Shown here piece by piece: positions 1 to 64,000 of a stretch of DNA of 64,000 nt (position 1 is its first letter; the number at the start of each line of letters is the position of its first letter). Origin of the DNA: Roseovarius azorensis. Its GTDB lineage: Bacteria > Pseudomonadota > Alphaproteobacteria > Rhodobacterales > Rhodobacteraceae. The position numbers were made by a program, and so were the translations under genes. The notes below the pieces were generated by a model that was not told where the DNA came from, did no database searches, and was given only the letters and a program-made list of their open reading frames with translations. The stretch is taken from the NCBI RefSeq assembly GCF_900109455.1, contig NZ_FOAG01000004.1, positions 186,001-250,000 of the forward strand, in the 5' to 3' direction.

Positions 1-261
1 GCGATTTTCCGCAGAGGCGAAATACCAGACTGCACCGTTCCATTCCAGCGCATGTGTCGGGCTGCCCGCCACCGGGCGTCCCTGGGTGAAATAGGCCACC
101 GGATCGGTGCCCCGGATCGCCACGCCGTCCTTGGCAAAAACCGGCACGGCGGCCAGTTCCTCGAACCCACCCAGAAGCCGCTGCCCGGCATAGGCTGCCA
201 GGGCGCCCGCGCCGACCAGACCGGTCGTCAGAATGACCTTTCGTCTTGTGAAAAATCCCAT
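1..261 (-). CDS. YHS domain-containing protein, N-terminal part only (gene runs off the window)
   Basis: The minus-strand frame opens with ATG at 261-259 and is still open at base 1, giving 87 codons. It starts MGFFTRRKVILTTG, followed by a short hydrophobic stretch ending near AAYAGQ, which looks like a signal peptide or membrane anchor. From about residue 42 the sequence (VFAKDGVAIRGTDPVAYF, then WNGAVWYF) has the layout of a YHS domain, a small metal-associated fold common in secreted proteobacterial proteins. The C-terminal half of the domain is outside the window. The role is not known. Reading frame and domain are clear; function cannot be stated. Confidence 0.72.
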   Translation of the reverse strand, partial: MGFFTRRKVILTTGLVGAGALAAYAGQRLLGGFEELAAVPVFAKDGVAIRGTDPVAYFTQGRPVAGSPTHALEWNGAVWYFASAENR

Positions 262-418
262 ATCAAATCTCCTGCACCGCTTTGGACATGATCTATGTCG
301 GTGCCCGTCACATCCAAATCACAAAACCGCCGGGCCTCTGTCATCGTCCGGCCTTCCATTGCCTTTGCGGCAGGAATACCCCTAAAAGGCCCGCAAAACC
401 AACCAAGGACCATCCGCC

Positions 419-898
419 ATGCCCGACCCCGTGCCGTTTTTCTCTGCCTTTCACAGTGTCGAAGAGGGTTGGATCGACTTTAACGGCCACATGAACATGG
501 GGTATTATACCGTGCTGCTGGACCGCTGCGCCGATGAGGCCTTTGCCGAAATGGGCTTTGGCCCCGAATATGTGGCGGCGCGCAACCACACCACCTTTAC
601 CGCCGAATTTCATGTCCGCTACCTGCGCGAACTCAAACTTGGCGACCGGGTGCGCAGTTCGTTTCACCTGCTCGACCATGACGCCAAACGGTTTCATTCG
701 TTTCAGGAGCTGTATCACGAGGATGGCTGGCTGGCGGCCACCGGCGAAGGCATGACCCTGCATGTGGATCTGAGCGGACCGCGCGTGGTGGCGATGCCTG
801 CCGATGTGCTGAGCCGCGTGCGCAGCATGGCCGCCGCCCACGCCCGCCTGCCGCGCCCCGAAGGTGTCGGCAGCCGCATTGGTATTCGTCGCGCGTAG
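419..898 (+). CDS. Acyl-CoA thioesterase of the 4HBT (hot-dog) family
   Basis: 159 residues, the usual size of a single hot-dog domain. The motif IDFNGHMNMGYY at about residues 19-30 is the catalytic and helix-start region of 4HBT thioesterases, where Asp and Asn sit near the thioester. The later stretch RYLRELKLGDRVRSS is the typical second strand pair. The family hydrolyses acyl-CoA thioesters in the cytoplasm. Related Roseobacter proteins are often annotated as carnitine-associated thioesterases, but nothing here fixes the substrate. The gene stands alone, convergent with the desaturase downstream and divergent from the YHS gene. Confidence 0.8.
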   Translation: MPDPVPFFSAFHSVEEGWIDFNGHMNMGYYTVLLDRCADEAFAEMGFGPEYVAARNHTTFTAEFHVRYLRELKLGDRVRSSFHLLDHDAKRFHSFQELYHEDGWLAATGEGMTLHVDLSGPRVVAMPADVLSRVRSMAAAHARLPRPEGVGSRIGIRRA

Positions 899-931
899 GC
901 CGGCGTTCACCCGGAATCGCAGGGCGCCTTG

Positions 932-1957
932 CTACGCCAGCCTGCGCGCCTGAGCGAAGGACAATAGCCGCCTGCCCTCTTCGTCCCACAGATGCAACCG
1001 TGCACTCGCAAGGCTCTGGCGGATGGTCATCCGGTTGCTTTCCGCCAGTTGCGCATGATCGCGCAGCACCTCCGGCAGGCGGTAGAACGGAATACGGCTA
1101 TAGAGATGATGGACATGGTGAATGCCGATATTGGCGCTGATCCATTGCAGCACCGCTGGCAGGACGTAATGCGAGCTGCCATGCAGCGCGGCCTCGTGCA
1201 ATTGCCAATCCTCCTCGGACGTCCAATGCGTTGTCTCGAACTGGTGCTGCACGTAAAACAGCCAGACCCCTGCCGTCGCGGCCAGCAGGGTAGATGGCAG
1301 AAAGATCAGCAAGATCGGCATCCAGCCGCCGAAAAACCCGATCACCGCCAGCGCGGCGAGGATTGCGGCATTCGTGGCCATTGCGCTGACCCAGTATCTG
1401 AGGTGCCCCATCAGCCCCAGAGGAATCCGGTTCTGCAACAGAAAGAGATAGCCCGGCCCCAGCCCGAACAGAACCACCGGATTTCGGTAAAGCCGGTAGA
1501 TCAGGCGCCCAAAGGGCGAGAGCGCGTTATACTCGGCCACGGTCAGCGTGGTGACATCGCCGATCCCGCGCTGATCGAGATTGCCCGCCGCGCTGTGGTG
1601 GATCGAATGCGACCGCCGCCACACGTCATAGGGGGTGAGCGTGACCACGCCCAGAACCCGGCCCAGCCAGTCGCTGAACGTCCGATTCCTGAAAAACGCC
1701 CCATGCCCGCAATCGTGCTGAATGGCGAAGAGCCGCAGCAGAAAGCCCGCATTGACCAGTGACAGCGCCAGAGTCAGCCAGTGGCTGACCGAGAGCGACC
1801 ACCAGGCCAACCCCCAGACCAGCACAAACGGGCCGACCGTTACCGCCAGTTCGAAAACGCTGCGCGCTGTATCGGGGTCGCGGTAGCCGGACAGGACTTT
1901 CACCCAGTCGCGCGGAGCGACGGGTCGGGGCCGTGAGGCATCGGAAATGTCGGACAT
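932..1957 (-). CDS. Membrane fatty acid desaturase
   Basis: 341 residues with several hydrophobic segments and the three histidine clusters of membrane di-iron desaturases: HDCGH at 81-85, HSIHH at 117-121, and HVHHL near residue 275. Together these bind the two catalytic irons that insert a double bond into an acyl chain at the inner membrane. The spacing of box 1 to box 2 and the long gap to box 3 fit the FA_desaturase family. The substrate could be phospholipid acyl chains or an acyl-lipid precursor. It is a single gene, divergent from the Dpp-type ABC operon across about 395 bases. Confidence 0.85.
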   Translation of the reverse strand: MSDISDASRPRPVAPRDWVKVLSGYRDPDTARSVFELAVTVGPFVLVWGLAWWSLSVSHWLTLALSLVNAGFLLRLFAIQHDCGHGAFFRNRTFSDWLGRVLGVVTLTPYDVWRRSHSIHHSAAGNLDQRGIGDVTTLTVAEYNALSPFGRLIYRLYRNPVVLFGLGPGYLFLLQNRIPLGLMGHLRYWVSAMATNAAILAALAVIGFFGGWMPILLIFLPSTLLAATAGVWLFYVQHQFETTHWTSEEDWQLHEAALHGSSHYVLPAVLQWISANIGIHHVHHLYSRIPFYRLPEVLRDHAQLAESNRMTIRQSLASARLHLWDEEGRRLLSFAQARRLA

Positions 1958-2352
1958 GCACCTGCTTTGCCATGGTTGTCGATAGCCTGCATAAACGAAT
2001 GCGCTGATGGAGCAATGAATAACAACCAGTCGGGTTCATTCAATATCGGATCGCCGCGATTCAACTCCTGTGTCTTGCGTTTCGGGAGCCGTCCGGCGCT
2101 GACACGCAGACATGATCACCGGGCAGCGCCAACCTCACGCAATCGTGATCGACGGATCGGACAGCGTGGCCGACTCTGACCCGCCGGAGTGCCTGCGAAC
2201 TACAGGAATCATGTCAGATCGCAGATCAAATCCACATCGCCATTGTTCCCGTCAGACCCGGCAAGAAACGCTCGACGCACGGCGCGCGACTGGTCTAGGC
2301 TGGCGTCACGCTCACGGACTGCTCCACGTCCTGTTTCGGGGGAACAGGTTTC
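1958..2352. other. Intergenic region between desaturase and ABC operon, no gene seen
   Basis: 395 bases separate two divergently transcribed genes, so both promoters must lie here. A short inverted repeat, AATGAA and TTCATT, flanks about 15 bases near 2015-2043. A GGGGGAACAGG ribosome-binding region precedes the ATG at 2353. No convincing small gene, RNA or remnant of the missing substrate-binding protein is visible. Confidence 0.5.
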
Positions 2353-3312
2353 ATGCTTGCACTGATTTTCAGGCGCCTGGCGCTTGGCCTGATCACCGTC
2401 TGGCTGGTCTCTGCGATCATCTTTCTGGGCGTCGAGGCGCTTCCGGGGGATGCCTGCACCGCCATTCTGGAGCGAGACGCGCATGGCGAAGCCCTGGAAA
2501 AATGCCGGGCGGCCATGGGGCTGAACACGCCTGCCCTGCCACGATACATTGCCTGGGCAACCGGGATCCTGCAGGGCGATTTCGGCCTCACCGCCAGCGG
2601 TCAGGAACATATCTCCGAGCTGGTCGGCTATCGCGTGCGCAACTCTCTTTTGCTGGCCGCAGGCGCGCTGAGCGTCGGGATTCCGTTGTCCATCCTGCTC
2701 GGAACCATGGCCGGGCTGTGGCGTGACCGCTGGATCGACATTCTGTTTTCGACCGGCGCGATCCTTGCCATGACCATCCCCGAATTTGTCTCCGCCACCG
2801 TCCTGATCCTGATCTTTGCGATCTGGCTGGGCTGGGTTCCGGCCATCGTTCTGACCCCGGCCGATGCCCGGCCTCTTGAATTCTTCCCGGAGTTCATCCT
2901 GGCCTCGACGGTCCTGACGCTGTTGATGATCGCGCATATCATGCGCATGGTCCGGTCCTCGGTGATCGACGTGATGGCCAGCGACTATGTGCAGATGGCG
3001 ACGCTCAAGGGCGTGCCCTATTGGCGGATCGTGTTCCGTCACGCCCTGCCCAATGCGCTGTTGCCCGCGATCAACGTGATCGCGCTGACTGTCGCGTGGC
3101 TGATGGGGGGGGTGGTGGTGGTCGAGGTGGTATTCAACTATCCGGGGCTTGGCAGGCTGCTGGTGGACGCCATATCGGGCCGCGACCTGCCGGTGGTGCA
3201 GGCGATCACCATGATCGTTGCGGCCACCTATGTCGGTGTCAACCTCGTCGCTGATATCCTGAGCCTCTTGCTCAATCCTCGCCTGCGCAGCCATCAGATG
3301 AGGTCACGATGA
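2353..3312 (+). CDS. Dipeptide/oligopeptide-type ABC transporter permease (DppB-like)
   Basis: 319 residues. It begins with the MLALIFRRLALGLITVW helix typical of DppB/OppB proteins, then a periplasmic stretch with two Cys, then five membrane segments. The coupling-helix region is seen around DYVQMATLKGVPYWRIVFRHALPNA, the binding-protein-dependent permease signature. It forms the inner-membrane channel with the second permease. A strong Shine-Dalgarno (GGGGGAACAGG) supports the ATG. It overlaps the next gene by four bases (ATGA), so the operon is translationally coupled. No substrate-binding protein gene is next to it, so the substrate (peptide, nickel, sugar or other) cannot be given. Confidence 0.88.
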   Translation: MLALIFRRLALGLITVWLVSAIIFLGVEALPGDACTAILERDAHGEALEKCRAAMGLNTPALPRYIAWATGILQGDFGLTASGQEHISELVGYRVRNSLLLAAGALSVGIPLSILLGTMAGLWRDRWIDILFSTGAILAMTIPEFVSATVLILIFAIWLGWVPAIVLTPADARPLEFFPEFILASTVLTLLMIAHIMRMVRSSVIDVMASDYVQMATLKGVPYWRIVFRHALPNALLPAINVIALTVAWLMGGVVVVEVVFNYPGLGRLLVDAISGRDLPVVQAITMIVAATYVGVNLVADILSLLLNPRLRSHQMRSR

Positions 3313-4184
3313 GCGCCGCCACACCTGGCCTGTCTGTCCGCGCCGCAAACGTCCTGCGCGACGTGCTGGCGCGCCCCTCGGGCGCGGTCGGCCTGACGCT
3401 CGTTGCCCTTCATCTCGTGATCGCTCTCGTCAGCCCATGGATCGTTCCATTCGATTACAAGGCGATGAACGCCGCGATGACCCTGGCGGGCCCGTCGGAC
3501 CTGCACTGGCTGGGAACCGATCATCTGGGACGCGACGTATTGAGCAGGGTGCTTCTGGGAGGACGCGAGGCGCTGGTCGTCACCGGCATCGCCACGCCCG
3601 TCGCAATGCTCTGGGGCGGGCTCCTGGGGGTCTTTCTCGGCCTCCGGGGCGGCTGGACGGACGAGATCCTGATGCGGCTCGTAGACGCCTTTCTCGCGCT
3701 GCCCGGCATCCTGCCGCTCCTGGTGCTGATCACCGTCTTTGGCAGCGGCGGCGCGGTGCTGATGCCGACGCTGGCGTTCTTCTTCGGCATTCCGGTGATC
3801 CGCGTCGCGCGTGCGGCGGCGCATGAGGTCGTGGCGCGCGATTTCATCTCTGCCGCGCGGGCGCGCGGACATCGCCCGTTCGACATCGTGCGCCGCGAGA
3901 TCATGCCGAATGTCACCGATACGCTGCTGGTCGAGGGCGCGATGCGCTGGTCCTGGATGCTGCTGGGCTTTTCCGCGCTCTCGTTTCTGGGCTTTGGCGT
4001 GGCCCCGCCGCGCCCTGATTGGGGGCTGATGGTGTCGGATGCGCGGGTCTACATGTCGCTGGCGCCCTGGGGTGTGATCGCGCCCGTGATTGCCCTTTCG
4101 ACCCTGATCATCGGGATCAACCTGACCGCCGACGCGCTGGCCAAGACCCTCGGCCTTGATCAGGGCAGAAAGGCGGTGGTCTGA
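3309..4184 (+). CDS. Dipeptide/oligopeptide-type ABC transporter permease (DppC-like)
   Basis: 291 residues. The sequence LHWLGTDHLGRDVLSR near residues 61-76 is the hallmark of DppC/OppC permeases, followed by five hydrophobic helices. The coupling helix lies around DFISAARARGHRPFDIV. It pairs with the upstream DppB-like permease. The start ATG overlaps the previous stop (ATGA), and the next gene begins two bases after its own stop. The assignment to the family is firm; the transported compound is unknown. Confidence 0.88.
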   Translation: MSAATPGLSVRAANVLRDVLARPSGAVGLTLVALHLVIALVSPWIVPFDYKAMNAAMTLAGPSDLHWLGTDHLGRDVLSRVLLGGREALVVTGIATPVAMLWGGLLGVFLGLRGGWTDEILMRLVDAFLALPGILPLLVLITVFGSGGAVLMPTLAFFFGIPVIRVARAAAHEVVARDFISAARARGHRPFDIVRREIMPNVTDTLLVEGAMRWSWMLLGFSALSFLGFGVAPPRPDWGLMVSDARVYMSLAPWGVIAPVIALSTLIIGINLTADALAKTLGLDQGRKAVV

Positions 4185-4185
4185 C

Positions 4186-6210
4186 ATGGCAGGCCCGCCG
4201 CTGATCGACATTCGCAAGCTGTGCATCGGATTCAGGGGGCGGGCCGGCACGATGCTGCCCGTCCTGCACGAGATCGACCTGACCGTCTGCCGCGGTCAAA
4301 GCCTGGGTCTTGTCGGCGAGAGCGGCTCGGGCAAGAGCACGCTGGCGCTGGCGGCGATGGGCTATCTCAAACACGGGCTGCAAAAGCTGTCGGGCGAGGT
4401 GATCCATGACGGCGCCGACATCTTTGCCCGCAGCGCGAGCGAACTGGAGAAGATTCGCGGCGGCAGGCTGGGCCTCATCCCGCAGAATTCCGGGCAGGCG
4501 CTGACACCCACGCTGCGCATCGGGCAACAGATCCACGAGGCGCTGCACCTGCATTGCGCCCTGCCCGAGGGCGAACACGAGGCGCGCGCCATTGATCTGC
4601 TGGCGCAGGTGCGGCTGCCCGATCCGCAGGCCATCCTGCGGCGTTATCCGCATGAGTTGTCGGGCGGACAGCAACAGCGCGTGGCGATCGCCATGGCGCT
4701 GGCGGGCGAACCGGATGCGCTCTTGCTCGACGAGCCGACCACCGGACTGGACGTAACGACACAGGCGCATATCCTGGAGCTGCTGCGGGATCTGGCCGCC
4801 GCGCGAAACATGGCCACGGTCTATGTCAGCCATGATCTGGGCGTCATCGCGCGGGTCTGTGACCGGGTGCAGGTACTCTATGGCGGCGAAACCATGCTGA
4901 CCGGACCGACAGCCGAGGTGCTGCGCGACCCGGCGCATCCCTATGCGCGGGGGCTTCTGGCCTCGATCCCGCGTCTTAGTGACCGAACGCTGCCGCGCGC
5001 ACTGGAGGGACGGCCACCGCCGCCCGGCCAGCGCCGTCGCGGCTGCGCCTTTGCCGCGCGCTGCGGTCTGGCGACCGAAACCTGTCACGCAGAACGTCCG
5101 CCGATGATTGCCGGGGCGGGCGCGCAGAACACACGCTGTTTCTATCCGGACCGGGTGGCGGGCATGGATGCCGGGGGGGGCGGCGCGGTGCCGGGCCACG
5201 GCGCATCGGACGGCCCCGCTGCGCTGAGGCTCGCCGATGTGGCGGTCCGCTATGACCGGCCCGGCCTTCTGGCGCGTCTGCGCCGCGTCCCGCGCAATCC
5301 CGCCACGGTAGAGGGAATCAGCCTGCACCTCCGCCGGGGCGAGACGCTGGGAATGGTCGGCGAATCCGGCAGCGGCAAATCAACCATCCTCAAGACCATT
5401 GCGGGGCTGATGTCCCCGGCGGAGGGGCGGATCGCGCTGGGTGACGGCAGCCTGCTCAATGCCACTGTGGAACAACGCCGCCCGGATCAGTTGCGGCGCA
5501 TCCAGATGGTATTTCAGAACCCCGATGACAGCCTCAACCCGCGTCAGACAGTGGCCGAAATCCTGTCGCAGCCGCTACGCCTCTATTTCGGGCTGCGCGG
5601 CAAGGCGCTGCAGGGTCGCAGCGTGGAGTTGCTCGAAACCGTACGGCTGGGCGCGCATTACCTCGACCGGCGTCCCGGTCAGCTGTCGGGTGGCGAGAAA
5701 CAGCGCGTGGCGGTGGCGCGTGCCTTTGCCGCCGGGCCGGAAATCGTGCTTTGTGACGAGATCACCTCGGCGCTCGATGTCTCGGTGCAGGCTGCGGTTC
5801 TGGAACTGCTAAACGATCTCAAGGGGCTGCACGGAACCGCCTTTATCTTTGTCAGCCATGACCTGACGATCGTGCGCGCGCTGTCGGACCGGGTGGCGGT
5901 ACTCTATCAGGGGCGGTTGTGCGAAATCGGCCCCACGGCGGCGGTCTACGGCGCCCCGTCGCATCCCTATACCGAGGTGCTGCTCAACGCGGTGCTCGAA
6001 CCTGACCCGGAGCACACGCCGCGCCTTCTGACCGAGGATGCCGCGGACCTTTCGCCACCTGCGCGCGGCTGCCCGTTCCAGCGGCGGTGCCCGGTCAAAT
6101 GCGGTCGGATCTGCGAGGTCGACGCGCCGCCCTGGCAGGAGACCGGCGATGGCCACGCCATCCGCTGCCACATTCCGCTGGCCGACCTGCCGCGCCGGAT
6201 CGCTGGCTGA
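4186..6210 (+). CDS. Fused double ATP-binding subunit of a Dpp/Opp-type ABC transporter (DppD-DppF fusion)
   Basis: 674 residues holding two complete ABC ATPase domains. Each has Walker [10 protein letters not shown] (about residues 44 and 393). Signature motifs are LSGGQQQR and LSGGEKQR. Walker B is [11 protein letters not shown] and [10 protein letters not shown]. Each half ends with a Cys-rich oligopeptide-family tail (GCAFAARC and GCPFQRRC). The single chain therefore replaces the usual DppD and DppF pair. I place the start at ATG 4186, two bases after the permease stop, rather than at a TTG 30 bases upstream that would overlap it. It energises the two permeases encoded just before. Confidence 0.9.
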
Positions 6211-6266
6211 CATCAGCCCTTCATCGTTCTGAAAACACGCGGCTCCACGGACCGTCAACCCCCAAA

Positions 6267-6286
6267 GCCCCGCCTTTTGGCGGGGC
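6267..6286 (+). terminator. GC-rich hairpin after the Dpp-type ABC operon
   Basis: An eight-base perfect stem (GCCCCGCC with GGCGGGGC) closes a TTTT loop, 57 bases after the ATPase stop codon. There is no T-run after the stem on the plus strand, so it is at best a weak intrinsic terminator or an mRNA 3'-end stabiliser. Confidence 0.5.
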
Positions 6287-6450
6287 CCAGACTGCTGACA
6301 TGTCATCGGAGAGTGGTCATAACCCCTCCGGCTGCTCCCGGTGGCGGAGCCTCCCCGCACGCTTCACACCCACGACCTCGCGCCCTGTCATCAAGCGCAC
6401 GTGTCTGGACATGCGCCGCCCGTGCGTTAGGCTCCTGGGCGACACACCAG

Positions 6451-7185
6451 ATGGAGCACCCGTTGCGCGTCCTGCCCCTCGCCCTCGCCTTCGCGGCGCT
6501 TCCCCTCCTGCCTGGCCCCGCCCCGCAGGCCGCCACGGGCTGTTCGGCCGATGCGATGCTGGTGTTCGACGGCTCGGCCTCGATGGATGAGGTCGGCCAC
6601 GACCTGACCGCCCCCACAAGAATCATCGAGGCGCGGCGCGCTCTGGCCCAGGCGATGCCCGATATCGCGCCCTACCGGCGGATCGGCCTCATCACCTACG
6701 GGCCGGGCGGCAATCACGCCTGCTCGGGGATCACCTTGCGCTTCACACCCCGCCCCGATGCGGGCGACGCCGTGATTGCAGAGATAGAGACGCTCGATCC
6801 CGGCGGCCTCACCCCGCTCGCCGCCTCGGTCGGGGCCGCCGCCGAGGTGCTCGACTACCGCAGCCAGCCCGGCATCATCGTGCTGGTCACCGACGGCAAC
6901 GAGACCTGCGGCGGCACACCCTGCGCGCTCGGCGCGGCGCTGGCGGCAGAGGCGCGCGACCTGACCGTGCATGTCATCGGCTTCCGGGTGGTCTATGACC
7001 CGTTTTCGTGGAACAGCCCCGAGGCGCAGGACTATGACGGCCAGACGGTCGCGAAATGCCTCGCCGACCGCACCGGCGGCATGTTCGTCTCGACCCGGAC
7101 CATCGGCGAACTGGCCGCTGCCCTGCGCGAAACACTCGGCTGCCCGCTGATCGGCGGCCTGCCCGAAAAGGACCGCGCGGCCTGA
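6451..7185 (+). CDS. Secreted von Willebrand factor A (VWA) domain protein
   Basis: 244 residues starting at ATG 6451. A signal peptide is seen (MEHPLRVLPLALAFAALPLL, cleavage probably after PQAA). The metal-ion-dependent adhesion site motif DGSAS follows at about residues 41-45, with later TPLAAS and VTDGNE segments of the VWA fold. Four Cys probably form disulfides, two of them in ETCGGTPC. VWA domains bind protein or other ligands through a divalent cation. The frame stays open upstream to 6277, but those codons lack signal-peptide character, so I reject the longer form. It stands alone, convergent with pssA. The partner is unknown. Confidence 0.82.
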   Translation: MEHPLRVLPLALAFAALPLLPGPAPQAATGCSADAMLVFDGSASMDEVGHDLTAPTRIIEARRALAQAMPDIAPYRRIGLITYGPGGNHACSGITLRFTPRPDAGDAVIAEIETLDPGGLTPLAASVGAAAEVLDYRSQPGIIVLVTDGNETCGGTPCALGAALAAEARDLTVHVIGFRVVYDPFSWNSPEAQDYDGQTVAKCLADRTGGMFVSTRTIGELAAALRETLGCPLIGGLPEKDRAA

Positions 7186-7189
7186 CCGC

Positions 7190-7942
7190 TCAGCCGCGGC
7201 CCTCTTTTGGATGCCAGAAGATCATCGCCCACAAAACCACGCCGACATAGACCAGACACAGCACGATCAGCGCGGTCCAGGTGAATATCACCAGCGCCGC
7301 CGCGACACAGGCAAAGGCGAGCAGAAAGAATTTCACATTCTCGCGCGAAATTCTGGTCTGCTTGAACGACCAGACCGGCACGGGCGAGATCATCAACAGG
7401 CCCACCGCCGCCATGTAGAGCCCGATCACCAGCGCCGGCGGCTTTGTCATCCCCGGAATGGCGAAGGTCACGAACATCGGCAGCATCGCCAGCAGCGCCC
7501 CGGCGGGCGAGGGCAGGCCCTCGAAATAAGCCCCCGATCCGCCCTTGACCCCGCTCTTGCTGCTGACATTGAACCGCGCCAGCCGCATCACGCAGCACAC
7601 GGCAAAGAACAGCACCGCGATCCAGCCCGCGTGCCGCGTCTCCTGCAGCCCCCAGTAATAGATGACCAGCGGCGCCGCGACGCCGAAATTCAGGAAATCC
7701 GCCAGCGAATCAAGTTCCGCCCCCATCGCGCTCGAACTGCGGAGCAGGCGGGCAATCCGCCCGTCCAGCCCGTCCAGCACGCCCGCGATGAGCAACAGTT
7801 GCACCGCGCGCACATAATCGCCCTGCACCCCCATCCGGATCGCGGTGACGCCTGCACAGATCGCCGCCACGGTCAGCATGTTGGGCAATAACTGCGCCAG
7901 CGTGACCTCCTTGCGCGGGTTGAGATCGGGATCCTCCATCAC
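7190..7942 (-). CDS. pssA: CDP-diacylglycerol-serine O-phosphatidyltransferase
   Basis: 250 residues. The CDP-alcohol phosphotransferase motif is complete: D60-G61, R65, G74, D78 and D82 within DGRIARLLR and GAELDSLAD. Six to eight hydrophobic helices follow. The enzyme joins CDP-diacylglycerol and serine to give phosphatidylserine at the inner membrane. It overlaps the upstream psd gene by four bases (ATGA), so the two steps to phosphatidylethanolamine are made from one transcript. The family has a soluble E. coli type and this membrane type; this is the membrane type. Confidence 0.92.
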
Positions 7943-8601
7943 CGGCCCAACTCCGCGATCACCGTCTCGCCCGCCACCATGGTCTGCCCCACCCGCACCT
8001 GCGGCACGACGCCTTCGGGCAGATAGACATCAAGCCGCGAACCGAACCGGATCAGCCCGAACCGCTCGCCACGCGCCAGCACCGCACCCCCGGCGACAAA
8101 GCAGATGATGCGCCGCGCCACCAGCCCCGCGATCTGCACCACCGCCAGCGGGCGGCCATCCTCCATCTCGATCACCACGCCGTTGCGCTCGTTGTCGTCG
8201 CTCGCCTTGTCGAGCGAGGCATTGAGAAACTTGCCGGGCCGGTAGGCCACCCGCACCACCCGCCCCGCCACCGGCGCGCGGTTCACATGGCAGTTGAACA
8301 CGCTCATGAACACGCTGACGCGGGTGAGCGGGGTGTCCGGCAGGCCAAGCTCGGCAGGCGGCACCGCAGACTCGATCAACGAGACCATGCCATCCGCCGG
8401 GCTCACGATCAGACCGGGACGCTCGGGCGTCACGCGCTCGGGGTCGCGAAAGAAATAGTAGCACCAGACGGTGAGACCGACGCCGATCCATCCCAGCACG
8501 TCCCAGACCAGAAACAGCACCAGCGTGACAGCGGCAAAGATCGCCACGAACCTGCGCCCCTCGGGGTGCATCGGCTTGATGAATGTCTCATGCATCTTCA
8601 T
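7939..8601 (-). CDS. psd: Phosphatidylserine decarboxylase proenzyme
   Basis: 220 residues, the short bacterial Psd type, with an N-terminal membrane segment (about residues 18-50). The autocleavage site is the Gly187-Ser188 pair in [11 protein letters not shown]. In this family the Ser becomes the pyruvoyl cofactor of the alpha chain. The VNRAPVAG segment is also conserved. It decarboxylates phosphatidylserine to phosphatidylethanolamine and is coupled to pssA downstream. The start MKMHETF follows a GGAG-like site (in the upstream GCAGGAGCC), about 13 bases before the ATG. Confidence 0.92.
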
Positions 8602-8898
8602 GCGGGCAGGCTCCTGCGGCGGTATGGATCACCCGCTACCGCCTAAGCCGGTTGGTCTTGAGATGCAAGGCAATCGCCATGCTGACAGAAAGTCGGGGCG
8701 GGTCAGGTGTGACAGCAACACTGATCAAAATGTGAGGAGCCGCGCGATCGCTGGGCCGGGGACTGGCGATGAAACGGCGGAAACTGCCACTTTATGCCGG
8801 CACAGCCCGCATAACTTCACAGCGTTGCGCTACATCTCATCCCTTCGCATAGCATCCCCCCATTCCCTTTCCTCCCCGCCCATGCCAATCTCGCCCCC

Positions 8899-9837
8899 AT
8901 GAGCACCTCCATCACCTCCCCCAATGGCACCCCGACCAGCCGCTTTGCCTTCGGCACGATGCAATTCGGCGACGGCGCGGACAAAGCCGCCTCGCGCGCC
9001 ATGTTCGAGGCCTGCCTCGCGGCGGGCATCACCCATTTCGACACCGCCCATTTCTATACCGATGGCACCGCGGAAACCCTGCTTGGGGAATTCGCAGCCC
9101 CCCATCGCGACCGGCTGACCATCGCCACCAAGGCGGGCTATACCGGCGGCGCGGGGCGCGCGAACCTCCTCGCGCAGTTCGACCTCTCGCGCCGGCGCCT
9201 CGGCATGGATGCGGTCGAGATCCTCTATCTGCACCGGTTTGACCCCGACACACCCCTTGAGGAGACGATGGAGACCTTCGCCGATCTGCGCGCGCGCGGC
9301 CTGATCGGCCATGTCGGCCTGTCGAATTTCGCCGCCTGGCAGGTGATGAAGGCCACCTGCATCGCCGCACGCTTCGATCTGCCCGTCTCGATCCTGCAAC
9401 CGATGTTCAGCCTCATCAAACGGCAGGCCGAGGTGGAGATTCTGCCCATGGCCCATTCCGAGGGCATGACCGTGGCCAGCTATTCGCCGCTCGCGGGCGG
9501 CCTGCTGACCGGCAAATACGCACGCGGCGAGACCGGACGGCTGACCGGCAACGAACGCTACGCCATCCGCTACGGTCAGGACTGGATGCACCGCGCGGCG
9601 CAGGAACTGAGCGCCATCGCCGCAGAGCTTGGCACCGATCCCGCGACGCTCGCCGTGGCATGGGTCGCGCATCATCCCATGGCCCCTGTCCCGATCATCT
9701 CGGGGCGCTCCGCCGAACAACTCGCCCCGTCGCTGGCCGCCATAGGGTTCGACATGGACGCCGCCCTCCATGCCCGCCTGTCGGCCCTGACCCCGGCACC
9801 GCCCCCCGCCACCGACCGCACCGAAGAGGCCACATGA
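8899..9837 (+). CDS. Aldo/keto reductase
   Basis: 312 residues with the (beta/alpha)8 aldo/keto reductase pattern. The catalytic tetrad is visible as Asp and Tyr in FDTAHFYT, Lys in IATKAGYTG and His in LYLHRFD. The NADPH-binding end (PIISGRSAEQL) is near residues 275-285. It reduces carbonyl compounds to alcohols in the cytoplasm; the substrate is not inferable. It overlaps the following methyltransferase gene by four bases (ATGA). The start has no good Shine-Dalgarno, only a C-rich leader. Confidence 0.87.
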   Translation: MSTSITSPNGTPTSRFAFGTMQFGDGADKAASRAMFEACLAAGITHFDTAHFYTDGTAETLLGEFAAPHRDRLTIATKAGYTGGAGRANLLAQFDLSRRRLGMDAVEILYLHRFDPDTPLEETMETFADLRARGLIGHVGLSNFAAWQVMKATCIAARFDLPVSILQPMFSLIKRQAEVEILPMAHSEGMTVASYSPLAGGLLTGKYARGETGRLTGNERYAIRYGQDWMHRAAQELSAIAAELGTDPATLAVAWVAHHPMAPVPIISGRSAEQLAPSLAAIGFDMDAALHARLSALTPAPPPATDRTEEAT

Positions 9838-10490
9838 CAGCGCGCAGCCTGCCGCTCACCGCCTCGGTCGCCCATGCCGCAGAGGGCGCGAAACTGCACG
9901 CCCCGTCGGCCGCGCGCAATGCCACGGCCATCACCGAGGCGCTCGTCGCCATCGCCCCGCCCAAGGGGCGCGCGCTGGAGATTGCCAGCGGCACCGGCCA
10001 GCATGTGGTGACCTTCGCCCGCGCCCTGCCCGGCCTGATCTGGCAACCCACGGAAATCGACGCCGCCCGCCGCGCCAGCCTCGACGCCTATGCCGCCGAG
10101 GCCGCCCTGCCCAACCTGCGCCCCGCCCTCGCGCTCGACGCCGCCGCGCCGGGCTGGGGCGCGCGCCATGCCGGGCAATCGCTGATCGTGCTGATCAACC
10201 TGATGCACCTCATCAGCACACCCGAGGCGCGAACCCTGATCGCTGAAACCGCACAAGCCCTCGCCCCCAGCGGGCGCTTCGCGCTCTACGGCCCCTTCCT
10301 GCGCGACGGCCAAACCACCTCCGACGGCGACGCCCGCTTTCACGCCAGCCTGATCGCGCAGGATCCGGCCATCGGCTACAAGGATATCGCGGACGTGACC
10401 GGCTGGCTGCGCGACGCCGGACTGGCGCTTGCCGAAATCATCGACATGCCCGCCAACAATCTCATGCTGATCGCCGGACGCAGCGCCTGA
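9834..10490 (+). CDS. DUF938 family SAM-dependent methyltransferase-like protein
   Basis: 218 residues. The motif ALEIASGTGQHV at about residues 46-57 is the glycine-rich SAM-binding loop (motif I). Further segments, IVLINLMHLIS and GRFALYGPF, match the DUF938 family, which is widespread in proteobacteria and has no settled role. No substrate domain is seen. It is coupled to the aldo/keto reductase by the ATGA overlap, suggesting co-expression and perhaps action on the same small molecule, though that is only inference. Confidence 0.82.
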   Translation: MTARSLPLTASVAHAAEGAKLHAPSAARNATAITEALVAIAPPKGRALEIASGTGQHVVTFARALPGLIWQPTEIDAARRASLDAYAAEAALPNLRPALALDAAAPGWGARHAGQSLIVLINLMHLISTPEARTLIAETAQALAPSGRFALYGPFLRDGQTTSDGDARFHASLIAQDPAIGYKDIADVTGWLRDAGLALAEIIDMPANNLMLIAGRSA

Positions 10491-10585
10491 CCGCGCGCCA
10501 GGCGCAGGCAGCGCCCGAAACCGGCTGACCGGGACACGGTATTCGGTTTAGGATCACCACAGATTTCCCGTGCAAAGGTCGGTTC

Positions 10586-11323
10586 ATGCTGCGCGCCCTG
10601 TTTGTGTCCCTCGCCCTCACCGCCCCGCCAGCCCTCGCGGCCGAACGCTTCGGCGATTATGCCCCGGTCGATTTCGGCCCGCGCGGCCCCGCCAGCTATC
10701 CTGTCCACGGCATCGACGTGGCCCGCTTTCAGAACGAGATCGACTGGCGGCGCGTGCGCCTCTCGGGCGTGGCCTTTGCCTATATCAAGGCGACCGAGGG
10801 TGGCGACCTCAAGGATCCGCAATTCGACCGCAACTGGCAACTGTCGGCGCGCGAGGGCGTGCCGCGCGGGGCCTATCATTTCTATTACTTCTGCACCCCC
10901 CCCGAGGTGCAGGCGCGCTGGTTCATCGCCAACGTGCCGCGCCGGGGCAAGGCCCTGCCGCCGGTGCTCGATCTGGAATGGAACCCGTTTTCGCCCACCT
11001 GCGTCACCCGCCCGCCGGGGGCCGAGGTGCGCCGCCAGGCGCAGATCTTCCTCGATATCGTCGGGCGCCACTACGGCCAGCGCCCGATCATCTACACCAC
11101 GCCCGAATTCTACCGCGAAACCGGCATCGGGCAGATGCAGGCTGAATTCTGGCTGCGCTCGGTCGCACAGACACCGGACAGGGTCTATCCCGGCCAGCCC
11201 TGGATCTTCTGGCAATATACCGGCACCGGCATCGTGCCCGGCGTCGAGGGCGGGGTGGACATCAACGTCTTTCGCGGGTCAGAGGGCGCATGGCGCAGAT
11301 GGCTGCGCGGCCATGTGAAATGA
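10586..11323 (+). CDS. Secreted GH25 family lysozyme-like muramidase
   Basis: 245 residues with a signal peptide (MLRALFVSLALTAPPALA, cleaved before AERFG). The mature part has the GH25 signature: HGIDVARFQNEIDW, then FAYIKATEGGDLKD, and the acidic pair in VLDLEWNPF (Asp and Glu, the catalytic region in this family). The end is WQYTGTG followed by VDINVFRG, as in classic GH25 enzymes. These hydrolyse the beta-1,4 bond between MurNAc and GlcNAc in peptidoglycan. No holin or phage genes flank it, so a chromosomal cell-wall role is more likely than a prophage one. Confidence 0.88.
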   Translation: MLRALFVSLALTAPPALAAERFGDYAPVDFGPRGPASYPVHGIDVARFQNEIDWRRVRLSGVAFAYIKATEGGDLKDPQFDRNWQLSAREGVPRGAYHFYYFCTPPEVQARWFIANVPRRGKALPPVLDLEWNPFSPTCVTRPPGAEVRRQAQIFLDIVGRHYGQRPIIYTTPEFYRETGIGQMQAEFWLRSVAQTPDRVYPGQPWIFWQYTGTGIVPGVEGGVDINVFRGSEGAWRRWLRGHVK

Positions 11324-11346
11324 GGGGCTTTCAGGTGACGGGCGAC

Positions 11347-11400
11347 GGTGGGTTTGCACCCACCCCGCACGAATTGCCGTAGGGTGGGTGCAAACCCACC
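11347..11400. repeat. Perfect 19-bp inverted repeat between convergent genes
   Basis: GGTGGGTTTGCACCCACCC at 11347-11365 and its exact reverse complement at 11382-11400 enclose 16 bases. It lies between the stops of the GH25 gene and the convergent demethylase gene, where it could act as a bidirectional terminator. From memory, near-identical sequences are dispersed in many Roseobacter genomes, so it may also be a REP/MITE-like element. No second copy is visible in this window. Confidence 0.8.
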
Positions 11401-11421
11401 CCAACAGATCCCCCGCCGCTC

Positions 11422-13929
11422 TCACCCGTCCTTCCGAATGGCCTCGTTCTTGGGATCATAGGGGCTGTCGCAGGTCACCACCGCATCCCACAGCCGGTCG
11501 AACATCTTGACCTTGAGGCGCGTGCCCTCGACCGCCTGCTCGGGCTTCACATAGCCCATGCCGATGGATTTCCCGAACGCCACCGAATAGCCGCCCGAGG
11601 TCAGCCGCCCGACCCGCTCGCCGCCTTCGGTATAGAGCACCTCGCGCCCCCACGGATCGGCATCGCCGGGTCCGTCGATCAGAAGCGTGCAGCACTTCAC
11701 CCGCACGCCGGTCTCGACCATCTTCGCCTTGCCGCGAAACTCCTTGTCCAGATCGACAAACCGCGGCAGATCGGCCTCAAGCGGCGTCGCATCCCGGCCC
11801 AGCTCGTTACCAAATGCGCGATAGCTCTTCTCCTGCCGCAGCCAGTTCTGCGCCCGCGCGCCCACCAGCTTCATCCCGTGCTTCTCACCTGCCTTTTCCA
11901 GCAGATCGAAGAGGTAGTTCTGCATCTCGACCGGATGATGCAATTCCCAGCCCAACTCGCCCGTATAGGCCACGCGGATCGCATTGACCGGGCACATGCC
12001 CAGCTCGATCCGCCGCGCGCTCAGCCAAGGAAACCGCTTGTTGGATAGCGCGGTCGCAGGATCGGCGTCCTTGATCACCTCGTTCAGCACTGCGCGCGAT
12101 TTCGGCCCGGCAATGGCAAAGACACCCCATTGCGTTGTCACGTCCTGAATCTCGATATAGCCGAACTGCGGCGCCATATCCTCGGCCGCCTTGCGCAGAT
12201 AGTCGGCGTCATATTCCGTCCATGCGCCCGCCGAGACCAGGTAATATTCGTGCTCCTTCAGCCGCACGATGGTGTATTCCGTGCGCGTCGTGCCATGATC
12301 GGTCAGCGCATAGGTCAGGTTGATGCGCCCGACCTTCGGCAGCCTGTTGCAGGTGAACCAGTCGAGGAACGCGGTCGCGCCGGGTCCCTTGACCACATGC
12401 TTGGTGAACGCCGTGGCGTCGATCAGCCCCACGCCCTCGCGCACGGCGCGGGCCTCCTCGACCGCATATTGCCACCAGCCGCCGCGCCGGAAACTGCGGG
12501 TATCATGGTCAAAGTTTTCGGGCGCATCCAGAGGCCCGTAATAGTTGGGCCGCTCCCAGCCGTTGACGAACCCGAACTGCGCGCCACGCGCCTTTTGCCG
12601 GTCATAGGCGGGCGCGGTGCGCAACGGTCGACAGGCGGGGCGCTCTTCATCCGGGTGATGCAGGATATAGACGTGGTCGTAACATTCCTCGTTCTTGCGC
12701 GCGGCGAATTCGGTCGTCATCCAGTTGGACGAATAGCGCTTGGGATCAAGGCTCGCCATGTCGATCTCGGCCTCGCCATCGACCATCAACTGCGCCAGAT
12801 AATAGCCGGTGCCGCCCGCCGCGGTGATGCCGAACGAAAACCCCTCGGCCAGCCACATGTTGCGCAACCCCGGCGCGGGACCGACCAGCGGGTTGCCGTC
12901 GGGCGTGTAACAGATCGGCCCGTTGAAATCGTCCTTCAGGCCCGACTCCTCGCAGGACGGGATGCGATGGATCATCGCCATATACTGCGCCTCGATCCGC
13001 TCCAGATCGAGCGGGAACAGGTCCGCGCGGAACGAATCCGGCACGCCATATTCGAAACAGGCGGGCGCGCCCTTTTCGTAAACCCCCAGAATCCAGCCGC
13101 CGCGCTCCTCGCGCACATAAGATTGCGCATCCGCATCACGCACCACGGGGTGCTCCTTGCCGCCATTCTTGCGGAACTCGACCAGTGCCGGATCCTGATC
13201 CATCACGATGAACTGATGCTCGACCGGAATGGCGGGGATCCTGATGCCCAGCTTCCTCGCGGTGGTCTGCGCATGGTTGCCGCTCGCCGTCACGACATGC
13301 TCTGCGGTGATCACGATCTGCTCGTCCGAGGGCACCAGATTGCCGCCCTTTTCCACCATCTTCGTGCAGGTCACTTCCCAATGGCTGCCGGTCCAGTGAA
13401 ACGCATCCGCCTGCCATTTGCGCTCGATCATCACGCCCCGCTGTCGCGCGCCCTTGGCCATCGCCTGCGTCACGTCGGCAGGGTTAATATAGCCGTCGGT
13501 GTTGTGATAGAGCGCACCCTTGAGGTCCGAGGTATTGATCAGCGGCCAGCGCGCCTTGATCTCGTCGGGGGTCAGCCACTCATACGGAACCCCACAGGTC
13601 TCGGCGGTCGAGGCATAGAGCATGTATTCGTCCATGCGCTCATCGGTCTGCGCCATGCGCAGGTTACCCACCACCGCGAACCCGGCGTTCAGGCCGGTCT
13701 CGGCCTCCAGCGTCTTGTAGAACTCGACCGAATACTTGTGAATATGCGTGGTCGCATAGGACATGTTGAAGAGCGGCAACAGCCCCGCCGCATGCCACGT
13801 CGAGCCGCTCGTCAGCTCGTCACGCTCCAGCAGCATGACATCGTCCCAGCCCGCCTTGGCCAGATGATAGGCGATCGACGTGCCAACGGCGCCACCGCCG
13901 ACGACCAGGGCTTTGACTTGGGTTTTCAT
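11422..13929 (-). CDS. FAD-dependent dimethylglycine/sarcosine dehydrogenase-like protein (DAO-GcvT fusion)
   Basis: 835 residues from the ATG at 13929, which is preceded by GAGGGAG; an open extension to 13977 lacks support. The N-terminal half is an amino-acid oxidase fold: Rossmann motif VVGGGAVGTS at 9-18, then GSTWHAAGL, whose His46 matches the residue carrying covalent FAD in mammalian dimethylglycine and sarcosine dehydrogenases. The C-terminal half (from about residue 450) is a GcvT-like folate-binding module. The family oxidatively demethylates N-methylated glycine derivatives, passing the one-carbon unit to tetrahydrofolate. The exact substrate (dimethylglycine, sarcosine or another methylamine) is not fixed. 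It fits a marine methylated-osmolyte catabolism. Confidence 0.85.
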   Translation of the reverse strand: MKTQVKALVVGGGAVGTSIAYHLAKAGWDDVMLLERDELTSGSTWHAAGLLPLFNMSYATTHIHKYSVEFYKTLEAETGLNAGFAVVGNLRMAQTDERMDEYMLYASTAETCGVPYEWLTPDEIKARWPLINTSDLKGALYHNTDGYINPADVTQAMAKGARQRGVMIERKWQADAFHWTGSHWEVTCTKMVEKGGNLVPSDEQIVITAEHVVTASGNHAQTTARKLGIRIPAIPVEHQFIVMDQDPALVEFRKNGGKEHPVVRDADAQSYVREERGGWILGVYEKGAPACFEYGVPDSFRADLFPLDLERIEAQYMAMIHRIPSCEESGLKDDFNGPICYTPDGNPLVGPAPGLRNMWLAEGFSFGITAAGGTGYYLAQLMVDGEAEIDMASLDPKRYSSNWMTTEFAARKNEECYDHVYILHHPDEERPACRPLRTAPAYDRQKARGAQFGFVNGWERPNYYGPLDAPENFDHDTRSFRRGGWWQYAVEEARAVREGVGLIDATAFTKHVVKGPGATAFLDWFTCNRLPKVGRINLTYALTDHGTTRTEYTIVRLKEHEYYLVSAGAWTEYDADYLRKAAEDMAPQFGYIEIQDVTTQWGVFAIAGPKSRAVLNEVIKDADPATALSNKRFPWLSARRIELGMCPVNAIRVAYTGELGWELHHPVEMQNYLFDLLEKAGEKHGMKLVGARAQNWLRQEKSYRAFGNELGRDATPLEADLPRFVDLDKEFRGKAKMVETGVRVKCCTLLIDGPGDADPWGREVLYTEGGERVGRLTSGGYSVAFGKSIGMGYVKPEQAVEGTRLKVKMFDRLWDAVVTCDSPYDPKNEAIRKDG

Positions 13930-14054
13930 GACCTGCGACTCCCTCAGGATAACGTGCTTTGGGGCGATGTTTATCAATCCTGCCAGATCGCGCGCTGCCC
14001 AGCCGACGCAACGCTGCCTGAAAGCGACCTCGCCCTGCGATGACCCCGCCGCCC

Positions 14055-15002
14055 TCAGCCCGCGCGCAACGCCTCATATTCGGCAATGGTCCGCGCCAGC
14101 CCGGCCTCAAGCGCGATCTTCGGCCGCCAGCCCATCGCCAGCAGCCGGGCGCTGTCCATCAGCTTGCGCGGCGTGCCGTCGGGCTTGGTGGTGTCATGCA
14201 CGATCCGGCCCGTGAACCCGGCGGCGGCGACGATCTTTTCGGCCAGCGCCCGGATCGTCACCTCCTGCCCGGAGCCCACATTGATATGCGGCGCATCCGA
14301 ATAATGCTGCATCAGGAAAATCAGCGCATCGGCCAGATCGTCGGCATGCATGAACTCGCGCAACGGGCTGCCCGTGCCCCACATCACAATCTCGCTCTCC
14401 CCGGCCTCGCGCGCCTCGACCACCTTGCGCACCAGCGCGGGCAGAACATGGCTCGTTTCCAGATCGTAATTGTCGCCCGTGCCATAGAGATTGGTGGGCA
14501 TCGCCGAAATGAAATCCGCCCCATGCTGACGGCGATACGCCTGACACAGCCTGATTCCCGCGATCTTGGCGATGGCATACCATTCGTTCGTCGGCTCCAG
14601 CGGGCCGGTCAATAGTGCCTCTTCACGGATCGGCTGCTCGGCCAGCCGGGGATAGATACAGGACGACCCCAGGAACATCAGCTTTTCCACACCGACCCGA
14701 TGCGCGGCATGAATGACATTCGCCTCGATCATCAGGTTGTCATAGAGAAAATCCGCCGGATAGGTGTCATTGGCCAGAATCCCGCCCACCCTCGCGGCAG
14801 CAACAAACACCGCCTGCGGACGATGCGCCTCGAACCACGCCTCAACCTCGGCCTGCCGCGTCAGATCGGCCTGCGCCCGTGTGGCGGTCAGCACCTCGCA
14901 ATCCTCACCGGCCAGCCGCCGGCAGATCGCCGAACCCACCATGCCGCGATGACCCGCCACATAGACCCGCTTGCCGTTCAGCGCATAGAGGGCCTCAGCC
15001 AT
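14055..15002 (-). CDS. fcl: GDP-L-fucose synthase
   Basis: 315 residues from the ATG at 15002. The NADPH-binding motif [11 protein letters not shown] starts about residue 13. [12 protein letters not shown] carries the catalytic Ser, and the YxxxK pair sits in EWYAIAK. It epimerises and reduces GDP-4-keto-6-deoxymannose to GDP-L-fucose. It follows gmd with an eight-base overlap, so both steps of the pathway are co-translated. Its sugar nucleotide product would feed an exopolysaccharide or LPS fucosyltransferase, none of which is next to it. In-frame sequence upstream of 15002 lies inside gmd and is not part of the gene. Confidence 0.93.
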
Positions 15003-16053
15003 GACGGCGGGCCTCGTCCAGATCGGATGCCGCCATCTCGCGCACCAGCTCGTCAAAACTGGTCTGCGGCACCCAGCCCAGTTTCTCGCGCGCCTTGCTG
15101 GCATCGCCCAGCAGGGTCTCCACCTCGGCGGGCCGGAAATAGGCCGGATCGACCCGCACGACGACGCGGCCCGCCTCGTCACGCGCCACCTCGTCCACGC
15201 CCTCACCTTCGAAGGTGAGCCGCATCTCCAGCGCCTCCGCCGCGCGTTGCACGAATTCGCGCACCGAATATTGCTGGCCGGTGGCGATCACGAAATCCTC
15301 GGGCCTGTCCTGTTGCAGCATCAGCCACATCATCTGCACGTAATCCCGCGCATGGCCCCAGTCGCGTTTCGCATCCATGTTGCCCAGCGCCAGAACGTCT
15401 TGCGTGCCCAGCCTGATGCGCGCCAGCGCGCGGGTGATCTTGCGCGTCACGAAGGTCTCGCCGCGTATGGGGCTCTCGTGGTTGAAGAGAATTCCGTTGC
15501 AGGCATACATCCCATAGGCTTCGCGGTAATTGACCGTGATCCAGTAGGCATAAAGCTTGGCCACCGCATAGGGGCTGCGCGGATAGAACGGCGTGGTCTC
15601 GCGCTGCGGTACCTCCTGCACCAGACCGTATAGCTCCGAGGTCGAGGCCTGATAGAACCGCGTCCGTTCGCCCATGCCCAGGAACCGGATCGCCTCCAGC
15701 AGGCGCAATGCGCCCATGGCGTCGGAATTGGCGGTGTATTCCGGTTCTTCGAAACTCACCGCCACATGGCTCTGCGCGGCCAGATTATACACCTCGTCAG
15801 GCTGCGTCTTCTGCAGGATATGGGTGAGCGAGGAACTGTCGGTCATGTCGCCATGATGCAGCTGAAACTGCCCCGACCGCCCCGGCTCGCCCTCGAACAG
15901 ATGGTCGATCCGCGCGGTATTGAACAGCGACGTGCGCCGCTTGATCCCGTGAACGTGGTATCCCTTGTTCAGCAGAAACTCGGCCAGATAGGCCCCGTCC
16001 TGCCCGGTCACGCCGGTGATGAGTGCGGTTTTCAAACTATTGCCCCTCGTCAT
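14995..16053 (-). CDS. gmd: GDP-mannose 4,6-dehydratase
   Basis: 352 residues from the ATG at 16053 ([14 protein letters not shown]); a TTG five codons downstream, giving the more usual [14 protein letters not shown] start, is an alternative. The NADP-binding [11 protein letters not shown] is near residue 12. The catalytic region [10 protein letters not shown] and the YxxxK pair in [10 protein letters not shown] are intact. It converts GDP-mannose to GDP-4-keto-6-deoxymannose, the substrate of the overlapping fcl gene. It is divergent from panB over about 160 bases. Confidence 0.93.
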
Positions 16054-16214
16054 GCTCTGATCGGTCGGCCCCTGATACTGTCTCGATTCCCTGAATAAAA
16101 GCGCTTTCGACCGCGCCCGGCGCACCCGTATTTCTACGGCATCAAGAGAGGTGGATTTCTGCCGCGCCACTTGATAGCTTGCGCCGCAATGCAGAAATGA
16201 CCGGAACCACTCCG

Positions 16215-17039
16215 ATGAGCGCCACCGCCCGCAAGACCGCCCCCCTGCCGGATGACATCCGCGCGATGAAAGGCGGCAGCCCGATTGTCAGCCTCACCGC
16301 CTATACCACGCCCATGGCACGCATGATGGACGAACATTGCGATTTCGTGCTGGTCGGCGACAGCGTCGGCATGGTGCTGCACGGCCTGCCCTCGACTTTG
16401 GGCGTCACCATGGAAATGATGATCCTGCACGGTCGCGCCGTGGCGCGCGGCCTGCAAAAGGCGATGCTGGTGATCGACATACCCTTTGGCAGCTACGAGG
16501 AAAGCCCCGCGCAGGCGTTCCGCAACGCCGCGCGCCTGATGCGCGAGACGGGCGCGGCGGCGGTCAAGCTCGAAGGCGGGCGGCACATGGCCGAGACCAT
16601 CGGCTTTCTGGTGGCGCGCGGCGTGCCGGTGATGGCGCATATCGGCCTCACGCCGCAATCCATCAACACGCTGGGCGGCTACAGGGTGCAGGGCCGGGGC
16701 GCCGCGGCAGAGGCGCTGCTGGCCGATGCCCGCGCGGTCTCGGACGCCGGCGCCTTCTCGGTCGTGCTGGAAAAGGTGCCCGCCACCCTCGCCGACCGGA
16801 TCACCGCCGAAATCGCCATTCCCACCATCGGCATCGGCGCTGGGGCGGGCTGTGACGGGCAGATCCTCGTCGTCGATGACATGCTGGGGCTGTTCACCGA
16901 CTTCAAGCCGAAATTCGTCAAGCGCTACGCCACCCTCGGCGCGGATGGCGAGGCCGCGATTGCCAGCTACGCCGCCGAGGTCCGCGCCCGCGACTTTCCC
17001 GCGCCGGAGCATACCTTTTCTGACAAGGCCCCCGAATAA
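16215..17039 (+). CDS. panB: 3-methyl-2-oxobutanoate hydroxymethyltransferase
   Basis: 274 residues from ATG 16215 ([10 protein letters not shown]); ATG 16197 is a possible longer start. Conserved PanB segments are all present: [28 protein letters not shown] in the middle strand, [12 protein letters not shown] with the GGY motif, and [18 protein letters not shown]. The enzyme transfers a hydroxymethyl group from methylene-tetrahydrofolate to 2-oxoisovalerate, giving ketopantoate for pantothenate and CoA. Its TAA overlaps the ATG of panC (TAATG), a tight two-gene operon. Confidence 0.94.
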
Positions 17040-17887
17040 TGCCCGCCCCCATCCTGCGCCGGCTCGACGCGCTGCGCACCGCCACCCGGCCCTGGATCCT
17101 CGCCGGAGAACGGATCGGCGTGGTGCCCACCATGGGTGCGCTGCATGACGGGCATCTGTCGCTGGTCGAGGCCGCCAAACGGACCTGCGACCGGGTGATC
17201 GTGACGATCTTCGTCAACCCGCGACAGTTCAACAACCCCGAGGATCTCAAGAACTACCCCCGCACCGAGACCGAGGACGCGCGCAAACTCGAACGCTTCA
17301 ACGTCGATGCGCTCTGGGTGCCGGATGGCGACCAGATGTATCCCGCGCATTTCGCCACCACCGTCTCTGTCACCGGGCTGACCGATGTGATGGAGGGGCA
17401 TTTCCGGCCCGGCCATTTCGACGGGGTTGCCACCGTGGTGACCAAGCTCTTCACCCAGACCTCGGCCAGTGATGCGTTTTTCGGCGAAAAGGACTATCAG
17501 CAGCTTCTGGTGGTGCGCCGCATGGCCGCCGATCTGGACCTGCCGGTCACCGTGCATGGCTGCCCCACCATCCGCGAGATCGACGGGCTGGCCATGTCCT
17601 CGCGCAACCTGCTGCTGTCGGACCGCGCCCGCACCACCGCGCCGGTCCTGCACGACGTGATGGAACAGATCGCCGATGGCCTGCGCCGGGGCGCCGCGTT
17701 CGATCCGCTCCATGCGGCGGCAGTGGCGCGGCTGGACAAGGCGGGCTTTACCGGCGTCGATTACCTCGACCTGCGCGCGCAGGACGATCTTTCAGCGCTC
17801 GCCGCCCCGACCCGCCCCGCGCGCCTCTTCGCCGCCGCCTGGCTGGCGGGGGTGCGGCTCATCGACAATATCGCGGTCGGAGACTGA
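17039..17887 (+). CDS. panC: Pantothenate synthetase
   Basis: 282 residues. The HxGH nucleotidyl-transfer motif lies in VPTMGALHDGHLSLV at about residues 29-43. VTIFVNPRQFN and FGEKDYQQLLVVRRM are further family signatures, with the KMSKS-like loop replaced by MSSRN as usual in PanC. It condenses pantoate and beta-alanine with ATP. It starts on the stop codon of panB. The window does not show panD (aspartate decarboxylase) or panE. Confidence 0.94.
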   Translation: MPAPILRRLDALRTATRPWILAGERIGVVPTMGALHDGHLSLVEAAKRTCDRVIVTIFVNPRQFNNPEDLKNYPRTETEDARKLERFNVDALWVPDGDQMYPAHFATTVSVTGLTDVMEGHFRPGHFDGVATVVTKLFTQTSASDAFFGEKDYQQLLVVRRMAADLDLPVTVHGCPTIREIDGLAMSSRNLLLSDRARTTAPVLHDVMEQIADGLRRGAAFDPLHAAAVARLDKAGFTGVDYLDLRAQDDLSALAAPTRPARLFAAAWLAGVRLIDNIAVGD

Positions 17888-17929
17888 GACCGCCTCCTTG
17901 ACGGAAACATCGCCCGCCGCGCCGCGATG

Positions 17930-18892
17930 TCAGGCCAGCCCCGGCGCGCGGCGCAGCAGCGCCTCGGCCTCGGCCACCATGCCCTCGATGATCTCGGCCA
18001 CCGGCGGGCGGTTGCGGATCAGCCCCGTCGCCTCGCCGACAAAGGTGTTGGCCCGCGCCGGATCGCCCGCCGCCCAGCCCTCGGCCCAGTCGGCCCGCGC
18101 CGCCGTATCGGCGCGCAGCGCGTCGGGATCGTCATGCCAGCGCTCGGTCACCGGGTTCTGCAACACCCGCGCCGTGTAGCGTTCCGGCCAGCGCAGCCCG
18201 CGCGCCGCGTCCATCACGCTTGAGCGGATCGTCTGATCGCCGGTCGCGGCAATCGCCGCGTCAGTCATCGCAGCACTCACCGTCGCCTCCTCCGAGGCCC
18301 AGAGCCGCGAACCCACCAGCACGCCATCCGCCCCCAGCATCAGCGCCGCCGCCAGCCCCCGCCCGTCGGCGATGCCACCCGCCGCCAGCAGGATCACTTC
18401 CGGCGCGTGCCCCGCCAGCCAGTCGGCCACCTCGGGCACCAGCGTGATCGTGCCGCGCCGCTCGCCGTGCCCGCCCGCCTCGGCACCCTGCGCCACGATC
18501 ACCCGCGCGCCGACCTCTGCGGCGCGCTGCGCATCTCGCAGCGTCGTGACCTGACAGATCAGCGGCACATCGGCCTCTGCGATCCGGGGGGCAAAGGGTG
18601 CGGGATCCCCGAACGACAGGCACAGCGCCGCCGGATCGCGCGCCAGCGCCTGATCCAGCACGACAGGGTTTTCCGCCATCTTCCAGGTGATAAAGCCACA
18701 GCCCACCCGCGCATTGCCCGCCGCACCGAACTCCTGCTCCAGCCAGTCGGGATTGCCATAGCCGCCACCGATCAGGCCCAGCCCGCCGGCATGTGTCACC
18801 GCCGCCGCCAGCCTGCCGCCCGCGGCAAAGGCCATCGGCGCGGAAACGATGGGATGTGTCAGATCAAAGGCTTCGGTCAGGCGTGTTTTCAT
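17930..18892 (-). CDS. NAD(P)H-dependent flavin oxidoreductase, nitronate monooxygenase family
   Basis: 320 residues from the ATG at 18892. It has the FMN-binding TIM barrel of the family: PIVSAPMAFAAGGRLA near the N terminus, a GLGLIGGG turn, VIVAQGAEAGGHGE with the active-site His, and LLAAGGIADG then ADGVLVGSRL for phosphate binding. Members oxidise alkyl nitronates or act as NADH-dependent quinone reductases. The class cannot be decided from sequence alone. It is convergent with panC and upstream of nothing in an operon (gph follows 50 bases behind on the same strand but is separate). Confidence 0.83.
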   Translation of the reverse strand: MKTRLTEAFDLTHPIVSAPMAFAAGGRLAAAVTHAGGLGLIGGGYGNPDWLEQEFGAAGNARVGCGFITWKMAENPVVLDQALARDPAALCLSFGDPAPFAPRIAEADVPLICQVTTLRDAQRAAEVGARVIVAQGAEAGGHGERRGTITLVPEVADWLAGHAPEVILLAAGGIADGRGLAAALMLGADGVLVGSRLWASEEATVSAAMTDAAIAATGDQTIRSSVMDAARGLRWPERYTARVLQNPVTERWHDDPDALRADTAARADWAEGWAAGDPARANTFVGEATGLIRNRPPVAEIIEGMVAEAEALLRRAPGLA

Positions 18893-18943
18893 GGCCGGAC
18901 TATGCACAGCGAAATCGCCCAAGGGCAAATGATTCGTCCGCGC

Positions 18944-19600
18944 TCAGCGCAGCAGATCGTTCACAACTTCCGGGAGTGTCGCGAAATCCGAAAACGCGGC
19001 GTGATGCGGCAGATCGGCCACCGGCGACTTGCGATAGCCCTCGGTATAAAGCGCAAAGGGCAGACCCGCGCGCTCGGCCGTTTCGGCATCGACCTCGCTG
19101 TCGCCGACATAGACCACATCGCCCGCGCCAAGCCCCGCCACCGCCGCCTGCAACGGCATCGGGTCGGGCTTGCGCTGCACCGTGCTGTCGCCGCCGATCA
19201 CCACGTCGAAATGCCCCGCCAGCCCCAGATGCGCCAGCACCGCGCGCGCCGGGCGCTCGGGCTTGTTGGTGCAGATGCCCAGCCGCAGATCCATCGCCAC
19301 CAGCCGCGCCAGCGCGTCCTGCACGCCGGGATAGATCGTGGTCAGCGTCACGGCGGCCTCATAGCCCGCCACGAACTCCTCTACCATCTGCGCCCGCAAC
19401 ACCGCGCTGCCATCCGCACCCCTCGCCGCCAGACAGCAGGCGATGAAATGCGGCACGCCGCGCCCGATGAAGGCCCGCGTTTCCTGCGGCTCGAACGGCG
19501 CAAACCCGTGCCGCGCCATCAGCCGGTTGGCGCTCGCGTGAATATCCGGCGCGCTGTCGATCAGCGTGCCGTCCAGATCAAAGACGACGGCGCGGCTCAT
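18944..19600 (-). CDS. gph: Phosphoglycolate phosphatase (HAD superfamily)
   Basis: 218 residues. HAD motif I VFDLDGTLIDS is at residues 6-16 with the nucleophile Asp, motif II TNKP is near 113, and motif III/IV appear as KPDPMPL and VYVGDSEVD. The helical cap lies between. It removes phosphate from 2-phosphoglycolate; close relatives act on other small phosphate esters. Its ATG overlaps the rpe stop (four bases), and the rpe-gph pairing is a frequent arrangement tied to pentose-phosphate and glycolate metabolism, which strengthens the call. Confidence 0.88.
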   Translation of the reverse strand: MSRAVVFDLDGTLIDSAPDIHASANRLMARHGFAPFEPQETRAFIGRGVPHFIACCLAARGADGSAVLRAQMVEEFVAGYEAAVTLTTIYPGVQDALARLVAMDLRLGICTNKPERPARAVLAHLGLAGHFDVVIGGDSTVQRKPDPMPLQAAVAGLGAGDVVYVGDSEVDAETAERAGLPFALYTEGYRKSPVADLPHHAAFSDFATLPEVVNDLLR

Positions 19601-20298
19601 GCCAGGGCCGCAGTCGCAGCCTCGGCGGCGGCCCGGATCGCGCGGATGTTCTCGCCGTAAACCTCCGGCTTGTCGACCGATCCGCCCTTGAACACCGCCG
19701 ACCCGGCCACCAGCACATCCGCCCCCGCCGCCGCCATCAGGGGGGCTGTCTCGGGCGTGATACCGCCGTCGATCTCGATATGGATCGGCCGGTCGCCGAT
19801 CATCGCGCGCAGGGATCTCACCTTGTCGATCTGGGAATGGATGAATTTCTGCCCGCCAAAGCCGGGATTGACCGTCATCACGCAGATCAGATCCACCATG
19901 TCCAGCAGATGCTCCACCGCATCAATCCCCGTGCCGGGATTGAGCGCCAGCCCCGCCTTGCAGCCTGCCCCGCGGATCGCCTGCAACGTGCGGTGAATAT
20001 GCGGCCCGGCCTCCAGATGCGCGGTCAGGATATCCGCCCCCGCCTGCGCGAAGGCGTCGATATAGGGATCGACCGGCGCGATCATCAGATGCACATCCAT
20101 CACCGTCCTGATATGCGGGCGGATCGCGGCGCAGAGCGGCGGACCAAAGGTCAGGTTGGGCACGAAATGCCCGTCCATCACATCGACATGCACCCAGTCA
20201 GCACCCTGCGCCTCGATGGCGCGGATCTCCGCCCCGAAACCGGCGAAATCCGCCGACAGGATCGAGGGCGCGATCTTGATGGAACGGTCGAAACGCAT
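19597..20298 (-). CDS. rpe: Ribulose-phosphate 3-epimerase
   Basis: 233 residues. The TIM barrel signatures are complete: IAPSILSADFA at the N terminus, HVDVMDGHFVPNLTFG with metal-binding His and Asp, DVHLMI, MTVNPGFGGQKF, and the phosphate-binding DGGITPE. It interconverts ribulose-5-phosphate and xylulose-5-phosphate in the pentose phosphate or Calvin pathway. A strong AAGGAG site precedes the ATG. No RuBisCO or phosphoribulokinase gene is near, so the pentose phosphate role is the safer one. Confidence 0.94.
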   Translation of the reverse strand: MRFDRSIKIAPSILSADFAGFGAEIRAIEAQGADWVHVDVMDGHFVPNLTFGPPLCAAIRPHIRTVMDVHLMIAPVDPYIDAFAQAGADILTAHLEAGPHIHRTLQAIRGAGCKAGLALNPGTGIDAVEHLLDMVDLICVMTVNPGFGGQKFIHSQIDKVRSLRAMIGDRPIHIEIDGGITPETAPLMAAAGADVLVAGSAVFKGGSVDKPEVYGENIRAIRAAAEAATAALA

Positions 20299-20430
20299 GG
20301 CGGGTCTCCTTCTGGCCGGATGCGGGGGACATGCGCCGCGCGCGAGCCAAGGTCAAGACCCCGGCGCAGCAATTGATCCCCGCGCTGTTCCGTGCCACCG
20401 TCCCTGTCGGAGCAACAGGGAGAAGACGCG

Positions 20431-22074
20431 ATGCAGGGCCAGATGATGCACCAGCCGCTCAGGATCATCGACATCCTGACCTACGCGGCAGAGGCGCATG
20501 GCGACGCGGGCATCGTCTCGGCCCGCGTTGAGGGCGATCTGCACCGCCAGAGCTATCAGCAGACCCTGGCCCGCGTGGCGCAACTCGCCCATGCACTAAC
20601 CGACCTCGGGGTGCGGCGCGGCGACCGCATCGGCACGCTGGCGTGGAATGGCTACCGGCATTTCGAGCTTTATTATGGCGTCGCGGGGATCGGCGCCGTC
20701 TGCCACACGATCAACCCGCGCCTCTCGCGTGAGCAACTGATCTACATCATCACCCATGCGGGCGACCGGCTGCTCTTTCTCGATCTGACCTTCGTGCCGC
20801 TGGTCGAATCACTCCTGCCCGACCTGCCCGCGGGTCTGCGCTTCGTGATCCTCACCGACCGCGCGCATATGCCCCAAACCACGCTCGATGCGCTCTGCTA
20901 CGAGGATCTGCTGACCGCGCAACCCCCTGACTACGACTGGCCCGTCTTCCCCGAGGAAACCGCCTGCGGCCTCTGCTATACCTCGGGCACCACCGGTTCC
21001 CCCAAGGGCGCGCTCTATTCGCACCGCTCGACGCTCCTGCACGCGCTGCAGGTGCCGCTCTGCCAGACCTCCAGTTTCCGGGCGGGCAAACGCATCCTGC
21101 CCGTCGTGCCGCTGTTTCACGTCAACGCCTGGGGCCTGCCCTATGTCGCGCCCCTGACCGGCATGACGCTGGTCATGCCGGGGTCAGACCTCGACGGGGC
21201 CAGCCTCTTCCGCCTGATGGACAGCGAACAGGTCTATTCCGCCTGGGGGGTGCCGACGGTCTGGGCCGGGCTGCTCTCGGAAATCAAGGCACAGGGCCGC
21301 GTGCCCGCCGGATTCGCCGATCTGGTCGTCGGCGGCTCTGCCGCGCCGCGCGTGATGATCGCGCAATACGAGGCGCGTGGCGTGAACGTGGCCCAGGCCT
21401 GGGGCATGACCGAAATGAGCCCGATCGGCAGCCACGGCACCCTGCCCCCCGCACTGGAAAACGCCCCCGACGAGGACCGTATCAGCGCCAAATGCTGCGC
21501 CGGACGCCGCCTCTTTGGCGTCGAGTTCAAGATCGTGGACGATGACGGCAAGGCCCTGCCGCATGACGGCACCGCCACCGGCGAGCTTTACGTGCGCGGC
21601 AATACCGTGATCTCGGGCTATTTCGAAAACCCCGAGGCGACGCGCGCCGCGATGGATGCCCAAGGCTGGTTCGGCACCGGCGATGTCGCCTCGATCGCCC
21701 CCGACGGCAGGTTGGTGATCCGCGACCGCGCCAAGGATCTGGTGAAATCGGGCGGCGAATGGATCAGCTCGATTGATCTGGAAAACGCCGCCCTCTCGCA
21801 TCCCGCCCTTGCCGCCTGCGCCGTCATCGCCGTGCCCCACCCGAAATGGGACGAACGGCCCGTTCTGGTCGCCGTGCCTGCCACCGACGCCCGCCCATCG
21901 CTGGCCGAGATCCAGGCGCATATGCAGCCGCATTTCGCCGCCTGGCAACTGCCCGACGACCTCCTGTGGATCGAGGCGCTGCCGCTCACCGCCACCGGCA
22001 AGGTGTCGAAACTGACCCTGCGCGCGCAATTCGCCGATTACACCCATCCCGACCTGCGCGGCGGCGCGGCATGA
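20431..22074 (+). CDS. Acyl-CoA synthetase (AMP-forming, long-chain type)
   Basis: 547 residues from ATG 20431, preceded by CAGGGAG. The ATP-binding loop is CYTSGTTGSPKG (about 177-188), the adenylate motif is WGMTEMSP, and the hinge and catalytic region is GWFGTGDVASI followed by RDRAKDLVKSGGEWIS. The C-terminal Lys lies in TATGKVSK. It activates a carboxylic acid with ATP and CoA. The next two genes overlap it by ATGA junctions: an APH-like kinase and a thioesterase. That trio suggests a dedicated acid-degradation unit rather than housekeeping fatty-acid uptake. Confidence 0.9.
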   Translation: MQGQMMHQPLRIIDILTYAAEAHGDAGIVSARVEGDLHRQSYQQTLARVAQLAHALTDLGVRRGDRIGTLAWNGYRHFELYYGVAGIGAVCHTINPRLSREQLIYIITHAGDRLLFLDLTFVPLVESLLPDLPAGLRFVILTDRAHMPQTTLDALCYEDLLTAQPPDYDWPVFPEETACGLCYTSGTTGSPKGALYSHRSTLLHALQVPLCQTSSFRAGKRILPVVPLFHVNAWGLPYVAPLTGMTLVMPGSDLDGASLFRLMDSEQVYSAWGVPTVWAGLLSEIKAQGRVPAGFADLVVGGSAAPRVMIAQYEARGVNVAQAWGMTEMSPIGSHGTLPPALENAPDEDRISAKCCAGRRLFGVEFKIVDDDGKALPHDGTATGELYVRGNTVISGYFENPEATRAAMDAQGWFGTGDVASIAPDGRLVIRDRAKDLVKSGGEWISSIDLENAALSHPALAACAVIAVPHPKWDERPVLVAVPATDARPSLAEIQAHMQPHFAAWQLPDDLLWIEALPLTATGKVSKLTLRAQFADYTHPDLRGGAA

Positions 22075-23096
22075 GCGCGGCACTCGATACAGAGGCCGTC
22101 GCGGTCTGGCTCACACAGCACCTGCCGGGCTTTGCCGGGCCAGTGCAGGCCGAGAAATTCAGCGGCGGACAAAGCAATCCCACCTACCGCCTCACGACGC
22201 CCACAGGCTCTTACGTCCTGCGCCGCAAACCGCCCGGCGTGCTCTTGAAATCCGCCCATGCGGTCGAACGCGAATTCCGCGTGCAACAGGCGCTCGCCGG
22301 AACCGATGTCCCGGTCGCGCGCATGCTTGTGCTCTGCGAGGACGCGGACGTCATCGGCACCCCCTTCTACATCATGGACGAGGTGCGCGGCCGCAACTTC
22401 GACGCCCCCGCCCTGCCCGGCCTCGCGCCGCCCGACCGCCACGCCATCATCGACGAGATGAACCGCGTTCTGGCCGCGATCCACGATGTCGATCTCGCCG
22501 CGACGGGCCTCACCGATTACGGACCGCCGGGCAATTACTACCGCCGTCAGATTGACCGCTGGACCCGGCAGTATCATGCGACGGCAACCGACGACCTGCC
22601 TGAAATGACCGCCCTCATGGCCTGGCTCGACGCGCATGTCCCGCCCGAGGACGGGCAGCGCACGCTGGTTCATGGCGACTACCGGCTCGACAACCTGCTG
22701 TTCGCCGCCGACGGCCCGCGCTGCCTTGCGGTGCTGGATTGGGAACTGTCCACCATCGGCCACCCCTATGCCGATCTTGCCGCCGTCATCATGCAATGGT
22801 CGATGCCCGCCACCCCCGAGGGGCGCGGGCTGAGGGGCGTGGACCGCGCCGCCCTTGGCCTGTGGTCCGACGCCGAATTCATCGCCCGCTATTGCAAACG
22901 CCGGGGCCTGCCGCCGATCACCGATTTCGGCTTCTACCTCGCCTTCAGCTATTTCCGCATGGCCGCGATCCTGCAAGGCGTGAAAAAGCGTGCGCTCACC
23001 GGAAACGCCTCAGACCCCGAGCGCGGGTTGCGTCTGGGCCGCCATGTGCCCGAATTCGCCCGCGCCGGGCTTGCCGCCGCAAAGGAGACGCAATGA
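22071..23096 (+). CDS. APH-family phosphotransferase (ACAD10/11- and LvaA-like kinase)
   Basis: 341 residues. It begins inside the stop of the synthetase (ATGA at 22071-22074). The kinase core is recognisable: KFSGGQSNPTYRL as the nucleotide loop, VLRRKPPG with the ATP-binding Lys, TLVHGDYRLDNLL as the catalytic loop with Asp and Asn, and LDWELSTIGHPYADLA as the metal-binding loop. This is the subgroup found at the N terminus of mammalian ACAD10/ACAD11 and in bacterial LvaA, which phosphorylates 4-hydroxyacyl-CoA. It is not an antibiotic-resistance enzyme by context. Confidence 0.85.
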   Translation: MSAALDTEAVAVWLTQHLPGFAGPVQAEKFSGGQSNPTYRLTTPTGSYVLRRKPPGVLLKSAHAVEREFRVQQALAGTDVPVARMLVLCEDADVIGTPFYIMDEVRGRNFDAPALPGLAPPDRHAIIDEMNRVLAAIHDVDLAATGLTDYGPPGNYYRRQIDRWTRQYHATATDDLPEMTALMAWLDAHVPPEDGQRTLVHGDYRLDNLLFAADGPRCLAVLDWELSTIGHPYADLAAVIMQWSMPATPEGRGLRGVDRAALGLWSDAEFIARYCKRRGLPPITDFGFYLAFSYFRMAAILQGVKKRALTGNASDPERGLRLGRHVPEFARAGLAAAKETQ

Positions 23097-23506
23097 CCGA
23101 CAATCTCGACCCCGCCCTGATCGAACCCCCCTCGGCCCTGCAAAACCATCTGGGCTATGAGATGACCGGCTGGGCGCGGGATCATGCCCGCATCGAACTG
23201 CCGCTGGCCCCCTTCCTGATGAACCGCCAGGGCCTGCCGCATGGCGGCATCCACGCCACGCTGCTCGATACCGCGATGGGCTATGCCGGATGCTACACCG
23301 GCGACCCGCAGCATCCGCAAATGGCGCTCACGCTGTCGCTGACGGTCAATTATCTGGGACAGGCGCAGGGCACGCGGCTGATCGCCGAGGCCCGGCGCAC
23401 CGGCGGCGGCAAGACCACCTTCTTCGCCGAGGCCACCGTCCACGACGACACCGGCGCGCTCATCGCCACCGGCACGGGCGTCTTTCGCTACCGGCATCGG
23501 CGCTAG
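23093..23506 (+). CDS. PaaI-family acyl-CoA thioesterase
   Basis: 137 residues starting at ATG 23093, coupled to the kinase by an ATGA overlap. The hot-dog fold shows NRQGLPHGGIHATLLDTAMGYA at residues about 44-65, whose HGG and following Asp are the conserved PaaI/thioesterase features. It likely hydrolyses an acyl-CoA formed in the pathway of the two preceding genes, for example to free trapped CoA. Translation and family are clear; the substrate is inferred only from the neighbours. Confidence 0.82.
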   Translation: MTDNLDPALIEPPSALQNHLGYEMTGWARDHARIELPLAPFLMNRQGLPHGGIHATLLDTAMGYAGCYTGDPQHPQMALTLSLTVNYLGQAQGTRLIAEARRTGGGKTTFFAEATVHDDTGALIATGTGVFRYRHRR

Positions 23507-23538
23507 ACTGCCCCCGGTACCTGCCCGCGATGTGCAGC

Positions 23539-23565
23539 CGTTAACCAAAAATTTACCGGTTAACG
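23539..23565. promoter_or_regulatory. Inverted repeat CGTTAACC/GGTTAACG upstream of the glycosyltransferase
   Basis: CGTTAACC at 23539-23546 and GGTTAACG at 23558-23565 form a perfect inverted repeat with an 11-base AT-rich spacer, 55 bases before the TTG start. The left part also reads TTAA, seven bases, TTTAC, one mismatch from the CtrA consensus TTAA-N7-TTAAC. It is a likely operator for the surface-glycan genes, but the regulator is uncertain. Confidence 0.45.
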
Positions 23566-23619
23566 ACGTAATAACCCTACGCCGGGTTTCCCTGCCGAAC
23601 GCTTCACAAGGAACATCGC

Positions 23620-26600
23620 TTGCTAAATATCGCCCCCGTCGCCGCGCCGGTCAGGCTCGACTGCCTCTTTCTCCACGACGCCCGTATCTACCTGCGCCCG
23701 GCCAAAGGCGAGGCCGCGGGCAACCTGCGCCTGTCGATGCTGGGCACCGAGGTGCCCTTCGCCCCCTGCGACGCCAACGATCTGCCGCCCCACCTGACCG
23801 GGTTCTCCGAACCTTTCGATCTCGACGCCGCCCGCCGCAACAGCCGCTCCGATCCGCCCGAAACCACCCCCGGAGAGGTCTTTGCCGCCTGGCTCAACCG
23901 GCTCAGCGACTGGACCCTCAGCGGACGCGAGACCCTTCAGGTGCTGATCTCGCGCCACGACGCGCCCTGCACGGTGGATTTCAACGCCCCGCTCCCCCTG
24001 CCCCCGATCACGCAACCGCTCGAATTCCGCGCCGGGATCGCGGCGCACCGGGCCAGCGCCGATCTCGTCGTCAGGTTCGAGAACCGCACCACCGGCAGGA
24101 TCATCACCGAAAAACGCCCCTTCGATCCCGCCTTTCGCGGTGGACAACTGCCGCAGGGCTACCAGAGCCTGCGCATCGCGCTGCCGGAACAGGCCGGGAT
24201 CACGCATGTTTCCCTTGGCATCGCCTACCATGCCTGTCTCGACGATGGCACCGGGACAGAGCCGTTTCTCTTCATCGCCAACCCAAGGGTCGAAACGCCC
24301 ACCGAAGAGACGCGCATCACAACGCCGGAATTCATCATCAACAACCGCAGCCACGACCCAGAGGGCTGGCAGATGGCCCCGGCTCCCGGCCTGATCGGCC
24401 CCGGAACCGAACTCTTCCTGATGGACGGCAGCCACGCCACCCTCATCCATACCGGTCGGACCACGCAGATCACCCTGCGCGAAAACCACGGCCACACGCT
24501 GATTTTCGACGCAGATCAAACCGCGCCCGCCGTGCTCTGCATCGACGGCGCGCCGGTGCTGCCGCTCAGCCTGCGCAACGACCTCGTGGTGCGCATCCCC
24601 GCGCCGCATCTCACCGGCGCCCGGCGACGCATCGCCATCAAGGATCCCAGTTGCAGCCAGATCCTCTATGAGACGGTCTGCCCCCTGCCCAACATCCTGA
24701 CCCCCGCCGATGTGCTGCAACGCGAAACCACGGCCCCCTTCCCGCCCGCTGTCTTTGCCCAGAGCACACACCGTTATCAGAGCCTGCGCGCACAACTCGC
24801 TAATGCCAACCCCGGCACCGACATGGCGCAACTGGCCCATGCGCTCGCGACGCTGGAGGCCGGCCATGACCGGGCCGAATTCAAACCGCTGACGTTCCCC
24901 GCCATCGACAAACCGCAGGTCTCGGTGATCATCCCTGCGCATAACAAACTTGCCCTGACCTATCTGGCGCTCTGTGGCCTGCTTCTGGCGCATAACGAAA
25001 CCAGCTATGAGGTGATCGTGGTCGATGACGGCTCGACCGACGACACCACCCGGCTGCCAGAGATCGTGCGCGGCATCACCGTGATCCGCAACGAAACGCC
25101 GCAGCGCTTCATCCGCGCCTGCAACGCCGGGGCGGCACAGGCGCGCGGCGACTACATCGTGCTGCTCAACAACGATACCGAGGTGACGACCGGCTGGCTC
25201 GACGCCCTGCGCGACGCGTTCGAGCGGTTCGGGAACGTGGGCCTTGCGGGCGCGAAACTGCTCTATCCCGACGGCACGTTGCAGGACGCGGGCGGCATCG
25301 TCTGGGGCAATGGCAACCCGTGGAACTACGGCAACCAGCAAAACCCCTGGGATCCGCGCTATTGCTACGCCCGGCAGGCCGATTACCTCTCTGGGGCGGC
25401 TCTCATGGTGCCACGCGGGGTCTGGGATCAGGTGGGCGGGCTGTCGTCTTATCTCGAACCGATGTATTTCGAGGATACCGACCTCGCCTTCAAGATCCGC
25501 GATGCGGGCTATACCACATGGTTCGTGCCCGCCTCGGTGGTCTATCACTACGAGGGCATGACCAGCGGCACCGACGCCACCTCCGGCTTCAAGCGATTTC
25601 AGGAGGTGAACCGCCCGAAATTCAAACGCCAGTGGGCCCGCGCCTTTGCCGGACATGGCGAAGAGGGCGTGAGGCCCGATCTGGAAAAGGATCGCGGCAT
25701 TGTTGGCCGCGTGCTCTTTGCCGATTACACCACGCCGCGCCCCGATCAGGACGCCGGATCCTACGCCGCCCTTCAGGAAATCAGACTGGTGCAGTCGCTG
25801 GGCTACAAGGTCACCTTCCTGCCGATGAACATGGCGCATTTCGGCCGCTATACAGAGGATCTCCAGACGATCGGCGTCGAGGTGATCCATGCGCCATTCT
25901 TCCTGTCACCTTCCGACTATCTCGAACGCCACGCCGCCGAATTCGACGCGGTCTATCTCACCCGCTACTACGTGGCGCAGGACATCCTTGACCTGATCCG
26001 CCGCCACGCGCCACGCGCAAGGGTGCTCTTCAACAACGCCGACCTGCATTTCCTGCGCGAAATCCGCAGCGCGCGCGCCAGCGCCGATGCGGCAATGCTG
26101 GAACAGGCGCGCCACACCCGCGAACAGGAATTGCGGGTGATCGCCAGGGCCGATGTGATCCTGTCCTACAACGAGGCCGAACATGCGGTGATCGAGGCCT
26201 GCACCGACGGTCAGGCGCGGGTCGTCAAATGCCCCTGGGTGGTCGATCTGCCGCCACGGGTGCCGCCCCTTGCGGACCGCCGCGGCCTGTCCTTTCTGGG
26301 CAGCTTCCGCCACCACCCCAACGCCGAGGGCATCACATGGTTCATCCGCGGCGTGATGCCCGCCGTCACCTCCGCGCTGGGGGATTTCCCACTCACCATC
26401 TATGGCGCGGGCATGACCGACAACATCCGCGCTCTGGCCTCGGATCAGGTGACGCCACATGGCCATGTCCCCGACATCGCCACGGCCTTCGACCGCCACC
26501 GCGTCTTTGTCGCCCCGCTGCTGTCCGGCGCGGGCATCAAGGGCAAGGTGCTGGCCGCCCTCGCCCACGGCATCCCCTGCGTGCTCAGCCCCACCGCCGC

Positions 26601-26820
26601 CGAGGGGATCGGCCTGCGTTCGGGCCAGGACTGTTTCGTCGTCACCACCCCGCAGGACTGGGCGGATGCCATCGCGCGGCTGGCGACCGACGATGCGCTC
26701 TGGACCGAAATGTCGCACAACGCCCGCACCTACCTGCAAACGGCTTATTCCTTTACGGCCGGCCGCACCCTGATGCGCAGCGCCTTCGAGGCGGCGGACC
26801 TCTTTCAGTCACGGGCCTGA
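23620..26820 (+). CDS. Large two-domain glycosyltransferase (GT2 plus GT1/GT4)
   Basis: 1066 residues. The start is TTG 23620, chosen because AAGGA sits at the right distance and no ATG fits. Residues 1-400 form a beta-rich region I do not recognise. A GT2 domain begins at about 430 (PQVSVIIPAHNK, then VVDDGSTDD) with the DxD-like LLNNDTEV near 515. A second transferase, GT1/GT4-like, starts near 890 (LSFLGSFRHHPNAEGI) with VFVAPLLSGAGIKGK and TAAEGIGL as the sugar-nucleotide region. Such fusions build polysaccharide or glycosylate surface structures. The following sulfotransferase and barrel protein on the same strand support a surface glycan. Confidence 0.87.
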   Translation: MLNIAPVAAPVRLDCLFLHDARIYLRPAKGEAAGNLRLSMLGTEVPFAPCDANDLPPHLTGFSEPFDLDAARRNSRSDPPETTPGEVFAAWLNRLSDWTLSGRETLQVLISRHDAPCTVDFNAPLPLPPITQPLEFRAGIAAHRASADLVVRFENRTTGRIITEKRPFDPAFRGGQLPQGYQSLRIALPEQAGITHVSLGIAYHACLDDGTGTEPFLFIANPRVETPTEETRITTPEFIINNRSHDPEGWQMAPAPGLIGPGTELFLMDGSHATLIHTGRTTQITLRENHGHTLIFDADQTAPAVLCIDGAPVLPLSLRNDLVVRIPAPHLTGARRRIAIKDPSCSQILYETVCPLPNILTPADVLQRETTAPFPPAVFAQSTHRYQSLRAQLANANPGTDMAQLAHALATLEAGHDRAEFKPLTFPAIDKPQVSVIIPAHNKLALTYLALCGLLLAHNETSYEVIVVDDGSTDDTTRLPEIVRGITVIRNETPQRFIRACNAGAAQARGDYIVLLNNDTEVTTGWLDALRDAFERFGNVGLAGAKLLYPDGTLQDAGGIVWGNGNPWNYGNQQNPWDPRYCYARQADYLSGAALMVPRGVWDQVGGLSSYLEPMYFEDTDLAFKIRDAGYTTWFVPASVVYHYEGMTSGTDATSGFKRFQEVNRPKFKRQWARAFAGHGEEGVRPDLEKDRGIVGRVLFADYTTPRPDQDAGSYAALQEIRLVQSLGYKVTFLPMNMAHFGRYTEDLQTIGVEVIHAPFFLSPSDYLERHAAEFDAVYLTRYYVAQDILDLIRRHAPRARVLFNNADLHFLREIRSARASADAAMLEQARHTREQELRVIARADVILSYNEAEHAVIEACTDGQARVVKCPWVVDLPPRVPPLADRRGLSFLGSFRHHPNAEGITWFIRGVMPAVTSALGDFPLTIYGAGMTDNIRALASDQVTPHGHVPDIATAFDRHRVFVAPLLSGAGIKGKVLAALAHGIPCVLSPTAAEGIGLRSGQDCFVVTTPQDWADAIARLATDDALWTEMSHNARTYLQTAYSFTAGRTLMRSAFEAADLFQSRA

Positions 26821-26865
26821 ACGGCGCCCGCGCCGCCCCGCCACACCGTCGCGATGGAAACCCGA

Positions 26866-27534
26866 ATGATCATCAACCACACCCACAGGTTCGTTTTCGT
26901 CCATGTGCCAAAATCCGCAGGCAGCGCGGTGACCCAGGCCCTGGCACAACATTCGCAATACTGCGATCTGGAAATCGGCGGCACCGCGCTCGGCGAGGCG
27001 CTGCAACCCTTCATGCGCCAGCGCTTCGGCCTGCACAAACACGCCCCCGCGCAACAGATCCGCGCCGTGATGGGCAGCGCCGTCTTTGCCTCCTATTTCT
27101 CCTTCGGCTTCGTGCGCAACCCGTTCGACCGGCTGCAATCGGTGTTCCATTTCCTGCGCGGCTGGGAAACCGGCCCGGAACCGATCCGCCGCGCCCTGGG
27201 CGAATTCGCCGGGTTCGCGGATTTTCTCGACTCCGAAATCTGGATGTCGCGCCCCGGTCCCGACAATATCTTTCTGCCTCAGACCCATTGGCTGACCGCA
27301 CCGGACGGGCAATTGCTGGTCGATCTGGCGGGCCGCGTGGAAACCATCGAGGACGATCTGGCCCGCATCCTGTCGCGCGCAGTCGGCAACGGATCGGTCA
27401 GTCTCGGGCGGGTCAACCCGTCCAACGCCTATGACCGGCTCACCGACTGGCCCGCCAGACACCGCGACATGGTCGTCGATTTCTACCGCAGCGATTTCGA
27501 TCTCTTCGGCTACGCCACCGATCCGCAGCCATGA
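26866..27534 (+). CDS. Sulfotransferase family 2-type protein
   Basis: 222 residues from ATG 26866 (MIINHTHRF, the usual N terminus of this family); ATG 26854 is also possible, with no ribosome-binding site for it. FVFVHVPKSAGSAVTQAL resembles the PAPS 5'-phosphosulfate loop, and FVRNPFDRLQSVFHF the 3'-phosphate-binding segment with the conserved Arg. Such proteins transfer sulfate from PAPS to sugar hydroxyls. Its place between a glycosyltransferase and a barrel protein suggests sulfation of a surface glycan. It overlaps the next gene by ATGA. Confidence 0.8.
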   Translation: MIINHTHRFVFVHVPKSAGSAVTQALAQHSQYCDLEIGGTALGEALQPFMRQRFGLHKHAPAQQIRAVMGSAVFASYFSFGFVRNPFDRLQSVFHFLRGWETGPEPIRRALGEFAGFADFLDSEIWMSRPGPDNIFLPQTHWLTAPDGQLLVDLAGRVETIEDDLARILSRAVGNGSVSLGRVNPSNAYDRLTDWPARHRDMVVDFYRSDFDLFGYATDPQP

Positions 27535-29090
27535 CACGGGCGACACATACCCTCGGACCGGCCCGGACGACATCGGGGTTCATCCGCGCCGCGCATTACT
27601 TCTCCGATTGCAGCATGACGAATTTCTGGTCCACCTTCCGCGCGCACCGCGTCGGCGCGGACCTCCGCGCCATCGCCGCCGACGGGTTCAGCCACATCAT
27701 CCTGATCCTGCCCTGGGCGCAGTTCCACACCACACTCGACGATCCGGCCCTCTGCCCGGCAATGTGCCGCCGGCTCGATCACATCTTCACCGAAGCAGAC
27801 AGGGCCGGCCTGAATGTCATCCTGCGTGTCGGCTACCTGTGGGAAAACGCCCCCGCCCGGCAATCCACGTTCCAGCGCTACCGCCACCTGCCGACCAGCC
27901 CCGGGCATCAGGCGGCCTGGCACCGCTATCATGCCCTGGTTCGGGCCGAGGCACAGCGGCACGCCAACTTTGCCTTCGCATTCCTGTCGTGGGAGGATTT
28001 CTTCTGGCCCCTGTTCCGGGGCTTCGCCGGGGCGGACGAGGCCACGCGCCTGCGCCATGCGACCGACACGGGCTATCAGGACTTTCTCGCCCGGCGATAC
28101 ACGATCGAAACCTATCGCAGCCTCTACAACTCAACGGCGACATCCTTCGCGGAGATTCCGGTTCCCGCATTCGCGACACCCGAAATCTGGGATTATGCCG
28201 ATTTCTTCGACGGGGTCATGGTGGACCGTTTCTGCAACCTGGCCCGCGCCGCGCATCCCGGCATCGAATACGAGGGCCGGATCGACGTGAATCCCTTTCC
28301 GACCCCTGCCGGGACGGGAACTCGGATCTATCCTTGGAAACTGGTCCGTAACGGATATGTTCGGCCGGTTTCCTATTTTCACGCCCATCTCGGCGCCACA
28401 AGCCGGGAAACGCTCACCGCCGACCGCGCCATCGCACGGCTGAAATGGCTGCTGTCGCAATATTCCCTTCTGGCGCATGGCGGGCACCGGGTGTTCATCG
28501 ACCAGTTCAACTTTGTCACCAGAAACCCCGATTACGCGCATTTCTCGCAGATAGACGACGGCGAACTCGCCACCTTCCTCGACCAGAGTCGTGATCTGCT
28601 GCGCAGCCGGACCAGCGGTTACGGCGTCTGGGGCTACCGCGACTGGACCAATGACAAGATTTTCAACGGCGCCTTCGAATTCGGCCTCGACGGCTGGTCA
28701 ACGACGGCGGAACTCACCCGCGACACGGACACCGGCCAGCGGGTGCTGACCCTGCACGCAGGCGAGGTCCTGGAACAGGAGATGTTCCAGAACCTCACGC
28801 GCAACGCACTCCTGCACCTTGCCTGCCGCACCGATCGGGGTGCGGACCTGACCATCACCCTCGACGGAACCGCGATATCGCAGGTGTCGCTCGCCGCCGG
28901 AACCACCGCCCAGGATTATCCGCTCGGCGCTCCGGTGCGCCGCAGCCTGCGGATAGAATGCCTGCGCGGGGCGCTCGGGATCAAACGGATCGGACTGTTC
29001 GACCACGTGTTTTCCTCGGGCATGTATGCGCGCGACGGCTCGGAACGGGCCGCCGTGCGCTCGGTCCGCAGGATCAACGCCGGGGATTGA
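27531..29090 (+). CDS. Uncharacterised protein with TIM-barrel glycosidase-like N-terminal region
   Basis: 519 residues, coupled to the sulfotransferase (ATGA). Residues about 20-350 read like a glycoside-hydrolase barrel: NFWSTFRAHRVGADLRAI, then GFSHIILILPWAQF, RAGLNVILRVGYLWE, and FAFLSWEDFFWPLF with an acidic pair that could be catalytic. Residues about 375-500 (from FNGAFEFGLDGWSTT) look like a carbohydrate-binding jelly roll. No signal peptide is seen. I do not recognise a named family. With its neighbours it may act on, or help to assemble, a glycan. Confidence 0.6.
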   Translation: MTRATHTLGPARTTSGFIRAAHYFSDCSMTNFWSTFRAHRVGADLRAIAADGFSHIILILPWAQFHTTLDDPALCPAMCRRLDHIFTEADRAGLNVILRVGYLWENAPARQSTFQRYRHLPTSPGHQAAWHRYHALVRAEAQRHANFAFAFLSWEDFFWPLFRGFAGADEATRLRHATDTGYQDFLARRYTIETYRSLYNSTATSFAEIPVPAFATPEIWDYADFFDGVMVDRFCNLARAAHPGIEYEGRIDVNPFPTPAGTGTRIYPWKLVRNGYVRPVSYFHAHLGATSRETLTADRAIARLKWLLSQYSLLAHGGHRVFIDQFNFVTRNPDYAHFSQIDDGELATFLDQSRDLLRSRTSGYGVWGYRDWTNDKIFNGAFEFGLDGWSTTAELTRDTDTGQRVLTLHAGEVLEQEMFQNLTRNALLHLACRTDRGADLTITLDGTAISQVSLAAGTTAQDYPLGAPVRRSLRIECLRGALGIKRIGLFDHVFSSGMYARDGSERAAVRSVRRINAGD

Positions 29091-29104
29091 CCCCCACAGA
29101 AGGC

Positions 29105-30406
29105 TCAGACCCAGCGCCCCACCGCCTGCAGCATCGCCCAGAACGGCGCACGCGCGCCGGTCAGGATATAGCCGTTGATCCCGGCCTCGGTTGCGGTCAC
29201 GTCGCTTGCGGTCACCACGCGGGGGCCGCTTGTCCGCCCCATGCCCGCCACCACCGGCGGCGCGGCGAACGCCCTCGGGAAAACCCAGTTCACCGGCCCC
29301 GTGTCAAGCGTTGCGATCGCCTGCCAGCAGATCTGCGTGCCATCGGCAAGACAGACGAATTCGCCGCCCGCCGTGCTGCCGCGCTCGATCGCCGCCCCCG
29401 CTGGCGCGCCAGCCGACATCGCCACCGGCCCCACCATGTTGGCCGTATTGAGATAGCGCAGCCAGGCCGACCATTGCGGCTCAGAGGCGGCGCGATAACG
29501 CCTGATCCACAGGTCCCCCTCCAGCACCGATGTCCATATCTGGCTCAGCGCATCGGAGGCGTGACGCAGCACCATGAGATTGCCGAACGCGGTCTGCGCG
29601 GGCGGCATGGTGCCAAGCGTCGCATCGGTCGTGCGCCACAACGAACCCGCCGCGACATCCGGCCGGTCGATATCATCCAGCGGCGCCTGATCCCCGGCCT
29701 CGCCGATGCCAAAGGCGGGCACCGCCATCAGCCGCCCGGACGTCGCATCCTGACCGGAGGATTGCACCGCCGCGCCCAGCACCCGGCCGGTCTGCGCGTC
29801 GATGCGCAGCGCCTCGGTCCAGTTCTGGCCATCGGCGCTGACCTTCACCGCCCAGTCGTCACCGCCCGCCGTGCCCATCTCGACGCGACCCGAAAACCCG
29901 GTCTGGAACAGCAGGCTGGCGGTATCGTCCACCGCCGCCTTGTTGACCTTGATCTGGTGCCCTGCGCCAGCGTGATTGAACAGCGTCGCCTCCGAGGCGA
30001 CCGCCAGCCGGTTCACCGCATCCGAGGTGGCGGCGATGCCCAGACCCTGCAGGTTCTGCAACTCGGGCAACAGCGCCACCCATTCCGCCCCGTCATAGCG
30101 CAGCGTCTCCCCGCTGTCGGCCAGACCGGCGCGCCAGCCCGCCTGCGGCACCACAAAGATCCAGCCGGCGTCGTCAAAGACCGCAATCTGCCGGTCACGC
30201 CCCGCCCACGCCCCGCTGCCCCCGGCGCCCACGATGAATCGCTGGCCGCGCTGCGGACTGACCGGCGGCGCGCTCTGCGGCGCGTGCTCGATACTCAGTT
30301 GCGTGACCGCCTCGAGCAGGCTCAGCGCCTCGTTATGCGTCACATGCTTTTGCGCCTGCGCGGGCTGGATCAGCGGCAGGCCCAGAACGGGCGAAGTGTC
30401 AGACAT
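29105..30406 (-). CDS. DUF2793 domain protein (phage-tail or GTA head-spike-like)
   Basis: 433 residues from the ATG at 30406, which follows an AAAGGATG site. The N terminus TSPVLGLPLIQPAQAQKHVTHNEAL and the following QRGQRFIVG and WVFVVP-like stretches are the DUF2793 domain. The rest is a repetitive beta-rich region with VLGAAVQSSG and FGNLMVLRHAS segments, as in tail fibres. From memory, DUF2793 proteins occur in Rhodobacteraceae phages and in head-spike loci of gene transfer agents, which bind capsule sugars. It is a single gene, convergent with the glycan genes; no capsid or terminase genes are near. Confidence 0.75.
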   Translation of the reverse strand: MSDTSPVLGLPLIQPAQAQKHVTHNEALSLLEAVTQLSIEHAPQSAPPVSPQRGQRFIVGAGGSGAWAGRDRQIAVFDDAGWIFVVPQAGWRAGLADSGETLRYDGAEWVALLPELQNLQGLGIAATSDAVNRLAVASEATLFNHAGAGHQIKVNKAAVDDTASLLFQTGFSGRVEMGTAGGDDWAVKVSADGQNWTEALRIDAQTGRVLGAAVQSSGQDATSGRLMAVPAFGIGEAGDQAPLDDIDRPDVAAGSLWRTTDATLGTMPPAQTAFGNLMVLRHASDALSQIWTSVLEGDLWIRRYRAASEPQWSAWLRYLNTANMVGPVAMSAGAPAGAAIERGSTAGGEFVCLADGTQICWQAIATLDTGPVNWVFPRAFAAPPVVAGMGRTSGPRVVTASDVTATEAGINGYILTGARAPFWAMLQAVGRWV

Positions 30407-30595
30407 GGCGGCATCCTTTCTGCTGGCAATCGCGCCCCGGACCGGATGGAGCGGGGGCAGCGCGTGACGCAGACCATCGCCGGCATGTCCTAACGCGGCC
30501 TTTCCGGCGCGTGCGCACCGTCCCACCCATCGGGCAGCAGACAATATACCCTTGGGTCAGGCCGCACATCACGGCTTGGCCGATCCGCTCAACCT

Positions 30596-30613
30596 CTGTT
30601 AGAGTGCTGTCAC
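30596..30613 (+). promoter_or_regulatory. Pho box upstream of phnD
   Basis: CTGTTAG, four bases, then CTGTCAC. The two halves repeat with an 11-base period, the layout of a PhoB box (consensus of two CTGTCAT-like heptamers). The second half is exact and the first has two mismatches. It ends 47 bases before the phnD ATG, a suitable place for activation under phosphate starvation. Confidence 0.58.
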
Positions 30614-30626
30614 AAACAAAGGATAG

Positions 30627-30642
30627 GTGAGACAAATCTCAC
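30627..30642. promoter_or_regulatory. Palindrome GTGAGA-CAAA-TCTCAC before phnD
   Basis: A perfect six-base inverted repeat with a four-base spacer lies 18 bases ahead of the phnD start, between the Pho box and the GGGAGGAAAC ribosome-binding site. It could be a second operator in the leader or a small stem that affects translation. Confidence 0.4.
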
Positions 30643-30660
30643 ATCATACCGGGAGGAAAC

Positions 30661-31611
30661 ATGAAAATCTTTGCAACCCTTACCGCATTCGCCGCGCTTG
30701 CGATGGCCGGACCCGCCATGGCCGAATTCAGGCTGAGCGACCGCTACACCGACAACGACGGCGACCTGATCGCCGACATCCCGGAGAGCGCATCGGACTG
30801 GCTCGACCCGGATACGATCATCTTCGCCTATACTCCGGTCGAGGATCCGGCTGTCTATGCAGAGGTCTGGCAGGGCTTTCTCGATCACATGGCCGAACTG
30901 ACCGGCAAGAAGGTGCAGTTCTTCCCGGTGCAGTCCAACGCCGCCCAGATCGAGGCGATGCGCGCCGGCCGTCTGCATGTGGCGGGATTCAACACCGGCT
31001 CCAACCCGCTCGCGGTCGCCTGCGCCGGGTTCCGCCCCTTCACGATGATGGCCGCCGCCGACGGCTCTTTCGGCTATGAGATGGAGATCATCAGCTATCC
31101 CGGTTCAGGCGTGGACAAGATCGAGGATATCAAGGGCAAGGAACTGGCCTTTACTTCAGAGACCTCGAATTCGGGCTTCAAGGCCCCCTCCGCCCTGCTC
31201 AAGGCCGAATTCGGCATGGAGGCGGGCAAGGATTACAACGCCGTCTTCTCCGGCAAGCATGACAACTCGGTTCTCGGCGTCGCCAACAAGGATTACACCG
31301 CCGCCGCCATCGCCAATTCGGTCAAGGCGCGGATGATCGAGCGCGGCGTCGTCACCGAGGATCAGCTCAACATCCTCTACACGTCCGAAACCTTCCCGAC
31401 GACCGGCTACGGCGTGGTCTACAACCTTGCGCCCGAACTGCAGGACAAGATCAAGGAGGCGTTCTTCAGCTTCGACTGGGCCGGAACCAAGCTGGAAGAG
31501 GAATTCCAGAAATCGGGCGAGGCCCAGTTCATCCCGATCACCTTCAAGGACAACTGGTCGGTGATCCGCCAGATCGACGAGGCCAGCGGCGTCTCTTACG
31601 AGTGCAACTGA
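30661..31611 (+). CDS. phnD: Phosphonate/phosphite ABC transporter periplasmic binding protein
   Basis: 316 residues with a signal peptide ([21 protein letters not shown], cleaved before EFRLS). The mature protein has the PhnD fold: [31 protein letters not shown], and [19 protein letters not shown], the Ser/Thr phosphonate-binding loop. It would hand phosphonates, phosphite or phosphate esters to the PhnC-PhnE channel. The GGGAGGAAAC ribosome-binding site is strong. A Pho box lies upstream and a strong stem-loop lies between it and phnC, consistent with binding protein in excess of the channel. Confidence 0.9.
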
Positions 31612-31632
31612 GCCACAGCGCCTGCACGATCC

Positions 31633-31661
31633 GGCACGGGCGGCATACTGCCGTCCGTGCC
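31633..31661 (+). terminator. Stem-loop between phnD and phnC
   Basis: A 13-base stem (GGCACGGGCGGCA with TGCCGTCCGTGCC, one G-T pair) closes a three-base TAC loop. It is 22 bases after the phnD stop and 21 before the phnC ATG. There is no T-run, so it probably stabilises the 3' end of a phnD-only transcript or partly blocks read-through. Confidence 0.7.
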
Positions 31662-31681
31662 GCTCATGGAAAGAACCTCAC

Positions 31682-32500
31682 ATGCTGCATCTCCAGGGTC
31701 TGTCCAAGACCTACAAGACAGGTGACACTGCCCTGAGCGACGTCTCCCTGACCGTGCCCAAGGGCCAGATCATGGGGCTGATCGGCCCCTCGGGGGCGGG
31801 CAAATCCACCCTCATCCGCTGCATCAACCGCCTGGTCGAACCGACCTCGGGCAAGGTGCTGCTGGGCGATACGGATCTGGTCCGCCTCGGCAAGGGCGAC
31901 CTGCGCCGCCAGCGGCGGCGGATCGGCATGATCTTTCAGGAATACGCGCTGGTCGAACGGCTGACGGTGATGGAAAACGTGCTCTCCGGGCGGCTCGGAT
32001 ATGTGCCGTTCTGGCGCAGCTTCCTGCGCAGGTATCCCCCTTCGGACATCGAACGCGCCTACCGGCTGCTCGACCGGGTGGGCCTGATGGAACATGCCGA
32101 CAAGCGCGCCGATGCGCTCTCGGGCGGCCAGCGCCAGCGCGTCGGCATCGCCCGCGCTCTGGCGCAGGAACCCGAACTGCTGCTGGTTGACGAACCCACC
32201 GCCAGCCTCGACCCAAAGACCAGCCGCCAGATCATGCGCCTGCTGACCGAGATCTGCTCTGAAAACAACCTGCCCGCCATCGTCAACATCCACGACGTGC
32301 CGCTGGCCCAGCAGTTCATGCAGCGTATCGTCGGCCTGCGCGCGGGCCGGGTGGTGTTCGACGGTCCCCCCGATCAGCTGACCGAGGCGGCGCTAACCGA
32401 AATCTACGGCGCCGAGGACTGGAACGCCATGCGCGCGGGCGACCGCGAACAGGCCGCCGCCGAGGCCGAGGCGCAGGCCCGGATGGAGGCGATCGTCTGA
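31682..32500 (+). CDS. phnC: Phosphonate ABC transporter ATP-binding protein
   Basis: 272 residues, the PhnC size. Walker A is [13 protein letters not shown] near residue 37, the Q-loop is [12 protein letters not shown], the signature is [15 protein letters not shown], and Walker B is [25 protein letters not shown] between them is a PhnC feature. It drives the two PhnE permeases that follow. Its TGA stop overlaps the ATG of the first permease by one base (TGATG). Confidence 0.92.
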
Positions 32501-33303
32501 TGTCGGTCGCCTACCCGACAACCTGGCGCCGCCCGCCGCAGATCGTCAAGGACCGGCGCTGGCGCATCGCGCTGCAACTGGGCATCCTGATCTACCTGGC
32601 GCTGGCCATCAGCACCGTGGATGTGAACTGGACCCGCGTCTATGACGGGCTGGAACGCGGCCAGCGCTTTATCCTCGGCTTTCTGCAACCGGATTTCGCC
32701 AGCCGCTGGCGCGACATCAGCCAGGGGCTGGTGGAAAGCCTCACCATGACGCTGACCTCCACCGTGGTGGGCGTGGCCATTTCCGTGCCCATCGGCATCG
32801 GTGCGGCGCGCAATCTCGCGCCGCGCTGGATCTACTATATCTGCCGGGCGATCATCGCCGTCAGCCGCGCACTACAGGAAATCATCATCGCGATATTTCT
32901 CGTGGCGATGTTCGGCTTTGGCCCCTTCGCGGGGTTCCTCACCCTCAGCTTTGCCACCATCGGTTTCATCGCCAAACTGCTGGCCGATGACATCGAGGAG
33001 ATTGACGAGACCCAGGCCGAGGCGATCCGCGCCACCGGCGCATCCTGGCTGCAACTGGTCAACTACGCCATCCAGCCCCAGGTGATGCCGCGGCTGATCG
33101 GCCTGTCGCTCTACCGTCTCGACATCAATTTCCGCGAGAGCGCGGTCATCGGCATCGTCGGCGCGGGCGGCATCGGGGCCACGCTCAACACCGCCATCGA
33201 CCGCTATGAATACGACAGCGCGGGCGCGGTCCTGCTGATCATCATCGGCATCGTCATGGTCACCGAATACAGCTCCAGCTACCTGCGAAAGTTCCTGCAA
33301 TGA
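32500..33303 (+). CDS. phnE: Phosphonate ABC transporter permease, first PhnE
   Basis: 267 residues with five to six hydrophobic helices. After an N-terminal helix and periplasmic loop, the domain contains ISQGLVESLTMTLTSTVVG, the family start. The coupling region EAIRATGASWLQLVNYAIQPQ and INFRESAVIGIVGAGGIG near residues 200-225 are signature PhnE segments. It pairs with the second PhnE as a heterodimeric channel. It overlaps the next gene by ATGA. Two adjacent PhnE genes are the common alphaproteobacterial layout. Confidence 0.9.
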   Translation: MSVAYPTTWRRPPQIVKDRRWRIALQLGILIYLALAISTVDVNWTRVYDGLERGQRFILGFLQPDFASRWRDISQGLVESLTMTLTSTVVGVAISVPIGIGAARNLAPRWIYYICRAIIAVSRALQEIIIAIFLVAMFGFGPFAGFLTLSFATIGFIAKLLADDIEEIDETQAEAIRATGASWLQLVNYAIQPQVMPRLIGLSLYRLDINFRESAVIGIVGAGGIGATLNTAIDRYEYDSAGAVLLIIIGIVMVTEYSSSYLRKFLQ

Positions 33304-34112
33304 CCGAGATTCCCCATCACAGCCAGGTCTGGACCTACCGCACCCCGCGCAAGCGGCTGATGCTCTGGGGCGGCTGGCTCGCGCTGGTGGCGCTCTTTGT
33401 CTGGTGCTGGCAACTGATGACCCGCGACACGATCTGGGCCTTCGTCGCCGACGCGCCCAGCCAGGCCGCCGATATCGGCAACCGGATGATCCCGCCGCGC
33501 CTGAGCTACCTGCCCGAGCTGATGCCGCCGCTCTGGGACACCATCAACATCGCCACGCTGGGCACGATCGGCGGGGTGATCATGGCGGTGCCCGTGGCCT
33601 TTCTCGCGGCGCGCAACACCACGCCTTCGGTCCATGTCCTGCGGCCCATCGCGCTCTTCATCATCGTCGCCTCGCGCTCGATCAACTCGCTCATCTGGGC
33701 GCTCTTGCTGGTGGCGATCATCGGCCCCGGCATCCTCGCGGGGATCGTCGCCATCGCGCTGCGCTCGATCGGCTTTGTCGGCAAACTGCTCTACGAGGCG
33801 ATCGAGGAAACCGACGCGCGCCAGATCGAGGCGGTGACCGCCACCGGCGCCAGCGCCGCGCAGGTGCTCAGCTATGGCATCGTGCCACAGATCATGCCCG
33901 CCTTCTGGGGCATCTCGGTGTTCCGCTGGGATATCAACATCCGCGAGAGCACCATCCTCGGCCTCGTCGGCGCGGGCGGCATCGGCCTGAAACTCCAGGC
34001 CTCGCTCAACGTGCTGGCATGGCCGCAGGTGACGATGATCCTGATCCTGATCCTCGCCACCGTGGTGCTCAGCGAATGGGTCTCGGCCCGGATGCGCCAC
34101 GCGATCATCTGA
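33300..34112 (+). CDS. phnE: Phosphonate ABC transporter permease, second PhnE
   Basis: 270 residues, a paralogue of the preceding permease with the same helix order. MPPLWDTINIATLGTIGG starts the domain, and EAVTATGASAAQVLSYGIVPQ plus INIRESTILGLVGAGGIG carry the coupling region and the GAGGIG turn. It starts inside the stop of the first phnE (ATGA). The operon ends here; no C-P lyase genes (phnGHIJKLM) follow, and katG is convergent. Confidence 0.9.
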   Translation: MTEIPHHSQVWTYRTPRKRLMLWGGWLALVALFVWCWQLMTRDTIWAFVADAPSQAADIGNRMIPPRLSYLPELMPPLWDTINIATLGTIGGVIMAVPVAFLAARNTTPSVHVLRPIALFIIVASRSINSLIWALLLVAIIGPGILAGIVAIALRSIGFVGKLLYEAIEETDARQIEAVTATGASAAQVLSYGIVPQIMPAFWGISVFRWDINIRESTILGLVGAGGIGLKLQASLNVLAWPQVTMILILILATVVLSEWVSARMRHAII

Positions 34113-34252
34113 ACCGGGCGCGGCAGTCAGCTGAAGAGCCGCGCGGTCGCAGGACCCCGGCGCATCGGTTCCGATGGTCTGAAGCTGCCACTCGCGCGGA
34201 GCAAAGGCGCGGAACGCGCCGCCGCGCGATCGCCGGGCCGTCCCGCGGCCCC

Positions 34253-36496
<2,244 letters not shown>

Positions 36497-36614
36497 TCAC
36501 GATGCCCCGGACCCGCAGACACGGCCCCCACGCCGTCATATATGGAATGGTTCTAACAAACCCGTAACATTGGGGGAAGTTGTCTTTTCTGATGAATTTC
36601 ATAACCTGAAACTA

Positions 36615-37517
36615 TCACCCAAACAGCAACCACCCCGCCGCCACGCCCCCCAGCGCCGCCCCCCAGACCCGCCAGAGCACGCCGCAGGCGGCGTCGATCT
36701 CGGTTGCGCCGATTTCCCTGCGCCCGGCGGCATTGACGAAAGGAAACTCCGTCCGCACCCCGTGATAGGCGCGTGGCCCCGACAGCGCGACACCCAGCAC
36801 CCGCGCCATCGCCGCCTCGGGCCAGCCCGCGTTGGGCGAACGGTGGCGCGGCGCCTCTGCCGCCACCTCCCGCCAGCCGCCCCACATGCCATGCACCGCC
36901 AGTATCAACACCGCCGTCAGCCGCGCGGGAATCAGATTCAGCAGATCGTCGAACCGCGCCGCCGCCCAGCCGAATTGCTCATGCCGTTCCGTGCGATGAC
37001 CGATCATGCTGTCCGCCGTGTTGGTAATCTTGTAGAGCATCAGCCCCGGCACCCCCCCCACCAGAAACCAGAAGGCAGGAGCGATCACCCCGTCGCTCAG
37101 GTTCTCGGCCGCCGATTCGATCGCCGCCCGCGCCACGTCCGGGCCCTGCATCGCGCCCGTGTCGCGCCCCACGATCCGCGCCACCGCCCGCCGCCCTTCG
37201 CCCGGCGAGATACGCAGATCGCGCGCCACCGCCTGCACATGATCGACCAGCGACCGCTGCGCCAAGAGGAACGCCACCACGACAATCTCCACCACCGGAC
37301 CCAAAAGCGACAAGAGCCAGCCCAGCCCCAGCGCCGTCCCCCCCAGCCCCGCCATCACCAGCGCTCCACGCGCCCGCCGCGCGCCGCCGCGATTGAACGC
37401 CTGATCGCACCAGCCCACCGCGCGCCCCATCAGCACAGCCGGATGCGGCACCCGGTCCCACAGCCAGCGCGGCTCGCCCAGCGCCGCATCCAGCAGCATC
37501 GCCAGCACCAGGGTCAC
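36615..37517 (-). CDS. cobD: Adenosylcobinamide-phosphate synthase
   Basis: 300 residues, membrane protein. Conserved segments of CobD/CbiB are present: [20 protein letters not shown] with the N-terminal helix, [18 protein letters not shown] and [15 protein letters not shown], then the [22 protein letters not shown] signature. It attaches aminopropanol (or its phosphate) to adenosylcobyric acid in B12 synthesis. The start overlaps the cobC stop by four bases, making a coupled pair. In E. coli nomenclature this is cbiB. Confidence 0.93.
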
Positions 37518-38455
37518 AACGCCGCCTCCAGCCGCGCCCAGCCGTCCCCGTCCGGCAGCCCCAGCCGGATCAGATCATCGGCCCAGGGAAACACCCGAAC
37601 CAGGATCCGCCGCGCGGCCAGCCGCTCATGCCAGTCCCCGGCGCTGTCCACCCGCGCCAGCCGGAACAGTGCCGTGCCGCCCACGATATCCGCCCCCGCC
37701 CGACGCAACAGCGCATCCAGCCGCGCCGCATCCTCATTCAGCCGCACCCGCGTCTCGCGCGCCCAGTCGGGATCATTCAGCGCCCGCGCCCCCAGGTCCA
37801 GCGCCGGACCGGAAACGGGCCACGGCCCCAACATCTCGGCCAGCCGCCCGATCGACTCGCCGGGCCCAATGGCAAATCCCAGCCGCAAACCCGCCAGCCC
37901 CCAGAACTTGCCGAAACTCTTGAGCACGATCACACCGGGCCGCACCGCATGCGCCACCAGCGACCGCTCGGGGGCGATGTCGCAGAAACTCTCGTCGATG
38001 ACCGTCAGCGGCGCGCCCAGATCGTCCGCACCGTAAAACCGCCCCGTCGGATTGTTGGGATGCACGATCACCCGCGCCTGCGCGTCGGTGCCCGGATCCT
38101 CGTCCCGCACCTCCCAGCCATGGGCAACGAAACTCGCGGCATGCTCATTATAGGTCGGCCCCGGCACATGCACCCGGCCCGACGGCATCAGTCCCGGCAG
38201 CCGCGCGATCAGGCTCGACGCTCCCGGCGCCGCCAGCACGCCCGCCCCCTCCGGCACCCGCCAGAACGCCCGCGCCGCCCGCTCCAGCGCCAGCGTCGCC
38301 GCCCGGTCCGGCAGCGCGGTCCAGACCTCCGCCGCCAGATCGCCCACCGGATAGGGGCGCGGATTGATCCCCGTCGAAAGATCGAGCCACTCGTCGCGCA
38401 GCCCGCCAAACCGCGCCCGCACCGCATCTATGCCGCCACCATGATCGCGGGTCAT
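37514..38455 (-). CDS. cobC: Threonine-phosphate decarboxylase-like PLP enzyme (cobalamin synthesis)
   Basis: 313 residues from the ATG at 38455; the open extension to 38494 is not conserved in kind. A fold-type I aminotransferase pattern is seen: [12 protein letters not shown] at the N terminus, [11 protein letters not shown] near 131-141, VIDESFCDI with the PLP-pyridine Asp, and the PLP-binding Lys183 in [14 protein letters not shown]. The family makes aminopropanol phosphate from threonine phosphate. It overlaps cobD and supplies that enzyme's substrate, so function and context agree. Confidence 0.9.
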
Positions 38456-38615
38456 CCGACACGCCCCCCGGCACCGGCGATGCCCGCCACGCAATTCCCG
38501 CTCACTCCGATCATGTGCCTCACCCGACGCGCCCTGTGGCTTTCGCCCCTCATCAAGCGGAAATCCGCACAGGACGCAAGGATATCAGGGGATAAACCTT
38601 GCCCTCGCGTCACCG

Positions 38616-38630
38616 TTAACCTTTTGTTAA
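38616..38630 (+). promoter_or_regulatory. CtrA-type site TTAA-N7-TTAA
   Basis: TTAACCTTTTGTTAA at 38616-38630 has the exact spacing of the CtrA consensus TTAA-N7-TTAAC (last base here T). It lies 73 bases upstream of the receiver-protein ATG in the divergent region shared with cobC. CtrA is the alphaproteobacterial master regulator, in Rhodobacteraceae tied to motility and gene transfer agents. Confidence 0.55.
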
Positions 38631-38702
38631 TGATTGAGGCGACAGAGACGCGGCAACCGGCGACCAGACCCTTGACGCCGTTTAGTGAGTGTGCGGGGAC
38701 GC

Positions 38703-39065
38703 ATGAAAGTTCTGATCGTTGAAAGCAATGCCGATCTGGGCAGCCTGTGGCAAAGCCACATGCAACGCCAGGGAATGACTGTCTGCCTGACCATGGATCA
38801 GGCCGGTGCGGTCAACGCACTCAACACCCAGGGGTTCGACGTGATCGTCCTCGATCTGGTGCTGGACAAGGGCAGCGCCTTTGCCGTGGCCGATCTGGCC
38901 AGCTATCGCTATCCGGAGACCAAGGTGATCTTCGTCACCAACACCAGCTTTTTCTCCGATGGCTCGATATTCGAACTCAGCGCAAATGCCTGCGCGCATC
39001 TCCAATCCGACATCCTCCCCGAGGATCTGACCGCCATGGTCGAACACATGGGCCGCAGCCCCTGA
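38703..39065 (+). CDS. Orphan single-domain response-regulator receiver protein
   Basis: 120 residues from ATG 38703. The beta1 strand MKVLIVES ends in Glu7-Ser8 rather than the usual acidic pair. Phosphoacceptor Asp51 is kept in VIVLDLVLDKG, and Thr79 in FVTN. The Lys that normally follows beta5 is missing: CAHLQSD stands where a TKP-like turn is expected. No output domain is present. It therefore may work as a stand-alone protein-protein switch or phosphate sink, or without phosphorylation. A CtrA-type site lies 73 bases upstream. No kinase is adjacent. Confidence 0.82.
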   Translation: MKVLIVESNADLGSLWQSHMQRQGMTVCLTMDQAGAVNALNTQGFDVIVLDLVLDKGSAFAVADLASYRYPETKVIFVTNTSFFSDGSIFELSANACAHLQSDILPEDLTAMVEHMGRSP

Positions 39066-39131
39066 AACGACCGTAACCGCGATCGGGGGTCAGCCCCAGA
39101 CCGCCGGGGTATTTTCGCCGGGAAAACCCCG

Positions 39132-40343
39132 TCACCCCTCTTTCGTCTCGATCACCGAAGTGCGCTCCAGCGTCCGGTGCACCGGGCACTTGTCGGCAAT
39201 TTCCATCAGCTTCAGGCGCTGTTCCGCGGTCAGATTCCCCTGCAGCCGGATCACCCGCGTGAACTTGTCCGCCTTGGCCTCGCTGCGGCTGTCGGCATCC
39301 TGCGCATGCACCTTGTCATGGCAGACATCGACGCTCACATGCGCCAGCCGCCAACCCTTGCGCCGCGCATACATCCGGATCGTCATCGAGGTGCAGGCCC
39401 CCAGACCCGCCGCCAGAAACCCGTAGGGCGACATGCCCAGATCCGTGCCGCCATAAGCCAGCGGCTCATCGGCCAGCACATGATGCCGGGGGCCGGAATT
39501 GACATCCTGCAGGAATCCGTTGCAGTCGGCCTCGCTCACCCGCACCACCCCCTCGGGCGCGCCGGGCGGCGGCACCGGCGGCGTCAGCTTCAGATAGCGC
39601 GTGGCCCAGGCGGCAATGACCTGCGCCGCATATTCGGCATCCTGCGGGCCGGTGATCAGGTGATCGGCGTCATCGAGCGTGACAAAGCTCTTGGGATGCT
39701 TCGCCGCCCTGAAGATCGCGGCCGCATTGTCGATCCCCACCGTGGCGTCGCGCGGCGCATGCAGCACCAGCAACGCCTTGTGCAGCGCGCCGATCTTCGG
39801 TCCGAGGTTCTCGGCCTTCACATCCTCGACAAACTCCCTGCCGATCCGTATCGACCGCCCGCCCAGGTAAACCTCCGCCACGCCTTCCGCGTCGATCGCC
39901 TCCAGCGCATCCGTGAAATTATGCGTCACATGCCCCGGATCGAACGGCGCGCCGATCGTGACCACCGCGCGCGCGCTCCCGATCTGCCCGGCGGCGGCCA
40001 GCACCGCCGCCCCGCCCAGGCTGTGCCCGATCAGCAGCCCCGGCGCCATGCCCCGCCCGGACAGCGCCTCGGACGCCAGCACCAGATCGCGGATGTTCGA
40101 GCTAAAGGAGGTATTCTCGAATTCGCCCCCCGAATGCCCCAGCCCGGTGAAATCGAACCGCAACACCGCGATCCCCGCCCCCGCCAGCCGCGCCGCGATC
40201 CGGCGCGCCGCCGGGATGTCCTTGGAACAGGTAAAGCAATGCGCGAAAAGCGCGGTCGCCAGCACCGGCCCCTCGGGCAGATCAAGCCGCGCCACCAGCG
40301 TATCCCCGGCATGGCCGGTGAAGGTCAGACGTTCGGTCGGCAT
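39132..40343 (-). CDS. Bifunctional alpha/beta hydrolase - OsmC family protein
   Basis: 403 residues. Residues 1-255 form an alpha/beta hydrolase: AHCFTCSKD near the N terminus, nucleophile Ser in LIGHSLGGAAV, and LHAPRDATVGID near the acid and DADHLI with the catalytic His. Residues about 265-403 are an OsmC/Ohr-like domain with the redox Cys in GACTSMTIRMYA and a second in CPVHRTLERTS. The fusion is common in proteobacteria, with OsmC reducing organic hydroperoxides; the hydrolase substrate is unknown. The ATG follows AAGGAGG. It stands alone. Confidence 0.88.
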   Translation of the reverse strand: MPTERLTFTGHAGDTLVARLDLPEGPVLATALFAHCFTCSKDIPAARRIAARLAGAGIAVLRFDFTGLGHSGGEFENTSFSSNIRDLVLASEALSGRGMAPGLLIGHSLGGAAVLAAAGQIGSARAVVTIGAPFDPGHVTHNFTDALEAIDAEGVAEVYLGGRSIRIGREFVEDVKAENLGPKIGALHKALLVLHAPRDATVGIDNAAAIFRAAKHPKSFVTLDDADHLITGPQDAEYAAQVIAAWATRYLKLTPPVPPPGAPEGVVRVSEADCNGFLQDVNSGPRHHVLADEPLAYGGTDLGMSPYGFLAAGLGACTSMTIRMYARRKGWRLAHVSVDVCHDKVHAQDADSRSEAKADKFTRVIRLQGNLTAEQRLKLMEIADKCPVHRTLERTSVIETKEG

Positions 40344-40770
40344 GGGTCCTCCTTGGCAGATCAGCGCCTACTCTAGGGTCACCCGCCGCCACCTGCCAGC
40401 CTATGCACGGCATCGTCACGCGAAGGTGAGGTTGCGACAGAATTGCGTAAAACCCCGGAGACTCACCGCCCCCGTCACAGGCCGCACCCATCCTTCGCTG
40501 ACCGGATCGCGCCATGCTGTGCCGGATCAGGACGGGGTGACGGCATGCCGATGCAGATCGGGGCGCGCGGGGATGTGCGCCGCATTGCGATTGTGACCTC
40601 CCGCGGGATGCTCCTTGGCAGCATAGCGCTGCGCGACCTCTTGCTGCCGCCCGGCGGCGGAATGACCCAAATCATCAGGATACGTGATGTTGTACATGAT
40701 ATAAATTCGTTTCAGGAATATACATATCGGGCCTACATCTGGACTCCGAGACCACAAAGAGAACCGGACC
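40344..40770. other. Gap between OsmC fusion and the small membrane protein, no certain gene
   Basis: 427 bases with several overlapping open frames but none with recognisable protein features. An AT-rich stretch near 40685-40725 (with TTGTACATGATATAA) stands out from the GC-rich surroundings and could hold the promoter of the small gene at 40771. Confidence 0.4.
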
Positions 40771-40983
40771 ATGCCCCACGATATCAGCCTGCGCACCCAC
40801 AAAGCGCCCCGAAAACCGGCACTCGCGCCGATTGCCGCGATCCTCCTTGCCGCGACGGTCATCGCCGTGACCGCCCCCGCGAACGCCCCGGACCCCGCCG
40901 ACAACGCCAGCGCCCCGCTAATCGAGGACTGGCACGGCAATGTCATGCGTTCGCATTGGGAAAACGGGGCAAATGCCCGCTAA
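40771..40983 (+). CDS. Putative small single-pass membrane or secreted protein
   Basis: 70 residues. After a basic N terminus (RTHKAPRK) comes one hydrophobic stretch, LAPIAAILLAATVIAVTA at about residues 18-35, then a short polar tail ending in HGNVMRSHWENGANAR. This is the layout of a signal anchor or small exported protein. The leader AGAGAACCGGACC gives only a weak ribosome-binding site. It ends three bases into the convergent dddP stop. I do not recognise it, and it could be a non-coding frame. Confidence 0.42.
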   Translation: MPHDISLRTHKAPRKPALAPIAAILLAATVIAVTAPANAPDPADNASAPLIEDWHGNVMRSHWENGANAR

Positions 40984-42323
40984 CCCGCCCCCATCAGCGC
41001 CGCGTCGAACGGATAGCGCGTCAGGTTCTCATACCCATCCTCGGTGATGAGAACCTGATCCTCCAGCTTGATCGAGAAATCGCCGCCGACTTCGCCCACC
41101 AGCGCTTCGACGCACAGCACCATTCCCGGCTCCAGCGCATAGTCGAACGCGCCCGCCACCGCCTTGTCGGGATAGGCCACCAGCGGCCACTCGTCGCACA
41201 GCCCCACGCCATGCATCATGCAGCCGTATTTCTGTGCCTGATACCTGTCGTCCAGCCGGTGACAGCCCGCGATCAGCTCGGGAATCGTCACACCCGGTTT
41301 CAGCATCTCCATGTTCGCCATGATATGCTCGTGCGCGTGGCGCATCGCCGCCACCATATCGGCGCGCGGGCGCGCATCGCCGATCCACCATGTCCGGCTG
41401 ATATCGACGCAGATGCCATAGCTGCCGATCAGGTCGGTATCGAAGGCCACGATCTCGTTATTCTGCACGATCCGCGGCCCGCATTCCTGAAACCACGGAT
41501 TGCTGCGCGGTCCCGACGCCAATAGCCGCGTCTCGATCCACTCGCCGCCGCGCCGGATGTTGCCGGCATGCAACTCTGCCCAGATGTCATCCTCGCTCAC
41601 CCCACCCCCCGGCACCGCCGCGCGCGTGAACCGCTCCATCTCCGCCACCGCCGCCTCGCAGGCATGGCTGGCACAGCGCATCGCCCGGATCTCGTCCGGC
41701 CCCTTGACGGCACGGGTCTTTTCCGTGACCTCCTCACCCTCCATGATGTCCAACCCCTGCGCCTCCAGCGCGCGCAGCCCGTGCAGCATCACCTTGTCCA
41801 CCGCCAGCCGCCGGTTGCCGGGCGCATGTTCCGCCAGCAATCCCGCCACATCGCGGGCAAAGACATCGGCGGCCACATCCACCTTGTCGCCCCGGTCGAA
41901 ATAGAACAGATCCGCCCCCGACCGCGCTTCGCGCACCAGCGGGTTGAACGACGACAGGAACGGCGAATTCTTGTAGTCCCAGATCACCATGTAGCCGTCC
42001 GCACACAGCAGCACGGCGCGAAACGGGTTATGCGTGTTCCACAGCTGCATGTTGGTGCTGTCGGTCGCATAGCGGATATTCAGCGGGTCGAACATCAACA
42101 GCCCCGCATAATCCCGCGCCACCACCGCCGCCGTCAGCCGCTCCCAGCGGAACCGCCGCATCACCTGCAGATCCGGCAATTCCAGCCCCGCCGCCGCCCA
42201 TTCGGCATAGGCCATCTGCGTCGGCCCGATCTCGATCCGGTCGGCATCGTTTGGCGTATTGTCGCCCAGACGATCCCCGCGCGTCGGATCGATCTTGCGG
42301 GTGTCGCGGTAATGTCGGTTCAT
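40980..42323 (-). CDS. dddP: DMSP lyase DddP (M24 peptidase fold)
   Basis: 447 residues from the ATG at 42323, which has GGAGG eight bases ahead; an in-frame ATG at 42341 lies before that site. The pita-bread fold is intact and every residue described for the Roseobacter enzyme is at its published number: metal ligands Asp295, Asp297, Asp307, His371, Glu406 and Glu421, catalytic Asp377 and Tyr366. DddP splits dimethylsulfoniopropionate into DMS and acrylate in the cytoplasm; it is not a peptidase. The 262-base upstream region carries repeated CGCATG motifs. No other ddd or dmd gene is adjacent, as is usual for dddP. Confidence 0.95.
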   Translation of the reverse strand: MNRHYRDTRKIDPTRGDRLGDNTPNDADRIEIGPTQMAYAEWAAAGLELPDLQVMRRFRWERLTAAVVARDYAGLLMFDPLNIRYATDSTNMQLWNTHNPFRAVLLCADGYMVIWDYKNSPFLSSFNPLVREARSGADLFYFDRGDKVDVAADVFARDVAGLLAEHAPGNRRLAVDKVMLHGLRALEAQGLDIMEGEEVTEKTRAVKGPDEIRAMRCASHACEAAVAEMERFTRAAVPGGGVSEDDIWAELHAGNIRRGGEWIETRLLASGPRSNPWFQECGPRIVQNNEIVAFDTDLIGSYGICVDISRTWWIGDARPRADMVAAMRHAHEHIMANMEMLKPGVTIPELIAGCHRLDDRYQAQKYGCMMHGVGLCDEWPLVAYPDKAVAGAFDYALEPGMVLCVEALVGEVGGDFSIKLEDQVLITEDGYENLTRYPFDAALMGAG

Positions 42324-42438
42324 CGGCACATCCTCCGACACCCAGACTGTGACCCCGCCCTGCCCTTGGCGCGCTCAGCCGCGACATCGCGCCCTGTCGC
42401 TTTTGGCGCTCTGGCTTTTGACGGCGTTCAATCTTTTT

Positions 42439-42527
42439 CGCATGCTCGATCCTTTCAACCCGACATGCGATCACCCTGCCCGGCAAAGGTTAAGATCGGG
42501 TTGCCGTGCGTTGAAAAATCGCATGCG
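42439..42527. repeat. CGCATG-core repeats and CAACCCGA inverted repeat upstream of dddP
   Basis: Within 90 bases are CGCATGC at 42439-42445, its inverse CATGCGAT at 42464-42471, and the palindrome CGCATGCG at 42520-42527. CAACCCGA at 42457-42464 pairs with TCGGGTTG at 42496-42503. The block is 116-204 bases upstream of the dddP start, a likely operator or leader region. The regulator is unknown. Confidence 0.45.
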
Positions 42528-42585
42528 CACGCCATACCCAAGCCCTGCGTATATAACCCGCATACGCGATGAACAGGCTGCACAC

Positions 42586-43644
42586 TCAGGTGCCGCGCAC
42601 CGTCTCTCGCACCGTCTCTCGCACCGTGTCGATCATCAGCTGCACATTCGCAGGATCCGCATCCGGCGTGATCCCATGCCCCAGGTTGAAAATATGCGGG
42701 CCATCGCGAAACGCCTCGACAATCGCCCGCGTCTCGCGCACCAGCGCCTCGCCCCCCGTAACCATATGAGAAGACTTGAGATTTCCTTGCACGCAACCGT
42801 CTTTCTGGACATGTTCGGCGGCCCATTCCGCACTCACCGAATCATCCACCGCGACACAGTCCGCACCGGTTTTTTCATGGAATCCCATGTAGTTATCGCC
42901 CGCCTCGCGCGGAAAGGCGATGACCGGAATCTCCGGATGCCGCGCCTTCAACTCGGAAATGATCCGCCGCGCGGGCGCGACCGCGTAATTCTCGAAATCT
43001 TCACCTTTGAGGGATCCGGCCCAGCTGTCGAACAGCTTGGCCACCTCCGCCCCCGCCTCGATCTGCGCCGAGAGATATTCGATCGTACCGTCGGTCAGCC
43101 GCGCGATGATCCCTTCGAAAACCTCCTTGTTTTCAGCCTTCAGCGCATGTGCCGGTCCCTGATCCGGGGTGCCGCGCCCGGCGATCATGTAGGTCGCCAC
43201 AGTCCAGGGCGCACCCGCGAATCCGATCAGCGTCACGTCCTTGGGCAAGGCCCCGGCCAGATTGCGCACGGTCTGGTAAATCGGACTTAACGTTTCATGA
43301 ATCTCGCTGACGGGTTTCAGCCGCTCCAGCCCCGCCCGATCCGTGATCGTCGACAGCCGCGGCCCCTCGCCGGTCACGAACCACAGATCCGCGCCCAGGG
43401 CCTGCGGCAAAAGCAGGATATCGGCAAAGAGGATCGCTGCGTCAAACCCGTAGCGCCGTATCGGTTGCAGTGTCACTTCAGTTGCCAAGTCACTGTTATA
43501 ACACAGAGAAAGGAAATCCCCCGCTTCTTCCCGCGTGGCCCTGTATTCCGGCAGATAGCGCCCCGCCTGCCGCATCATCCACACGGGCGGCGTCGGCAGC
43601 ACCTCGCCTGCGAGGGCTCTCAGAATGGTCTTTTGCGCGGGCAT
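42586..43644 (-). CDS. hemE: Uroporphyrinogen decarboxylase
   Basis: 352 residues from the ATG at 43644 with GGAGG before it; a longer frame to 43710 is not supported. Conserved HemE segments are [16 protein letters not shown] at the N terminus, [17 protein letters not shown] with the catalytic Asp, [13 protein letters not shown], and the FNLGHGI motif near residue 320. It removes four carboxyl groups from uroporphyrinogen III in heme synthesis. The C terminus ends in an unusual repeated [12 protein letters not shown] tail encoded by a 12-base tandem repeat. hemC is divergent across 94 bases, so the two may share regulation. Confidence 0.95.
42597..42628. repeat. Tandem 12-bp repeat at the hemE 3' end
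   Basis: GCACCGTCTCTC occurs twice in a row and continues with a partial third copy GCACCGTG. It lies in frame at the end of hemE and gives the repeated residues RETV. Such short tandem repeats can change copy number by slippage. Confidence 0.75.
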
Positions 43645-43738
43645 GGCATCCTCCGTTTTGCCTGTGGTCGCCTCGGGGAACCACGATGTCAAGCGCCCGA
43701 CGCTTGCCACGTCCCCTTGTCGCGTCTAAACCTCTGAC

Positions 43739-44686
43739 ATGACATCTGATTTACCCACCCCGTCCCGCCCGTTCAGGATCGGCACCCGCGGCTCGCCCCT
43801 CGCTCTCGCGCAGGCGCACGAGACCCGCGCCCGGCTCGGGGCCGCCTTTGATTTGCCCGACGAAGCCTTTGAAATCGTTGTCATAAAGACAACCGGCGAT
43901 CAGATCATCGACCGCCCGCTGAAAGAGATCGGCGGCAAGGGCCTCTTCACCCGCGAGATCGAACAGGCGCTTTTGACCGGCGAGATCGACATCGCCGTCC
44001 ACTCGATGAAGGACATGCCGGTCCTGCAACCCAAGGGCCTTCTGCTCGACACCTACCTGCCCCGCGAGGATGTGCGCGATGCGTTTGTGTCGCCTTCCGC
44101 AGGCTCGCTCGCCGACCTGCCCACCGGGGCCATGGTCGGCACCTCCTCGCTGCGGCGCAAGGCGCAAGTCTTGGTCGCCTATCCTCATCTCGAGGTGGTC
44201 GAATTTCGCGGTAACGTCCAGACAAGATTGAAGAAACTGGCGGACGGCGTGGCCGCCTGCACCTTCCTCGCCATGGCCGGACTGAACCGCCTGGGCCGCG
44301 CGGACGTGGCCACGGCGGCGATCGACCCGGCGGTGATGCTGCCCGCCGTCGCCCAAGGCGCCATCGGCATCGAGCGCCGTGCCGACGACAGCCGCGCCGC
44401 CGATATGCTGGCGACAATTCACCATGCCGAGACCGGCCAACGCCTTGCCGCGGAACGATCTTTTCTGGCAACCCTCGACGGATCCTGCGAAACGCCCATC
44501 GCCGGGCTGGCAGAATTGAACGGCAACACCCTGCGCCTGCGCGGAGAAATCCTGCGCCCCGACGGCAGCGAAAGCCTGAGCGACGACCAGTCCGCCCCTG
44601 TCGAGGACGGCCCGGAACTCGGCCGTGCCATGGCGGCAAAACTGCTCGCACAGGCGGGCGAGGGATTTTTTGACTGGCGCAGTTAA
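43739..44686 (+). CDS. hemC: Porphobilinogen deaminase (hydroxymethylbilane synthase)
   Basis: 315 residues. N-terminal IGTRGSPLALAQAHE, then VIKTTGDQI with the active-site Asp region, HSMKDMP, GTSSLRRKAQ with the substrate-binding Arg pair, and EFRGNVQTRLKKL. Cys250 in LDGSCETPIAG is the anchor of the dipyrromethane cofactor. It joins four porphobilinogens into hydroxymethylbilane. Its TAA is one base before the convergent FAD-oxidase stop. It is divergent from hemE. Confidence 0.95.
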   Translation: MTSDLPTPSRPFRIGTRGSPLALAQAHETRARLGAAFDLPDEAFEIVVIKTTGDQIIDRPLKEIGGKGLFTREIEQALLTGEIDIAVHSMKDMPVLQPKGLLLDTYLPREDVRDAFVSPSAGSLADLPTGAMVGTSSLRRKAQVLVAYPHLEVVEFRGNVQTRLKKLADGVAACTFLAMAGLNRLGRADVATAAIDPAVMLPAVAQGAIGIERRADDSRAADMLATIHHAETGQRLAAERSFLATLDGSCETPIAGLAELNGNTLRLRGEILRPDGSESLSDDQSAPVEDGPELGRAMAAKLLAQAGEGFFDWRS

Positions 44687-44687
44687 C

Positions 44688-46115
44688 TCATTGATCTGGG
44701 ATCATCTTTCCAGGATTCATGATCCCGTTCGGATCAAGCGCCGCCTTGATCGCCCGCATCACCTCCAGCGCCACAGGATCCTTGTGCGTCGCCATCGCGG
44801 ACAGCTTCGACAGCCCGATCCCATGCTCGGCCGAAAAACTGCCGCCCAGTGCGATCGCCTCCCGTTCGATCGCCTGCTGCACCGCCCGGCAGAGTGCCGG
44901 ATCATCCCGCGACGGCCAGCCCACATAATGCAGGTTGCCATCCCCCAGATGCGCCACGCCGGTATTTTCAATTTTCGGATCAATGGCTTGGGTCACAACC
45001 TCGATCCGCGCGATCAGCTTTTCCATGCAGTCGGTCGCCACCGCGATGTCGTTCTCGATCACCGGCCTTCGCAGCCGCAGGATCTGCGCCGAGGCCTCGC
45101 GCCGCGCCCATATCTCGGCCCGCTGTGCCTCGCTCTGCGCCACGACGGCATCCAGCACCAAACCTTCGTCATATAGCCCGCCCAACACCTCTTCGAGATG
45201 CGCCGCAACCGGGACCTGACCGGCCGGATCCGGCGTCACATCGCGCGGAGCGCGAGCACCCAGCTCTACCAGGATATTGATATCATGCGCATTTTCAAAC
45301 GGAGGACGCATGTCCGGAAACCGTTTCAGCAAGATCGCCACAAAACTGCGCGGCATGTATTCGAACGCCTCAACCGCGCCGCCCGTCTCGTCCTGCAACC
45401 GGTTCAGCAGCCGCAGCGCGCCACCGACCGAGGACACCGCCACCATCGCCGTGGCATAGGCGCGCGGCCTTGGAAAAAGCTTGAGAACCGCCGCCGTGAT
45501 GATCCCCAGCGTTCCCTCTGCCCCAATCATCAGATGCCGCAGATCATAGCCCGAGTTGTCCTTGTGCAGAGCGCTCATCAGGTTCATCACCTCGCCCGTC
45601 GGCGTCACCACCTCCAGCCCCAGGCACAGGTCGCGCGTATTGCCATAGCGCAACACATTCGCGCCCCCTGCATTGGTCGACAGCACACCACCCACCATCG
45701 CCGACCCCCTCGCGCCGAAACTGAGCGGAAAGATCAGATCATGTCGCGCCGCCGCCTCGTGCAGTGCGGCCACGATCACTCCGGCCTCGACAATCGCCAC
45801 CCGGGCCTCCGGCCTGATCTCGCGGATGGCGGACATCCGGTCCAGCGACAGCATCAGCGCCCCTTCGGCAACCGTGCCCTTGACGAGATTGGTGTTGCCC
45901 GAGACCGGCACGACAGGCAGGCGGCGCCGGTTCGCCAGCCGAACAACCGCCGCAACCTCGGCGCTATTGGCGGGCCGCACCACCGCCAGCGGCCGCCATG
46001 CAACCGTGCCCGCCCAGTCACGCGACCAGCGGGCAGTATCGGAACCGGCAGCCACATGGTCAGACCCTATGATGCGTCCGATTTCTTCGATGAGAACGGG
46101 ATCCTGATGCGCCAT
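44688..46115 (-). CDS. FAD-linked oxidase, D-lactate/2-hydroxyacid dehydrogenase type (GlcD/DLD-like)
   Basis: 475 residues from the ATG at 46115 (MAHQDPVLIE); ATG 46127 (MIRPMAHQD) is an alternative. The PCMH-type FAD domain is clear: PVSGNTNLVKGTV as the pyrophosphate loop, SLDRM, FPLSFGARGSAMVGGVLSTNAGG, and GAEGTLGIIT. The C-terminal domain has GDGNLHYVGW and SAEHGIGLSKL, as in D-lactate and D-2-hydroxyglutarate dehydrogenases. It oxidises a D-2-hydroxyacid and passes electrons to the membrane chain. The exact substrate is open. Only one chain is present, with no GlcE/GlcF. Confidence 0.85.
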   Translation of the reverse strand: MAHQDPVLIEEIGRIIGSDHVAAGSDTARWSRDWAGTVAWRPLAVVRPANSAEVAAVVRLANRRRLPVVPVSGNTNLVKGTVAEGALMLSLDRMSAIREIRPEARVAIVEAGVIVAALHEAAARHDLIFPLSFGARGSAMVGGVLSTNAGGANVLRYGNTRDLCLGLEVVTPTGEVMNLMSALHKDNSGYDLRHLMIGAEGTLGIITAAVLKLFPRPRAYATAMVAVSSVGGALRLLNRLQDETGGAVEAFEYMPRSFVAILLKRFPDMRPPFENAHDINILVELGARAPRDVTPDPAGQVPVAAHLEEVLGGLYDEGLVLDAVVAQSEAQRAEIWARREASAQILRLRRPVIENDIAVATDCMEKLIARIEVVTQAIDPKIENTGVAHLGDGNLHYVGWPSRDDPALCRAVQQAIEREAIALGGSFSAEHGIGLSKLSAMATHKDPVALEVMRAIKAALDPNGIMNPGKMIPDQ

Positions 46116-46179
46116 GGGCCTGATCATGTGACAAACCGACCCCGGCCACAAGACAGCATTACCCCGGCCACTTTCTCCC

Positions 46180-46207
46180 TTGACGCACGGCCCGGGGTGG
46201 CATACCT
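46180..46207 (+). promoter_or_regulatory. Sigma70-like promoter for the tRNA
   Basis: TTGACG at 46180-46185 and ATACCT at 46202-46207 are separated by 16 bases. The tRNA starts 12 bases after the -10 element, so the leader would be only about five bases. Confidence 0.45.
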
Positions 46208-46219
46208 ACCCCTCGGTCT

Positions 46220-46296
46220 GGCGGAGTAGCTCAGTTGGTTAGAGCAGCGGAATCATAATCCGCGTGTCGGGGGTTCAAGTCCCTCCTCCGCTACCA
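46220..46296 (+). tRNA. tRNA-Met (CAT), elongator
   Basis: 77 bases that fold as a full cloverleaf: seven-base acceptor stem GGCGGAG with CTCCGCT (first pair G-T), D-arm with GTTGGTTAG, anticodon stem GCGGA/TCCGC with loop ATCATAA giving anticodon CAT, five-base variable region, T-arm with GTTCAAGT, and encoded CCA. The body matches alphaproteobacterial elongator tRNA-Met; an isoleucine tRNA with a modified CAT anticodon is less likely. A T-rich run just after CCA may help termination. Confidence 0.95.
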
Positions 46297-46405
46297 ATCT
46301 TTTCAGACATTTAGACGACAGATGCCCGGACGCTTTTCCGCAGTCTGGAGATTTTGTTCCTTTTTCATGCGCATCCGGCCTCCAACTCGCCGCTTTGCCT
46401 GTATT

Positions 46406-46522
46406 TCAATGCCCACCGGCATAGTGCGCATCAAGGATGGCAATGACCTGTTCCGGGTTGTGATCGCTGCACAATCGGGCTGTGCCTGCGCCCACTAAAG
46501 GAGGATAGCTCCCGAGCGTCAT
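46406..46522 (-). CDS. Putative 38-residue protein coupled to the permease stop
   Basis: The ATG at 46522 overlaps the permease stop codon (ATGA at 46519-46522), a common translational-coupling junction, and the frame ends with TGA at 46406. The peptide starts MTLGSYPPLVGAG and ends in AILDAHYAGGH with one Cys and several His/Asp. It is too short to judge by family, and no signal or membrane segment is seen. It could be a small accessory protein of the transporter or a chance frame in the 3' tail of the operon. Confidence 0.35.
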   Translation of the reverse strand: MTLGSYPPLVGAGTARLCSDHNPEQVIAILDAHYAGGH

Positions 46523-48474
46523 AGCCCAAGAGCGCGGCGGCGACTATCGGCCATGCGATTGATCAGGTGATCCACCATCAAGCCGATGAAGGCCACGGCG
46601 AAACCCAGGACCAATCCCTTGCCCACATCGGTAGAACTGAGCGCACGCTGCATTTCCTGCCCCAGATCCTGTGTCCCGATAAAGGCCGCGATGATCACCA
46701 TGAAAAGTGAGAACATCAGCGATTGATTCAGTCCGACCATGATCGTGGGAAAAGCCAGCGGCAGGCGCACATGGCGCAGGCTCTGGCCACGGGTGGCGCC
46801 GGACATGTCCGCCGCCTCTATCATAGACTCGGGGACGCTGCGCAGACCCTCTATGGTGTAACGAATCAGCGGCACCGCCGCAAAGAGCACCACGGCCCCA
46901 ACCACCGCCACATCGTTGACACCAAAGAGCATGATCACCGGAATAAGGTAGATAAAGCTGGGAAAGGTCTGCAGACTGTCACACAGCAGCAGGACACGCT
47001 TGGCACGCTTTTCATGGCGAGATGCCCATATCCCCAGCGGAAAGCCAAAGCTGGCCGCGACCGCGACCGCCACTAGAACCGTATAGACCGTGATCATCGC
47101 CCGATCCCACCAGCCTGAGATCGCAACATAGCCAAAGAAGCCCAGACAGATCAACGCCGAGCGCCAGCCTCCCACGGCATAACCCGCCCCCGCCAGCGCC
47201 ACCAGAACCGCCGTATAGGGCAGCCACAGCAGGGCATCGCGCACCGGAATAAGCACCCAAGTGATCAGGAACCAGCGCAGCCATTGGGTCACCGGATCAA
47301 TCATGACGATCACCCAGGACATGGCCGCATCAAGCGGATTCGCCACCGACAGCGACTGCCCCCGCCCAACCTCGGCAAGAAACGGAACCTCTGCAGACAG
47401 GGCAAACCCCGCCATCGTCAATCCGACCCATGTCAGCAACACCCGATGCCGCGCTGCCCATCCTGTCCCCGACTCGTGATGCACGGGCTGGCGCTCTGCC
47501 CAAGCCTTTGAGCAACGATCCAGCGCCACCGCCAGCAGGACAATCGTTATGCCGATCTCGATGGATCGACCGATCTTGAGCGCCTGCAACAGTTGCAAGA
47601 GCTTCTGCCCCAGCCCCGGCATGCCGATGAAGCTGGCCAGAACAACCATCGCCAGACATTGCATGATCACCTGATTGACACCGACCAGAATATCTGTGCG
47701 CGCAGAGGGGATACGCACTCGCGTCATCAACTGCCAGCTCGTACTGCCGCACATCTTGCCGCTCTCGACAACCTCGGGCGGGACCTTGCGTAAACCCAGC
47801 AGGGTCATGCGGATCATCGGCGGTACCGAAAAGATGATGGTGACGATCGCTCCTGCCTTTGGCCCCACCCCGATGAACACCACCACCGGGATCATATAGG
47901 CGAAATGCGGCAAGGATTGCGCAATGTTCAGAATCGGGTTCAGCACCGCTTCGAACCTGCGCCAGCGCCACGCGGCCACACCCGTCAGGAGTCCCAGCAA
48001 CACGGAAAAAGGCGCGGCCACCACGATCACCGACAGGGTTTCCATGGCCCATTTCCATTGCCCCATGAGCGCGATCCAGACAAAGGTGCCCCCCGCCAGA
48101 ACAGCCAGACGCACACCGCCCAGCCAATAGCCCAGACAGGCGGCACTCAGTGCCGTCACTATCCATGGCAGGGGCCCGATCCGCGGCCACCGGTTTTTGC
48201 CATATAGAATATTTGCAGTCACATCGAGCAGCCACTCGATGCCGTCAGCAAAGGCGCGGGTGACATGGATCAGCCCCAGATCGTCACGCAACCATATGAA
48301 AAACGCATTGATCCAGTCCGCCAGCGGCAGGATCAGCATCTCCGCAGGGCGCATCAGCCCATCCGGCAATATCGGTCGCGCAATGATCAGCACGACTGCC
48401 AGCGCGAACAACGCCCACGCCGGGCCGAGCGCCAGTTTCGCAACCGGTCGGGAAGGCTGGGCGCTTTCGTTCAT
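46519..48474 (-). CDS. Fused double permease of a glycine-betaine/TMAO-class ABC importer
   Basis: 651 residues, about twice the usual permease length. Two BPD-type permease domains are joined: coupling regions ESGKMCGSTSWQLMTRV with RIPSARTDILVG (about residues 233-265) and EAADMSGATRGQSLRHV with RLPLAFPTIMVG (about 560-590). Each half has five to six helices. The ProW/OpuAB family fits; a duplicated chain like this is found in Roseobacter importers for TMAO and betaine. It overlaps the ATPase gene by four bases and is overlapped by the 38-residue frame at its end. Confidence 0.87.
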   Translation of the reverse strand: MNESAQPSRPVAKLALGPAWALFALAVVLIIARPILPDGLMRPAEMLILPLADWINAFFIWLRDDLGLIHVTRAFADGIEWLLDVTANILYGKNRWPRIGPLPWIVTALSAACLGYWLGGVRLAVLAGGTFVWIALMGQWKWAMETLSVIVVAAPFSVLLGLLTGVAAWRWRRFEAVLNPILNIAQSLPHFAYMIPVVVFIGVGPKAGAIVTIIFSVPPMIRMTLLGLRKVPPEVVESGKMCGSTSWQLMTRVRIPSARTDILVGVNQVIMQCLAMVVLASFIGMPGLGQKLLQLLQALKIGRSIEIGITIVLLAVALDRCSKAWAERQPVHHESGTGWAARHRVLLTWVGLTMAGFALSAEVPFLAEVGRGQSLSVANPLDAAMSWVIVMIDPVTQWLRWFLITWVLIPVRDALLWLPYTAVLVALAGAGYAVGGWRSALICLGFFGYVAISGWWDRAMITVYTVLVAVAVAASFGFPLGIWASRHEKRAKRVLLLCDSLQTFPSFIYLIPVIMLFGVNDVAVVGAVVLFAAVPLIRYTIEGLRSVPESMIEAADMSGATRGQSLRHVRLPLAFPTIMVGLNQSLMFSLFMVIIAAFIGTQDLGQEMQRALSSTDVGKGLVLGFAVAFIGLMVDHLINRMADSRRRALGL

Positions 48475-49502
48475 GCGTGCCCTCCAAGCAGAATATCCAG
48501 CGCCTCCTGCCGGTTCAGACCGCCTGTTATCCGGCCGGCCTCATCGGCCACCGGCAGAACCTCGCGGGCGTCATTGACCAGTAATCGTGCAAGGGCACGG
48601 ATCGTGCTCTTGCCCGGCACCGGCTGTCCCCTGAGGGGAACGCCATTTATCGGTCGCGCCAGTCCGGCAGCATGCACCACGCGGGCCTTCTCGATGTCTT
48701 CGGTGAACTTGCGCACATACTCGGTCGCAGGTTTCAAAACGATGCGATCGGGCGTGTCGCATTGCTCGACCGCACCGTCTTTCATGATGGCAATACGATC
48801 CGACAGCCGCAGCGCCTCGTCAAAATCATGGGTGATGAAAACGATGGTCTTGCCCAGCAGCCCTTGCAGCCGCAGAAATTCATCCTGCATCTCACGCCGG
48901 ATCAGCGGATCAAGCGCGGAAAACGGCTCGTCCAGAAACCAGATGTCCGGTTCGATGGCCAGCGACCGGGCGATGCCCACGCGCTGCTGCTGACCACCGG
49001 ACAATTCACGCGGAAAATAGTCCTCGCGCCCTCCCAGCCCCACCAGTTCGATGACCTCTAACGCGCGCTTGCGGCGGGTCGTGCGATCCTGCCCACGCAT
49101 TTCCAGCGGAAAGGCCACGTTTTCCAGCACCGTGCGATGCGGCAGCAATCCAAAGCTCTGAAACACCATGCCCATCTTGTTGCGGCGCAGGTCAATCAAC
49201 TGTTTCTCAGAGAGCGCACCGATGTCCTGTCCCTCGACCGACACGGTGCCGCCGGTGATCTCGATCAGGCGCGACAGGCAGCGCACCAGCGTGGATTTGC
49301 CCGAACCCGAGAGGCCCATGATCACCAGCATCTCTCCCCGCGCGATATCGAGCGAGACATCGCGCACTGCCGAGATATAGCCCGCCTGACGAATGGTCTC
49401 GAATCCCGGATCGCCTTTGAGAACCTTCAAATAGGTCTCAGGCGACGGCCCGAAGAGTTTCCAGACATTCCGGCATGAGATCACGGGTTCAGACACTGGC
49501 AC
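48471..49502 (-). CDS. ATP-binding protein of a glycine-betaine/TMAO-class ABC importer (ProV/OpuAA-like)
   Basis: 343 residues from GTG 49502, chosen for the AAAGGGGGG just ahead; the frame could begin at a TTG nine codons earlier. N-terminal extension ISCRNVWKLFGPSPE is typical of ProV. Walker A is [14 protein letters not shown], the signature [15 protein letters not shown], and Walker B WFLDEPFSALDPL. The C terminus is a degenerate single CBS-like region. It powers the downstream double permease (four-base overlap). The SBP gene is upstream behind a strong stem-loop. Confidence 0.9.
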   Translation of the reverse strand: MPVSEPVISCRNVWKLFGPSPETYLKVLKGDPGFETIRQAGYISAVRDVSLDIARGEMLVIMGLSGSGKSTLVRCLSRLIEITGGTVSVEGQDIGALSEKQLIDLRRNKMGMVFQSFGLLPHRTVLENVAFPLEMRGQDRTTRRKRALEVIELVGLGGREDYFPRELSGGQQQRVGIARSLAIEPDIWFLDEPFSALDPLIRREMQDEFLRLQGLLGKTIVFITHDFDEALRLSDRIAIMKDGAVEQCDTPDRIVLKPATEYVRKFTEDIEKARVVHAAGLARPINGVPLRGQPVPGKSTIRALARLLVNDAREVLPVADEAGRITGGLNRQEALDILLGGHA

Positions 49503-49531
49503 GCGACACCCCCCTTTCTTGAATGGCAAAA

Positions 49532-49559
49532 CCTCACCCGTGGCGGGCCACGGGTGAGG
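49532..49559 (-). terminator. Stem-loop between binding protein and ATPase genes of the importer
   Basis: A perfect 12-base stem (CCTCACCCGTGG with CCACGGGTGAGG) encloses CGGG. On the minus-strand transcript it is followed by TTTT, so it has the form of a partial intrinsic terminator. It is 17 bases after the binding-protein stop and 30 before the ATPase start, so it should leave more binding-protein message than channel message. Confidence 0.75.
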
Positions 49560-49576
49560 CGGGCTTCAGGTCAGGA

Positions 49577-50650
<1,074 letters not shown>

Positions 50651-50673
50651 GGGGAAACTGCGTGGAGAGCTCG

Positions 50674-51378
50674 ATGGCAGCAAGGCCTCCTCATATCCTT
50701 ATCATCGAGGACGAACCGGTGACCCGCACCACACTTGCGGAATACCTAAGCTCGCATGGCTATACAGTGACAGCTTTCGAAAGCGCCGAGTCGGCAGAGC
50801 CGATGCTGGCCAGCGATCAGGCAGACCTGCTGCTGGTCGATATCACCCTTGATGGCAAGGACGGCCTGCAAATCACCCGCGAACAACGCGCGCGCTCCGA
50901 CATAGGCATCATCCTGACCACCAGTCTCAGCGATGACGTGGACCGGATCGTCGGGCTGGAACTGGGGGCAGATGACTATGTCTGCAAACCCTTCAACAGG
51001 CGTGAACTCTTGGCCCGGATCAAGAACCTCTTGCGGCGCACCGAGATGCACCGCCGTTTCTCGCGTCAGCACGTCCGTTTTCACGGGTTTTCCTTTGCCA
51101 TGGCCACGCGGCAGTTGACCGCGTCAGATGGCGCGAGTATTCGCCTGACCCGCGCCGAATTCGAGCTGCTGGCCGAATTGCTGCGGCACCCGGGTGAAGT
51201 CCTGAGCCGCGAGCGCCTGATGAGCGCCGTGACCCACCGCCAACAACATCCCGATACCCGCACCGTTGACGTGATCATCCGTCGTCTGCGCACCAAGCTC
51301 GAAGAGGATCCGGCCGTGCCACGCATCATCACCACCGCCCATGGCGAAGGTTATGTGTTTACCGCCACCCTGGACTGA
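50674..51378 (+). CDS. torR: TorR-like OmpR-family response regulator
   Basis: 234 residues from ATG 50674 with GGAG ahead; GTG 50662 is an alternative with its own GGGGGAA site. The receiver has the acidic pair Glu12-Asp13, phosphoacceptor Asp56, Thr82 and Lys105. IVGLELGADDYVCKPFN closely matches E. coli TorR. The winged helix (about 135-234) ends in TVDVIIRRLRTKLEED and GEGYVFTA. In E. coli TorR receives phosphate from TorS and activates torCAD. Here it is divergent from an importer gene and its 3' end overlaps the convergent torS by 28 bases. Confidence 0.88.
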   Translation: MAARPPHILIIEDEPVTRTTLAEYLSSHGYTVTAFESAESAEPMLASDQADLLLVDITLDGKDGLQITREQRARSDIGIILTTSLSDDVDRIVGLELGADDYVCKPFNRRELLARIKNLLRRTEMHRRFSRQHVRFHGFSFAMATRQLTASDGASIRLTRAEFELLAELLRHPGEVLSRERLMSAVTHRQQHPDTRTVDVIIRRLRTKLEEDPAVPRIITTAHGEGYVFTATLD

Positions 51379-54278
51379 GGCACGCTGTCCAGATCGATGA
51401 TCGCGCGCCTAAGCGCGCTGCGCGCCTTACCTATTTCAGCGGGCAACTGCTCAACCGCCTCGCTCACGCGATCCATATCTCCCATATGGGCGGCCCCTTC
51501 GATCTCTTTCAGACAGGCGGTGAGTCCGGGCAGGCAGAAATTACCCGCAGCCCCCTTCATGCGATGCGCCACCTTGACCACAGATCCGACAGCGCGTTCC
51601 GCGACAGCCTCAGTCAGACATGACGCCTCGTCCTCCAGCCCTGCCAGATAGAGGCGCACCGCCTCCACGGTCTGTTCACTCCCTAGGTCCGACAGCACGG
51701 CACTCAGCACATCGCCGTCCCCTGCGGCAGGCCAGGATAGCGACCGTGGCGACAGAAACACCCCACGCCGCTGCCCGTCCACCACCTGATCCAGGGCCGC
51801 GACCAGCCGTTCGGGCGAGACCGGTTTGGCCACGAAGCAATCCATCCCGGCGTTCAATTGCTCCTCAACTTGATCGTCCTCCACATGCGCCGAGATACCG
51901 ATGACAGGCAAGGTCCCGCCAACCGGCATGTCCCGAATGCGGCGGGTCGCCTCGGTTCCCGAAAGTCCCGGCAGGTTGACGTCCATCAACACCAGATCGA
52001 ACCGCTCGCTCCCCAACATCTCCAGCGCTTCCTCGGCGCTGCCCACGCAAACGGCCGTGTGCCCCATCCGCTCCAGATAGCTGCGCGCGACCAGTTGGTT
52101 GACCTTGTGATCCTCGACGATCAGCGCATGCAGCGCCCGCGCGCCCTTGACTGGCGTCCAGTCCGGCACGCGATCCGTCAGTGTCGCGGCATCAGCAAGA
52201 TCAAAATCTGCGCTGAGCGTGAAGACCGATCCGACATTCGGCGTGCTTTCCAAACTCAGCGCACCACCGATCACCTCGGCGAACTTGCGACAGATCGCAA
52301 GCCCGAGGCCGGTGCCCCCATAGCGGCGGGCGGTCAGACCGTCTTCCTGTTCAAAAGCTTCGAAAATTCGTTGCCGGGCATGGGCAGAGATGCCCTTGCC
52401 GGTATCGCTCACCTCAATGATCAGGGTCACACGGCCAGGGCCAGCAAGGCGACAGCGTAACCGCAGCACCACTTCGCCTTCCTCGGTGAACTTGACCGCA
52501 TTCGAGACGAGGTTGAACAGGATCTGCCGCAACTTGACCATATCGCCATTCACGGCGGCGGGCACATCCGCCGGCAGATCCAGCCATAGCACGATGCCCT
52601 TTTCCCGGGCACCCGGTTCCAGCAGCGTGACAATCACCTGCATGACCTCCGCAACCGAAAAGATGACCCGTTCCTCATGAGTGCCACTCAGCTCAGCTTT
52701 GGAATAGTTCAAAATGTCGTTCAGGATCGTCAGCAGGCTTTCGCCCGACGCACGCGCGGCGCGCACCTGTTCCAGTTGCGCCTCCGACAAGCCGTCCATC
52801 GACAGGTTGCGCAGCATCCCCAGAACCCCGTTCATCGGCGTGCGAATCTCATGGCTCATCATCGCGAGAAACTCCGATTTGGCCCGATCCGCCGCCTCTG
52901 CCTTTTGACGGGCAACCGTATGGGCCTCGACTTCACCGCGCAATTGCTCGGTCTTCTCTGCCACAAGCTCTTCCAGGGCAGTACGGTGCCGATACAACTC
53001 CTCCTCGTTGCGGCGACGCGCTTCTTCCAGATTTCGGTTGGCGATGGCCTGACGGCGAAACACTTCGACCGCGCGCTCCATGCCTGCAATCTCGTCATTG
53101 CCACGAGGAGCCACACGCATATCAAGCTGCCCCGCTGCAAGTCGGGTCATCATGTCGGACAGGTTGTCCAACCGGCGCGAAATGTTGCCTCGCACGTAGA
53201 ACCACAGCACGCCAAGCGAAAGCAAAAGTGCCAGCCCGGCCGCGCCAGCACTGCGCAACCGTGTTGCGCGGATGACCTCCATTGACGTGGTTCCGGCAAG
53301 GAGTGCGTCCGCCTGAACCCGCTCAGCCAGAGCAGTCACGGCGTCATGCAGCCGCGCGGCCGACACCCGCAGCGCCGCTTGCTGGCTGTCTATCTCCCGC
53401 TCCAGCTTCAAGATGCCCTCGGTAAGCCCAAGCAGCCCGCCCGACCCCGAGCCATCGCTCAGTGGCAGGATGATCGCAAGCAGCACCTGCGCCTGCGCCG
53501 CGCGCCCGGGATCACGGATCGCCGCAACCCGGCGCGCGACGATCTCTGCCCGGTCTTCCAGGTTGGCCCGGATCAACGGCAGTTCGGCTTCATTCCGCAG
53601 CGTCGCGATGCGGTTGAACAGCAGGCCCATTTCCGCCGTCCGCGACCGCAGCTCGAACATCAGCCCCAGTTGGAACAGATCGACCTCGATCAGCTTGTCG
53701 AGCGTAGTTAGCCGAGACGAGGTGCCCGGCGAGCCGGGTTCATATTCATAAAGGTTCGAGATCACCGCTGCGGTCCCCATCTCCGCATTGGCCACCAGCG
53801 TATCCGCCATGCTCAAGAGTTCGGAAGTCGCCCCAAGGGCCTTGTCCAGACCCTCATCCCGGGCCTGAACCAGCGAGATGCGCTGCTTCACCAGCCGGTC
53901 CAGTTCTGCAATGCCCTCTTTCATCTGGGCCACCGCGCCGGTCAGATCGTCCCCGGTACCGCCATGTTCCCTCTGAAACTGCACCAGATGATCCGACAGC
54001 GCCGCAACCCGTTCACTCAGATACGCCGCGCGATCGCGCCGCTCGGCCTCGTCATCCACCGCGGCCATCTCCGGTGCCACGGTAACGATTGAAGAGCTTT
54101 CCTCGGTAAAACGCCGCATATCCGTCAGGACCGGGATGGATTTCTCATAAAGCTGCTGCTGCGCGCGGGTCACGTCGCGCAACTCGAACCAGCCGAAAAA
54201 TCCCGCAAGGGCAGGCAGACCGGCGATCACAAGAAACGCCGCCAGAAGCCTCGCACCCAATCCGATCCTGGTTCTCAT
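51351..54278 (-). CDS. torS: TorS-like hybrid sensor histidine kinase with receiver and Hpt domains
   Basis: 975 residues. An N-terminal helix (LLAAFLVIAGLPALAGFFGW) and a second near 340-360 frame a periplasmic helical sensor. HAMP follows at about 360-415. HisKA has His476 in MMSHEIRTP, then an HATPase with FNLVSNAVKFT and GTGLGLAICRKF. The receiver has Asp766 in LVLMDVNLPG. The Hpt domain has His905 in VAHRMKGAAGNF. This His-Asp-His order is that of E. coli TorS, which senses TMAO through TorT. It would phosphorylate TorR. torT is divergent 83 bases away. Confidence 0.9.
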   Translation of the reverse strand: MRTRIGLGARLLAAFLVIAGLPALAGFFGWFELRDVTRAQQQLYEKSIPVLTDMRRFTEESSSIVTVAPEMAAVDDEAERRDRAAYLSERVAALSDHLVQFQREHGGTGDDLTGAVAQMKEGIAELDRLVKQRISLVQARDEGLDKALGATSELLSMADTLVANAEMGTAAVISNLYEYEPGSPGTSSRLTTLDKLIEVDLFQLGLMFELRSRTAEMGLLFNRIATLRNEAELPLIRANLEDRAEIVARRVAAIRDPGRAAQAQVLLAIILPLSDGSGSGGLLGLTEGILKLEREIDSQQAALRVSAARLHDAVTALAERVQADALLAGTTSMEVIRATRLRSAGAAGLALLLSLGVLWFYVRGNISRRLDNLSDMMTRLAAGQLDMRVAPRGNDEIAGMERAVEVFRRQAIANRNLEEARRRNEEELYRHRTALEELVAEKTEQLRGEVEAHTVARQKAEAADRAKSEFLAMMSHEIRTPMNGVLGMLRNLSMDGLSEAQLEQVRAARASGESLLTILNDILNYSKAELSGTHEERVIFSVAEVMQVIVTLLEPGAREKGIVLWLDLPADVPAAVNGDMVKLRQILFNLVSNAVKFTEEGEVVLRLRCRLAGPGRVTLIIEVSDTGKGISAHARQRIFEAFEQEDGLTARRYGGTGLGLAICRKFAEVIGGALSLESTPNVGSVFTLSADFDLADAATLTDRVPDWTPVKGARALHALIVEDHKVNQLVARSYLERMGHTAVCVGSAEEALEMLGSERFDLVLMDVNLPGLSGTEATRRIRDMPVGGTLPVIGISAHVEDDQVEEQLNAGMDCFVAKPVSPERLVAALDQVVDGQRRGVFLSPRSLSWPAAGDGDVLSAVLSDLGSEQTVEAVRLYLAGLEDEASCLTEAVAERAVGSVVKVAHRMKGAAGNFCLPGLTACLKEIEGAAHMGDMDRVSEAVEQLPAEIGKARSALRRAIIDLDSVPQSRVAVNT

Positions 54279-54361
54279 CTGGCAAAGCCACGAAATGCCA
54301 TGTTTCTTGCACTCCTTTCCTGGCAGCTTATAGTAATTTCCTCGACAGGAGTGTACTTTTC

Positions 54362-55405
54362 ATGCAAAGAATAATCGCCTGTATTCTGTCACTTCTGCCC
54401 CTGCCGCTCTGGGCGGAGAGTTGGCCTCTTGAAACCCATGCGACACCGTTCGACTATGACAGCCCGGCGCTGTCGTTGGATTACACCCCGTTGGACCAGG
54501 CCGCAAAACCTTGGATCATCTGCGTTTCCTATCCTCATCTCAAGGACGCTTATTGGTTATCGGTCAATTACGGCATGGTCGAAGAGGCAGAGCGCCTTGG
54601 TGTGGGCTTTCGTCTGGTCGAGGCAGGCGGTTATCCCAACCTCGACCGCCAGATCGAACAGATCCGGGACTGCGTGGCGCAGGGGGCCGATGCGCTGATT
54701 GTTGGCACGGTCTCGTTTGACGGGCTGACCCCCACCATTCTGGAGTTGTCACAGACAGTGCCGGTGATCGCGGCGGTCAATGACATCGCCGATTCAGGCA
54801 TCGCGGCCAAGGCAGGTGTGTCCTGGTATGAAATGGGGGCGACGGCAGGCCGCTTCATCGCCGCGCGACATCCCCCCGGCAGCGCCCCCGTGCAACTCGC
54901 ATGGTTCCCTGGGCCAAAAGGCGCGGGCTGGGTCTCGTTCGTGGAGGCCGGGTTTAGAGATGCCATCGCGGATAGCGCGGCCATGATCGCCCTCACCAAA
55001 TACGGCGATACCGGACGCGAGATTCAGGTGTCGCTGGTGGAAGAAACGCTCGATAGCGGCATCCATATCGACTATCTCGTCGGCAGCGCTCCCACGGCAG
55101 AGGTCGCCGTGTCGATCCTGCGGGCGCGGGGATTGCAGGATCAGATCAGCATAGTCTCTGATTACATGAGCCATGCCGTCTTTCGCGGAATCCGGCGAGG
55201 GCGAATTCTGGCGGCGCCCACCGATTTTCCGATAACTCAGGGCAGGTTGGCCATCGAGATGGCTGTGCGTGCGATCGAGGGCACGCTGACGATCCGCCAT
55301 GCCGGACCCAGGATCCGATTGGTTGTCTCGGATACGGTCGACAGCACCGATCTTGTCGGCACTCTGGCACCCGCCAGCTTCATCCCGGTGTTCGAGGTGG
55401 AATGA
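54362..55405 (+). CDS. torT: TorT-like periplasmic TMAO-sensing protein
   Basis: 347 residues with a signal peptide (MQRIIACILSLLPLPLWAES). The fold is the type-1 periplasmic binding protein. Segments SYPHLKDAYWLSVNYGM and EAGGYPNLDRQIEQI closely match E. coli TorT, as do the later SDYMSHAVFRGIRRGRI and SFIPVF end. In E. coli, TorT binds TMAO and docks on the TorS sensor domain to trigger the relay. It faces away from torS. No TMAO reductase genes follow; the next gene is a convergent LytTR protein. Confidence 0.9.
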   Translation: MQRIIACILSLLPLPLWAESWPLETHATPFDYDSPALSLDYTPLDQAAKPWIICVSYPHLKDAYWLSVNYGMVEEAERLGVGFRLVEAGGYPNLDRQIEQIRDCVAQGADALIVGTVSFDGLTPTILELSQTVPVIAAVNDIADSGIAAKAGVSWYEMGATAGRFIAARHPPGSAPVQLAWFPGPKGAGWVSFVEAGFRDAIADSAAMIALTKYGDTGREIQVSLVEETLDSGIHIDYLVGSAPTAEVAVSILRARGLQDQISIVSDYMSHAVFRGIRRGRILAAPTDFPITQGRLAIEMAVRAIEGTLTIRHAGPRIRLVVSDTVDSTDLVGTLAPASFIPVFEVE

Positions 55406-55561
55406 CCCCGGCTTGCCAACCCGAGACTCGGGCAGGGCGGATCATATCGCAGTAACAAGACCGGGTCAGTTTCAGTTGACATTCAACCGCCCGACGCTTG
55501 CCACAGTGGAGGGCCAGGACGACCAGGCGGCTCGGCCTGCGCGTGAAAACGGAGGGCGCAA

Positions 55562-56446
55562 TCAGGCGCGAGCCTGCCGCCAGTTCCCGTATCTCGCTCG
55601 AAACGTCTTGGCGCGGGTGCGCGCAACGGGGATGACCTCTCCGTTGCGCAGGGTCAGTTCCATGCTGCCATCTCGTCTGGCTTGAACCTGAGTGATGAAA
55701 TCGAACGATATCCAATAGGATTTATGCACCTGCATGCCCGGCAGATCCGTAAGGTTGTCGACGAGATTGCCAAATCTTTCGCGCGCATGCAGCCGCTGAT
55801 CCCGATAGTGGACAAAAACGTAATGCTCGTCCGCCTTGACCAGACCCACCTCATGCGACGGAATTGCCTCTCCGCCAATAAGCAACAATGGCGTGGGGCG
55901 TTGCGGCCTGTTCGCGGCTGGCTCGGGTCCGATGGTTCGGGTCTGAGTGTGGCACTGGTGCTGGCTGATGGCCTTGATCCGTGGCAGGACCGCAGCAGCA
56001 TAAAGAACTTCGAAACCGAGATGGATCACATAACCGGTCAGGAGCACCCGCAGGATGGTGTAGGTCGACGCTATGCTCAGGCCGTGCATCTCTCTGAAAT
56101 ACCAGATCCCGAACACCTCGTTCACGATCATGGCAGTGAGGGTACAGGCCGGCATGAAAACCGTGAAACTGCGACCGGTTCGGCAGGCCACAAGCGTGAA
56201 GAACAGCATGATCGAGAAGATGCTGATCAGAAACACCAGCCCGTGCGCAATATTCGCAACGAAAAGCTGAAATGGCTTCAGATCAAATCCATATGAATAG
56301 GCTGATGCTGTACGGACGACATTCGCTGCGAAGAAGAAGATGAATATCGCGTAGGGTTCTGCGAACAGCGACAAGAGCGTTCGCCTGCAGATCACGATCG
56401 AGCCGCCGTTCGGAAAATACAGCTTTATCGCACTCTGGCTTGCCAT
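55562..56446 (-). CDS. Membrane-anchored LytTR DNA-binding regulator
   Basis: 294 residues from the ATG at 56446; the frame stays open to 56620, and no start has a clear ribosome-binding site. Four hydrophobic helices lie at about 25-50, 60-85, 95-120 and 125-150. The C-terminal LytTR domain (about 195-290) begins with VGLVKADEHYVFVHYRD, then RFGNLVDNL, VHKSYWISFDFI and RNGEVIPVARTRAKTF, the standard core. These proteins bind direct repeats in promoters; membrane-tethered forms presumably sense an envelope signal. It is divergent from the Hint gene, a possible target. Confidence 0.83.
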   Translation of the reverse strand: MASQSAIKLYFPNGGSIVICRRTLLSLFAEPYAIFIFFFAANVVRTASAYSYGFDLKPFQLFVANIAHGLVFLISIFSIMLFFTLVACRTGRSFTVFMPACTLTAMIVNEVFGIWYFREMHGLSIASTYTILRVLLTGYVIHLGFEVLYAAAVLPRIKAISQHQCHTQTRTIGPEPAANRPQRPTPLLLIGGEAIPSHEVGLVKADEHYVFVHYRDQRLHARERFGNLVDNLTDLPGMQVHKSYWISFDFITQVQARRDGSMELTLRNGEVIPVARTRAKTFRARYGNWRQARA

Positions 56447-56888
56447 CGGGATTTGCCTGTCGAGATGTTGATCGGTGTATGTCCGGATTCCGGCATCATT
56501 GGCCCGGCATGGAGCGTTCTTAAAGGATACGCCCGTCAAGCAGGTCTCAAAAATCGTAGCAATTTCCTCACGAATCCGTGAGGCACCGCCAGACGACGGT
56601 TCACGTGATTCCCTAATCAATCATCAACAAACGCTACCGCTCACGAAAACAACCGGTTGAATCGCCTCCATTGATGACGAAAGCCACATGCAATCCAACC
56701 TGACACCGCAGCACGCGACTCCCGGGGTATGAAAACCCGCCTGCGCCCATAGCTTTCAGTCTGGGTAGGGGCGCTAACGGGTTTTGCCTGTTACCTGTTC
56801 CGGATTTCACCCCGGTCGCGAGACCAAATTTCCGGTGGTGACGAGCATCTTCCCAGACGTGAAGAACCGTGAGGGACGAGTAGTAGAG
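56447..56888. other. Divergent region between LytTR regulator and Hint gene
   Basis: 442 bases of lower GC than the flanks. It contains the eight-base palindrome TCACGTGA near 56602 and several AT-rich stretches. I see no RNA gene. The frame of the Hint gene is open from 56784, but that extra 35 residues looks random, so this is treated as promoter DNA. Confidence 0.45.
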
Positions 56889-58469
56889 ATGATAAGCACT
56901 ACCTGGTTATTTCTGGGAAGGTTTCCTCCCCTGCGCGCGACAGACGCCGCTGCATTAGACAGGCTGACCGATCAGATGTTCGCCTGCCCGTCCTATGTGG
57001 CACTCGCAGGCCACGCGGATGACGCCGGATTCGCCACAAGCTATGCCAGAATAGGTCCGGCGGCGACCCTAGGCTACCTGCGCGAAGGAATACTCTATGG
57101 CGGGGTGACGCTGGATTTCGCGGTCAGCGGGGAGCTGGTCGTCGAATTCACCGATGGCGAGCGGCAGGCTCTGGGCGATGGCTCTCTGGTGCAACTGACC
57201 AATGGCGATCTGTTTTTCGCGCCTCCATCCGGGGCATTCGCGCAAGGCGCCGCCCTTCGTGATACCGCAGGTCGGGCCAGGGAAATCATCATGGCGGAAC
57301 TTGCCAGGGTGGGCGAGGTCCTTGATCGGGTCGATCCCGGACTGGATGCCGCTGAAGCTTCCGGAAGGATGTCCCTGCCGCAGCAAGCGGTCACAACCCG
57401 GCCTGTCGAGGACGCGTACCATAAAAAGAACGCAGCGGACAGTCGGAGGCCGACTGTTGTCGCCCGAGTTGATGAGTCCGGCGGCGAAACCGTCTTTGAG
57501 GCCCACGACGATGACTCCCTCTACGGCGGCGCAGGTGTGGGTGCATTCATATCCGTCAGGGGCCACGCGGTCACAGGCCCCGGCGCGCATCCGGGATGGT
57601 TCGACGATGGCGGTCCGCACGACTACGATTTCGTCCATCTGTCGGGAACCTACAATCAGGAAAAATACCAGAGGGCTGTATCTCTTGGCCTGATTGATCC
57701 CGCGGAGATCCGTAACCCGCTTGAGTGGCTGAGGTCGGACCACGAGCAGGACGGCATCCTGAACACCCCGATCACCGACCGGGAGTCGACCACCACACCA
57801 AACTGGCATGCCAGCGACACGTTATCCGCGTCCTCCATGCCCAAACATAACACAGAGGATGTGCTTTGTTTCTCGCGCGGCACGCATATCGCGACGGCGC
57901 AAGGCGAGGTGCCTGTTGAGGATCTGATCGTGGGAGATCGCGTGATCACCCGCGACCGGGGATATCAGCGTATACTGTGGATAGGCTCGGCCACTCATCG
58001 GGCACTTGGTACGGTTGCTCCGGTCCTGATCCGTCGCGGAGCGCTGGACAACCAGCGCGATCTGCTGGTTTCGCCCGACCATAAGGTGTTGCTGGTGGGG
58101 CCTGCCGCCGAGCTTGTGACCGGCGAGAACGAAGTATTGGTACCAGCCAGATTTCTGGTGGACGGCCACGACGTCATTCAGCGCAGTGGCGGCGTGGTCG
58201 AATATTTCCACATTCTCTTCGAGAATCACGAGTTGATCCTTTCCGAAGGCTGCTGGACCGAGAGTTTTCATCCCGGAAACATGAACTGGAGTATGCTGCG
58301 CGAAAGCACCCGGACAGAGATGTTCAAGTTCTTTCCCGACCTTGCGCGACAACTCGAGACGCAGCATGTCACCTCCGCCCGCCGGGTGCTGGACTGCAAG
58401 GAGGCGCATGTTGTGCTGCATGCGATGCAAGGCGCGGCATATGCCAACGTGCAGAGGCTGCCATGCTGA
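56889..58469 (+). CDS. Hint (hedgehog/intein-type) domain protein with unknown N-terminal region
   Basis: 526 residues from ATG 56889; the frame is open from 56784. Residues 1-320 are not recognised; they include an Asp-rich stretch around EAHDDDSLYG and a conserved-looking HPGWFDDGGPHDYDF. The Hint domain begins at Cys327 in LCFSRGTHIATAQGEVPVEDL and has the TXXH-type block with His398 in VSPDHKVLL and ends near ENHELILSEG. In this fold the Cys attacks the preceding peptide bond, releasing the N-terminal part. No signal peptide is seen, so export by a type I system is possible. The small two-TM gene follows at once. Confidence 0.82.
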   Translation: MISTTWLFLGRFPPLRATDAAALDRLTDQMFACPSYVALAGHADDAGFATSYARIGPAATLGYLREGILYGGVTLDFAVSGELVVEFTDGERQALGDGSLVQLTNGDLFFAPPSGAFAQGAALRDTAGRAREIIMAELARVGEVLDRVDPGLDAAEASGRMSLPQQAVTTRPVEDAYHKKNAADSRRPTVVARVDESGGETVFEAHDDDSLYGGAGVGAFISVRGHAVTGPGAHPGWFDDGGPHDYDFVHLSGTYNQEKYQRAVSLGLIDPAEIRNPLEWLRSDHEQDGILNTPITDRESTTTPNWHASDTLSASSMPKHNTEDVLCFSRGTHIATAQGEVPVEDLIVGDRVITRDRGYQRILWIGSATHRALGTVAPVLIRRGALDNQRDLLVSPDHKVLLVGPAAELVTGENEVLVPARFLVDGHDVIQRSGGVVEYFHILFENHELILSEGCWTESFHPGNMNWSMLRESTRTEMFKFFPDLARQLETQHVTSARRVLDCKEAHVVLHAMQGAAYANVQRLPC

Positions 58470-58555
58470 CCCGCATGAAACCTGTTCTGGTGCGCAAAGC
58501 GGAACCCTTCCCGACAAGTGCCGATTTCGCAAGAACGACGACACCGGAGTCCGAC

Positions 58556-58924
58556 ATGACGCAGATCTACGATTACAGTACGACTGCCCGCAAAAAGGAG
58601 GCGGCGCATTTCACCGAAAGCCGGTCAGAATTTGCTGATGACGCCTGGCGGGTTCTGGAAAGGCAAAGGAATGACCAGCACGCGTCAGTGATCTTCGACG
58701 ATCTTCTTGACGAGACACATAAAGAGCAGGAGATCGACACGCACCAGCCTCTCGCGTTAGCGGCACTTCTCGTGGGATGCAGTCTGGGACTTGTCGTTGC
58801 GGTTCTGGCAACGGTGCTCGGGGCGGAAATCTGGACTGTTCTCGGGCTTTATCTGGGTGTGTCAGTTGGTGGGCTTCTTGCGTTTCTGGCAGCGGTTCTG
58901 GTGATTCACGCCTTGCGCCGGTAG
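58556..58924 (+). CDS. Small protein with two membrane segments
   Basis: 122 residues from ATG 58556 (GGAG ahead); ATG 58463, which overlaps the Hint stop and has AGAGG before it, would add 31 residues. The N-terminal 60 residues are charged and helical (TARKKEAAHFTESRSEF, then RVLERQRNDQ). Two hydrophobic helices follow at about 66-88 and 94-118. I do not recognise the family. Its tight place behind the Hint gene suggests a partner role such as membrane anchor or export aid. Confidence 0.68.
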   Translation: MTQIYDYSTTARKKEAAHFTESRSEFADDAWRVLERQRNDQHASVIFDDLLDETHKEQEIDTHQPLALAALLVGCSLGLVVAVLATVLGAEIWTVLGLYLGVSVGGLLAFLAAVLVIHALRR

Positions 58925-59241
58925 GAGGACGGACTAGGCAATCCGGTGGCGGATTGTGGATATACACCTCTCTTGACATGCCAGAACCGTCTGTTTCTTC
59001 AGCCCTTGATTGCAGATCCGGGCTGAGTTCCCGGCAATCATATTGATTGCCATTTCAATGGCGATGCAGGATTTCCATGCGATCTCGGGGGCCGCGCTGT
59101 TTTTCATGACCCTGACTATCGTGCTGTTCCGGCGCAAGACACACGCCGTGTCGGGGCGCACCGCCCGCAGATCATAAACGAACCTGCCGCGCTGACATCC
59201 CGCATGTGACCGGCCCCGACCATATCCCATGACATTCAGGA
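58925..59241. other. Gap after the two-TM gene; possible 39-residue frame
   Basis: 317 bases. A frame at 59058-59177 encodes a peptide with one hydrophobic helix (ISGAALFFMTLTIVLFRR) and a basic tail. It has no ribosome-binding site, and the same frame stays open upstream to 59010, so it may be the end of a decayed membrane protein gene. Nothing else is seen. Confidence 0.35.
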
Positions 59242-60117
59242 TCAGCGGATATCTCTAGTCCCCCTGACGATCCGGTCCAGAAACGCGCCGCAGACCGGTG
59301 TCGGAGTGCGACTCTGGCGCAGGATCACGCCAACCTCGCGCTGGGCCGTCGGATCGGCAATCGGCAGGGCCCGCAGATCCGGACCAAGCGATACCGTCGC
59401 CAGCCGTGGCAACAGCGTCAGCCCCGCTCCGGCCCGCACCAGCGCCAGCAGCGAGATGACGTTGCGGGCACTCAACGCCGGCGATTTCACCAGCGCACGA
59501 TACTCCGCTGCACCGATCGTGCTGGCGGCTTCGTTGCTGATGATCCGTTGCCCCCCCAGATCGTCCCACGTCACCGGTTCCGTCCTGTCCGCCAGCGCAT
59601 GATCCGCCCGGCACACAAGACGGAACGGATCCCGGAAAAGCGGCGTGAACGTCAGGCCCGATCCCGAATCCGGGGGCCCCGCAATTCCCAGTTCAACCGT
59701 ACCCCCCGCAACAAGGGCATGCACACTGCTGCTGTCGGTATCGACAAGTTCGATCGTCACGCCCGGTCTCTCGGTCAGGAAATCCGCCAGCAATCCCGGC
59801 AACAACTCTGCCGCGACCGACGGGACAGAGGCCAGTTGCAGTCGCCCCTGCCGCCCGGTGGCGGCAGCCTCGATCCGGTCGAGCGCGCGGTCATGGTCGC
59901 GAAGCAATTCGGTCGCGATCGTATGCATCTCTGCGCCCAACGCCGTAAGCGTGCTCTTGCGGTCCGTCTCGAACAGCCGCGCGCCCAGTTGTTCCTCAAG
60001 CTGCTTCAACGTCATCGAGATGGCCGAGGGCGTGCGAAACAGGCGCTCCGCCGCATCGCGGATATTACCGCAATCGGCGACATTGACAAAGACACGGAGG
60101 GCTTCGGTACGGATCAT
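59242..60117 (-). CDS. LysR-family transcriptional regulator
   Basis: 291 residues from the ATG at 60117. The winged helix-turn-helix is at about residues 3-60: ALRVFVNVADCGNIRDAAERL, then SAISMTLKQLEEQLGARLFE. The effector domain follows with LQLASVPSVAAELLPGLL and LALVRAGAGLTLLPR. LysR proteins bind a small-molecule inducer and often control the divergent neighbour; here that is the Ldh-ALDH-M19 operon starting 92 bases away. The intergenic AT-rich stretch near 60140-60180 is the likely operator. Confidence 0.9.
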   Translation of the reverse strand: MIRTEALRVFVNVADCGNIRDAAERLFRTPSAISMTLKQLEEQLGARLFETDRKSTLTALGAEMHTIATELLRDHDRALDRIEAAATGRQGRLQLASVPSVAAELLPGLLADFLTERPGVTIELVDTDSSSVHALVAGGTVELGIAGPPDSGSGLTFTPLFRDPFRLVCRADHALADRTEPVTWDDLGGQRIISNEAASTIGAAEYRALVKSPALSARNVISLLALVRAGAGLTLLPRLATVSLGPDLRALPIADPTAQREVGVILRQSRTPTPVCGAFLDRIVRGTRDIR

Positions 60118-60208
60118 GCACAGGTATACTTCAGGCAAACTGAAATTTAATCAAGTTATTTTCGATTGATTTAACTTATCGGTCACCACACTCTCGCTGT
60201 GAACAGGG

Positions 60209-61219
60209 ATGACTGCGATGGGCACCGGAATCTTGACCCTCGATGAGATCGAACAACTGGCCCGCGACAGGCTGCGCAGGGCGGGCGCATCCGAACGTCA
60301 GGCAACCGCCGTCGCCCGATCCATGCGATTGGCAGAACGCGACGGCATCGTCAGCCACGGATTGATGTATCTGCCTGTCTACACAGACCATCTGCGTTGC
60401 GGCAAGGTGCTGGGCAACGCCGTGCCCGTGGTCACGCGCCGACGTGCGGGCGCCGTCCGGGTGGATGCAGCACATGGCTTTGCCCATGCCGCGATTGATG
60501 CGGGCTGGGCGGAGTTCACCGATGCCGTGCGCAAACAGGGCGTAGCGGCAATGGCACTGCATAACTCCTATAATTGCGGGGTGCTGGGCCATCATGCCGA
60601 ACGTCTGGCCGAGGCGGGGTTGGTCGGGCTTTGCTTTACCCATGCTCCCGCGTCAATCGCGCCAGTCGGCGGCAAGATCCCGGTCATCGGCACCAACCCC
60701 TTTGCCCTCGCCGTGCCAGATGGCAGGAGCAGCGCCCTGTTGGTAATCGACCAGTCCGCGAGCGTGATCGCCAAGTCCGAAATTCTGCTGCGTGCGCGAG
60801 AGGGCAAAGCAATCGAGCCGAACTGGGCACTGGGTGCCGACGGTCAGCCCACCACCGATGCCAAGGCGGCGCTCGCGGGTTCGATGCTGCCAGCGGGCGG
60901 GCAAAAGGGGTTTGGCGTTGGCCTCATGGCCGAGATTTTTGCCGCGGCACTCGCCGGGGCCAATCTCAGTACCGAGGCAAGCCCGTTTTCCGGCAGCGAT
61001 GGAGGCCCTCCCGGCACCGGGCAATTCTTCGTCGGCTTCGACCCGCAGGCGTTTTCCGGTGACGGTTTCGGCGCCGCCATGTCGCGTCTGGCGTGCAGTA
61101 TCACCGATCAGGACGGTGCACGCCTGCCCGGCGCGCGGCGTGCACTCAACCGCGCCCGGACAGAAACCGGGGGCGTCCGGGTTGACCAGACCTTGCTGGA
61201 CAGGATCAAGGCAGCCTGA
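60209..61219 (+). CDS. Ldh-family (malate/L-lactate/YlbC-type) NAD(P)-dependent oxidoreductase
   Basis: 336 residues. The family features are present: SHGLMYLPVYTDHLR near residue 48 with the conserved His, MALHNSYNCGVLGHHAERLAE with the substrate-region His, and VIGTNPFALAVPDG. The C-terminal PAGGQKGFGVGLMAEIF is typical of the same fold. Members reduce or oxidise 2-oxo/hydroxy acids or cyclic imines such as piperideine carboxylate; the substrate here is open. It is the first gene of an operon with an aldehyde dehydrogenase. The LysR gene is divergent. Confidence 0.87.
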   Translation: MTAMGTGILTLDEIEQLARDRLRRAGASERQATAVARSMRLAERDGIVSHGLMYLPVYTDHLRCGKVLGNAVPVVTRRRAGAVRVDAAHGFAHAAIDAGWAEFTDAVRKQGVAAMALHNSYNCGVLGHHAERLAEAGLVGLCFTHAPASIAPVGGKIPVIGTNPFALAVPDGRSSALLVIDQSASVIAKSEILLRAREGKAIEPNWALGADGQPTTDAKAALAGSMLPAGGQKGFGVGLMAEIFAAALAGANLSTEASPFSGSDGGPPGTGQFFVGFDPQAFSGDGFGAAMSRLACSITDQDGARLPGARRALNRARTETGGVRVDQTLLDRIKAA

Positions 61220-61244
61220 GCGCCGCCACGGGAGCAGGATGAAC

Positions 61245-62696
61245 ATGACACTTGAGACACGAAATTTCATCGCGGGCAACTGGCAGGACGGCGCGGGTAC
61301 GGTCGAAAACCGCAACCCCTCGGACCTGTCTGACATCATCGACCATTTCGCCCAGGCGGATGCAGCCCAGCTTGACCGGGCGCTCGGGGCCGCCAGAAAG
61401 GCTCAGGCGATCTGGGGGGCGAGCGGACCGCAGCGACGGCATGACGTGCTGATGGCGATCGGGACAGAACTGATGGCCCGCGCCGCCGACATCGGCGCGC
61501 TCATTTCCCGCGAAGAGGGCAAGCCGCTGGCCGAGGGCAAGGGCGAGGCCTATCGCGCCGGGCAGTTCTTTACCTATTTTGCTGCCGAGGCGCTACGCCA
61601 GATCGGCGACACCGCCGACAGCGTTCGCCCCGAAATCGAGATCGACATCCGCCGCGAGCCAGTGGGAGTAGTGGCGATCATCAGCCCGTGGAACTTCCCC
61701 GTGGCCACGCCCGCGTGGAAAATCGCGCCTGCCCTGGCCTTTGGCAACGCGGTGGTCTGGAAACCGGCCAATCAGACGCCGGCGAGCGCAGTGGCGCTCA
61801 CTGAAATCATCGCGCGACAGGATCTGCCACCGGGCCTGTTCAATCTGGTGATGGGGCCCGGGCGCGCGGTCGGACAACGGCTGGTCGAAAGCCCACTGGT
61901 CGATGCGATCAGCTTTACCGGCTCCGTACCGGTCGGGCGCGGCATCGCGACGACGGCAACGACCAACATGACTAGGATCCAGCTCGAGATGGGCTCTAAG
62001 AACCCGATGGTGATCTGCGACGATTGCAATCTCGATTTGGCGGTCTCCCATGCAACGAACGCGGCCTTTGGCGGCACCGGACAGAAATGCACCGCCGCAT
62101 CGCGGCTGATTGTCGATGCGCGGATCCACGACGCTTTTGTCGAACGGCTGGTCGCGGCGACAGAGGCGCTCAGGGTCGGGCACGCGCTGGAGGATGGCAC
62201 GCAAATCGGCCCCGTAGTCAACCAAGAGCAACTTCACAACAATCTCGACTATGTCGGCATCGGCAAAGCCGAGGGGGCGGAACTGCTCTGCGGCGGCATG
62301 CGCCTCGAACGCCCGACCGAGGGCTGCTACATGGCCCCCGCCGTCTTTGCCGAGACACGCAACGACATGCGCATCAACCGCGAGGAGATGTTCGCCCCGA
62401 TTACCTGTGTCATCAAGGCGACGGATTACGACGAGGCGCTGCATCTCGCCAATGACAGCGAATTCGGGCTGACGGCGGGGATCATGACCCGCTCGCTGGC
62501 GCGTGCCACGCATTTCCGCCGCAATGCGCGGGCGGGCTGCGTGATGGTCAACCTGCCCACCGCAGGCACCGATTATCACGTCCCCTTCGGCGGGCGCGGC
62601 GCATCCAGTCATGGACCGCGCGAACAGGGTCGCTACGCGGTGGAATTCTACACCACCGTCAAGACCTCCTACATCGCGGCGGGAGAGCCGGCATGA
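61245..62696 (+). CDS. NAD(P)-dependent aldehyde dehydrogenase
   Basis: 483 residues from ATG 61245 (AGGA ahead; ATG 61239 is an alternative). Catalytic Cys282 is in GGTGQKCTAASR and the general-base Glu248 in QLEMGSKNP. ISPWNFPVATPAWKIAPAL and WKPANQTPASA carry the cofactor pocket, and SFTGSVPVGRGI the glycine turn. It oxidises an aldehyde to an acid. The C-terminal HVPFGGRGASSHGPREQG is near to the 2-oxoglutarate-semialdehyde dehydrogenase group, but substrate assignment needs more than sequence. It overlaps the M19-like gene by four bases. Confidence 0.9.
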   Translation: MTLETRNFIAGNWQDGAGTVENRNPSDLSDIIDHFAQADAAQLDRALGAARKAQAIWGASGPQRRHDVLMAIGTELMARAADIGALISREEGKPLAEGKGEAYRAGQFFTYFAAEALRQIGDTADSVRPEIEIDIRREPVGVVAIISPWNFPVATPAWKIAPALAFGNAVVWKPANQTPASAVALTEIIARQDLPPGLFNLVMGPGRAVGQRLVESPLVDAISFTGSVPVGRGIATTATTNMTRIQLEMGSKNPMVICDDCNLDLAVSHATNAAFGGTGQKCTAASRLIVDARIHDAFVERLVAATEALRVGHALEDGTQIGPVVNQEQLHNNLDYVGIGKAEGAELLCGGMRLERPTEGCYMAPAVFAETRNDMRINREEMFAPITCVIKATDYDEALHLANDSEFGLTAGIMTRSLARATHFRRNARAGCVMVNLPTAGTDYHVPFGGRGASSHGPREQGRYAVEFYTTVKTSYIAAGEPA

Positions 62697-63700
62697 CGCA
62701 CCCGCGCATTGACACGCTGCAATATGCCAACTGGTCAGAGCGGATATTCCGCCAGATGCGCGAGGGCGGTGTCGACGCGGTGCATGTGACCATCACCTAT
62801 CATGAGAACTTTCGCGAAACGGTTCTGAATATCGAGGCATGGAATCGCTGGTTCGAGCGATTCCCGGACCTGATCTTTCAGGGATGCACGGCGCGCGACA
62901 TCACGCTTGCGCAACAAACTGGCCGCACCGCGATATTCTTCGGCGCGCAGAATCCCAGCTGTATCGAGGACGATATCGGGCTGGTGCAGGTGTTGCACCG
63001 CCTTGGCCTGCGGTTCATGCAACTGAGCTATAACAATCAGTCGCTTCTCGCCTCCGGATGTTACGAGGCCGAGGATACCGGCCTCACCCGCATGGGCCGC
63101 GAAGTCGTGACCGAAATGAACCGCGTCGGTCTTGTCGTCGACATGAGCCATTCCGGCGAACGCTCGACGCTGGAGGCAATCGAGCACTCGACGCGCCCCA
63201 TCGCCATCACCCATGCAAACCCGGCAAGCTGGCACCCGGCACGGCGCAACAAATCCGACCACGTTCTGCGCGCGCTGTCCGAGAGCGGCGGCATGCTCGG
63301 CTTCTCGGTCTATCCGCACCACCTGCGCGGCGGGAGCGCCTGCGCGCTTGCCGATTTCTGCGCGATGATCGCCCGCACAGCCGATCTGATGGGCACCACC
63401 CATATCGGACTGGGCACCGATCTGTGCCAGGATCAGCCCGACAGCGTGGTCGACTGGATGCGCGCCGGGCGCTGGACAAAGGGGCGCGATCTGGGTGAAG
63501 GCAGCGCGGAAAACCCCGGCTTCCCGCCGATGCCGGACTGGTTTCAGGACAATCGCGACTTTGATCGTATCGCCGGGGGGTTGCGCGCCACCGGCATGTC
63601 GCAGGACGAGGTAGCCGCCATCATGGGTGGCAACTGGGCGCGGTTCTTCGCAGACAGTTTCGAGGGCGCGCAACCGCTCTGTCAGGAGGCCGCGCAATGA
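62693..63700 (+). CDS. Peptidase M19 (renal dipeptidase)-like protein lacking part of the metal site
   Basis: 335 residues of the M19 amidohydrolase barrel. The later metal residues are kept: His in VVDMSHSGE, His in ITHANPAS, and Asp in IGLGTDL. But the N-terminal HxD zinc motif is missing (IDTLQYANWSERIF stands there), and the bridging Glu is replaced in IFFGAQNPS. So at most one metal site remains, and dipeptidase activity is doubtful. Similar variants seem to occur in alphaproteobacterial operons with dehydrogenases. It overlaps the genes on both sides by ATGA junctions, which ties it to the same pathway. Confidence 0.82.
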   Translation: MTHPRIDTLQYANWSERIFRQMREGGVDAVHVTITYHENFRETVLNIEAWNRWFERFPDLIFQGCTARDITLAQQTGRTAIFFGAQNPSCIEDDIGLVQVLHRLGLRFMQLSYNNQSLLASGCYEAEDTGLTRMGREVVTEMNRVGLVVDMSHSGERSTLEAIEHSTRPIAITHANPASWHPARRNKSDHVLRALSESGGMLGFSVYPHHLRGGSACALADFCAMIARTADLMGTTHIGLGTDLCQDQPDSVVDWMRAGRWTKGRDLGEGSAENPGFPPMPDWFQDNRDFDRIAGGLRATGMSQDEVAAIMGGNWARFFADSFEGAQPLCQEAAQ

Positions 63701-64000
63701 GTTGCAACGCGCTTGACCCGATGCCGCAAGCGGCGGCGTTCCGGCGCGATGCGGATGAGGTGATGCACCTTTCCCGCATAGGGTGCAGCCACCCGACGCG
63801 CCTGTCGTTCCTGCGGCGGTTGCTGCGCCGGATGCAGGCAGAGAGCTGGTGCTTTGACAGACCCTTGTGGGACATTGACGCGCGCGGCGTGGGCCGTGCG
63901 GTGTATCGCGCCTCTGGACCCGTGCGCAGCTACTGCCTTGTCGCCTTTGCCCATGAACTGCCACCCGAGGCGCGCTCGGACCGGGTGATTGCGACCGCCT
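63697..64000 (+). CDS. Unrecognised protein, N-terminal part (gene runs off the window)
   Basis: 101 codons from ATG 63697, which overlaps the M19-like stop (ATGA), still open at 64000. It starts MSCNALDPMPQAAAFRRDAD and has MHLSRIGCSHPTRLSFLRR followed by WDIDARGVGRAVYRASGP. No signal peptide or membrane segment. I do not recognise a named family. Its coupling to the three preceding genes shows it belongs to the same LysR-controlled operon. Confidence 0.72.
   Translation, partial: MSCNALDPMPQAAAFRRDADEVMHLSRIGCSHPTRLSFLRRLLRRMQAESWCFDRPLWDIDARGVGRAVYRASGPVRSYCLVAFAHELPPEARSDRVIATA

Follow-up and report, generated by a model that had tools for sequence, protein, structure and literature searches.

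In the marine bacterium Roseovarius azorensis, the TorT-TorS-TorR (TorTSR) phosphorelay very probably controls uptake of TMAO, as judged from sequence evidence. Textbooks present TorTSR as the regulator of anaerobic TMAO respiration (torCAD), and NCBIfam names both TorT and TorS “TMAO reductase system” proteins. We analyzed a 64,000-nt window of contig NZ_FOAG01000004.1 (assembly GCF_900109455.1), to which all coordinates refer. The original prediction held that the relay is wired to a TMAO importer and not to a reductase; this is supported by a tor-box operator array, an intact TmoX ligand pocket, and the lack of any reductase over family cut-off. More specifically, we consider it likely that the phosphorelay targets tmoXVW, with TMAO-sensed, TorR-activated uptake feeding demethylation by Tdm. 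Six genes, three for the importer and one each for TorR, TorS and TorT, lie between 46519 and 55405 in the positions and orientations originally described:

46519..48474, minus strand: tmoW-like fused permease, 651 aa, with PF00528 (BPD_transp_1) in two stretches
48471..49529 (start codon uncertain), minus strand: tmoV-like ATPase of the ProV/ChoV type, TIGR01186 proV 334.9 against a cut-off of 326.6
49577..50518, minus strand: tmoX, predicted TMAO-binding protein, OpuAC, 571 bits to 4XZ6
50588..50650, minus strand: tor-box array reading toward tmoX, with E. coli spacing conserved in 10 genomes
50674..51378 (start inferred), plus strand: torR, OmpR-type response regulator, 234 aa, best family NF008034 TorR
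51351..54278, minus strand: torS, hybrid sensor kinase, best family TIGR02956 TorS, PF21689 sensor domain
54362..55405, plus strand: torT, predicted periplasmic TMAO-sensor binding protein, passing NF008185 and TIGR02955

The importer belongs to the TmoXVW type, with genes for a tmoV-like ATPase and a fused permease adjoining tmoX on the same strand. Judged by its sequence, the binding protein is orthologous to TmoX: all seven TMAO-pocket residues of Ruegeria pomeroyi TmoX (4XZ6), an aromatic box plus a glutamate, are kept, each shifted by 19 positions relative to the R. pomeroyi numbering (PMC8918994). Importer type and pocket (7/7 sites identical) are thus shared with R. pomeroyi DSS-3. The earlier label of “osmolyte” importer should be dropped, since TmoXVW is described as TMAO-specific and tied to catabolism (PMC8918994). 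The permease at 46519..48474 gives ChoW/ProW-type matches, all under their cut-offs. Regulation is where the two bacteria differ: in R. pomeroyi the importer genes lie within a TMA cluster and were induced by all three methylamines tested, with the pathway genes under the AraC-type TmaR and TmoR (PMC13390433), whereas here torTSR adjoins tmoXVW. Neither “two-component” nor “response regulator” appears in that paper on R. pomeroyi regulation (PMC13390433).

TorR (open frame 50533-51378, plus strand; likely start 50674) overlaps torS tail to tail by 28 bp. Its best family is NF008034 at 255.1 bits, below the equivalog cut-off of 275, and it is 46.6% identical to E. coli TorR. TorS likewise has TIGR02956 as its best family without reaching the equivalog cut-off (625.2 against 676.5 bits) and is 29% identical to its E. 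coli counterpart. Its domains (PF21689 at 93.9 bits against a cut-off of 27, HAMP, HisKA, HATPase, receiver and Hpt) and its phosphorelay motifs identify it as a predicted TorS-type sensor with a His-Asp-His relay. TorT, 36% identical to E. coli TorT, scores 392.5 with NF008185 (cut-off 200), 323.9 with TIGR02955 (cut-off 310), and 222 bits to the TorT structure 3o1h. NF008185 is too broad to define TorT, because it accepted all six scanned binding proteins of an importer-linked kind. TIGR02955 rejects these six (154-296) but, among four further torTSR-linked TorTs, narrowly fails to accept one (L212, 309.4).

We followed the arrangement through a sample of 295 genomes, drawn evenly from the larger family. 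TorT at 59% identity or more occurs in 10 of them, each time with TmoX about 4 kb away, and strong PF21689 sensor domains (92-120 bits) are found in exactly those 10; weak matches (27-35 bits) occur in three further genomes, which have no TmoX-linked TorT. The gene-order comparison proposed with the original prediction was carried out on named loci, the best 80 of 154 relatives. TmoX is present at 74 of these 80, from several orders, and all 74 have the same gene order and orientation, so the arrangement is not due to chance. Open frames beside torR (L215) and downstream of tmoX (L145) gave no Pfam match.

The operator between torR and tmoX consists of four boxes: box 1 (50650-50641), box 2 (50640-50631), box 3 (50619-50610), which is degenerate in this genome, and box 4 (50597-50588). 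Across 10 genomes the tmoX-torR array has the spacing of the E. coli torCAD operator, 0/+10/+31/+53, a geometry kept from genus to genus. The direction is also the same (toward torC there, toward tmoX here); boxes 1 and 2 differ, reading here CTGTTAACAT / TTTTTAACAA-like. The anchors in these 10 genomes were set from box matches and the E. coli spacing, and two checks are independent of them. An alignment made without E. coli recovered conserved blocks in the tmoX-torR region. Using the E. coli decamer alone, we found that the distances seen most often between box pairs across 74 tmoX-torR regions were 31, 22, 53, 10, 43 and 21, in 51, 48, 46, 32, 31 and 28 regions, respectively; this set includes two regions about 4 kb long, from Aminobacter loci (L192, L197) in which tmoX and torR lie that far apart. 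The E. coli boxes, taken in pairs, give these same six distances, and the top count at any pair distance in 200 shuffles was 16.

A model built from the 10 alphaproteobacterial sites scored 37.6 on the E. coli torR-torC region, with the next best site in 16 kb at 10.0. The window operator is the lowest of the 10 modeled sites, at 34.9 with itself included and 26.0 when left out, with the next best site in the 64 kb at 9.1. Searched against its own genome, the tmoX-torR array was the sole site listed at E<=10, and each of the 10 genomes gave one strong match, at tmoX-torR (57.9-71.2 bits; next 16.6). In its first pass, this genome-wide search scored 150 candidates in each genome out of some 1100-2300, so that it may have passed over weaker sites. 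At 14 of the 74 named loci, the top-scoring operator either stays under 20 or lies outside the tmoX-torR region. A scan of the tmoX-torR intergenic region covering one promoter type, sigma-70, found none.

The original prediction noted no torCAD or torA-like gene in the window and pointed to a torCAD operon elsewhere in the genome, as the sole TorR target, as evidence that would speak against it. The absence extends genome-wide: in this 99.97% complete genome, no BisC/TorA/DorA-type reductase passes its family cut-off (TIGR00509 best 162.6 against 1017.55). Seven molybdoenzyme frames were scanned. Four pass other families (NuoG, formate dehydrogenase, NarG and arsenite-oxidase type), two match formate dehydrogenase best but under cut-off, and one has no NCBIfam match at 1e-60. 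Among the 10 torTSR genomes, three have a BisC-family gene, located 2.9 Mb away or on a different contig, and none of the 10 has a reductase linked to torTSR; we therefore rejected a reductase as the relay’s target. The genome does carry genes of aerobic TMAO catabolism: tmm and tdm, both over their cut-offs, lie on a contig other than that of torTSR-tmoXVW and enclose DmmA-domain, ammonium-transporter-type and glutamine-amidotransferase genes. Tmm is present in 10/10 torTSR genomes versus 67/295 overall.

Under the favored reading, periplasmic TMAO would bind TorT, which would signal to the TorS sensor domain, and the His-Asp-His relay of TorS would hand phosphate on to TorR. Phosphorylated TorR would then bind the four boxes in the tmoX-torR interval and activate tmoXVW, and probably controls torR as well. 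TMAO entering through TmoXVW would be demethylated by Tdm, supplying aerobic metabolism with nitrogen, carbon and energy. In this circuit we infer TMAO as the TorT ligand, the phosphotransfer, and activation rather than repression.

The relay might instead control tmoXVW while sensing another ligand, such as a different methylated amine, a betaine or something resembling a sugar, which we regard as unlikely. TorT is closer to a CUT2-linked group of TorT-like proteins (43-54% identity) than to E. coli TorT (36%). Beyond the 10 tmoX-linked TorTs there are 28 TorT-like matches; in 11 of the 16 neighborhoods examined, a gene for an ABC ATPase of about 500 aa adjoins the TorT-like gene, and the two such ATPases scanned are of the sugar type. 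Because these 43-54% relatives adjoin sugar-type ABC importer genes, the TorT fold alone is insufficient to indicate TMAO sensing. Our comparison group comprised 15 importer-linked proteins, 4YHS (Bradyrhizobium) and L036-L049; an ABC ATPase gene adjoins 8 of the 14 members from this family, and the other 6 were placed by tree position. The residues that we take to form the TMAO pocket, from Vibrio TorT, are conserved in the window TorT, and most are kept in the importer-linked group too, only W155 (window numbering) separating the two. Against another ligand stand the intact TMAO pocket of TmoX and a set of residues, W155, S67, N69, M72, H271 and R275, common to the torTSR-linked TorTs and those of E. 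coli and Vibrio and mostly altered in the 15 importer-linked proteins, with W155 replaced by Phe in 15/15. These CUT2-linked proteins, although homologous to TorT, are encoded beside sugar-type ATPase genes and not beside TorS. In an unrooted tree, where E. coli and Vibrio sit on long branches, the TorTs linked to torTSR cluster together (support 94/98, slightly short of the star threshold), apart from gammaproteobacterial TorT and from the importer-linked proteins. With no CUT2 genes adjoining torT and this separate placement, we rejected TorT as a CUT2-type importer binding protein here.

Still less probable is that the operator serves torR autoregulation only, with tmoXVW under an AraC-type TmaR or similar regulator as part of a methylamine regulon. 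E. coli TorR does control its own gene. However, the boxes point to tmoX just as those of E. coli point to torC, and they end about 70-110 bp ahead of the tmoX start in 10 sites (start codons located for part of these). The array is absent from 15 tmoX promoters without TorTSR (scores <=6.1), yet accompanies TorTSR also at loci with a 55-59% type permease (L142, L146, L147), and three Aminobacter genomes carry a second, weaker array ahead of tdm. A relay left over from, or hitchhiking with, TMAO respiration, its true target a reductase elsewhere or since lost, is very improbable. The BisC-family enzymes in 3/10 torTSR genomes would fit it; the lack of linkage in all 10, the lack of a strong operator elsewhere in them (part of the weak candidates scored), and a gene order kept at 74 named loci from several orders argue against it.

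Control of tmoXVW by TorTSR resembles the E. coli torCAD system in using the same three proteins, with torT divergent from torS and torR divergent from the target operon. It differs in that the target is an importer operon in a genome with no TorA-type enzyme over cut-off, and in that the tail-to-tail neighbor of torR is torS here but torT in E. coli. Rhodobacter DorS/DorR, regulators of DMSO/TMAO reductase, offer another alphaproteobacterial two-component control of TMAO/DMSO metabolism; their target is a reductase. Across the 295 genomes, no PF21689 match is linked to a gene of the BisC family. The original prediction knew of no described case, and the titles and abstract beginnings listed from the open-access literature searched likewise gave none linking TorT or TorR with importer or TMAO-catabolic genes, although an earlier mention is possible.

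Here and in many related bacteria, the relay appears to serve uptake of TMAO as food, versus respiration in gut bacteria, a clear case of a regulator and an intricate operator layout staying constant while the target operon differs. TMAO scavenging would have a sensor of its own facing outward, unlike in R. pomeroyi, where the TmaR logic senses from inside. If uptake is under this relay in many aerobes, the label “TMAO reductase system” misleads, and TMAO respiration predicted from torS/torT annotation alone would be wrong. It is conceivable, if somewhat doubtful, that TorTSR and its four-box operator are an old, portable TMAO-sensing module for aerobic uptake and demethylation in Alphaproteobacteria and some Gammaproteobacteria. 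Control of torCAD would then count as one wiring among several, possibly derived, with operator geometry kept and the target operon exchanged.

The permeases themselves vary. Within the 295-genome sample, the tmoW-like permease is 70-76% identical (aligned part) to TmoW of the nine other torTSR-linked clusters, versus 46-56% for permeases of 14 TmoX loci without TorTSR. This had suggested a separate torTSR-linked subtype, a view weakened by 19 named torTSR loci at which permease identity is 40-59%.

Family scans matched the names that the original prediction had given to six genes of the window, with TorS and TorR matched under equivalog cut-offs:

46519-55405: permease (fused; tmoW), ATPase (tmoV) and binding protein (tmoX), all (-); response regulator (torR), (+); hybrid kinase (torS), (-); periplasmic binding protein (torT), (+)

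The source genome (3.86 Mb, 43 contigs) is 99.97% complete. Among named relatives the closest TorT is from Roseovarius, with 85% identity to Roseovarius sp. 217. The window's binding protein scores 571 bits against R. pomeroyi TmoX (4XZ6) and, as judged by sequence, is its orthologue. All seven TMAO-pocket residues listed in PMC8918994 occur in the window's protein, each shifted by 19 positions. Across 99 aligned rows, the window's included, four of these residues are invariant, two are missing solely in one gapped row, and Phe87 is substituted in 7 rows. The TmoX-like matches listed for this genome are the window's own and two at 42% and 35% identity, neither of them within the tmm-tdm cluster on contig C21. 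Just downstream of tmoW lies a tRNA-Met gene (46220-46296), where the cluster may have been inserted.

Of 295 family genomes, drawn evenly, 35 encode TorT-like proteins. TorT at ≥59% identity occurs in 10 genomes, each of which carries TmoX about 4 kb from it on a shared contig; the nine other torTSR-linked loci, when aligned, hold the six genes in the window's layout. The TorS sensor domain (PF21689) is found in 13/295 genomes, scoring 92-120 bits in exactly these ten and 27-35 bits in three others. Tmm is present in 10/10 torTSR-linked genomes versus 67/295 overall, with a chance of 2e-7 assuming independent genomes, which related genomes are not. In one genome of the same genus, where no PF21689 TorS was found, there is a tandem pair of TmoX-like genes (L104, G278:C1:1099234-1101463) with 73% and 77% identity to TmoX of the window.

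Among named genomes we took the best 80 of 154 TorT relatives; TmoX is present in 74 of these loci and all six genes in 68. The gene-order comparison suggested with the original prediction showed tmoX(-) torR(+) torS(-) torT(+) in all 74 loci that hold TmoX. The tmoX-torR gap reaches about 4 kb in two Aminobacter loci (L192, L197). By record titles, the 74 include many Rhodobacteraceae, Rhodospirillales, two gammaproteobacterial bins (L202, L209), and the Rhizobiales Aminobacter, Mesorhizobium and Pseudaminobacter. The six loci without TmoX are L148, L173, L175, L199, L211 and L215: L175, L199 and L211 are on short contigs or close to a contig end; L148, where TorR was also not found, adjoins an ammonium-transporter-type gene, a glutamate-synthase-like gene and formate-tetrahydrofolate ligase; and L173 adjoins a molybdopterin enzyme with formate-dehydrogenase-like domains. 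tdm lies near the cluster in 10/80 named loci, directly after tmoW in 5 and directly after torT in 3 (Aminobacter).

Alignment of the ten tmoX-torR regions of the family sample, without any E. coli sequence, revealed conserved blocks facing tmoX: decamers resembling CTGTTAACAT, TTTTTAACAA, CTGTTCATCG and CTGTTCACAT at 0, +10, +31 and +53. The E. coli torR-torC region, with CTGTTCATAT, CTGTTCATAT, CCGTTCATCC and CTGTTCATAT, shares all four offsets and the direction; these decamers are tor boxes 1-4 in PMC9239176. With a weight matrix built from the ten sites, the E. coli operator reaches 37.6 and the next best site 10.0 (16 kb, both strands). Leave-one-out scores of the ten sites are 26.0-45.5, the window's being lowest, and the rest of the 64-kb window scores ≤9.3 under these matrices. 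Using the E. coli decamer alone with up to four mismatches, we tallied box-pair distances in the 74 named tmoX-torR regions. The six commonest (31, 22, 53, 10, 43 and 21) are those that separate the four E. coli boxes from one another, with a top count of 51 versus ≤16 at any distance in 200 dinucleotide shuffles, the named loci being mutually related and not independent. The E. coli torCAD operator layout before tmoXVW supports the wiring originally proposed, from TorTSR to the TMAO importer. Judged from sequence, retention of this layout is the strongest new fact, and the wiring is very probably real and general.

An operator sequence model gives a single strong match in each of the ten genomes, at tmoX-torR (57.9-71.2 bits; the next among the matches listed, 16.6 bits). 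At 15 tmoX promoters of genomes without TorTSR no site scores above 6.1; 8/15 of these loci hold a Tmm, Tdm or HODM-type gene at ≥50% identity. The array also persists (38.7-44.1) in three torTSR loci with a permease at 55-59% identity to that of the window. In 56/74 named loci the top-scoring site anywhere in the locus falls inside the tmoX-torR region at score ≥25. It is <20 or outside that region in 14/74, 13 of which have diverged TorR and TorS, the exception being L157. A recognisable array is absent in four named loci (L202, L203, L207, L214), and several Rhizobiales have a diverged array at tmoX with its spacing retained. In three Aminobacter loci with tdm directly after torT (L197, L212, L213), a similar array lies between torT and tdm, oriented toward tdm, with 9, 10 and 11 mismatches (sum of three best boxes; the best-matching 0.1% and 1% of random stretches have up to 10 and 12 mismatches). 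Its link to tdm is suggestive only, because comparable arrays follow torT in L192 (11 mismatches; the contig ends there) and in L193 (12 mismatches; tdm not found there).

The original prediction had noted no torCAD or torA-like gene in the window, and this now extends to the whole genome, where a BisC/TorA/DorA family search gave no match over the cut-off (best 162.6 bits versus 1017.55). Seven molybdoenzyme frames were scanned: four exceed another family's cut-off (NuoG, formate dehydrogenase, NarG, arsenite-oxidase type), two come closest to formate dehydrogenase without reaching its cut-off, and one matches no NCBIfam family at 1e-60. BisC-family enzymes (E≤1e-200) occur in 93/295 family genomes and in 3/10 torTSR-linked genomes, on another contig or 2.9 Mb away from the cluster. 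In four genomes (G214, G114, G035, G275), the genes for a TorT-like protein (38-40% identity) and a BisC-family molybdoenzyme lie, judging by their positions, about 3.8 kb apart. Contig C21 of the window's genome, at about 118-148 kb, encodes tmm (838 bits; cut-off 675) and tdm (1212 bits; cut-off 1100), with DmmA-domain, HODM-type, ammonium-transporter-type, GcvT-type and glutamine-amidotransferase genes in the interval. This set is the known aerobic TMA-TMAO-DMA-MMA route.

In R. pomeroyi, according to PMC13390433, the pathway is controlled by TmoR and by the AraC-type regulator TmaR, which senses a methylamine breakdown product; a term search of that paper found neither "two-component" nor "response regulator". 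Near tmm on C21 are a Peripla_BP_6 binding protein gene and a GntR/FCD-type regulator gene (L022:11052-11771); the regulator may be this genome's equivalent of TmoR. Term searches of PMC5520151 and PMC4543880 found TmoX and neither TorR nor TorS, and no description of TorTSR control of TMAO uptake was found among open-access titles and abstract beginnings. The individual parts are already known; their combination, and the keeping of an operator whose target has been exchanged, seem not to have been described within the searchable open-access literature.

In an unrooted TorT tree (33 rows), the ten linked TorTs cluster together, the E. coli and Vibrio proteins form a second group, and proteins linked to sugar-type (CUT2-like) ABC importers mostly a third. 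Several residues, including S67, N69, M72, W155, S266, H271 and R275, are the same in E. coli TorT, Vibrio TorT and ≥9/10 linked TorTs and mostly differ in 15 third-group proteins; the W155 position is Phe in 15/15 third-group proteins. The TMAO contacts in the Vibrio TorT-TorS structure are reportedly one Asp, two Tyr and two Trp, presumably corresponding to D62, Y91, Y268, W65 and W155 of the window's protein. These are conserved in the ten linked TorTs save one W65 to Tyr, and those other than W155 are non-discriminating, because the third group conserves them too. Six binding proteins beside sugar-type importer genes (L079, L083, L084, L087, L105, L088), with no TorS seen beside them, are all rejected by TIGR02955. 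All six pass NF008185 (219-425 bits; cut-off 200), and annotation pipelines are therefore likely to name them TorT.
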